A stretch of DNA of 26,617 nucleotides. Source: a virus. The translations under genes and the position numbers were made by a program. Below are positions 1 to 26,617 of the stretch, piece after piece (the stretch's first letter is position 1; every line of letters starts with the position of its first letter). The stretch is taken from positions 1 to 26,617 of the IMG/VR virus record IMGVR_UViG_3300038701_000785. One strand, given 5' to 3'. The notes beneath the pieces were generated by a model. It saw nothing but the letters and a program-made list of their open reading frames with translations, was not told the origin of the DNA and ran no database searches.

Positions 1-2
1 AC

Positions 3-560
3 AAGGGGGCGGCTGTCGATGCAGAATCTCGACTAATTGATCTGACCGAAGAATTGCTACGTCGTGGCAAAGCAAATGGTGCTATTGGCTGGCCGCAAAT
101 TCGTCAAATGGTGGAGCGCGCATCTGCTTCAGGTAGTCAGCGGTGCGATTGCGGTGGTGGGCACGACACATTCGACGGCCATTCTGTTGACTGTAGCGAG
201 TCTGACGAGCCTGCCGACTCAAAGCAGCAGGACAAAAGGTGTACGAGGCGGTTGTCGATGGTTGGCGGTTGGGCTGCCTGCACCCTGCCTTATGAGCATA
301 AAGGGGAGTGCTGTTACGAAGACCCAAGGAACCCCAAAGCAAGGGGGCCATTCTTTCAAATTGAACACTCACATGAGGCTGTAGATGCGTTCTGGCGCGC
401 GTGGAAGGATGTTGGTGAGCCGCACATCCACGGCGTTTACGAAAGCACGTGGATGGGATTCAGGGCAGCTATGCTGGCCGGAGGACGGGACCAGAGTGCC
501 GCTGCCGATCAAAGGCAAACGACCATAGTCAGAAGCGGGGGCAGCAAGCGCGATGTTTGA
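3..560 (+). CDS. Hypothetical phage early protein, 5' end cut off by window edge
   Basis: The reading frame is open from the window edge to a TGA at 558-560. A TTG at 54 is a possible start, but coding-like sequence upstream of it (DAESRLIDLTEELLRRG) suggests the true start is outside. The central part has several Cys and His residues (CDCGGGH, then further Cys around CTLPYEHKGECC), which could bind a metal. The C-terminal part has the Trp/Tyr-rich pattern FWRAWKDVGEPHIHGVYEST followed by a GFRAAMLAGG helix, seen in many small accessory proteins of lambdoid-type phages. Function is unknown. It is first in the window of a tightly packed early operon that ends with the integrase. Confidence 0.6.
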   Translation, partial: KGAAVDAESRLIDLTEELLRRGKANGAIGWPQIRQMVERASASGSQRCDCGGGHDTFDGHSVDCSESDEPADSKQQDKRCTRRLSMVGGWAACTLPYEHKGECCYEDPRNPKARGPFFQIEHSHEAVDAFWRAWKDVGEPHIHGVYESTWMGFRAAMLAGGRDQSAAADQRQTTIVRSGGSKRDV

Positions 561-584
561 CGCAGACGCACGACAGCAGCAGAC

Positions 585-755
585 ATGAAAGAGAAATGCG
601 AAGACTGTCCCGTGAAGCAGACCATTAGCGGACCCGGCATTCTGAGTGTGAAATCAGAAGACTTAATCAAGTGTTGTCGAGTTAAACGACAAATTGCGGC
701 GGCCAACAAATACTTTGGCGGTCGGTCCAGAGACCAAACAGGACTAAAGACATGA
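585..755 (+). CDS. Small Cys-containing hypothetical protein (56 aa)
   Basis: This ORF opens with ATG at 585 and closes with a TGA that overlaps the next gene's ATG in the ATGA arrangement typical of translational coupling. The product begins MKEKCEDCPVKQ and later has a CC pair in KCCRVKRQIAAA. A CxxC plus CC set could bind zinc, but the spacing matches no family I recognise. I call it real because of the ATGA junction, because it fills an otherwise empty gap of about 190 bases in the early operon, and because the composition is ordinary. Function is unknown. Confidence 0.55.
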   Translation: MKEKCEDCPVKQTISGPGILSVKSEDLIKCCRVKRQIAAANKYFGGRSRDQTGLKT

Positions 756-937
756 GATACAAAGTCGAAAAAGGATCGGTTTCAGGGCATTGCTGCTTTG
801 AATACTCGGTAATGGACACAGAGAGCACCGATAAATACGCGAAGTTCAGCGCGGTATGCGAGTGCTATACAGAAGAAGATGCTGATCGAATTGCGCGGCT
901 GTTGAATTCTGACTCGGAAGGGCACGAGGATGAATGA
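752..937 (+). CDS. Small hypothetical early protein (61 aa)
   Basis: The 61-residue acidic product begins MRYKVEKGSVSGHCCFEYSV and ends in an acidic tail. The middle portion (CYTEEDADRIARLLN) looks like the helix of small alpha/beta phage proteins in which a beta hairpin is followed by an EEDAxxIAxLLN helix. The start overlaps the preceding stop by 4 bases, and the end overlaps the next start by 8 bases, so it sits in a translationally coupled chain. No enzymatic motif is visible. Function is unknown. Confidence 0.65.
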   Translation: MRYKVEKGSVSGHCCFEYSVMDTESTDKYAKFSAVCECYTEEDADRIARLLNSDSEGHEDE

Positions 938-1232
938 CAGAATCAGGTTAGCTGAAGCGATGGGGTGGAAGCGATTGGATCATACCCCTGACCGATGGTT
1001 CAATGATGCGCCAGAACATCGACAAGAGGAATGTCGCCACACTGAGTATCTACCCGACCCCCTCACAGACGCCAATGATGACTATGCTGTTTTGGAGTGG
1101 GTAAGGACTGATGCGATTGATTGGGATGCTTTTGTCAAGGCGCTACCAACTCAGAATCTTTGGCACTTTGTTCAAGAATACAAAATAGGTGACTACGCTC
1201 GCGCTGCATTAAGGGTACTGGACAATGAATGA
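930..1232 (+). CDS. Phage ABA-sandwich-like protein (100 aa)
   Basis: The product begins MNDRIRLAEAMGWKRLDHTP, continues with PLTDANDDYAVLEWVR and ends IGDYARAALRVLDNE. The order AEAMGW, then a D/N-rich PLTDANDDYAVLEW segment, then a YxIGDYARAALxVL helix is characteristic of phage proteins annotated as Phage_ABA_S (alpha-beta-alpha sandwich). That assignment comes from memory of the family and is moderately sure. The role of these proteins is unknown; they sit in early or accessory regions of temperate phages. The gene overlaps both neighbours by 8 bases. Confidence 0.6.
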   Translation: MNDRIRLAEAMGWKRLDHTPDRWFNDAPEHRQEECRHTEYLPDPLTDANDDYAVLEWVRTDAIDWDAFVKALPTQNLWHFVQEYKIGDYARAALRVLDNE

Positions 1233-1563
1233 CACCGACTACATACGCAAGGCCGTGGAATTGGCTGATGGGTGGGATTTAGCCGAGGGTCAATTGACTC
1301 TACCCAACGGAAAGTTCACCTACGTTACCAAAAATGACTTTCCACAATACTACCTAGACGCCCTAGCAGCGCAACTGGTGAGGCAGGTGGATGCTCTTGA
1401 GGGTTATTGGATTCTGCATGACGGGCACGGCATGGCCATTATTCACAGCAATCGTATTGATGATGGCTTCCCCCAGCGAGTACAGAACTCAGACCGCACC
1501 CTAAACACAATCAGGTGCATCGTTGATTCAGGCGTACTGGACACAGACCGAGAGGGGCAGTAG
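1225..1563 (+). CDS. Hypothetical early phage protein (112 aa)
   Basis: The product begins MNDTDYIRKAVELADGWDLA and contains LPNGKFTYVTKNDFPQYYLD followed by a helix (ALAAQLVRQVDALEGYW). The N-terminal RKAVELADGW segment followed by a Leu-Pro-Asn-Gly strand recurs in small phage proteins of unknown function encoded next to ABA-sandwich proteins. No catalytic motif is seen. The ATG overlaps the preceding stop by 8 bases, and the next gene begins directly after its TAG stop. Confidence 0.65.
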   Translation: MNDTDYIRKAVELADGWDLAEGQLTLPNGKFTYVTKNDFPQYYLDALAAQLVRQVDALEGYWILHDGHGMAIIHSNRIDDGFPQRVQNSDRTLNTIRCIVDSGVLDTDREGQ

Positions 1564-1806
1564 ATGGGCGACAACTTCAGGATGGATCGCATCGAAAGGC
1601 TACTAAAGGAACTGCAATACGAGTGCGAGCGAGGAATGATGGAAGGCGAAATAGATGAGTCTCTGTCCTTTCGATTTGTTGTTCCGGTATCCAAGGCGAT
1701 AAGTGACGGAGTTGTTTTGGCAGAGTTCAGGTCGAGGCCAGTCCCACGATATGCGGCGTTCTCAATAAATACACCAGAGGGCGCTAAATTAAGGGTGGTG
1801 GAATGA
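1564..1806 (+). CDS. Hypothetical early phage protein (80 aa)
   Basis: The ATG follows the previous stop with no gap. The N-terminal third (MDRIERLLKELQYECERGMM) looks like an amphipathic helix and the rest appears to be beta-rich. I do not recognise a family. Its TGA stop overlaps the ATG of a tiny ORF at 1803, continuing the coupled arrangement of the operon. Confidence 0.55.
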   Translation: MGDNFRMDRIERLLKELQYECERGMMEGEIDESLSFRFVVPVSKAISDGVVLAEFRSRPVPRYAAFSINTPEGAKLRVVE

Positions 1807-1859
1807 CCACAGTCCGGGCCGATCAGGATTCAGTCGCCGATAAGCAGGAGGAATCGTAA
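1803..1859 (+). CDS. Possible 18-residue coupled ORF
   Basis: An 18-codon ORF begins in the ATGA overlap with the preceding gene and ends in a TAATG overlap with the next. It spans the gap between two larger genes without a break in translation. Its last codons contain the strong ribosome binding site AGGAGG (1847-1852) of the following gene. It could be a real microprotein, a translation-coupling spacer, or the remnant of a larger gene. The evidence is positional only. Confidence 0.3.
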   Translation: MTTVRADQDSVADKQEES

Positions 1860-2149
1860 TGCCTAAACCGTGGTTTGATGTTCCCGAGTTCACCAATGCC
1901 GTTACTTGCTGGGGTTGCGGTAAAGATATTGTGACTGGAACGGGATCTGGCGATCCGGATTGGGATGGGCGAGTGGTTTGCGTGGATTGCGCCCAAGATT
2001 GGGAGCCTCCGATGATAATTGTGAGGTCCGTGGTAGTCGATACTGAGGAAAAGCGCTGTCCGACATGCTACCGCAAGCTACCAGAAAAGCCCCGCTATCG
2101 GTTGATTGACGGTGAATACGTCAAGGTCAAGTGTGAGTGTGAAGATTGA
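1859..2149 (+). CDS. Zinc-ribbon-like hypothetical protein (96 aa)
   Basis: A strong Shine-Dalgarno sequence (AGGAGG at 1847-1852) precedes the ATG at 1859. The protein has two Cys-pair clusters: CWGCG with CVDC in the first half, and CPTC with a terminal CEC in the second. Four paired Cys sets usually mean one or two zinc-binding knuckles. Such small zinc-ribbon proteins are common in early regions of temperate phages and may bind nucleic acid or protein, but no specific role can be read here. The stop overlaps the TTG start of the next gene. Confidence 0.65.
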   Translation: MPKPWFDVPEFTNAVTCWGCGKDIVTGTGSGDPDWDGRVVCVDCAQDWEPPMIIVRSVVVDTEEKRCPTCYRKLPEKPRYRLIDGEYVKVKCECED

Positions 2150-2337
2150 CAATTCCGTTTGAAAAACTAGCCGAACTGTCACACAGAAAGCGGCCAAGCC
2201 ACGTTAAGAAGTGGTGCCAAGATAAGGGTATCTTGTATATACTTGACGCCGACAATCGCCCCTGCACGACGAATGAGGCGCTCAACATGGCTATAATGCG
2301 GGGTCGCAAGACGGAACCCAACTGGCATATAGGATGA
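2146..2337 (+). CDS. DUF4224-like protein, integrase-associated (63 aa)
   Basis: Translation probably starts at TTG 2146, overlapping the previous stop (TTGA). The sequence IPFEKLAELSHRKRPSHVKK, followed by CQDKGILYILDADNRP, closely resembles the DUF4224 pattern, in which an ELAELTGxxRPSxQxxWL helix-turn-helix-like segment is followed by a short strand and an NxxGRP turn. Known members are small phage proteins encoded directly upstream of tyrosine integrases. Here the stop overlaps the integrase ATG by 4 bases. A role as a DNA-bending or excision accessory factor is a guess from context. Confidence 0.65.
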   Translation: MTIPFEKLAELSHRKRPSHVKKWCQDKGILYILDADNRPCTTNEALNMAIMRGRKTEPNWHIG

Positions 2338-3227
2338 GGCTACCACCCAAGGTACACCGCAAGGGTAAGTCCCTCTACTACGTCCACAAGAACAAATGGA
2401 CGCGGCTATGCCCCGCTGACGCCCCTGAAGAAGTGATAGTGGGTGAGGTCTGGAAGATCCTGCGCAAGGGCGTTGATACGCTCGACAAGGTTATTGACGA
2501 TTATATTGCCGTTAGGCTGGCAAAGCTTAAACCGAGCAGTCAGCGCGAGTATATGCGCTCGATAGACGCCAGAATCCGTAAGCACTTCGGGCACATGCAC
2601 CCTGACGATCTAACCAGTCAGGATATTGCCTGCTACCTGGAAATGCGGGAAAGGGACGGACACGCGGCCTGCGGCAATCGTGAGGTAGCCATTCTATCCA
2701 GCATCTACAACCACGGCATGAGGATAAGGGCCTGTAAGTTCAATCCCTGCTACGGGGTGCGCCGGAACACGGAGTCACCGCGAACCTACTACATAGACAA
2801 CGAGTCGCTGAGGCTGGCAATGCGTAGCGCCAATCCGGGATTACGTCACTTGATATGGGCGGCATACCTGACGGGATTCAGGCAGAAGGATCTTAGGAAC
2901 CTGACAAAGGACAACATCACGGCTGATGGTCTAAAGGTTATTCAGTCAAAGGATGGGAAGCACGAAATACGGCTTTGGTCGGAATCACTGAGGAAGGTTG
3001 TCAGAAGGGCATTGGAGCGGTCGAAGTGCAATTATGTGTTTACGAACGAACGTGGCCAGCACTTCAGTAAGGAGGCCGTGACAAGCGCCATGGGGCGGCT
3101 TAAGAAGGCGACGGGGATAGATTGGAGGTTCCACGATTTGAGGGCCAAGGCCGAATCAGACCACAAGACGGGCCTCGGCTTAATGCGCCGATACGCGAGG
3201 GCCAGAAAGCTAAGTGCGGTGAAGTAG
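2334..3227 (+). CDS. int: Tyrosine integrase
   Basis: This is a 297-residue site-specific recombinase. Residues 1-45 (KSLYYVHKNKWTRL) resemble the arm-binding N-terminal domain. Residues about 48-145 form the SAM-like core-binding domain, and about 150-297 the catalytic domain. Visible catalytic residues are Arg183 (TGFRQKDL), a Lys at 206 or 209, His267 and Arg270 (FHDLR), His277 and probably Tyr287 (MRRYARAR). Only six residues separate Arg270 from His277, clearly fewer than in lambda Int. The ATG overlaps the DUF4224 gene stop, and the stop codon directly abuts the first CTTAGAA repeat of attP. Thirteen of 35 Arg codons are AGG. It should integrate the phage into a host tRNA-Arg(CCU) gene. 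Confidence 0.93.
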   Translation: MRLPPKVHRKGKSLYYVHKNKWTRLCPADAPEEVIVGEVWKILRKGVDTLDKVIDDYIAVRLAKLKPSSQREYMRSIDARIRKHFGHMHPDDLTSQDIACYLEMRERDGHAACGNREVAILSSIYNHGMRIRACKFNPCYGVRRNTESPRTYYIDNESLRLAMRSANPGLRHLIWAAYLTGFRQKDLRNLTKDNITADGLKVIQSKDGKHEIRLWSESLRKVVRRALERSKCNYVFTNERGQHFSKEAVTSAMGRLKKATGIDWRFHDLRAKAESDHKTGLGLMRRYARARKLSAVK

Positions 3228-3410
3228 CTTAGAAAAACCCTTAGAATCCCTTAGAAAAATGAACGCTGCGCCCGTAGCTCAGTCGGATAGAGCACCAGAT
3301 TCCTAATTGGTTGCACAAGGCTTATGATTCAAAGACTTACGCGGAAATGGCTTAGAAATACATCAACATACGGTGGCTTAGGTATGCGATTTACCGGGCC
3401 TCACTTAGAA
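3228..3410 (+). other. attP: attP with integrase arm-type direct repeats
   Basis: The region between the integrase and the leftward operon holds a tRNA-derived core flanked by direct copies of CTTAGAA. Left copies are at 3228-3234, 3240-3246 and 3250-3256; right copies are at 3351-3357 and 3404-3410, with a CTTAGGT variant at 3377-3383. Weaker CTTA matches are at 3321 and 3336. All are on the + strand. Direct repeats on both sides of a core are the usual layout of arm sites bound by the N-terminal domain of tyrosine integrases. The core (CCAGATTCCTAATTGG, 3295-3310) covers the anticodon stem and loop. No terminator is seen after the integrase. Confidence 0.85.
3268..3307 (+). other. 5' half of tRNA-Arg(CCU) forming the att core
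   Basis: Bases 3268-3274 (GCGCCCG) form an acceptor 5' strand, 3277-3293 a D-arm (GCTC, loop, GAGC), 3295-3299 the anticodon 5' strand CCAGA, and 3300-3306 the loop TTCCTAA with anticodon CCT. The 3' anticodon strand should be TCTGG, but TTGG follows and there is no T-arm or acceptor 3' strand. The match ends within or just after the anticodon loop, which marks the likely crossover region. Most phages carry the 3' part of the target tRNA; this one carries the 5' part. Confidence 0.85.
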
Positions 3411-3415
3411 GCAAT

Positions 3416-3583
3416 TCACCCCACAAAAGACCGATCACTCATCAACTGAGTAATCTGCAATCGTAGTGCTTTGTTTTCCTCAAGTGCTTCGGCCAGTTCT
3501 TCTTCGAGTTCGTCAATCTGGGATGTCTTAGACTCTAGTTCGTCCTGCATCCACTCTATTGCTTCCCTTGAGATGGTGGCCAT
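3416..3583 (-). CDS. Coiled-coil microprotein (55 aa)
   Basis: The ATG at 3583 overlaps the metallophosphoesterase stop in a TAATG junction, and the TGA is at 3418-3416. The product begins MATISREAIEWMQDELESKT, and its middle (QIDELEEELAEALEENKAL) has heptad-spaced Leu and Ile, a clear short coiled coil. It is the last gene of the leftward operon and ends 6 bases from the last attP arm repeat. It probably oligomerises; its partner and role are unknown. Confidence 0.65.
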   Translation of the reverse strand: MATISREAIEWMQDELESKTSQIDELEEELAEALEENKALRLQITQLMSDRSFVG

Positions 3584-4338
3584 TAGAGGTACTTCCTCAG
3601 CAGGTAGTCCATGCTGATTTTCATGATGTCGTATTCACCGTCCCTGACATCATTCTTGACGACTACGCCCCGCCAGTGGTTATTACCCTGCGGTCCCTTG
3701 TAGTCCTCGTCGTGCATGTAGAAAGCACCAGCCACCAGTCCGTGCCTGCGCTTGCCGTTCGATACCTCAATCTCACCGTACTTGAATGACTGCGCGTGGC
3801 CCTGAGTGAACGACTGCCCCACGTTCTTGATGCGGGTTTCAATCATCCCGCCCCACGGGCGACCAGACATGGGATTGCAGAAGTAGTGGGCGTACAGTAT
3901 CCCGTCTATGTCTACGGGCTGTAGGAAGTCGTGAACCTTGAACCTGTCGAGGTTCAGCGTGTCGTAACCGATAATCCCCTCAAGTCTGGGGTCTTTCTGC
4001 CACAGCCTTTCCAGGTGGACCTCATGATTTCCCATGAGGAAGTGGCAATCTGGCTGGTACTGCTTTTTCTTCCAGCCCGCTACGGTCTTGTTTCGCTTAT
4101 CTACCGCACTCCAAAGCCGATTCATGGCCCTGTTGCCGGAGTTTATGTCGTCAAGAACCCGTAACTGTTCTTGGTCCATTGCGCTATTGAAATTGCTGGT
4201 CGCTGGCATATCCCACCAGTCCCCTGCAACGATAATCCTTTCAAAGCGCTTTTCTTCAATATAGTTGCCCAGAGCTTCGATATGGTCTGTGCAAACACCC
4301 TCTCTAACCTGTGTGTCTGGAATCCACAAATGTCTCAA
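3583..4338 (-). CDS. Calcineurin-like metallophosphoesterase
   Basis: The 251-residue protein carries the metallophosphoesterase motifs in order: PDTQ (Asp8), GDWWD (39-43), GNHE (103-106), an H at 151 and GHAQ (180-183). The usual second metal ligand of motif I (DxH) is Gln here; I recall the same DTQ form in other phage members of this group. It is probably a phosphodiesterase or phosphatase with a two-metal centre; the substrate is unknown. The start is TTG 4338, supported by AAGGTGA six bases upstream, inside the end of the preceding membrane-protein gene. Confidence 0.85.
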   Translation of the reverse strand: MRHLWIPDTQVREGVCTDHIEALGNYIEEKRFERIIVAGDWWDMPATSNFNSAMDQEQLRVLDDINSGNRAMNRLWSAVDKRNKTVAGWKKKQYQPDCHFLMGNHEVHLERLWQKDPRLEGIIGYDTLNLDRFKVHDFLQPVDIDGILYAHYFCNPMSGRPWGGMIETRIKNVGQSFTQGHAQSFKYGEIEVSNGKRRHGLVAGAFYMHDEDYKGPQGNNHWRGVVVKNDVRDGEYDIMKISMDYLLRKYL

Positions 4339-4528
4339 GGTTTATCACCTTTTCATCGCCCGTAGGCAGGAATCCCCCGGCCCTCTCTGATTTGTTGAGT
4401 TCGTATCGGCGTCCCTCGTTGAACATCATCTGGCCGTAGTTCGTGACGCTAACGATGAGATTGAACAGAATGACTGCGGTTATAATTGCTATTAGTATTG
4501 AGCGGCCAAGGGACTTGAGGATTTTCAT
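4304..4528 (-). CDS. Small single-pass membrane protein (74 aa)
   Basis: The product begins MKILKSLGRS and then has one strong hydrophobic segment of about 20 residues (ILIAIITAVILFNLIVSV, around residues 11-28), followed by a polar C-terminal domain. The basic N-terminus suggests N-in, C-out topology. The ATG overlaps the Ntn-hydrolase stop by 4 bases (ATGA), and its 3' end overlaps the metallophosphoesterase start by 35 bases, so translation is likely coupled. No family is recognised. It might anchor or partner one of its neighbours, but that is inferred only from context. Confidence 0.65.
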   Translation of the reverse strand: MKILKSLGRSILIAIITAVILFNLIVSVTNYGQMMFNEGRRYELNKSERAGGFLPTGDEKVINLETFVDSRHTG

Positions 4529-4944
4529 TCTAGTGTGTACTCCTTAACCGACCCGCCGCTGTTTTCGTCTACGCGAATTGCCATCTTTACGGCATCTTTT
4601 GCTGTAGCGCCCATGTGCATGGCCACCATCGCGGCTTGCTCACCGGACCCAATGGCAAAGTACCTCTCCCTTATAGGTAGTTCTCGCAGGTCACCATCCA
4701 CCAGGAACAGCCCACCCCTGCGGTGCACTAGAAACAGGACATCATCCTTGCTTGAGCAGCTCGGCCTATCCCTCGTCACGCCAGATAGCCACGCCGCAGC
4801 CTCATATGCCGCGATAGGATCACCGCAAAAACCCACGATGGCCTCCGGTCCAGCTATGACCTTTGTAGCGACGGACGAAATAAACCCCCCCGTCATTCGG
4901 GTATCACAGGCCATAACTCCATCTCGAAAGGCTACGGTAGTCAT
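4525..4944 (-). CDS. HslV/proteasome-beta-like Ntn hydrolase
   Basis: The 139-residue protein begins MTTVAFRDGVMACDTR. After removal of Met, Thr2 would be the N-terminal nucleophile; Asp14 and Lys28 (VATKVIA) sit where HslV and proteasome beta subunits have their conserved Asp and Lys. GFCGD (38-42) and FAIGSGEQAA (around 97-104) match the family's GxxG and AxGSG elements, and the final VDENSGGSVKEYTL resembles the last strand. HslV is about 175 residues, so this is a short form. No HslU-like ATPase is encoded in the window. It is the first gene of the leftward operon, downstream of a LexA-like box. Confidence 0.8.
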   Translation of the reverse strand: MTTVAFRDGVMACDTRMTGGFISSVATKVIAGPEAIVGFCGDPIAAYEAAAWLSGVTRDRPSCSSKDDVLFLVHRRGGLFLVDGDLRELPIRERYFAIGSGEQAAMVAMHMGATAKDAVKMAIRVDENSGGSVKEYTLE

Positions 4945-4993
4945 TTACATAGATCGTCCGTTAGAAACGGCTCTCGGGGCGTCTGAGAGCGAA

Positions 4994-5013
4994 TACTGTA
5001 TATGTCCACAGTG
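4994..5013 (-). promoter_or_regulatory. LexA-like operator
   Basis: The sequence TACTGTATATGTCCACAGTG contains an exact CTGT-N8-ACAG and matches the gammaproteobacterial SOS box (TACTGTATATATATACAGTA) at 16 of 20 positions. It lies about 50 bases upstream of the Ntn-hydrolase start in a region without protein genes. On the - strand, a TATACAGTAT stretch inside the box could contribute a -10 element, so a bound repressor would block initiation. No clear -35 was found, so the promoter itself is uncertain. Confidence 0.5.
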
Positions 5014-5103
5014 GTATTCTAGCGCCTAGTGGACTGAAATTAAGCCACCCGCAGCACTAATTTGGGGTTTGGGCGTGTTTTTAAGCTGTTGTTTACGACA
5101 CAA

Positions 5104-5177
5104 TGGTGCTCTCGTGCGGAATCGAACCGCATTCTCAGGCTTACAATGCCCGGCATCGCCAGCAATGCTTCAAGAGC
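5104..5177 (-). tRNA. tRNA-Thr(UGU)
   Basis: The - strand folds as a cloverleaf: acceptor GCTCTTG pairs with CGAGAGC (one G-U), D-stem GCAT/ATGC, anticodon stem CGGGC/GCCTG (one G-U) with loop ATTGTAA and anticodon TGT, variable loop AGAA, T-stem TGCGG/CCGCA with loop TTCGATT, then discriminator A and an encoded CCA. At 74 bases including CCA it is slightly short: there is no base 26, the usual T8 is A, and position 32 is A. It decodes ACA (Thr). It is unrelated to the tRNA half at attP and is probably a phage-borne translational supplement. Confidence 0.82.
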
Positions 5178-5198
5178 GGGTGTTCTATGGGCCGTCAG

Positions 5199-5355
5199 TT
5201 GTTCACTTTTTGACGCTGTACACGGATCATGTACAGGTCAGTTTTGTGAACAATCTGCGCAAAATATGCGGAGATTAGGGTTGTTATTCTCCGCAATCTG
5301 TGTCATTATTGGGTCCGTGGGGAAATCCACAATTCCTTGTTTCCGTCAGAAACAA
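5199..5355 (+). ncRNA. Candidate structured small RNA (inverted-repeat cluster)
   Basis: No protein gene is credible here, but inverted repeats follow one another. TTGTTCAC (5199-5206) pairs with GTGAACAA (5246-5253). Inside it, CTGTACA (5216-5222) pairs with TGTACAG (5230-5236). TGCGGAG (5267-5273) pairs with CTCCGCA (5289-5295). TTGTTTC (5337-5343) pairs with GAAACAA (5349-5355). A + strand intrinsic terminator follows at 5364-5398. Together they suggest a + strand transcript of about 200 bases, opposite in direction to the genes on either side. The first nested dyad could instead be a protein operator. No firm promoter was found. Confidence 0.4.
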
Positions 5356-5363
5356 AGATATGA

Positions 5364-5398
5364 GGGGCTGGCGCTGCTACGCTGGCCCCTTTTCTTTT
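5364..5398 (+). terminator. Rho-independent terminator, + strand
   Basis: GGGGCTGGCG (5364-5373) pairs along its full 10 bases with CGCTGGCCCC (5380-5389), including two G-U pairs, around a six-base loop, followed by TTTTCTTTT. The U tract is only good in the + direction; the other direction has a mixed tract, so it would be weaker there. No + strand protein gene ends here. Confidence 0.75.
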
Positions 5399-5427
5399 GG
5401 GGCGCCCATAAAATAGGTGGATTCGAC

Positions 5428-5691
5428 CTACTCAGTAGTGCAGCCGGATAGCGCCTCAAGGTCCAGAATGTGCTGCTTCAGTTTCAACTGGTTCTCGACA
5501 ATGATGGCCAGCGTGTGCGGTGGAATATCTACCTGTAGCTCTGCTGGGATTGGTTGCAGTTCAGGTCGAAGTGGGCACGGACCCTCATAGCCCACTATAG
5601 TGGTTGAACAAGCGGCTATATTGACCAAAATGACCACTAGAACGCTTAATTTCAAGCCGTTAATACCCCATTGGGGTATCTTGATACCCAT
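5428..5691 (-). CDS. Outer spanin-like lipoprotein (Rz1-like)
   Basis: From ATG 5691 the 87-residue product has a hydrophobic signal (LKLSVLVVILVNIAAC) ending in a Cys that fits a lipobox, followed by a Pro-containing periplasmic part (PCPLRPELQPIPAELQVDIPP) and a short helix. This is the layout of an Rz1-type outer-membrane spanin. A longer frame is open upstream to 5868, but it would place an Arg-rich stretch before the signal peptide and overlap the inner spanin, so the 5691 start is preferred. No obvious Shine-Dalgarno precedes it, and the start codon lies in alternating inverted repeats. It is the last gene of the late operon. Confidence 0.6.
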   Translation of the reverse strand: MGIKIPQWGINGLKLSVLVVILVNIAACSTTIVGYEGPCPLRPELQPIPAELQVDIPPHTLAIIVENQLKLKQHILDLEALSGCTTE

Positions 5692-5733
5692 ATTGGGTGT
5701 ACTAAGAAAGTAAAGCGCCCTTGCCTTTCTTAG
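5663..5733 (-). promoter_or_regulatory. Alternating hairpins over the outer spanin start
   Basis: Two similar palindromes are centred 21 bases apart: ATACCCCA-T-TGGGGTAT (5663-5679) and ATACCCA-TAT-TGGGTGT (5684-5700). The start codon at 5691-5689 lies in the second. In the mRNA, the start segment can pair with sequence on either side, giving mutually exclusive hairpins. Upstream, ACTAAGAAAG and CTTTCTTAGT (about 5701-5733) form a further 10-bp stem between the two spanin genes. It could be a translational control element or a tandem repressor operator. Confidence 0.4.
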
Positions 5734-5752
5734 TGGCCTAGTAAAGAAACGT

Positions 5753-6037
5753 TTACCAGTCATTCGGGTCACTGAGTTCCTTCGACACGCCAGCCTTCTT
5801 AATCTCTGCCTTGGCCTCAGCCCTGCGGGACTTGAATACGTTGGCGTGCTCTTTTCTCTTTTCCTCAACTTCCCTGGCGTGCTCTATCCTCGCCTCGGCT
5901 GTCTCCACTTCCCGCTTCAATCGCTTGTTTTGCCCAAACAGGAACTTGATCAGGAATAGCCCCGCCGTAACGACGAAGCCAAGAAAGATATACCAGTACG
6001 TCTTGATCCCCGTAAGGGCTTTCATTATCCAGCTCAT
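5753..6037 (-). CDS. Inner spanin-like protein (Rz-like)
   Basis: The 94-residue product has one N-terminal membrane segment (YWYIFLGFVVTAGLFLIKFLFG, split here: about residues 14-35) followed by a long charged coiled coil (LKREVETAEARIEHAREVEE onward). One membrane anchor plus a periplasmic coiled coil is the layout of an inner-membrane spanin. The outer spanin-like gene follows 61 bases downstream, so the pair is separate rather than embedded as in lambda. Its ATG overlaps the upstream gene stop (ATGA). It is short for Rz (about 150 residues in lambda), so the call is by architecture, not sequence. Confidence 0.55.
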   Translation of the reverse strand: MSWIMKALTGIKTYWYIFLGFVVTAGLFLIKFLFGQNKRLKREVETAEARIEHAREVEEKRKEHANVFKSRRAEAKAEIKKAGVSKELSDPNDW

Positions 6038-6297
6038 CGCTCACGGAGTTCCTTGAGGATGTCCTTAACGTCCTGCTTGATTTCGTCAACGTCTTTGGCC
6101 GTATTCTTCTGGGCTTCCTCAATGCGGATTAGGCGGTCGTCCACCTCTTTGACCTTTTCGGCGTCCTTCTCAATCTTGACCTTGTTCGCCTTAATGTCGT
6201 CCTCTTGGGCTTTGTTATCCGCGAATGTCATGCCACCAACGAATACAAGGCCGACGAGGTAGACAATCACATGCCAGTGCTTTGACCATGATTCCAT
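6034..6297 (-). CDS. Membrane/coiled-coil lysis-cassette protein (87 aa)
   Basis: The N-terminus MESWSKHWHVIVYLVGLVFV contains one membrane segment, followed by about 60 residues of Lys/Asp/Glu-rich heptads (KVKEVDDRLIRIEEAQKNTA). It resembles small holin-associated proteins such as XhlA in composition, but in the opposite order (XhlA has its membrane segment at the C-terminus). The start overlaps the holin-like gene stop by one base (TAATG), and the end overlaps the inner spanin start. It is probably part of the lysis machinery. Confidence 0.55.
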   Translation of the reverse strand: MESWSKHWHVIVYLVGLVFVGGMTFADNKAQEDDIKANKVKIEKDAEKVKEVDDRLIRIEEAQKNTAKDVDEIKQDVKDILKELRER

Positions 6298-6512
6298 TAC
6301 GTTGTCACCCCGTAACGGTTCACGTACCAGACCTGTGCGGCGAAAACCAAGGGTTGGGCAACGAACCCAACAATCTCGCCCGGCATCGGGTTCTCTGGGT
6401 GCAGCCAGTTATAGGTCAGCACAAAAGCATTCAGCGCGCCCGTAAGCGCCTGACCCAATAGAATGCGGCCACCAATAATGATAGGTGGTGCGTCGTCCCT
6501 GTTAATTTTCAC
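6297..6512 (-). CDS. Holin-like membrane protein (71 aa)
   Basis: The start is GTG 6512, overlapping the HNH gene stop (GTGA), with a GGAGG ribosome binding site that lies inside the last codons of the HNH gene. Two moderately hydrophobic stretches (IIIGGRILLGQALTGALNAF and EIVGFVAQPLVFAAQVWYV) separated by a polar turn suggest a two-pass membrane protein. Size, topology and position between the endolysin and spanin genes fit a small holin. I do not recognise a specific holin family. Confidence 0.55.
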   Translation of the reverse strand: MKINRDDAPPIIIGGRILLGQALTGALNAFVLTYNWLHPENPMPGEIVGFVAQPLVFAAQVWYVNRYGVTT

Positions 6513-7012
6513 GCTATGCCTCCGTAACGCCTGCTGTAGTGGTTGGACTTAATCTGATTTCGTATCGCAGGGATCACCTGCAAATTCCATGGAACATGCA
6601 GCCCGCGAACTCCGCGCCCCTTAATGGGGATAATGTGGTCAACATGGAACTGTGAACCAAGACAGGCAGATACGCGCTGTGCCTGCTCATAAAAACACCG
6701 CATGTCCTTTGGAGAGGTCCATGGCGGCATCTGGTTGCGCAGACTCCTTCTCCTGGAGTTGGTGTCTGCCCTCTTGGACTCCGGGTTGTTTTCGCGCCAG
6801 CGTTTCGATGCATTCCTGTATAGGTCCCGCTTCTCACGTCTTCGCTTTGCGTCGTATGCGCGCTTCCGATCTTTGTTTTCTTGATACCACCTTGATGCAA
6901 CAGCTATCGCACAGACCTTGCAGCGAGGCGCTAGACCGCCATGCCTCTTGCTTTTATGAAACTCTGGGCGCGGCTTTTCCTGCCGACATTCGCAGCATCG
7001 CTTCATCTTCAT
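6509..7012 (-). CDS. HNH endonuclease with N-terminal Cys cluster
   Basis: The 167-residue protein begins MKMKRCCECR and has a second Cys pair at 31-34 (CKVC), forming a likely zinc knuckle. A strongly basic helical linker follows, then an HNH nuclease core: FHVDHIIPI (His125 or 126 region) with Asn143 in VPWNLQVIPA. Such free-standing HNH genes often behave as homing endonucleases in phages. It interrupts the lysis cassette between endolysin and holin. The last 11 residues (NHYSRRYGGIA) almost repeat the last 11 of the upstream endolysin (NHYARRYGGIA). Confidence 0.85.
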   Translation of the reverse strand: MKMKRCCECRQEKPRPEFHKSKRHGGLAPRCKVCAIAVASRWYQENKDRKRAYDAKRRREKRDLYRNASKRWRENNPESKRADTNSRRRSLRNQMPPWTSPKDMRCFYEQAQRVSACLGSQFHVDHIIPIKGRGVRGLHVPWNLQVIPAIRNQIKSNHYSRRYGGIA

Positions 7013-7023
7013 GGTGATTTACC

Positions 7024-7380
7024 CTAGGCTATGCCGCCATATCGACGGGCGTAGTGATTTCCGTCTGGTGACCTGAAGCCTCCACCCCATACATTGTCTG
7101 GGTGTAGTGCCTCCCAATACTGACCAAAAGGCTCGTGTGCCTTTGTCGTGGTTTGGTACTGGAAGTCTTTGTAAAGGTTTAGGTCTATTGCTAGACGCTG
7201 CTTGTGGGCGCTCATAGGGCGCCCGTATGGTCCCTGCTCGCCCATCTTGCCGAACGCCCTTGGGTCGCGATAAGCGTCACCCAGAGTGCAGGTGTAGATA
7301 CCACCGTCATAGGCCCAGATATGCTGAATCAAGCAGGACACATGCCACGCAAATTCGCGCTGTGCGTCGCCTAGTCTCAT
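7024..7380 (-). CDS. M15-type peptidase endolysin
   Basis: The 118-residue enzyme carries the zinc-peptidase pattern SAHKQRLAIDLNLY (His59, Asp66) and GGGFRSPDGNHY (His109), the metal ligands of M15 D-Ala-D-Ala carboxypeptidase or L-Ala-D-Glu endopeptidase endolysins such as that of phage T5. It should cut the peptide cross-links of peptidoglycan. No signal peptide is seen, so export probably depends on a holin. The ATG lies two bases after the tailspike stop. Length is typical of the compact single-domain members. Confidence 0.85.
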   Translation of the reverse strand: MRLGDAQREFAWHVSCLIQHIWAYDGGIYTCTLGDAYRDPRAFGKMGEQGPYGRPMSAHKQRLAIDLNLYKDFQYQTTTKAHEPFGQYWEALHPDNVWGGGFRSPDGNHYARRYGGIA

Positions 7381-7382
7381 GG

Positions 7383-8828
7383 CTAATTCGGAATCCTCAA
7401 GACCTTGTATCCAGACCCGCCGGAATCGGCAGCGCCAACGGTGACGCGCTCAACCGTGGCGTTATCAACGTCATACAAAAGCATTGCTGTATTACCGGCT
7501 GTTGCAGTGTTGTCGAACTGGACCTTATTGTTCCCGCCCACACTGGCGTACACGCCGCCCGTCCCGGAGAATACCGTTGTGAAGTTGGTCCCATTGTTGT
7601 TACCGAACTGGAAGTCATCGCCAGACGACAGGCCAGCGATATTCCTGGCTGTCCCACCGGAGTCCAGCCCTCGCAGAGCGTGGTCATTTGGGAGCGTTTG
7701 GTGCCCGATATACTCAATATCACCACTGGCCGGTGATATCTTATAGAGATAGGCTGCATCGTTATCATCACCAAATCGAACGTCATTAGTGCTGCCGGAG
7801 CTGACCTGTCGAATGATCGTGGTATTGGCGTTACCGTTGTTGATCATCGTGTGGCCGGACTCCTCGTCATTGCCGACCCATACGTTCTTGCCCCCGCCAG
7901 TGAACTCAAAGTCATAAGCCCCGAGAACGTTGCCGGTGAATATGTGGTTCGACCCGTCAATAGAGCAATCGCCGGTAATGCGAACACCGAACACGCTGAC
8001 GCCGGAGGTAACCGCCCCGCCAGATGCCGTGTGCAAGTTGATGCCGCCTATCTGGGTTCCTTTAATGCTTGATGTTTGCATTCCGTAAGCGGTCAGCGGG
8101 CAGGCGCTTTTGTTGAACCTTACGTCCGTTATTGAGCAGTACAGCGATGAATTCGTGTTTGCGTCATCACCCAAAACGATGGCCGGAGCATCTGTCGATG
8201 CGCTTGAGTCGGTCTCGAAGTGACCACCGTCTATTCGGAGAGAGTCAAATCGACCATCACATTTAAGTGCGCGCCCCGTACAGCGACTGGAATCAATTTG
8301 AATCAGTGTATTGCGAACGCCGTCCAGAACAAGGTTGTCACCTGAAAGGATGTTTCCGTCTTCACCACGAAAATCGAGATTAGCAACAACGACATCATTT
8401 GCGGTAATGGAAAGAATGTCGCCCGCAGAGTTGCGCTGCAGAATAACGGAGTTAACGGTATCGGCGTAAAAACCCTGCGTGTTAGTGTCTGCCGTCAAAC
8501 CCTGACATGCGTACGTGCCGGGTGGGAAATAGACGGTGAGATTGCAGTCAATAGCGGCCTGAATGGCAGCCGTCATATCCGTGGTGCCCGGAGTGGTGTT
8601 CGTGCCATAACGCAGAACGTTACCCGGCGGCTTACTGTAGTCTACTGGTGTGACGCCCTCAGATATTTCGGCGGCGGTTCTCGGTATTCCTCGCGCCACG
8701 CTTTGGGTCATGTACTTCGACGTGCCCTCTGCGCTCATTGATGTGTCGCTTACGTCAACGCAATAAATTAGATCTGAATCAGATGGCGCGGTAAGTTGCG
8801 TCAACTGACTTGTTCTGGTGTTTGCCAT
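7383..8828 (-). CDS. Tailspike / receptor-binding protein with beta-helix
   Basis: The 481-residue protein has a short N-terminal segment ending in DLIYCVDVSD, the kind of module that attaches tail fibres to the baseplate. It then has a pectate-lyase-3-like start of a right-handed beta-helix (TDMTAAIQAAIDCNLTVYFP, then PPGTY, around residues 83-105). The remainder is Gly/Asn/Asp/Thr-rich and repetitive, as expected for beta-helix rungs and a C-terminal beta domain. It may bind or hydrolyse host surface polysaccharide. It follows the central tail-tip gene, the standard position for a receptor-binding protein. Confidence 0.75.
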   Translation of the reverse strand: MANTRTSQLTQLTAPSDSDLIYCVDVSDTSMSAEGTSKYMTQSVARGIPRTAAEISEGVTPVDYSKPPGNVLRYGTNTTPGTTDMTAAIQAAIDCNLTVYFPPGTYACQGLTADTNTQGFYADTVNSVILQRNSAGDILSITANDVVVANLDFRGEDGNILSGDNLVLDGVRNTLIQIDSSRCTGRALKCDGRFDSLRIDGGHFETDSSASTDAPAIVLGDDANTNSSLYCSITDVRFNKSACPLTAYGMQTSSIKGTQIGGINLHTASGGAVTSGVSVFGVRITGDCSIDGSNHIFTGNVLGAYDFEFTGGGKNVWVGNDEESGHTMINNGNANTTIIRQVSSGSTNDVRFGDDNDAAYLYKISPASGDIEYIGHQTLPNDHALRGLDSGGTARNIAGLSSGDDFQFGNNNGTNFTTVFSGTGGVYASVGGNNKVQFDNTATAGNTAMLLYDVDNATVERVTVGAADSGGSGYKVLRIPN

Positions 8829-8837
8829 TATTGATCC

Positions 8838-11171
8838 CTAAACCGTAACCCTGGCGAATATGCGAACGGATGCGGATGCCAAGATTTCAAATGTGGTGGC
8901 ACTGCGCCAAGTGATGGTGCCGTTAAACTCTTTTTCGCTGCCGCCAGTTCCTTCGTCCAACTGCCAGTAAGTTGTGGTAGCGCCGCTTATCCATGTGTCT
9001 AGCGATCCTGCTGTGGGTGTGTCACCCGTGCCAGCCATCATGTATTCGTAATCTGAATTGGTGCCGCCGTTGAGCCACGTACCCGCACTGACATATGGGG
9101 TCAAGTCACCCGCCCGCGTGTACAGGTCGCCATCGTTATTAACTTGTATGGCGGCCTGCGCATTGTCGGGATCAACAACGCTGTCAGCGGCGTTACCACC
9201 AATGCCGATAATCTCGGCATCGCCTGCGGACGTATCCGCAGCGCTCACGGTTGAAGCATCAAGGTCCGGTTCCCTATCGCTGAACAGGTTTGGCTCACGC
9301 AAGGCGCGCGCCCAGTAGTAATAGGTCGTGTTGTCGTCATGAGGGACCGTGTAAGTTGTCCCCCTTAGCTGCGTAATCAGTGATGCCGTGGACCAGTCAT
9401 TGGTAGAGCTTTCATATATGTTGATGTAGTCATAAACGCTGGCCGATGGATTGGTCCAAGTGAGTTTCACGCCCGTTGAAATGCCTACCGCTGCGAGATT
9501 CGTGGGCGGTGGAATTTCATCATCCGGCTGAGTCACACCGGTTGTGTTCGATGGGTCGTAGTCGGCCTCGCTTGGGTCGGTGTAACTAAGCTCGCCATCC
9601 TCTTTGAGTGTTACGTCATACTTCCCGTCAGGGAGCTTTGCCCACTCAATGCAACGAAACTGTTTAGCGGATGTCTCTAACAAGGACTCACTGGAGTCAT
9701 CCTCAAGTAACAGGTTGTCATCGTCTTCAAGCAGCAGGGCAAGTGAATCGCTGGACCAGCCGAACTTAGATAGCTCAAGGTTGACAACATCGCCTATGGC
9801 CACCTTCATGCCGCGTGCATTCATCTTGAGCTTTACTATTGTCTGGTTATCACTTTGCTCAAGATTGCGAAACGCGATGCGCTGCGCCATGGTCTCTGTG
9901 TTCGTGCAGGGTAGCTGCAGGTCGAACGGAATGGTCTTATTGTCATCCCTCGCTATGTACTCAGAATCAAATACATGCGGAAATTCGGTTGCCTCATACC
10001 CCCTGTTCGGGTCTATGAAAAAGCCGCGCACAAGGTTAAATCGGTTCGACCTTGGTGATGAACCCTGAACCTCAACCGTGCCGCACAAATCACTTTCCGT
10101 GATGGTGACACTCGGTTCCTCCCACATAGAGGGGCGAACCTTCCACGTACCCCCGGTGTACGACAGCTTTCCGTCCATAGATGAAAGCAGGGAGTCCAGA
10201 TTATCTTTGTGGGTCTCTCCCAGGGAGAGAGCGCCATTGCACGTGAACCTTTTCTCAGTTCCACCGGGTATGCTTACGGTTTCCTCACAAAAATCAGCCG
10301 ATGTGGCCACCGATACCCAGTCCACGCTATCGCTAGCGTCAACTCTCATGACTCTTATCAGGTAGTCGGATACGCACAACGCGGGGTTGTCAGACCATTC
10401 CCACGTCGATGAGTCCGTGTACCTGTGAGACCCGGAACCGTATGTAATCGGTGAGGTTGTCGGGTCGATAATGACCGTCGAGTCAAGGCGCGGGTCATAA
10501 ATCTTACGACCCTTAACCAGAACCCTTATGTTAGATGGCGCTCCGTGCTGCCATATTCTCGACGTTTCCTCACTCCAAAGGAGCTTAGCAACCAGATAGG
10601 TAACGCCACGGAAGCGATGCGACGAATTAAAGTCGGCAAGGGCCGTTACGAGTGCATTGCTGGCTGCTTGGTTGGCGTGCCCAAGGTAATAATAAATTTG
10701 GGCAGCGGCAGTGCCGGGTGAGTTGTCAGAATTAAACCATTTAGCGGTCGTTACATTGCCAGTGCCAGTGCCGTCAGCGCCACCCGCTCCCGGTGTCCAA
10801 TCAATATCGGCCTTGGGGATTGGGTCGCCGTCAAACCATACGGCGGTAATATCCTCGGATTCACCGTCAGCAAGCGCAACCACAAACCACAGGTACTTGC
10901 CGTACTCGCCACTTAGGTTGTTGTAAGTGACCGGACCCGACACCATCGCCTGACCGTATACAATCTTGCGATACTCAAGAGCACCACGGCTCATGACCTG
11001 AGTTCCGGTCAGTTCCCCTGACGGAACCTTGGGACCAAACAGCTTGGACGCGGCAACGGACAGCAGTGCTGTAAACGCAGCGCGCGCAACAGCCCCATAA
11101 AACCCGGTCGCGGTTACCGCTCCGTAAACCCACTGACCAACGGCTACAATTGCATTAACAACGCCAGCCAT
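8838..11171 (-). CDS. Central tail-tip / tip attachment protein (J-like)
   Basis: I use ATG 11171, which overlaps the upstream stop (TAATG) and has GGAAGA upstream, rather than the GTG at 11198. The 777-residue protein has a hydrophobic N-terminus (VVNAIVAVGQWVYGAV), a tail-tip core (KIVYGQAMVSGPVTYNN), and a fibronectin type III-like domain around residues 545-640 (PPPTNLAAVGISTGVKLTWT). The C-terminal domain probably contacts the tailspike or host. An unusual internal repeat, LLLEDDDNLLLEDD, occurs before the FN3 domain. Position and size fit a lambda J or GTA-type central tail fibre protein. Confidence 0.8.
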   Translation of the reverse strand: MAGVVNAIVAVGQWVYGAVTATGFYGAVARAAFTALLSVAASKLFGPKVPSGELTGTQVMSRGALEYRKIVYGQAMVSGPVTYNNLSGEYGKYLWFVVALADGESEDITAVWFDGDPIPKADIDWTPGAGGADGTGTGNVTTAKWFNSDNSPGTAAAQIYYYLGHANQAASNALVTALADFNSSHRFRGVTYLVAKLLWSEETSRIWQHGAPSNIRVLVKGRKIYDPRLDSTVIIDPTTSPITYGSGSHRYTDSSTWEWSDNPALCVSDYLIRVMRVDASDSVDWVSVATSADFCEETVSIPGGTEKRFTCNGALSLGETHKDNLDSLLSSMDGKLSYTGGTWKVRPSMWEEPSVTITESDLCGTVEVQGSSPRSNRFNLVRGFFIDPNRGYEATEFPHVFDSEYIARDDNKTIPFDLQLPCTNTETMAQRIAFRNLEQSDNQTIVKLKMNARGMKVAIGDVVNLELSKFGWSSDSLALLLEDDDNLLLEDDSSESLLETSAKQFRCIEWAKLPDGKYDVTLKEDGELSYTDPSEADYDPSNTTGVTQPDDEIPPPTNLAAVGISTGVKLTWTNPSASVYDYINIYESSTNDWSTASLITQLRGTTYTVPHDDNTTYYYWARALREPNLFSDREPDLDASTVSAADTSAGDAEIIGIGGNAADSVVDPDNAQAAIQVNNDGDLYTRAGDLTPYVSAGTWLNGGTNSDYEYMMAGTGDTPTAGSLDTWISGATTTYWQLDEGTGGSEKEFNGTITWRSATTFEILASASVRIFARVTV

Positions 11172-11530
11172 TAGGTCTTCCAGATGCCCCTGGCCCACTC
11201 AAGCGGCCAATCGGTAACACCAGAAAGAGTCCTGACAACCGAGCGGCCAAGATAAACAACGCCAACTGTCTGCTGACCGTCCTGTACGTCATGCACGGTT
11301 ATATCGCCGTCCTTAATGCCGCCATACGGATCACCAAGAACAGACCGTACAATGCCCTCAAGAGAGCCATGCGACTCTATGAGGGCCAATGCCTCATCCT
11401 CGCCGGAGTACCGAAAGGACTCCATCAGGTTTCGGCCCGTAATGGACTGCACGCACTCCGCTGCAAAACAGCAACAATCCTGCCCGTACTCGAACGGCAG
11501 TCGAGAGTATTTATGTATGATGTCGTGCAT
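11171..11530 (-). CDS. DUF6950-like tail-tip assembly protein
   Basis: The 119-residue protein reads PFEYGQDCCCFAAECVQSIT near the N-terminus and ends DWPLEWARGIWKT. The pattern P-x-x-[WY]-G-x-x-D-C-x-x-F-A-x-x-C is that of DUF6950 phage proteins, encoded next to the J-like protein where lambda has the NlpC/P60-type gene K. The Cys after GQD could be a papain-like nucleophile, but no convincing catalytic His/Asp set is visible. It probably acts in tail-tip assembly. It overlaps both neighbours by one base. Confidence 0.65.
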   Translation of the reverse strand: MHDIIHKYSRLPFEYGQDCCCFAAECVQSITGRNLMESFRYSGEDEALALIESHGSLEGIVRSVLGDPYGGIKDGDITVHDVQDGQQTVGVVYLGRSVVRTLSGVTDWPLEWARGIWKT

Positions 11531-12159
11531 TAGTTTCTTAAGAAGACCCGCCTTGACCCGGAACCCGAGCCATTGGCGCTAGATGAGGTCACGCCGCCGT
11601 AGGCGTTGACATCACCCCACAACAACTTGATGGTTGCCATGCTATGAACAAACTGAAATGCGTTGTCGCTTGGGTAGCGTCGCTGCTGGTCTTCATCCGA
11701 AAAGCGTGAGCCGTCCTTCTCGTCCAGAATTGCAAGATCGTGCTGCACGGTCAGGGATACGCTACTCTCGTCCCCCGCTATGACCCCTGAGTGCTCGTGC
11801 TTTCCCTTCCAGACAATAATCGGGTCATCAACCAGCGTCCCGTCGTCCTGACGATATCCCTCGTAGATGGTTACCTTGTCGCCGTAATTGCCTGACCTGA
11901 GAGCCTCGGCAATCCTCGTGTCGTCGATGCCGGAAAGGGTTATCCTTAATGATGTTGGCCTTAGTGCTTCAGATTCCTTGGAGCCATCAATCTGCCCCAG
12001 CTTGCCGACACCGATATAGTCGTTGCCGTCGAACGTAATGGTCCCAATACCGGAATGAGCGTACACGGGTTCGTCAAACTCAATCTTGACCAGGGTGACG
12101 GGGTGTAAGTGACTGGCGTTAATCTCAGCAAGGTTGGTTGCCGATATGTTCCTGCTCAC
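11530..12159 (-). CDS. Minor tail / tail-tip protein
   Basis: The 209-residue product begins MSRNISATNLAEINASHLHP and continues TLVKIEFDEPVYAHSGIGTI, a beta-rich pattern resembling distal tail or hub subunits. The central part (LRITLSGIDDTRIAEAL, then VTIYEGYRQDDGTLVDDPII) looks like tail-hub modules in which a strand is followed by a short loop reporting element thickness. The C-terminus is Gly/Ser-rich. Its place between the Dit-like gene and the DUF6950 gene supports a tail-tip role. No specific family is assigned. Confidence 0.6.
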   Translation of the reverse strand: MSRNISATNLAEINASHLHPVTLVKIEFDEPVYAHSGIGTITFDGNDYIGVGKLGQIDGSKESEALRPTSLRITLSGIDDTRIAEALRSGNYGDKVTIYEGYRQDDGTLVDDPIIVWKGKHEHSGVIAGDESSVSLTVQHDLAILDEKDGSRFSDEDQQRRYPSDNAFQFVHSMATIKLLWGDVNAYGGVTSSSANGSGSGSRRVFLRN

Positions 12160-12755
12160 GCTGCGATGTCCTCAACCAACGATATAGAAACGTCACTAAA
12201 TCCACCGGGCCGGTTTGACCAGCTCACGGTGTTATTCGCTAGCACGAATGTTCCCGTTCCCTGTGATGTCGTTATGACCGCGTTGTCAGAAGGTGCCGAC
12301 CGAAGGCGTGGCGCAAAGGGGATGGTTATATTCCCTCCGCCATCGGTGTTGCCGTTGGCGGTGCATATCTTCAGTTCACCGTTGACGGAAAAGAAATCGC
12401 CTGCGCGAATCCAGTTGGTTATGTTGTTAGAGCATCCGTCCACGTTCAGGGACTTGCCGGTTTGGCTTGCACCCGCAACAAGCGGAGAGCCACCAAACGA
12501 ACCCTGATTATTCTCGGCGTGGTTGTACGTCGATACGCGGTGCTGCATACCATTAAGGTTTGCAAGGTAGGCGCTTAGCGTCGCTCGCTGTGCGCTGGTG
12601 AGATTGCGAAACACCATCTGCATGACCCAATACTCACCGCCCCTGTCCTGAGTCTGTACCGCGCTATTGAATGGCGAGCGGTGCATCTCCGTATTGGATA
12701 CTAGGTCTATACTGGATTCGTTCGGGGTAATCGACGGGAAGGCATAAGTCGTCAA
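12156..12755 (-). CDS. Distal tail-like minor tail protein
   Basis: The 199-residue protein begins MTTYAFPSITPNESSIDLVS and has WVMQMVFRNLTSAQRATLSA followed by a Gly/Asn-rich beta domain that ends in SISLVEDIAA. This resembles small tail-tip subunits directly after the tape measure gene, which cap the tail tube and nucleate the baseplate. Both junctions are 4-base ATGA overlaps, so it is coupled to the tape measure and to the next tail-tip gene. The assignment rests on position and composition. Confidence 0.6.
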   Translation of the reverse strand: MTTYAFPSITPNESSIDLVSNTEMHRSPFNSAVQTQDRGGEYWVMQMVFRNLTSAQRATLSAYLANLNGMQHRVSTYNHAENNQGSFGGSPLVAGASQTGKSLNVDGCSNNITNWIRAGDFFSVNGELKICTANGNTDGGGNITIPFAPRLRSAPSDNAVITTSQGTGTFVLANNTVSWSNRPGGFSDVSISLVEDIAA

Positions 12756-14593
12756 AACGCGCCCTCTGCTCTCATTTGTGTCAGTTCGGCCTTGAGTGCC
12801 TCATTGTTCTGCCTGAATGCAATTGGTAGCGCCGTACTAAGTTCAGCCCACGAAACGCCCGGAGCTATTTTTATGTCCTGAACAATGCTCACGCCGCCAG
12901 CGGATTGCAGCTTGTGATTGGGGATGATCGTTCCGTTCTGATCGGGGACAAAAAGCTCTCGCCCCTTCTCGCCAACCATGTATGGGGTTCCAGCGCCCAC
13001 GAACCCACCAGACGCCTTTCCGGTCAGACCACCGTCAAAAAGGGAACCAAACCAATTACCGAGCGGCTCAGATATTGACCGCCTGACAGCTATCCTGAGA
13101 AGGTCTTGTAGCAGTCCCTGCAGAACATCTCGGAACTTGTTGCCGCCAACAATCGCGTCCTCAAAGGCACTTTGAAAGGTTCGCCCAAGGTCGCTAGTTT
13201 CTTTCTTGACGGTCTTCATCGCGTCTTTTATCGCGCTGCTTTGCTTGCGGATCTTTAGCTCAACCTCATCAATACCGCCAAACAAAATGTCGGCGATCTC
13301 ATTCTCCATGGCCCGAATTTGTCCGGCGCTAAGGTCGTCGCGGTAAAACTCCAGCGTCTTGCGGAGCTTGGCGGCCTGTTCCTCGGCGCTTGCAAATCGC
13401 TTCTTCAGTGCAGCCAGAGACTGTCCGTAGGTGTCTGCTCGCTTTGTTGACGTAACGAGAATTTCGTTAAGCTCATCCGCACCCGATCCGCCACCGCGAC
13501 TGGTATCAAATGCGTCAAGCTGTGCGGCCTTTAACTTGGTGAGTTCCTCGGTAACCTCAGATAACCTTGCGCGATACTTCGTAAGAGCCTCATCAACTGC
13601 CCGCTGCCCCATCTGTTCGGCAACGAATGGCCTTTGTGCGTCCTGCATCTGGCGGAGAATGCGGTCACGCTCCTCCTGCAGGCGTCTTATCGGTTCCTCG
13701 AACGAATCCGCAAGAGCATCAAATCCCTGCCCGCCCGCAAATATCTCCCCCATCTTCTCAGCGAAGTCGGTAACAATGGGTATCCCGTCTGCAAGCTTTC
13801 TTGTCAGCAGAGATATCGCGGGAAGTAACCCCTCGGATACCGCGACCTTTGACTCAAACAAAGCATTGTTGAATCGCTCAATATTCGCGGCAGCAGACGA
13901 CGATGCGCTGGCAACAGCACTGCCGTATACGCGGTCAAGCTCTTTAGCTAAACCTGGGAGCAGATCCTCGGCGGCGACCTTGCCGTCCTTCAGGAGCTTG
14001 TCAAGCTCGGCCGTGGTAACGCCCATTGCCTTGGCTGCAAGATTGAACGCACCGGGGAGACGCTCACCCAACTGGCCGCGCAATTCCTCAGCCTGAACCT
14101 TGCCCTTAGACATGATCTGCTCAAGGGCCTTAAACACGCCACCCGTATCAGATGCGCTTAGGTTGAGTACCCTCGCGGCCTTTGATACGGATGTGAAGAT
14201 GTCGCGGGCACTCTGCCCCTGTAAAACAGACCCCTTGGCAGCCGCTGAAAACTTCGTGTATGCCGACGCGGTTTGCTCAAGGTTAATGCCAAGTTCGTCG
14301 GCAATCTCTCGCAAGAAATCCATTTCCTGCGCTGCCTTATTGGCGCTGCCGGTGGCCACCGTCAGGGTGCGCTCAAAAGACTCCATGGAGTTACCGGCAT
14401 TTACAATTGACCGTATCGCCTGACCACCAAAGACCGCTAACGCAGCATTACGGATAGCGCCAAAGGAGTCCGTCAGGTTCCGCTTCATCTTTCTAGCGGT
14501 ACTCTTAGTCCTCTTGTCTATCGTTGCTAGCTTTCTTTCGAGCCTGACGATGTTAGCGTCAAAGTCGATTCCAACCGTGCCTGCACTAGCCAT
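12752..14593 (-). CDS. Tape measure protein
   Basis: The 613-residue protein is mostly helical. The N-terminal 200 residues carry the tape-measure N-terminal domain (FLREIADELGINLEQTASAY, then KVQAEELRGQLGERLPGAFN). The middle has coiled-coil stretches (FEEPIRRLQEERDRILRQMQ). The C-terminal part (RDVLQGLLQDLLRIAVRRSI, then a Gly-rich FGSLFDGG) resembles lambda-type tape measure ends. At about 0.15 nm per residue it would specify a tail of roughly 90 nm. It follows the GT chaperone frame directly, as in lambda. Confidence 0.9.
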   Translation of the reverse strand: MASAGTVGIDFDANIVRLERKLATIDKRTKSTARKMKRNLTDSFGAIRNAALAVFGGQAIRSIVNAGNSMESFERTLTVATGSANKAAQEMDFLREIADELGINLEQTASAYTKFSAAAKGSVLQGQSARDIFTSVSKAARVLNLSASDTGGVFKALEQIMSKGKVQAEELRGQLGERLPGAFNLAAKAMGVTTAELDKLLKDGKVAAEDLLPGLAKELDRVYGSAVASASSSAAANIERFNNALFESKVAVSEGLLPAISLLTRKLADGIPIVTDFAEKMGEIFAGGQGFDALADSFEEPIRRLQEERDRILRQMQDAQRPFVAEQMGQRAVDEALTKYRARLSEVTEELTKLKAAQLDAFDTSRGGGSGADELNEILVTSTKRADTYGQSLAALKKRFASAEEQAAKLRKTLEFYRDDLSAGQIRAMENEIADILFGGIDEVELKIRKQSSAIKDAMKTVKKETSDLGRTFQSAFEDAIVGGNKFRDVLQGLLQDLLRIAVRRSISEPLGNWFGSLFDGGLTGKASGGFVGAGTPYMVGEKGRELFVPDQNGTIIPNHKLQSAGGVSIVQDIKIAPGVSWAELSTALPIAFRQNNEALKAELTQMRAEGAF

Positions 14594-14596
14594 TTC

Positions 14597-14890
14597 TTAT
14601 CCCAGAGATTTCATAAATGCGATTTGTTCTTCAATCGACTGCTCTTTCTTCTTTCCGAGAAAGTCATCAGCGGTCACGGTCTTTTTGTCTGGCAGCGAAC
14701 GTCCAGACATGTTGGTGATCTGCGCCATCAAGCTCGCGGTGCGCTGATTAGCGCCTTGCTCCGGTGGCTCGATGTTTAGGTAGGCTTGCCAGTACTGAAA
14801 TTCACGGAACGTGATGTCCAATTCACCTACGGTCTTGCCCAATAGAGCCGCCAACCTGAAAAGCGATAGCAATCCAGGTCGGCTCTCTAG
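14597..14890 (-). CDS. Tail assembly chaperone frameshift extension (T domain of GT)
   Basis: This frame has no good start of its own (the first candidate is TTG 14872). It is reached from the G gene by a -1 shift at A_AAA_AAC (14896-14890), after which reading resumes with CTA at 14890. The fusion would be about 205 residues: 108 from G plus 97 here. The segment LSLFRLAALLGKTVGELDIT followed by FREFQYWQAYLNIEPP matches the gpT-like tail assembly chaperone (DUF4035-type) pattern. The GT fusion is expected to bind the tape measure and recruit tail tube subunits. Confidence 0.85.
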   Translation of the reverse strand, partial: LESRPGLLSLFRLAALLGKTVGELDITFREFQYWQAYLNIEPPEQGANQRTASLMAQITNMSGRSLPDKKTVTADDFLGKKKEQSIEEQIAFMKSLG

Positions 14891-14896
14891 TTTTTT
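14844..14896 (-). promoter_or_regulatory. Programmed -1 frameshift signal
   Basis: The heptamer A_AAA_AAC at 14896-14890 is in the correct phase of the G frame, and the G stop codon TAG (14889-14887) follows directly. Three bases later begins a stem: AGAGCCG and ACCTG pair with CAGGT and CGGCTCT (outer arms 14880-14886 with 14844-14850, inner arms 14875-14879 with 14854-14858), with a three-base bulge. A slippery heptamer plus a downstream stem is the standard layout of a -1 frameshift site. Confidence 0.85.
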
Positions 14897-15213
14897 CTTG
14901 CGTCCTCGTTTGAGAGTTCGCCAATTTCGGAATAAAGGAACATCAACGCCTTGAGGCTCTTTTTCTCCAGCTTGGGAATATCGTCATCTGAGAACACGCG
15001 CTCGCCGTTTTCGTCGATGACGCTCCACGCAACAACCTGCGCAATAGACTTCGCCCTCACGCCATGGTCTGGTTCTTCGGATAGCGCCATATCCAGCACA
15101 GCAAGACCCTCAACAAGCCCAAGCTCCTGAATGATTACGTCCTGTCCCCACTCTTTGACATGCACGGTCTTAGTGGCGCGGTCCTTCACGCTCAGAATGT
15201 CAGATGCCTTCAC
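14887..15213 (-). CDS. Tail assembly chaperone (G-like)
   Basis: The start is GTG 15213, with GGAGC five bases upstream and two bases beyond the tail tube gene stop. The 108-residue product begins MKASDILSVKDRATKTVHVK and has GLAVLDMALSEEPDHGVRAK, the small acidic helical style of lambda gpG-type chaperones. It ends in NEDARKN at the slippery heptamer. Most ribosomes should end here, a minority making the GT fusion. Its place between tail tube and tape measure genes is the conserved one. Confidence 0.85.
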   Translation of the reverse strand: MKASDILSVKDRATKTVHVKEWGQDVIIQELGLVEGLAVLDMALSEEPDHGVRAKSIAQVVAWSVIDENGERVFSDDDIPKLEKKSLKALMFLYSEIGELSNEDARKN

Positions 15214-15214
15214 G

Positions 15215-15634
15215 TTAGCTCCAGGTGATAGCGCCAGAGATGCGGCCAGAGAATGAAGCCATTACCTGTGATTCGGGCGTTGTTTCGCCCATCTCGAACG
15301 TCAACATCACAAGCTGGAAATCAGCCGTTGTGTTTGGCGATGTCTGCCAAATCATGCGAAGGTGCTTTGTCTGTCCAGCGGCCTGTGCGGATCGCAATGC
15401 AGCCTGCTGCGTGTTTCCGGCGATGAAGTTGACATCGAAGTCAACCGTATTACCGTCTGCAAGACCGGCAATGTATTCCTTTGCCGTTGAGTCGAGATTG
15501 GTAACATCAACCTCGGGATTGGTTGCACCGATAGGGCCACAACGCAATACCTCAGCAATCGTTGTAAATACCTCTGGCGATGCGTCGTCGCTCAGTTGCA
15601 AGGTCGCGCCCTTGCCGAGTACTGCTGCTGTCAT
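15215..15634 (-). CDS. Major tail tube protein
   Basis: The 139-residue protein begins MTAAVLGKGATLQLSDDASP and includes EVDVTNLDSTAKEYIAGLAD and FDVNFIAGNTQQAALRSAQA. The TNLDS-xxKEYIxGLxDG pattern is characteristic of lambda V / HK97-type tail tube subunits, which stack as hexameric rings around the tape measure. It ends with a typical strand (MASFSGRISGAITWS). The gene is preceded by a hairpin-U7-ATGG leader similar to that of the capsid gene, which fits a need for high expression. Confidence 0.85.
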   Translation of the reverse strand: MTAAVLGKGATLQLSDDASPEVFTTIAEVLRCGPIGATNPEVDVTNLDSTAKEYIAGLADGNTVDFDVNFIAGNTQQAALRSAQAAGQTKHLRMIWQTSPNTTADFQLVMLTFEMGETTPESQVMASFSGRISGAITWS

Positions 15635-15650
15635 TTGTATTACTCCATAA

Positions 15651-15671
15651 AAAAACCGCCCGGAGGCGGTT
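15651..15671 (-). terminator. Hairpin-U7 leader upstream of tail tube gene
   Basis: On the - strand AACCGCC, a short TCCG loop and GGCGGTT form a stem (15671-15654) followed by a T run and ATGG. A run of T also precedes the stem, so it could terminate in both directions. The T run ends only about 17 bases before the tail tube ATG (15634), too close to place a promoter in between, so the tail tube gene must be read through it or use an upstream promoter that includes it. Confidence 0.7.
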
Positions 15672-15695
15672 AAAAAAAACTACTGTGATTTGGTG

Positions 15696-16088
15696 TTAGT
15701 CCATGTCCGTCCAGACCCGGTAACGCTGTGTAACCCAATGCGTCACCCGGTCGCCGTCCTGCTCGTCAAAGTCGTTCTCTGTGTCGAGCTTGCAATTCCT
15801 GCACTTGAGCGTTCCCCACGAACCGGAAAGGCCGTGCAATGCAACTCGCACCTCATCTGCCAGTGTCTTGGCATCCGAATAAGAGTCAGCCATGCAGTCA
15901 ACCTGCAGCGTTGCCTCTGTAACGCCTACATTTGCGTCAAGCGATTGGTTGCGAACCACGTTGATACGCTGGTATCGAATCGCCGGAAACGTCGCCTCCT
16001 GCGGGAGTCGTGGGTATATCCTGGAATTCGCTGTCGTGCTGGCTGCTACCAACAAAGACCGCAGACCCTTCTCTAGTGCTACGCTCAT
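15696..16088 (-). CDS. Tail terminator / completion protein (DUF3168-like)
   Basis: The 130-residue product begins MSVALEKGLRSLLVAASTTA and has RIYPRLPQEATFPAIRYQRI, followed by LQVDCMADSYSDAKTLADEV. The order of an N-terminal helix, then YPxxxPQxxxFPxIxYxxI, then a strand and YxxAxxLAxxV helix is the DUF3168 pattern, related to lambda gpU and HK97-type tail terminators that cap the tail tube and join it to the head. It lies between the gp10-like gene and the tail tube gene, as expected. Its ATG overlaps the preceding stop by 4 bases. Confidence 0.8.
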   Translation of the reverse strand: MSVALEKGLRSLLVAASTTANSRIYPRLPQEATFPAIRYQRINVVRNQSLDANVGVTEATLQVDCMADSYSDAKTLADEVRVALHGLSGSWGTLKCRNCKLDTENDFDEQDGDRVTHWVTQRYRVWTDMD

Positions 16089-16630
16089 TTCTTTTTGGCT
16101 CGACCCTTTTTGGCCTTACGCGCACGGCGCTTAACCGCGGACTCGACCTTTTTCTTCATGATCCCGGCGAACTTAGAAATATAGGCACCAAACCCAGACT
16201 GCGCTGCTGGCCATAAGAAGGGCATTGCGCTTATTTTCTTGGTGCCAAACTCAACCAAGTGGCCGTGTCTAATTCCAAGCCTGAAGATGGAGTCAGGAAC
16301 CTCGAATCCGTAGCGCACGTAGTAATGATTTATATACATTGCTATGGCCTTATTGCTCCTACGCGCGGAAACGAGCTTTACTCCAGCAGCCGCCCCACTC
16401 TCCAGAGTTTCCCTCCGCGTCTGTGTTCTCATCGCCAGAGACTCAGACAATGCGCCGGAACCATCGCCCTGTAGTGCGTTAACTTTCGCTATGGGCAATA
16501 TTGTGTCCCTGGCTGCGGCCTTCATGGAGGCATTTAGCAGCCGTTTCTGCTGCTTCGGGTCCTTCGGAAAAGCAGCCCGCATAGCCGCCAGAGCATCATC
16601 AAGGCCGTTGATTTTCACTTTAACGTCCAT
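16085..16630 (-). CDS. HK97 gp10-like neck/tail protein
   Basis: The 181-residue product begins MDVKVKINGLDDALAAMRAA, followed by KAAARDTILPIAKVNA and a C-terminal segment GHLVEFGTKKISAMPFLWPA. The pattern V-x-GLDxxxxxL, then AAxxxxxxAK, then LVEFGT-xxxxAxPFLxPA is the signature of the HK97 gp10 family, small head-tail joining or tail-completion proteins. The extreme C-terminus is very Lys/Arg-rich (KKKVESAVKRRARKAKK), longer than usual, and may contact DNA at the portal. The gene starts in a TGATG overlap with the previous one. Confidence 0.82.
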   Translation of the reverse strand: MDVKVKINGLDDALAAMRAAFPKDPKQQKRLLNASMKAAARDTILPIAKVNALQGDGSGALSESLAMRTQTRRETLESGAAAGVKLVSARRSNKAIAMYINHYYVRYGFEVPDSIFRLGIRHGHLVEFGTKKISAMPFLWPAAQSGFGAYISKFAGIMKKKVESAVKRRARKAKKGRAKKK

Positions 16631-16956
16631 CAGAAATGCTCTTTCGCCATGATCTCAAGTTCAGCGGCTCGATGGTCGCGCCAGATAACCGAACGAATGT
16701 CATAGGTGTGACCATTCCACTTCGCACGATCACCAGCGGATAGGGTCTTTAGCGCCGGTCGGCTCCTGACAACAATCCGGTGGTCAATCTCGGACTGTTG
16801 CTGATTGGCTGAAAACATCTCCTTGCCACGCAATGGTTGAACCAGTGCATACGATGTGCAGATGTCAGACCATGACTTATCAGGTTCACCGAAGGCGTCG
16901 GCAGTGATCGTGGCGCGCTGGAATGTAACCCTGTGTCGGCGCTCGCCGATGCTCAC
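16630..16956 (-). CDS. Head-tail adaptor (Phage_H_T_join type)
   Basis: The 108-residue protein begins MSIGERRHRVTFQRATITAD and has AFGEPDKSWSDICTSYALVQ, then PLRGKEMFSANQQQSEIDHR. The sequence GxLRxRVxFQR, DxFGxPxxxW, V-x-P-x-x-G-x-E and an R-x-x-x-x-I-x-R strand identifies the SPP1 gp16 / Phage_H_T_join family of stoppers or adaptors that close the connector. It sits between the gp6-like connector and the gp10-like gene in conserved order and overlaps both neighbours. Confidence 0.85.
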   Translation of the reverse strand: MSIGERRHRVTFQRATITADAFGEPDKSWSDICTSYALVQPLRGKEMFSANQQQSEIDHRIVVRSRPALKTLSAGDRAKWNGHTYDIRSVIWRDHRAAELEIMAKEHF

Positions 16957-17540
16957 AGTCGCGGCGACCTGTAGGCAGAAACGACAGACTCAACCGCCTC
17001 GGGTGCCTTGGCGGCAGTCTCTCGGTTCTCGTAGTAATGCGTGGCCAGAACCATCGTTGCCATGTTCAACGGCTCCGGTACATTACTCTCACCAGCAACA
17101 AAACGAACAGTGATGGCGTTCGGTACGTTCCTGACATCGGGCCACGTCACATTATAGGACGGTACGATATAGCTGCCGTATCGACGTGAAACAAGCGTGT
17201 ATTGCGATGTTGCTAACGTTTGTGTTGCACCATCGGTGTCAACATAGGTGATCGAAAACACTTCCGGGGATGTGTCACCAATCGCCTTAACGGGGTTCAG
17301 CGGCAACGTGATGCGGGGCATCCCGCCCACTCTCGGCCAGCCGCAGTCAATTGAGTAATCCCATGTTTGTGACTTCATGCAGCGCCTTGTTTGACCCTCT
17401 ATCCATGTTCGAGCCGCAACAATGCAGGTGTAAATAAACGCATCATCGTGATTGTCGTCAGCGTCAATCCGCATGTGTTCTTTCTGCTCGTCAACCGTTA
17501 CAGGTTCTTCTGTCGGCTCAGTTACCAGTGATAGTGACAT
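16953..17540 (-). CDS. Head-tail connector (HK97 gp6-like)
   Basis: The 195-residue product starts at ATG 17540 with AGGGA six bases upstream. It begins MSLSLVTEPTEEPVTVDEQK, contains CIVAARTWIEGQTRRCMKSQ and ends TMVLATHYYENRETAAKAPE-like. The N-terminal pattern EPVTVxExKxHLRI followed by AARxxxExxTxR and the C-terminal ATHYYENRE helix are those of phage connector proteins that dock under the portal. It overlaps the glycosyltransferase-like gene by 23 bases, so the island genes feed directly into the connector operon. Confidence 0.88.
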   Translation of the reverse strand: MSLSLVTEPTEEPVTVDEQKEHMRIDADDNHDDAFIYTCIVAARTWIEGQTRRCMKSQTWDYSIDCGWPRVGGMPRITLPLNPVKAIGDTSPEVFSITYVDTDGATQTLATSQYTLVSRRYGSYIVPSYNVTWPDVRNVPNAITVRFVAGESNVPEPLNMATMVLATHYYENRETAAKAPEAVESVVSAYRSPRL

Positions 17541-18228
17541 TGGCGTCCCTTAATAGATTCCATGCGGTATCTATCTCATCCAGGTTAAATTGCTTGTAGC
17601 TCATTTCGTGCAGCCAGTCGGTGCGGTCGCCTCGGAACAGCTCAGAATCAATCGAGCCTGAGCAAACTGGCGCGCACTCGTTTTTCGGGTCAAGGCAAAT
17701 CGACGGAGTACCCGCCCTGATTGCCTCGAATATGCTCGTCCCTGATGTGCCTATCGCGACATCGTGTGAGCGAATGTCCCAGTTCAGGGTTCTGTTGGAT
17801 TTCTGCTCTGCTGGGTGTCGCCTGACACGAACGGAGTCAAACCGCTCTCTGGCTTTCGCCTCAATCTCTGATACGTCCTGCTGGTAGTCGGCAAGAATCA
17901 GGCATGAACGAACAACGTCCCACCAAGGGCCCATTTCAGGCTTTGGCCTTGGCTTAGAGCCAGCAGCGAATCGTCGCGTCTCGTCCGGTTGTCTCCAACC
18001 TATGGAAATGCAATGCGGATCGCCCCACCATGCCCGGTCAATCTCCAATACTCTCGGGTGATCTAACCAGTATGGCTTCGCGTAGTACGGCCCAGAGACA
18101 ACGTGTATATCGGCTGGCTCTCTTGGGTCCGTCGTCGCCTTAAACCCACATGCCTCAAACGCTCTCGCGTGATCGCACTGGTGCTTTAGGCTGGGGTTGT
18201 AGTGAATGACCTTGCGGAGCGCACCCAC
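17518..18228 (-). CDS. Glycosyltransferase-like protein (GT-B type)
   Basis: The GTG at 18228 is the likely start, 43 bases inside the previous gene; the true start is not certain. The 236-residue protein has PADIHVVSGPYYAKPYWLDH early and SHDVAIGTSGTSIFEAIRAG in the C-terminal half. The TSGTS-x-x-EAIRAGTP element resembles the donor-nucleotide-binding segment of GT-B enzymes and capsule-related transferases (TSxxxxEAxxxGxP). It is shorter than typical GT-B enzymes (350 residues or more), so it may be a minimal form. It probably acts with the other surface-modification genes of the island. Confidence 0.6.
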   Translation of the reverse strand: MGALRKVIHYNPSLKHQCDHARAFEACGFKATTDPREPADIHVVSGPYYAKPYWLDHPRVLEIDRAWWGDPHCISIGWRQPDETRRFAAGSKPRPKPEMGPWWDVVRSCLILADYQQDVSEIEAKARERFDSVRVRRHPAEQKSNRTLNWDIRSHDVAIGTSGTSIFEAIRAGTPSICLDPKNECAPVCSGSIDSELFRGDRTDWLHEMSYKQFNLDEIDTAWNLLRDANVTITGN

Positions 18229-18806
18229 TCGTCATTGACCTCATATGGATTCGGTTTACCGTGGAACACGGCGACCTTTGCCTTGTCGGGCAATCCTGAC
18301 TGACAGTGGTATTTGTAGCTCACTACATCCTCGGGATTGAAGTACTCGACTGAAAGCCGTTTTTCGTCTCGCAGTTGAGTAATCCATTCCTGATCGCCCC
18401 ACAAACAGCCATCATTCCTCGGTGGCCAGTGTGCAATCGCGGGGTCAAACTCGTCACTGATAAATCGGGTTCTATCACCTTCCCAATACATCACAGACGA
18501 CTGACAGCCACCGTAGCCAGACTGTGCCCAATTCTTGCATATGCGCAAATCGCTCGATAGCGGTGCTGTGAGGCCGTCCAGGGAGCCGGTGATAACTACG
18601 TCAAGGTCAAGCCAGAGATTCCGTGACCGACTGTTGGCAAATAATCTGGTTTTACCCCACCATCCCGGTAAGTCGCTCTCAGTGACACAAACAAACTCAT
18701 GCGGAAGGCTAAGATGCCTGTCCACCATGCGCTGTAATGTGTCGACCTCAGATTGTGGCGCGTGGCCGTTGGTGTTCATGCACCAGACGGTAATCAAAAT
18801 CGCCAC
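18186..18806 (-). CDS. Glycosyltransferase (GT-A, GT8-like)
   Basis: The 206-residue product starts at GTG 18806 and begins MAILITVWCMNTNG. It has LWLDLDVVITGSLDGL around residues 64-79, a DxD metal and nucleotide-sugar motif with the flanking hydrophobics usual in GT-A folds, then a CLWGDQEWI segment (an acidic DQ typical of GT8) and VFHGKPNPYEV near the C-terminus, like the His-Gly-x-x-Lys-Pro end of GT8 enzymes. It should transfer a sugar from a nucleotide donor; the acceptor is unknown. It overlaps the sulfotransferase-like gene by 13 bases. Confidence 0.72.
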   Translation of the reverse strand: MAILITVWCMNTNGHAPQSEVDTLQRMVDRHLSLPHEFVCVTESDLPGWWGKTRLFANSRSRNLWLDLDVVITGSLDGLTAPLSSDLRICKNWAQSGYGGCQSSVMYWEGDRTRFISDEFDPAIAHWPPRNDGCLWGDQEWITQLRDEKRLSVEYFNPEDVVSYKYHCQSGLPDKAKVAVFHGKPNPYEVNDEWVRSARSFTTTPA

Positions 18807-19393
18807 TTGTTCGGGTCTATCAGCTTATCAGCAATCTCCGGCTGGAACTCTATGTCGCAATAATTAAACGCCCATTCAAGGGTTGAGTAGTTCCCCGCAA
18901 TAACCTCGTCCGTGTGAACGATGGGGTAGGTCCTGCCAAGTTCCTCGGTATAGTCACTCAGTGAATTTACTATATATTCCGTACTCTCCCGGTTGCCGTG
19001 GCCCTTGGCTAAATTCGACTCAATCACACTCTGACGGTTTCGTAGAACAAATATGTGCTTCATGTCATCGAACAATCCATCGAATAGCGGGAAGTGCGTC
19101 ACACCGGACTTGTATACCCACCTCTTGTCTCTGGGCATGTCACGCAGGAATATGTCACGAGCATGTCTTTTCCCCGCGCTGTGATGAAACGACTTCATAC
19201 GTGTCTTGGGGTCGGCCCTAGAGATGTTGTTCACGGCCTCCCTGATGGTTAGGTGCTCATTGGTGCAGTAACCAAACGGGTTTTTCTTTTCAACCGGACC
19301 CACATAAAGTCCGTGGGCCCCGAATATCCCGGTTACCAGAGATGATCCTGATCTTGCTATGGTGTAAATAAATACCGGGCTTACAGCCTCCAT
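18794..19393 (-). CDS. Sulfotransferase-like protein
   Basis: From ATG 19393 (a GTG at 19408 is an alternative) the protein reads MEAVSPVFIYTIARSGSSLV. A hydrophobic strand followed by xxxRSGSSLV is the PAPS 5'-phosphosulfate-binding loop of sulfotransferases. The later MKHIFVLRNRQSVIESNLAK has the conserved strand-Arg-xx-x-x-x-Ser arrangement of the 3'-phosphate-binding motif. It should move sulfate from PAPS to a hydroxyl, plausibly on a glycan made by its neighbours. It overlaps the methyltransferase gene and the next gene by 13 bases each. Confidence 0.7.
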   Translation of the reverse strand: MEAVSPVFIYTIARSGSSLVTGIFGAHGLYVGPVEKKNPFGYCTNEHLTIREAVNNISRADPKTRMKSFHHSAGKRHARDIFLRDMPRDKRWVYKSGVTHFPLFDGLFDDMKHIFVLRNRQSVIESNLAKGHGNRESTEYIVNSLSDYTEELGRTYPIVHTDEVIAGNYSTLEWAFNYCDIEFQPEIADKLIDPNKWRF

Positions 19394-19920
19394 AGCGATA
19401 GCCTGCACCCCTTTGCGTGCCCATCAATTGTCGACTCCAGGGGCTCCCCAAGGTGACCCCTAAGATCCAGTCTTTGGAAGGCCCTATCCAGGTCGCTACC
19501 CTCGACAAAGTTTGTTGCAATCAGATAGTCAGCCGATTGTCGAAAATTGACAATGGAATCAATTACTCGCCCATGGTCGTCACCATCGACAAGGTGATTC
19601 AGAACCATACGACAGAGAATCGCGTCACAATTCGGCAAAACCTCGGTGGTGATGTCGATCTTTTCCACATCATCGCCGCGCGGAATCAGGTCAAACGGCC
19701 TGTAATCAACGGACCACTTGACGTCCCTTATCCAGTGAAGATCACCGGCACCAGCATCGCAAACGCTCTTTATTCCGTACTTGTCACAAACTACCGGAAG
19801 CCACTCTGACACGACGCGCGTGTGTTTCCGTGTACTACCCTGCCCGCAAATTGTTCCGTCTGGAATTCCACCGCGCCAACCCTTGGCCATGCGTGCATAC
19901 ATTTCTTCGTCAGAGAGCAT
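19381..19920 (-). CDS. SAM-dependent methyltransferase
   Basis: The 179-residue protein has VCDAGAGDLHWIRDV (residues about 53-67), the glycine-rich motif I of class I methyltransferases, an acidic end to strand 2 (YRPFDLIPRGDDVEKIDIT), and CDAILCRMVLNHLVDGD, the motif IV and post-IV strand-helix. The substrate is not evident. Members of this style are found beside glycosyltransferases in phage and bacterial surface-polysaccharide loci, so sugar O-methylation is a reasonable inference. It overlaps the upstream DUF115-like gene by 11 bases. Confidence 0.75.
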   Translation of the reverse strand: MLSDEEMYARMAKGWRGGIPDGTICGQGSTRKHTRVVSEWLPVVCDKYGIKSVCDAGAGDLHWIRDVKWSVDYRPFDLIPRGDDVEKIDITTEVLPNCDAILCRMVLNHLVDGDDHGRVIDSIVNFRQSADYLIATNFVEGSDLDRAFQRLDLRGHLGEPLESTIDGHAKGCRLSLWRL

Positions 19921-20527
19921 CTATTTCCATCCTGGGAAAACAGTCAATAGCACTGTCCGGTGTGCAGTTAATTACCTCAACCAGACCTTGCTTGTGAATT
20001 GAGCGGTATAACTCAACCAGCTCAACGTGAACCCCCCGAACGACACTGACCGATGGCCAATGCTGCATACTCGCTGGGTACTCTCCGAAATAATGCCTCG
20101 GACCAGAACCAACGTCCCTCGCCTTGCCGTCATAATCAGCGGCGTACTTGAGGTCGTAGCCCAGCAATAGAATCCTGTCAGCGCCTTCTCTGTGCGCCAT
20201 GCTCACCAAGGAATACCCGCTGCCGTGGCCGTGATGAATCACGTTAGGGTCTGTGGATAATCCTTGTTCATTCTTTTCGGCAATCCAGTTGATGCCAAAC
20301 TCAACCGATGCCCGCTTGTTCGTTGTCCACTTCTGGCAGGGAAGGTCTTTCACCTCCGGCCAGTAGTGCTTCCACCATTCGTAATTGCACCCGTACAGCA
20401 ATTCAGCGTCAGGCGCTAACTGATAGGCGTTGTTGCAGGCGTAAAGGGTAAATCCCTTGTCCCTTGCGGTATCAACCTGCTTTTGCGTAACGCTCGGACC
20501 CGTCGCAATGCAAACTATAGTCTTCAA
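19910..20527 (-). CDS. DUF115 / sialyltransferase-like protein, copy 2
   Basis: Start at TTG 20527 with GAGGA six bases upstream. The 205-residue product begins MKTIVCIATGPSVTQKQVDT, has AYQLAPDAELLYGCNYEWW, NVIHHGHGSGYSLVSMAHRE, ILLLGYDLKY and VINCTPDSAID. A strand ending in GPS, then a C-x-x-x-Y-x-L-x-P-x-A strand, then LxG(Y/F)D is the style of DUF115 and GT42 sialyltransferase-like folds; similar phage proteins are often called norphogenetic. It is clearly paralogous to the adjacent gene. Nucleotide-sugar chemistry is inferred, not shown. Confidence 0.6.
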   Translation of the reverse strand: MKTIVCIATGPSVTQKQVDTARDKGFTLYACNNAYQLAPDAELLYGCNYEWWKHYWPEVKDLPCQKWTTNKRASVEFGINWIAEKNEQGLSTDPNVIHHGHGSGYSLVSMAHREGADRILLLGYDLKYAADYDGKARDVGSGPRHYFGEYPASMQHWPSVSVVRGVHVELVELYRSIHKQGLVEVINCTPDSAIDCFPRMEIDAL

Positions 20528-21146
20528 CGGCGTCCTCGAACTCCATTATCGGGTACGTCTTAATCGCGCTGCCCGGTGTTGCGTTGACAATCGTCACGCC
20601 ATCAACGACAGGGAAATAACGAGCAAATGACTCGTATTCCTCGCGCTGGTGTAAGCCTCTCGGATGGTCACCAAAAAAATGCGACTTACCCGAAACAAAC
20701 TGCATATCGAACCCAACCAAAACGATGTACGGCGATCCCAGCAGCAGGGCCAGCCCCAAAGACTGAAATCCGCTGTTTCCGTGGTATCCGTAGTGGATAA
20801 CGCTCTGATCGGTCGAAAAATCGGACGCAGTAGCGCCCTTGACAAGGTTCAGGCCGTATTTATCAGCCGTTGCCATCTTGTCGTTTGAGGCTGAGTGCGT
20901 GTCATGTGTTGACCACCGCTCGCCCTCGAAATCCATGCACCCATTATGGGCGTCCCACCATCTTGCATCGCATCCGTACAACTTGTCTGCCCACGGCATC
21001 AGCCTGTAGGCATCCTGACAGGCAACGGTAGGCCAACCTATAGAACGGACAGCCTCAGCCAGTTCAGGCGTTAGACTTGGACCGGGTGCTGCGACTACGC
21101 TTGGACTTCTTAGCCACTCGCGCTTTATTCTCTGGAGCTGTGACAA
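20472..21146 (-). CDS. DUF115 / sialyltransferase-like protein, copy 1
   Basis: I place the start at TTG 21146, which has GGAGGAC six bases upstream; the TTG at 21179 lacks this. The product of about 224 residues contains SVVAAPGPSLTPELAEAVRS, ACQDAYRLMPWADKLYGCDA, SVIHYGYHGNSGFQSLGLAL, YIVLVGFDMQF and IVNATPGSAI. Each block aligns with one in the neighbouring gene, in the same order, so the two are tandem paralogues. It overlaps the small basic protein gene upstream by about 83 bases and the paralogue downstream by 56 bases. Confidence 0.6.
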   Translation of the reverse strand: MSQLQRIKREWLRSPSVVAAPGPSLTPELAEAVRSIGWPTVACQDAYRLMPWADKLYGCDARWWDAHNGCMDFEGERWSTHDTHSASNDKMATADKYGLNLVKGATASDFSTDQSVIHYGYHGNSGFQSLGLALLLGSPYIVLVGFDMQFVSGKSHFFGDHPRGLHQREEYESFARYFPVVDGVTIVNATPGSAIKTYPIMEFEDAVEDYSLHCDGSERYAKAG

Positions 21147-21309
21147 CCTTGTCCTCCGGCGCTTTCTTTTCAACAACAACCTCAGCCTTGCCGAACTTCA
21201 GTATCTTGGCTGCAAGGTCTTCCGGTACGTCATGTATGCCGGGGTCAAGCTGAATCACTGACCGTGGCCCAGACTGATAGTGGAATGCTCTCTTTAGTCG
21301 AATCTTCAT
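21064..21309 (-). CDS. Small basic protein downstream of capsid (81 aa)
   Basis: The N-terminal part (MKIRLKRAFHYQSGPRSVIQ, then DPGIHDVPEDLAAKILKFGK) looks like a compact beta-rich fold with the PGxxDVPxDLAxxxL pattern found in small phage proteins encoded after the capsid gene. The C-terminal 25 residues are Lys/Arg/Ser-rich (KARVAKKSKRSRSTRSKSN), possibly disordered and DNA-binding. It begins 18 bases after the terminator stem that follows the capsid gene. Function is unknown; a virion-associated role is plausible. Confidence 0.6.
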   Translation of the reverse strand: MKIRLKRAFHYQSGPRSVIQLDPGIHDVPEDLAAKILKFGKAEVVVEKKAPEDKVVTAPENKARVAKKSKRSRSTRSKSNA

Positions 21310-21321
21310 TGATTACCTCAA

Positions 21322-21347
21322 ATGAAAGGGACCCCCGAAGGGGTCCC
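21322..21347 (-). terminator. Terminator downstream of the capsid gene
   Basis: On the - strand GGGACCCC (21347-21340), loop TTCG and GGGGTCCC (21335-21328) form a perfect 8-bp stem with a very stable UUCG tetraloop, followed by TTTCATTT. It lies just after the capsid stop codon (21370) and before the next gene. Its U tract is imperfect, so partial termination or 3'-end protection of capsid mRNA is likely. Confidence 0.7.
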
Positions 21348-21369
21348 AATCAGTTCAGCTTCAACCGGC

Positions 21370-22662
21370 CTAGGTGTCAGCCAGCTTCAACAGTTTCAGA
21401 GCGTCGTTGTTAGCGACGATTCCACCGTATCGGCGGCGCACGTAGAACTTCGTGTAACCCGGATTGGTTACGTTGTCCCGCGTAATCGCCAGCTCGCGAC
21501 GATAGGCCAGCGTGTAGGCTCGCGCCCAGTCACCGAAACCGATGTAAAAACCATCAGCGGTGGTCGGGTCGGCCATATCTTCAAGGGTGAAGACCTCGTA
21601 ACCCAACAGACGATCCGGTTGACCCGCCTGGAGAGACGGCTGCCACAGATACTGGCCAGTCGTATCTTTCAGCTTGCGGAGTGCGCCCTGCGTTACCGTG
21701 TTGCAACCGAAGGATGCACCCGGACGGTAAGCACGGTTCAGTGAGTAGACCAAATCAATGATATCGTCCGCACTCATAGACTGCGGCGAATTGGTGTCGG
21801 TCGGAACATACTGAACAGCAGCGGGGTCTCGAAGGGGCGATGTGTGGTCGGCGGTTGCTGCGGGGGCGGTGTTGATGATGCCGGTTGGCTTGTTTGAGCC
21901 GTTGCCAGACCAGATGGCTAGGTCAAGATTCTTTCGCATACCATCGGCAATATCATTAACCAGCCAGTTTTCGACGTTGAAGAAAACATCCTCCAAAGAC
22001 CAATCACTCGCCTGCGGATAAGCGTACAACTCGCCCCAAGTCGGTGCGACCTGACGCAGATCGGGTGTGCCAGTCGCGCTGCGCGTTCCCGTCTCACCAA
22101 CCCAGCCAGAGTTACCGCCATGAATCGAGATAAGCTCTTTATAGTCGCTCGTGCCAACCTGAACGGTCTTAACCTTGTTCAGGATATCGGACTGCTTCAG
22201 GAGCAGCGCATCAACGGCGCGAGAGATTTCCTCGGGAACCGCATGACCGCCATCTGACGCAGTGCCAATCACAACGTCCTTGAACTCGCGAGCCTTAACG
22301 CGAAGATCTTTCATCTTCTGCTCTGACTCACGATCAGTACCGCCTGATCGCATCCACGATATAAATGCGTCTTTGTGTTCGTTGCGAATCTTGTCTTCAA
22401 TCGTGCCCTTCGGACGATCATTCATAGATTCAACGATTTCAAGGCGCTCCTGGAGGATCGCTTCTTTGCGCTCGGCTTCTTTCTTCGCCTTTTCGTACTT
22501 GGCGATATCTGACTCGATGCGGTCCATTTTTTCTGCAAGCTCACGAGCCTTCGCTTCGTTGCCCTTGCTCTCAGCTTCAAGTCGCTGGTCGTTCGTTGTT
22601 TTGAATTCTTCAAAGGCGCTGTTAATGCCCTCGATAGCCTTCATGATTGGAGATTCACTCAT
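21370..22662 (-). CDS. HK97-type major capsid protein
   Basis: The 430-residue protein begins MSESPIMKAIEGINSAFEEF and has about 110 residues of predicted coiled coil (KMDRIESDIAKYEKAKKEAE), the scaffold-like delta domain removed by the prohead protease. The mature fold follows, with GTASDGGHAVPEEISRAVDA at the likely cleavage/N-arm region, the peptide-like DIADGMRKNLDLAIWSGNGS block, and a C-terminal KFYVRRRYGGIVANNDALKL as in other HK97 capsids. It forms the icosahedral shell. It is bracketed by hairpin elements on both sides, unlike its overlapping neighbours. Confidence 0.92.
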   Translation of the reverse strand: MSESPIMKAIEGINSAFEEFKTTNDQRLEAESKGNEAKARELAEKMDRIESDIAKYEKAKKEAERKEAILQERLEIVESMNDRPKGTIEDKIRNEHKDAFISWMRSGGTDRESEQKMKDLRVKAREFKDVVIGTASDGGHAVPEEISRAVDALLLKQSDILNKVKTVQVGTSDYKELISIHGGNSGWVGETGTRSATGTPDLRQVAPTWGELYAYPQASDWSLEDVFFNVENWLVNDIADGMRKNLDLAIWSGNGSNKPTGIINTAPAATADHTSPLRDPAAVQYVPTDTNSPQSMSADDIIDLVYSLNRAYRPGASFGCNTVTQGALRKLKDTTGQYLWQPSLQAGQPDRLLGYEVFTLEDMADPTTADGFYIGFGDWARAYTLAYRRELAITRDNVTNPGYTKFYVRRRYGGIVANNDALKLLKLADT

Positions 22663-22676
22663 CTTTATTTACCCAT

Positions 22677-22698
22677 AAAAAAACCCGCTCTAGGCGGG
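22677..22698 (-). terminator. Hairpin-U7 leader upstream of capsid gene
   Basis: On the - strand CCCGC (22698-22694), a five-base loop CTAGA and GCGGG (22688-22684) form a stem followed by TTTTTTT (22683-22677) and then ATGGG. The capsid ATG at 22662 lies only 14 bases after the T run. The same arrangement of stem, seven T and ATGG precedes the tail tube gene. It may be a leaky terminator, an antitermination point, or a 5' stabilising hairpin. Confidence 0.7.
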
Positions 22699-22722
22699 CT
22701 TGTTTCAAAATGCGGGGACGTG

Positions 22723-23430
22723 CTAGATGTTTGGCCTTTTGATGTTGGCCGCGATCATTCGCTCCGCGATAAGATTGGCTGCTTTTACTGCGTCTTCGTC
22801 CTCCACGACTTCCACCTCCCGTGTAACCTCCAACACCTCACGTGGCAGAGATTCGCCGTCAAAAACTTTCGACATGATTCGTTTAGCAACCGATTGCGAG
22901 CAACCCACGTCCCGTAGGGTCCGCTCAAATTCGCGCGCAGTCGGCACATACTCACCAGCCGCAGACAACTGCGACTTGGCGTGTGCAACCTGCGCCAGTG
23001 GATTCATTGGAAGGCTCACAACGGAGACCTCCCAAAGTTCAACCTCTTTCAGTAACCTTCGCCCGTCGGCGTCGTAATCCTGATCGAGTGTTCTGTAACC
23101 GATGGACAGGCCCTTCAGGGCGTCCATCTTTAGTAGTGTTCGTATTTCGTTACCAAGCGGGGTGTCAGCCAGTACGCCCTTCACCTTCAGGCCGCTTGAG
23201 TCCTCATCCATTTCTGTCCACTTACCCAAAACCTGCGCTGGGTCGTGCATCCAGAACATGAGTGGCAGAGAGTTTGATTTCTTGTGGGTTGACAGGGACC
23301 GCTTGAACGCGCCGGGCAGGACAACATCGCCACCCAGATCCTCATTGCCAAAAATACTTCCGTGACCCTCAAACTCTCGGTCATTGAGGGTCTTAACCTC
23401 AAGCGGGATCGTTAGGTTCGTCTTTGTCAT
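22723..23430 (-). CDS. Prohead protease (S78 family)
   Basis: ATG 23430, with AGGA about eight bases upstream and 32 bases inside the portal gene, is a better start than 23508. The product of about 235 residues has EFEGHGSIFGNEDLGGDVVL, PLMFWMHDPAQVLGKW (His62) and ALKGLSIGYRT (Ser109) with an acidic ELWEVSVVSLPMNP strand, the His/Ser/Glu pattern of HK97-type prohead proteases. It removes the delta domain of the capsid protein during head maturation. The portal-protease-capsid order is the standard one. Confidence 0.92.
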   Translation of the reverse strand: MTKTNLTIPLEVKTLNDREFEGHGSIFGNEDLGGDVVLPGAFKRSLSTHKKSNSLPLMFWMHDPAQVLGKWTEMDEDSSGLKVKGVLADTPLGNEIRTLLKMDALKGLSIGYRTLDQDYDADGRRLLKEVELWEVSVVSLPMNPLAQVAHAKSQLSAAGEYVPTAREFERTLRDVGCSQSVAKRIMSKVFDGESLPREVLEVTREVEVVEDEDAVKAANLIAERMIAANIKRPNI

Positions 23431-24628
23431 CTTCGTTTCCTGCGCTTTGTCCACTTGGTCCGTCGTTCCAGTACTCGTCGCCGCCCTCACGCGGGTTGCG
23501 CCCCTCAATCTCCCTCCACTCGTTCGGATTGAGTGCGCCCATCTCGCGCTGAATCTTTAAGCCCTCTTGGCGAGACTTGAAGTCGGCACGAAGAACCGCG
23601 TCGAGATTGAACCGAATCACAATTCCATCGTTGCGGTCTTTTGTCGTAAGAAGGTCGCGCTCCATCGCCGCTTCAAAGCACTGAGCAATGGGCATAATCA
23701 CGTTCAACGTGAAATCACCGTCCTGTTGCTCAACGTTGTTGAATGTGGCTCGCTCCAGATCACCGACAAGGTGCGGGGGAACGCCGAAAGCGCCCGCAAT
23801 CACCGTGCGTTGATATTTGCGCGTCTCAATGAATTGGGCCTTGTCGTGCTCAAACTTCAGTGGCGTTGGCTTATCAATTCCCTTCGGTAGCAACATGGAG
23901 TTGTTTTTCTTATCGCCGCCAAAAGCCTCCTTAAAGTCCGATATGAACTGCTTTGACTGCTCCTCAGTTTCAAACCCGGAAGAACCCTCCTGGAAGTTGA
24001 AAACCAACAGAGGGAAAGCACCGTTCTTGAAGAACGTCGCGCCGAACTTCTCGGCCATGATTTCAAGGCCAATCGCTGTGGCGACATCAGCGACAGGGGA
24101 GTCACCCTTCAGGAAATCCCTTGCTGTAGCCCTCGCGTGAAAGAACTTATCGAGTGGATAAGTAGTAGTGGGCGTTCCAGAGACCTCAAACTCAACATTG
24201 AAATTATCGTCCTGCGTTGGCGTTACCCGCTTGGGGTCAATAGGCAACAGTTCGCGAATTGGTCCGGTAGAACCGCGCGACTTAAACGAATAAAATCGAC
24301 CGTGCCTTAAATATGTAGAGGTTGCATCGCTCCAAAAGTCCTTACTTGTTTGCCACCTATTAGGGCTTCGCAACAGCCTTGCAACGGGGTGATTAGGTAG
24401 CTTCTCCTTGGTCTGTCCGTTGGCACTGCTGCCGGTCTTGTAGACGTGTATCGGGGTGACAGCAAATCGTCTTGTCACAGCCGTCACAATCGCGTGAACG
24501 GTCGGAGACGCCATGCAGTTGTCGGGCGTTACATCTACGCCCAATGTGCCCTCTTGAGCCGCGATGAGCCGCGACAGAACGTCCTCATACTGCGCCTTGG
24601 TCTCTGTCTTGCTCCATGGCCACTTCAT
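23399..24628 (-). CDS. HK97-type portal protein
   Basis: The 409-residue protein begins MKWPWSKTETKAQYEDVLSR and carries SPTVHAIVTAVTRRFAVTPI, then KFGATFFKNGAFPLLVFNFQ and KYQRTVIAGAFGVPPHLVGD, then NVEQQDGDFTLNVIMPIAQC. The IAxAFGVPPxLVGD and NxEQQxxxFxxxxIxP motifs define HK97-type portals, whose 12 copies form the DNA entry channel. Length is near the family norm of about 400. It follows terminase with a 4-base overlap (24628 and 24625). The C-terminal tail is acidic (GNEDDKDEPNDPA). Confidence 0.93.
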   Translation of the reverse strand: MKWPWSKTETKAQYEDVLSRLIAAQEGTLGVDVTPDNCMASPTVHAIVTAVTRRFAVTPIHVYKTGSSANGQTKEKLPNHPVARLLRSPNRWQTSKDFWSDATSTYLRHGRFYSFKSRGSTGPIRELLPIDPKRVTPTQDDNFNVEFEVSGTPTTTYPLDKFFHARATARDFLKGDSPVADVATAIGLEIMAEKFGATFFKNGAFPLLVFNFQEGSSGFETEEQSKQFISDFKEAFGGDKKNNSMLLPKGIDKPTPLKFEHDKAQFIETRKYQRTVIAGAFGVPPHLVGDLERATFNNVEQQDGDFTLNVIMPIAQCFEAAMERDLLTTKDRNDGIVIRFNLDAVLRADFKSRQEGLKIQREMGALNPNEWREIEGRNPREGGDEYWNDGPSGQSAGNEDDKDEPNDPA

Positions 24629-26133
24629 AGGGCTATCAACCGGCCACTAGCAAAAGTCTGTTGTTCCTCACCAGACGCGGCAGCTACGGCCATTGCCAGT
24701 GCAACCATGCCGTCAATTCGCCCACTGGATTTGTCTTTAGCCAATTTTCTGTTTCCTGCGGGGTCTGTCTGCACAACAGCGTTCGCCGCGCACATGTTCA
24801 ATACCGGGTGCCCGCCGTGACACAAGCGAGCGTTCAATAGTTCGGATTCGAGCGAATCAAGCGCCGGACTCATGTCCTTGTAGCCCTGGCCGTGGGGAAC
24901 CAATGGGAGGTTCAATCCAATGCGGTCCAATTCGCGCTTCATCAGGTCAATGCGCCAGCGGTCATACGCAATACCGTTCACACGCTCGCCGCCCAAAATG
25001 TCGGCAATCTCGTAAGCGATGTATTCGTAATCAACCGTCGCGCCGGGCGTCGTGCGTAAGAGCCCGTCTTTCGCCCAAATGTCATACGGAACACGGTCAC
25101 GGTGGGCGCGATCCGTTAAGCCAATCTGCGGAACCCAAAAGTACGGGTGTACCTGCCACGCACCATCGTGGAAGTTAATCAGGACCAATGCCGTCAAGTC
25201 AGTACGTGCTGACAAGTCAAGACCGCCCCAAATGGGTCCCCTCAACTCGCTTGGCGGCTTGTTGCACGAATTCCACACACCGCGACTGACAAACGGCGAG
25301 TTAGCCTCGACCCGCTGATTCAGTATCAGATTTCGATACGAGGGCTCCCTGGCGGGCATACGCTTCGCATCGCGCGCCTGCTTCTTTACCTCGTCCGAAT
25401 TAAGAAAGTCTCCATAAGCCGGATTGGCTTTCTTAATCGTCTTGATGGCAAAGGGGTCATCATCAATCGGTGCCGTGTACAGGCTGACCGTAATGCGTTG
25501 ATCATGGCCGGCCAGAGCGTCATCAATCAGTATCGAAAGCAAGTCACCATCAGTCGGTGCCTGCGTTGATATGATGATTGAAAGCGGACTCTCGTGCGCA
25601 CCCGCAGCAGTCTCTACAGCGTCATAAAGGTCCGATCTAGGCCCCTTGACCTGCCCCAGCTCGTCATGAACCGCAAACACAGGTGACGCACCGAAGTTCG
25701 TCGATGCGTCAGCAGAGAGGGCCTTGTACAGCGTCCCCCGCTCGGTGCAGTACAACTGCTTCGCTGTATCACGAACACCAACAGCAGCCGAGATATCCGG
25801 CGACATGCGAACCATTTTCGCCGCCAGCGCAAACAGAATGGCCGCCTGATCGCGGGACAGCGCCGTACTGACTAGCTGACTATTCTCGACCGACTCCGGG
25901 CCGCATAGGTGAAGCAACAGCAAGAAAGCAACAATCGTTGTCTTGGCGTTCTTTCTGGCAAAACTGAGAATTGCGGTGCGAGTTCCAGCCGGATTGTCGT
26001 AAATACGGCGGATTTCCTTCTTTTGCCACGGCCTCAACCGCACTGGCTGGCCTACAAACTTGCCTTCCGGTATCCGGCAGTACGTCTCAATCCACTGGAT
26101 ATTTCGGTTGCCGCGAGTTAGCTTTTTCGCCAC
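24625..26133 (-). CDS. terL: Terminase large subunit
   Basis: Translation starts at GTG 26133 with AGCAGG upstream. The 502-residue motor has a Walker A-like SFARKNAKTT (57-66), Walker B VFAVHDE (152-158) and coupling STQAPTD (189-195), then an RNase H-like nuclease with Asp306 (GGLDLSARTD), Asp391 (GIAYDRW) and Asp474 (GRIDGMVALA). It is of the Terminase_1/HK97 type. It packages DNA into the prohead through the portal. It overlaps the small subunit gene by 16 bases. Confidence 0.95.
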   Translation of the reverse strand: MAKKLTRGNRNIQWIETYCRIPEGKFVGQPVRLRPWQKKEIRRIYDNPAGTRTAILSFARKNAKTTIVAFLLLLHLCGPESVENSQLVSTALSRDQAAILFALAAKMVRMSPDISAAVGVRDTAKQLYCTERGTLYKALSADASTNFGASPVFAVHDELGQVKGPRSDLYDAVETAAGAHESPLSIIISTQAPTDGDLLSILIDDALAGHDQRITVSLYTAPIDDDPFAIKTIKKANPAYGDFLNSDEVKKQARDAKRMPAREPSYRNLILNQRVEANSPFVSRGVWNSCNKPPSELRGPIWGGLDLSARTDLTALVLINFHDGAWQVHPYFWVPQIGLTDRAHRDRVPYDIWAKDGLLRTTPGATVDYEYIAYEIADILGGERVNGIAYDRWRIDLMKRELDRIGLNLPLVPHGQGYKDMSPALDSLESELLNARLCHGGHPVLNMCAANAVVQTDPAGNRKLAKDKSSGRIDGMVALAMAVAAASGEEQQTFASGRLIAL

Positions 26134-26552
26134 AGCCTGCTATTGCTCTCTGTGGACGAACCGGAGCGAGTAGCCGCCGTTACCGGCTGATACCGACTCT
26201 GATTCGTCAACCTGAGTGATCGCGCCAACATATTCATGCGGCCTTGCGCCTTATCGCGGATATCGGCCAATACCTTGTACCGCTTCAACCCCTCGTCGGT
26301 CACAAGCCAGTCAGGGTCAAAATCCTTGATTTGCTGTGCAACCAGGTCAACCGATGTTTTCAGACGACACAGCTCCGCCAACAACAGGGCGCTACCAGAA
26401 TCAAAGAACTCCGGGGCCTTTGTGGCCGTAATATCGCTCCACATCGCCCTTTCTTCGGTCGTCAGGTCGTCAGGCGGCGATACTCTCGATGACCCCGTAA
26501 CGGACACAACCGACAGCTTCGATTCCGCAGATTTCTTTCCGCGTTGCTTCAT
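26118..26552 (-). CDS. terS: Terminase small subunit (P27 family)
   Basis: The 144-residue product begins MKQRGKKSAESKLSVVSVTG and contains PPDDLTTEERAMWSDITATK, LLLAELCRLKTSVDLVAQQI and TDEGLKRYKVLADIRDKAQG. The order PP-xx-LxxxExxxWxxI, then an LAxLCxxxxxxxxA helix and a final RxxxxxxxLARSLRLTxxSR element is that of phage P27-type small terminases, which recognise the packaging site. It starts at ATG 26552, overlapping or abutting the end of an upstream gene cut off by the window. Confidence 0.9.
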   Translation of the reverse strand: MKQRGKKSAESKLSVVSVTGSSRVSPPDDLTTEERAMWSDITATKAPEFFDSGSALLLAELCRLKTSVDLVAQQIKDFDPDWLVTDEGLKRYKVLADIRDKAQGRMNMLARSLRLTNQSRYQPVTAATRSGSSTESNSRLWRKS

Positions 26553-26617
26553 TTAGTCTCTGGTTTTGTATAAGTTTGTGAAAAATCTTGGCCAGTCGTC
26601 GTCTCTTTTATCTCCTC
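26553..26617 (-). CDS. 3' end of an upstream gene (partial, frame uncertain)
   Basis: Two - strand frames are open from the window edge. One ends with a TGA overlapping the TerS ATG (ATGA) and would end GQDFSQTYTKPETK. The other ends in a TAA directly before that ATG and would end DDDWPRFFTNLYKTRD. The ATGA form fits the style of this operon. I cannot choose between them. An HNH endonuclease often occupies this position in related phages, but nothing here shows one. Confidence 0.35.
   Translation of the reverse strand, partial: GDKRDDDWPRFFTNLYKTRD

Follow-up and report, generated by a model that had tools for sequence, protein, structure and literature searches.

The window analysed here is the whole of a 26,617-nt stretch of viral DNA, a linear 26.6-kb contig fragment held as IMG/VR record IMGVR_UViG_3300038701_000785, which encodes a terminase, a portal and a major head protein of the HK97 type. 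The rightward early genes end with a probable excisionase gene (xis) and a gene (int) for a tyrosine integrase of 297 amino acids, and the base directly after the int stop codon (3227) opens the first of six direct repeats of the CTTAG type, which lie three on each side of the 5′ half of a tRNA gene and are the predicted arm-type sites flanking the core of an attachment site. The features of the locus are as follows.

752–3227, plus strand: closely packed early operon with xis and int at its end
2146–2337, plus strand: probable xis-like gene (PHROG 1266 excisionase, E 6e-7), sharing 4 nt with the start of int
2334–3227, plus strand: int (PF00589, E 2.7e-12), last gene of the rightward early operon
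3228–3234, plus strand: CTTAGAA, predicted P-arm arm-type site 1 (TTAG-type arms lie at the same offset in relatives)
3240–3246, plus strand: CTTAGAA, predicted P-arm arm-type site 2 (from sequence and the arms of relatives)
3242–3247, plus strand: TAGAAT, proposed -10 box (five of six positions of the -10 hexamer), formed by the arm repeat itself
3250–3256, plus strand: CTTAGAA, predicted P-arm arm-type site 3 (from sequence and the arms of relatives)
3268–3307, plus strand: tRNA-Arg(CCU) 5′ half, nt 1–40, an exact match to intact tRNA genes and the identity block shared with attB
3294–3299, plus strand: ACCAGA, putative left core-type site in the anticodon 5′ stem, forming a dyad with the anticodon 3′ stem
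3300–3306, plus strand: TTCCTAA, putative 7-bp overlap, equal to the anticodon loop (anticodon CCT), by sequence and by analogy with known anticodon-loop integrases
3307–3312, plus strand: TTGGTT, putative right core-type site, an imperfect inverted copy of ACCAGA
3327–3339, plus strand: ATTCAAAGACTTA, IHF-like site with one mismatch to WATCAANNNNTTR (chance expectation 0.17 per 200 bp)
3351–3357, plus strand: CTTAGAA, predicted P′-arm arm-type site (from sequence and the arms of relatives)
3377–3383, plus strand: CTTAGGT, predicted variant P′-arm arm-type site (from sequence)
3404–3410, plus strand: CTTAGAA, predicted P′-arm arm-type site (from sequence and the arms of relatives)

The integrase was modelled by AlphaFold (AF2) with a mean pLDDT of 88.9, the C-terminal part being of low confidence, and the best PDB match of this model in Foldseek was lambda Int (1z1b, E 4.8e-14, over its length). 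The catalytic set of tyrosine recombinases (R, K, HxxR, Y) is present as R183, K206, H267xxR270 and Y287, while 12–13 residues between HxxR and the catalytic tyrosine, among them the usual GH motif, are missing. The second active-site His/Trp of the (L)GH motif is likewise absent from five relatives (L132–L134, L136 and L222), and most of the integrases that lack it have a nearby histidine (SDH). Tryptophan or other residues occupy the GH-motif position in some members of the tyrosine integrase family, and the missing motif lowers the assignment as a typical lambda Int, not that as a tyrosine integrase. As the five relatives share the short end it is not a lesion unique to the window phage, and a truncation artefact was accordingly rejected; the short-ended clade, which has been kept at 36–61% identity, is probably functional but unusual. 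Two further observations concern the gene content downstream, namely a phage gene at 4525–4944 (minus strand) matching the HslV peptidase family (PHROG 1040, E 8e-34), and a phage-borne tRNA-Thr(UGU) at 5107–5177 (minus strand, 38 bits against Rfam) which surfaced only with a shorter query stretch and permissive filters.

The initial annotation had described positions 3228–3410 as an attP with five exact CTTAGAA repeats and one variant around a tRNA-Arg(CCU) 5′ half, and both the coordinates and this reading were confirmed, all six repeats being located and far exceeding the shuffle expectation. A 7-mer with five copies was obtained in none of 2000 dinucleotide shuffles of the 201-bp region, four copies being reached in 4 shuffles, and in the other 26.4 kb CTTAGAA occurs once on the same strand and not at all on the opposite strand. 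The 40-nt block at 3268–3307 spans the acceptor 5′ strand, the D arm, the anticodon 5′ stem, the loop TTCCTAA and one base of the 3′ stem, and in many genomes of alpha- and gammaproteobacteria nt 1–40 of the tRNA-Arg(CCU) gene are identical to it; immediately past this block the hosts read CTGGGGG and the phage TGGTTGC. An exact scan of bacterial genomes with 34 nt of the 5′ half gave at least 119 stretches, and among the matches listed most were intact tRNA-Arg(CCU) genes; in viral contigs the same 34-mer had no match besides the window. We conclude, with a probability of roughly 85%, that 3228–3410 serves a temperate phage as attP, and that its heterobivalent tyrosine integrase, of the lambda type, targets the anticodon loop of a host tRNA-Arg(CCU) gene for recombination, the orientation being opposite to the usual one.

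The host of this phage is likely gammaproteobacterial, because high-scoring matches to the integrase family were found in 10 of 369 genomes in the class of a gammaproteobacterial metagenome-assembled genome (MAG) and in 0 of 385 genomes in the class of an alphaproteobacterium. Bacterial genome contigs contained no close relatives of int, and no lysogen of the window phage, or of a close relative carrying the 5′ half, was found. One MAG, G004, has a promoter-bearing 5′ half (L302/L032) and two lone 3′ halves (L300 and L304) of tRNA-Arg(CCU), with no intact copy found in it; the gene may have been disrupted by elements, or the MAG may be incomplete.

After strand exchange over TTCCTAA (3300–3306), int would be followed by the P arm, the phage 5′ half and then the host 3′ half, so that a rebuilt tRNA-Arg(CCU) of normal sequence would lie 40 bp past the int stop codon; at the opposite end of the prophage the host 5′ half, with its native promoter, would be left facing the P′ arm. 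Because attP carries the 5′ rather than the 3′ half, the rebuilt tRNA would lie behind int and away from the host promoter; that it would have phage DNA upstream, as initially proposed, follows from simple recombination logic and has a partial analogue in a prophage end described below. Expression of the rebuilt tRNA, if any, would come from phage transcription, the source being either read-through from int and the early operon or a weak local promoter, and the initially proposed dependence of the lysogen on phage-side transcription is one possibility beside a dispensable tRNA or another promoter; on the coding strand no terminator-like site lies between int and the tRNA half. In this scheme the orientation would be determined by the overlap sequence, the near-perfect anticodon-stem dyad being one that the integrase could bind either way round.

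It appears doubtful that a phage promoter immediately before the rebuilt tRNA, at TAGAAT (3242) or elsewhere in the P arm, drives its constitutive expression in the lysogen. TAGAAT agrees with five of the six positions of a -10 hexamer, and a similar TAGAAT often stands 10–12 nt upstream of host tRNA-Arg(CCU) genes, but in the phage it stands 20 nt from the tRNA half and belongs to the arm repeat. The best promoter-like pairing, GTGAAG-17-TAGAAT, scores only 8/12, which was equalled or beaten in about 6% of shuffles and at 7.5% of random window positions, and the promoter scan listed nothing at 3242–3247. The suggestion of a -10 box there is thus not borne out, as the sequence is present and its match to a promoter is at chance level (6–8%). 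The same finding, that nothing above chance resembles a promoter upstream of 3268, speaks for a silent rebuilt gene, the tRNA half being a passive scar of a phage that integrates into a dispensable tRNA-Arg(CCU). The tRNA-Arg(UCU) can also read AGG, and the presence in G004 of only separated tRNA-Arg(CCU) halves is compatible with a tolerated loss. We consider such a scar possible though unlikely, since the 5′ half is exact over 40 nt, 33 nt of them beyond the overlap, and a useless scar would not stay so long, and since AGG is heavily used by the phage.

Three further explanations carry far less weight. An integrase inactivated through its shortened C-terminus, with the site as a relic, would agree with the missing GH box and with the low confidence of the modelled C-terminus; we hold this to be very improbable, as relatives down to 36% identity share this short end, most of them with an ordinary attP beside int, and R183, K206, R270 and Y287 are all kept. 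The window might instead be one end of an integrated prophage, in which case 3268–3307 would be the displaced host 5′ half, and lone promoter-bearing host 5′ halves do exist at such junctions, as at L032. A junction would, however, show host DNA on one side, whereas here phage genes and the same arm repeat flank 3268–3307 on both sides and int abuts the left repeats, and this explanation, which is hardly credible, was rejected. In tRNA-dependent lysogeny a common core of about 10 bp is combined with a phage tRNA of the disrupted isotype (PMC10865867), and the window phage does encode a tRNA; this tRNA is for Thr(UGU), not Arg, and the shared block is 40 nt, so that within the available 26.6-kb part of the genome both defining features are contradicted and the probability is practically negligible.

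Relatives of the integrase were collected and the DNA downstream of each int was read for tRNA parts. A recognisable part was present at 36 family att sites, and 35 of these have the 3′ half (29 as its reverse complement, with the tRNA 3′ end facing int, and 6 as a forward 3′ half beyond the core), the window phage alone having the 5′ half; the statement that tRNA-targeting phages as a rule carry the 3′ half therefore holds in this integrase family. Compared with its relatives the window attP differs in the direction of the core and in the tRNA half that lies beside int. Arm repeats of the TTAG type recur at similar offsets in many relatives, and repeats of the kind on which the initial annotation relied are accordingly retained with the integrase, CTTAG-type copies lying at the same offsets. 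The objection named in the initial annotation, related phages integrated elsewhere, applies only in a weak sense: other members of the family target tRNA-Lys, Thr, Asn and further genes, while the closest relative targets this very tRNA gene with the opposite polarity. This sister phage, L132 (IMGVR_UViG_3300048611_000053), has an integrase 61% identical to that of the window phage, and in the tree the two form a pair with a support of 100/100, placed among the 3′-half phages. L132 shares with the window phage the short integrase C-terminus, the tRNA-Arg(CCU) anticodon loop and TTAG-type arms, but carries the reverse-complement 3′ half, that is, the usual orientation. The overlap reads TTAGGAA in L132 and TTCCTAA in the window phage, and in both it is preceded on the int side by ACCAGA. 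As the anticodon stem CCAGA/TCTGG is a dyad, a flip of the 7-bp overlap would in principle be enough to flip integration, and the symmetric stem would permit such a flip of orientation. Several relatives have IHF-like sites adjoining the core that resemble the one at 3327–3339, and the use of this site as proof of an inversion of the inner segment was dropped, as a comparable site stands on the P′ side in some relatives of usual orientation too. As a separate observation, the attPs of L224, L227, L228, L231 and L135 contain a parS-like palindrome (GTTTCACGTGGAAC / GTTCCACGTGGAAC), on the P′ side in the reverse-complement types and on the P side in L135.

Retention of the promoter is the usual, though not directly tested, explanation for the strong preference for 3′ halves. 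Integration of the reverse kind is already known and is rare in bacteria, and the arrangement is less novel than was first implied; what is added here is the sister pair, which shows opposite orientation at one anticodon loop. The Islander collection holds 159 islands with a 5′ tRNA fragment as against 3760 with a 3′ fragment (159/3919, approximately 4%) (PMC4383910), and integration at the 5′-distal part is described as considerably rarer by Zhao and Williams (2002), as that work is cited in a passage of PMC6563490. Elements with 5′ fragments, termed ‘reversed target gene orientation’, resemble the window phage in having their crossover at the anticodon, whereas the latter has a phage attP directly preceded by a co-directional int, and a sister that uses the same tRNA in the usual orientation. 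The Thermococcus element pTN3 shares 41 bp of the 5′ half of tRNA-Leu with its host and separates the tRNA from its promoter (PMC5495485). For integrases of the pTN3 type attP and attB share the 5′ half, over 41 bp as compared to 40 in the window phage, and the rebuilt tRNA is described as expressed from the integrase promoter (PMC5495485, PMC8371274); these are, however, archaeal suicidal integrases with attP inside their own gene, which integration splits, whereas the window int stays intact 40 bp upstream. Integrases related to that of the window phage (24–28% identity) are found in ST64B, mEp390 and ZF40, which likewise have attP after int and an anticodon-loop crossover; there, however, the tRNA part facing int is a 3′ half, of tRNA-Ser or tRNA-Leu. 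Phages of the phiAH14a type, also with a related integrase, provide their target gene with its 5′ end, which reads away from int as in the window phage, although the target is the protein gene mutS and not a tRNA gene. The attPs of L002, L004 (phiAH14a) and L007, downstream of int, carry the first mutS codons including the ATG, and because these read away from int the 5′ end of mutS would come from the prophage; the DNA motif was found to match the beginning of a chromosomal MutS gene, while a phmmer search with the 24-amino acid mutS-like peptide gave no MutS chain.

Reverse use of tRNA-Arg(CCU) also seems to occur in independent integrase families. At L314/L326, with an integrase of another family, int ends approximately 10 bp before a complete tRNA-Arg(CCU), which is followed by apparent host genes that we take, by sequence resemblance, to be nucleoside transporter-like and quinone oxidoreductase-like; this prophage end thus apparently displays the layout predicted for the integrated window phage. 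At L319 direct repeats enclose the 5′ half in an attP-like site, in MAGs (L036 and L088) an integrase follows directly after the tRNA 5′ half, and in L032 a lone host 5′ half with its promoter lies at the prophage junction. L314, L036 and L032 are thus partial analogues of the expected integrated copy, which would have a displaced host 5′ half at one end and a full tRNA at the other. L036 and L119, apparently parts of one 28-kb MAG contig, share a direct repeat of 2915 bp at 99.9% identity, which ends in the tRNA-Arg(CCU) 5′ half, with a tyrosine integrase after one copy and the tRNA 3′ half after the other, and are possibly a reversed-orientation element which carries its own upstream region. 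L088 and L126 belong to one genome, and their common stretch is only 74 bp and ends at the contig end. As comparisons of an occupied with an empty site both pairs are weaker than they first looked, because each lies within one genome.

The codon read by the targeted tRNA is AGG, which makes up 37% of the Arg codons in int (13/35), 32% in the early genes, 21% in the late genes and 24% in the phage as a whole. The median share in host-like loci is 6%, the int genes of relatives usually have 0–3 AGG codons, and over the whole contig the share is 12% in L132 and 5–6% in two relatives targeting tRNA-Thr or tRNA-Asn. The enrichment in the early genes and int is a lead only, as the differences between early and late genes (p 0.048) and between int and late genes (p 0.054) are confounded by G+C content and by the host. 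A bolder proposal, which we regard as speculative and improbable, is that an inverted overlap converted an ordinary attP and placed the host tRNA under the early xis-int transcript, so that the phage would control an AGG-reading tRNA whose supply rises on induction; if true, induction would boost the phage's own limiting tRNA. The two sister phages, having opposite overlaps and opposite tRNA halves, constitute a natural pair that makes it possible to measure what loss of the native promoter costs and what part the overlap plays in the direction of integration.

Follow-up and report, generated by a model that had tools for sequence, protein, structure and literature searches.

We consider it fairly likely that six genes of a phage sequence, lying between the capsid side and the head-tail connector gene, form a modular cassette that would use host donors to glycosylate virion proteins in the cytoplasm. 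Similar genes are found at the same spot in many unrelated uncultured phages, which suggests, at the level of gene content, that phages may often coat their own particles with glycans. As far as the sequence goes, both the virion and the host surface are possible targets. A sequence-only reading had described a late glycan-building set placed in an interval that normally holds little or nothing. Profiles, folds and a strong genomic association with the capsid and connector genes speak for such an enzyme set; whereas the premise of an empty interval did not survive comparison with other phages.

Organization of the cassette and its flanks

The window (the whole stretch of DNA analysed, 26.6 kb) is a linear virus record from IMG/VR (IMGVR_UViG_3300038701_000785:1-26617). 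The head genes are on the minus strand, in the order terminase, portal, protease, capsid, small protein, six extra genes and connector, followed by head closure, HK97 gp10, tail terminator and tail tube. The cassette consists of six minus-strand ORFs (17518-21146), and both their position and the overlap at each junction, as first described, were found again in the window. They encode two MptE-like/DUF115 proteins (D115a and D115b), a methyltransferase (MT), a sulfotransferase (ST), a GT-A transferase (GTA) and a GT-B-like transferase (GTB). The overlaps from the first start codons are 56 (D115a/D115b), 11 (D115b/MT), 28 (MT/ST), 13 (ST/GTA), 43 (GTA/GTB) and 23 bases (GTB/connector), and D115a shares 83 bases with the small post-capsid gene; these lengths hinge on the choice of start codon, and five of the six cassette genes have TTG or GTG starts.

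The left border of the slot is the small post-capsid gene (21064-21309, minus strand), which is STY1053-like by a weak NCBIfam match (0.0014) and encodes a protein with a basic Ser/Lys-rich tail. A small gene follows the capsid gene in relatives both with and without the cassette. The HK97-type major capsid protein (21370-22662, minus strand) matched Pfam Phage_capsid (6e-63) and PHROG 10 (6e-70). The right border is the gp6-like head-tail connector gene (16953-17540, minus strand; Phage_connect_1, 3e-8; PHROG 442, 5e-22). The GC content and the third-position GC of the cassette genes match those of the head genes, and therefore the composition indicates no recent foreign insert. The same genes occur in nearly the same order in relatives, which together with the dN/dS values of relative pairs (0.03 for GTA and 0.16-0.48 for D115) shows that these ORFs are not a random assortment. 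Purifying selection on the cassette genes is clear.

A strong terminator-like hairpin with a T-rich tail (21347-21328, minus strand; scan and fold, z -3.15) separates the capsid gene from the small gene and the cassette, and another (22701-22681, minus strand; scan and fold) precedes the capsid gene. These hairpins are pattern matches only, and such matches are not more numerous in the region (13) than in shuffled sequences (10.5 plus or minus 3.5). Since they flank the capsid gene, it is not certain that this gene and the cassette are transcribed evenly together, and the cassette may be expressed below the capsid level. A third hairpin (15671-15654, minus strand) precedes the tail-tube gene; from this placement, the two most abundant virion proteins would seem to have separate transcript levels.

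Family and fold assignments of the six enzymes

The six enzyme assignments of the sequence-only reading all hold at the family or fold level according to profiles, folds and motifs. It had also proposed a structural search, and the D115a and GTB models and the D115 and GTA profiles, compared with the PDB, gave folds consistent with the assignments. The first cassette gene, D115a (20472-21146, minus strand; TTG start at 21146), encodes a GT42-like member of PHROG 4603 (6e-32); the paralogue D115b (19910-20527, minus strand; PHROG 4603, 1e-30) is about 31% identical to it (alignment A1). Both missed the Pfam cut-off of PF01973 (34.6 bits), with 14.6 bits for D115a and 16.4 for D115b, and the best relative reached 33.9; the family was matched by 12 of the 13 members of alignment A6 (best E 3e-8). 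The 13-member A6 profile retrieved nine PDB matches up to E 1, all of which are GT42 sialyltransferases (best E 0.003). The AF2 model of D115a (pLDDT 84) is closest to MptE (8sd5; E 1e-4, prob 1.00), a pterin pyrophosphokinase that belongs to the same Pfam family. The fold and family of the D115 proteins are thus secure; whereas their transferase chemistry is not certain, given that, among solved structures, D115a most resembles a pyrophosphokinase. H156 is nearly invariant among the D115 proteins, and the alignment with CstII leaves the catalytic base unfixed.

MT (19381-19920, minus strand; PHROG 3382, 2e-17) is a SAM-dependent methyltransferase with an invariant DxGAGDLxW motif (alignment A8). 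ST (18794-19408, minus strand) contains a 5' PAPS-loop (ARSGSSLV) and a 3'-phosphate-like motif (VLRNRQSVIES), and its Pfam Sulfotransfer_3 match was below the cut-off (18 bits versus 27; E 0.0036). The homologue in contig L026 (3985-4578) has a similar Sulfotransfer_3 E value and retains the RSGSSLV loop. The sulfotransferase of contig L022 belongs to another subfamily, Sulfotransfer_2, and passes the cut-off (24.3 bits versus 22).

GTA (18186-18806, minus strand; PHROG 1962, 4e-17) is a GT8-like GT-A transferase, of which the DxD residues D67 and D69 are invariant (alignment A7). A Pfam search with GTA alone gave no GT8 match. With the A7 profile, all 20 PDB matches were GT8-type (glycosyl transferase family 8, glycogenin and LgtC; best 3e-4). 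GTB (17518-18228, minus strand) had no match in family searches with the single protein, and was assigned to the Capsule_synth/KpsC-WbbB kind from its AF2 model (pLDDT 86) and Foldseek. The KpsC and WbbB matches had probabilities mostly of 0.92-0.99 and E values of about 2e-3 to 2e-2, and the GTB fold matches have low TM-scores (0.33-0.51) with E values near 1e-3; the TM-scores with viral 'capsule polysaccharide biosynthesis' proteins were 0.6-0.7 (Foldseek). A GTB relative in contig L030 matched DUF6716 (8e-5) and, below the cut-off, Capsule_synth (0.0014; 18.6 bits versus 20). KpsC and WbbB, the nearest folds to GTB, are beta-Kdo transferases.

Recurrence and modularity of the capsid-connector slot

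A search of the viral contigs with the single D115a protein gave no match; whereas the D115a profile scan of the viral contigs (IMG/VR) revealed at least 529 relatives, of which 80 were kept and 65 remained after clustering at 90% identity. Among these 65 non-redundant relatives, 57 are located between the capsid or portal gene and the connector or head closure gene, the capsid gene is the next upstream marker in 43 (median gap 238 b), and a further cassette enzyme lies within 9 kb in 49; because the loci were picked for their resemblance to the D115a of the window, the sample is biased towards the same slot, and the fractions hold for that subfamily. A P1-led profile was dropped as a basis for counting, as it returned almost solely P1 copies. 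The 57 loci, together with the D3-type DUF115 gene at the same place, mean that an interval normally holding little or nothing fails as a general rule. In the relatives L004-L013, which we take from their sequences to be Acinetobacter-type, the slot is empty and the connector directly follows the small gene (capsid 35-40% identical).

The comparison of island content at the same site in related phages, which had been suggested as a check, showed that similar genes recur there. The D115-MT-GTA-GTB set is present in the slot of at least nine other contigs (L022, L025, L026, L031, L035, L036, L119, L147, L171 and L184), whose capsids have 23% or no detectable identity to that of the window, where compared; the slot of Psp6 holds a DUF115-GT-MT trio. 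In the metagenomic contig L022 the order is D115a, D115b, sulfotransferase, MT, GTA, GTB and connector. Its GTA and GTB are 64-69% and 53-55% identical to those of the window; whereas the portal, terminase and tail tube share 24-35% and the capsid has no BLAST match. L022 also has an in-frame fusion of the small post-capsid protein and D115a (4908-5678), seen in this contig only and therefore given little weight.

The similarity of the cassette and that of the backbone disagree across contigs. The capsid of L024 is the closest to that of the window (59%), yet its D115 genes are of the L022 type (51-52% versus 31-34%), and its cassette, which includes a GT8 enzyme and different methyltransferases, lies on the far side of the connector. 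The terminase of L025 is of the window type (62%); whereas its portal and capsid are of the L022 type. The sulfotransferase subfamily differs between L022 and the window with L026, and elsewhere radical SAM, GT8 or FkbM genes accompany the sulfotransferase or take its place. In L026 a radical SAM-SPASM enzyme (3027-3992) within the cassette adjoins the sulfotransferase homologue. The GTA proteins of L025 and L026 are 95% identical; a recent transfer was ruled out by their dS of 0.71, which points to strong purifying selection. Non-enzymatic genes are found inside or beside the cassettes of L025 (5866-6303), L026 (955-1647) and L035 (4103-4942), two of which are homologous. Family searches with these three genes indicated no function; their products are perhaps decoration proteins and candidate acceptors.

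The variation of radical SAM, FkbM and other enzymes between cassettes would also fit another cytoplasmic target, for instance a host protein or small molecule, with the slot being merely a tolerated cargo site. The pyrophosphokinase fold closest to D115a and the occurrence of D115-type genes elsewhere in P1 and CcrSC point the same way, and the distant homologues in P1, CcrSC and phiNP are outside the head operon. However, the capsid-side position is consistent and several carbohydrate-active folds co-occur, and we regard this explanation as rather improbable.

Several known phages show partial similarities to the window. Pseudomonas phage D3 (P. aeruginosa) and its kin (D3, PMG1 and PP9W2) have a DUF115-type gene in the exact slot, overlapping the connector gene; in D3 this is orf7, annotated as 'alpha-2,3-sialyltransferase', between orf6.5 and the connector orf9. 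A GT-like gene and a methyltransferase gene are found a few genes downstream of the slot. Unlike the window, these phages have a single DUF115 gene in the slot and a GT9-like partner after the head closure gene, and have neither a sulfotransferase nor GTB. In P1, the late genes pmgO-pmgP-ppp-pmgQ form one cluster, in which pmgO is the D115 homologue, pmgQ the GTA homologue, and pmgP a further DUF115-like paralogue by motif. Unlike the window's genes, the pmg genes are away from the capsid genes and accompanied by a phosphatase, without MT, ST or GTB. Tetraselmis viridis virus S20 carries a nine-gene island of GT, methyltransferase and DUF115 genes between capsid and head closure, including D115 and GTA homologues; its gene content is otherwise different, with no detectable GTB or ST homologue.

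No description of the capsid-connector slot with a modular cassette was found in the literature searched, which covered few subscription papers. Both therefore appear new to that literature; whereas virion glycosylation itself is known in mycobacteriophages, whose glycosylation enzymes and gene position differ from those of the window's cassette. In those phages, phage-encoded glycosyltransferases decorate the capsid and tail tube, which bear glycans (Freeman 2023, cited in PMC12619734), and the chemistry was shown there.

Donors, acceptors and competing targets

In the proposed glycosylation of virion proteins, the cassette enzymes would be produced in the cytoplasm at a late stage. Drawing on host nucleotide sugars, the DUF115/GT42-like and GT-A/GT-B enzymes would assemble a short glycan on a virion protein, and the acceptor might be the capsid, the small post-capsid protein, the connector or the tail tube. 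The methyltransferase and sulfotransferase might then cap the glycan. For the D115 and GT-B enzymes, the best candidate donor would be a CMP-linked ulosonic acid such as CMP-Kdo, because GT42 and KpsC/WbbB both use such donors. No CMP-sugar synthetase was found in 19 longer related records, the completeness of which is uncertain, and so the donors would come from the host. Maf proteins are protein O-glycosyltransferases of the DUF115 family. One of them was reported to accept Neu5Ac and Kdo (PMC11339370). The coat could serve for masking from receptors, antibodies or depolymerases, or for binding to surfaces. P1 can grow lytically without pmgO, pmgP and pmgQ (PMC10695390), which fits a decorative role. 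Points against this reading are the uncertain chemistry of D115a, the low TM-scores of GTB, the distant homologues outside the head operon, and the hairpins that suggest less cassette product than capsid.

The same enzyme families might instead alter the host envelope late in infection, acting on lipooligosaccharide, O-antigen or capsule precursors at the cytoplasmic face and thereby limiting superinfection or the loss of progeny on debris. The names of the solved structures indicate that, in bacteria, GT8 enzymes and those resembling KpsC/WbbB work on LPS and capsule, and that GT42 CstII-type enzymes work on lipooligosaccharide. An integrase-like ORF (2334-3227; tyrosine type, by eye) suggests that the phage of the window is temperate, and integrases are present in nine of 19 related records; a temperate lifestyle speaks for envelope modification. 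However, conversion genes are usually apart from late genes; whereas the cassette genes sit among structural genes. The six cassette proteins contain no long hydrophobic stretch of the kind seen in membrane proteins, and GtrA was present in none of the 19 related records (completeness uncertain), both of which argue against a gtr-type seroconversion cluster. Pattern-limited GTA and GTB profile scans of the genomes of 84,980 bacterial and archaeal species also found no relative. A change of the host envelope is therefore unlikely in our view; the lack of membrane segments and of GtrA-type flippases in these proteins and records makes a cytosolic target, for instance virion proteins, more likely.

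Glycosylation of the phage DNA against restriction was also considered, as phage glycosyltransferases commonly modify DNA (Pyle 2024 and others, cited in PMC12619734). No hydroxymethylase of the thymidylate-synthase type was found in the 19 related records (possibly incomplete), the cassette is in the head operon away from replication genes, and a sulfotransferase and KpsC-like enzymes would be unusual for DNA hypermodification, which is very improbable here.

Virion glycosylation might extend to a broader proposal, which is tentative and seems to us possible rather than probable: tailed phages would keep the capsid-connector locus for interchangeable glycan cassettes, as a capsid counterpart of the bacterial O-antigen loci. 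Host CMP-Kdo or related ulosonic acids would be placed on the head and then extended, methylated or sulfated, and the resulting phage 'serotypes' would change independently of the backbone. If this is true, mycobacteriophages would not be peculiar in having glycan-coated heads, which would be common in uncultured and in some cultured phages. The glycan genes would be found in a predictable place, D3-type phages and P1 would allow a direct test of virion glycosylation, and hundreds of genes labelled 'sialyltransferase' or 'hypothetical' could be annotated by a rule. The proposal would also bear on how phages adsorb, on their recognition by antibodies and on their mosaic evolution.

Other features were observed in the window. 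An HNH-endonuclease-like gene (6509-7012, minus strand) and the adjacent peptidase/endolysin-like gene (7024-7380, minus strand) encode nearly the same end peptide (NHYxRRYGGIA) with different DNA; the former is possibly an inserted homing endonuclease gene that mimics the end of its neighbour. A tRNA-Thr was called by ARAGORN (5104-5177, minus strand), with no Rfam tRNA at the gathering score, and may be a degenerate or attachment-site copy. A small protein (4525-4944, minus strand) resembles, by eye, a proteasome-type Ntn hydrolase, and is encoded beside a metallophosphoesterase-like ORF (3583-4338).
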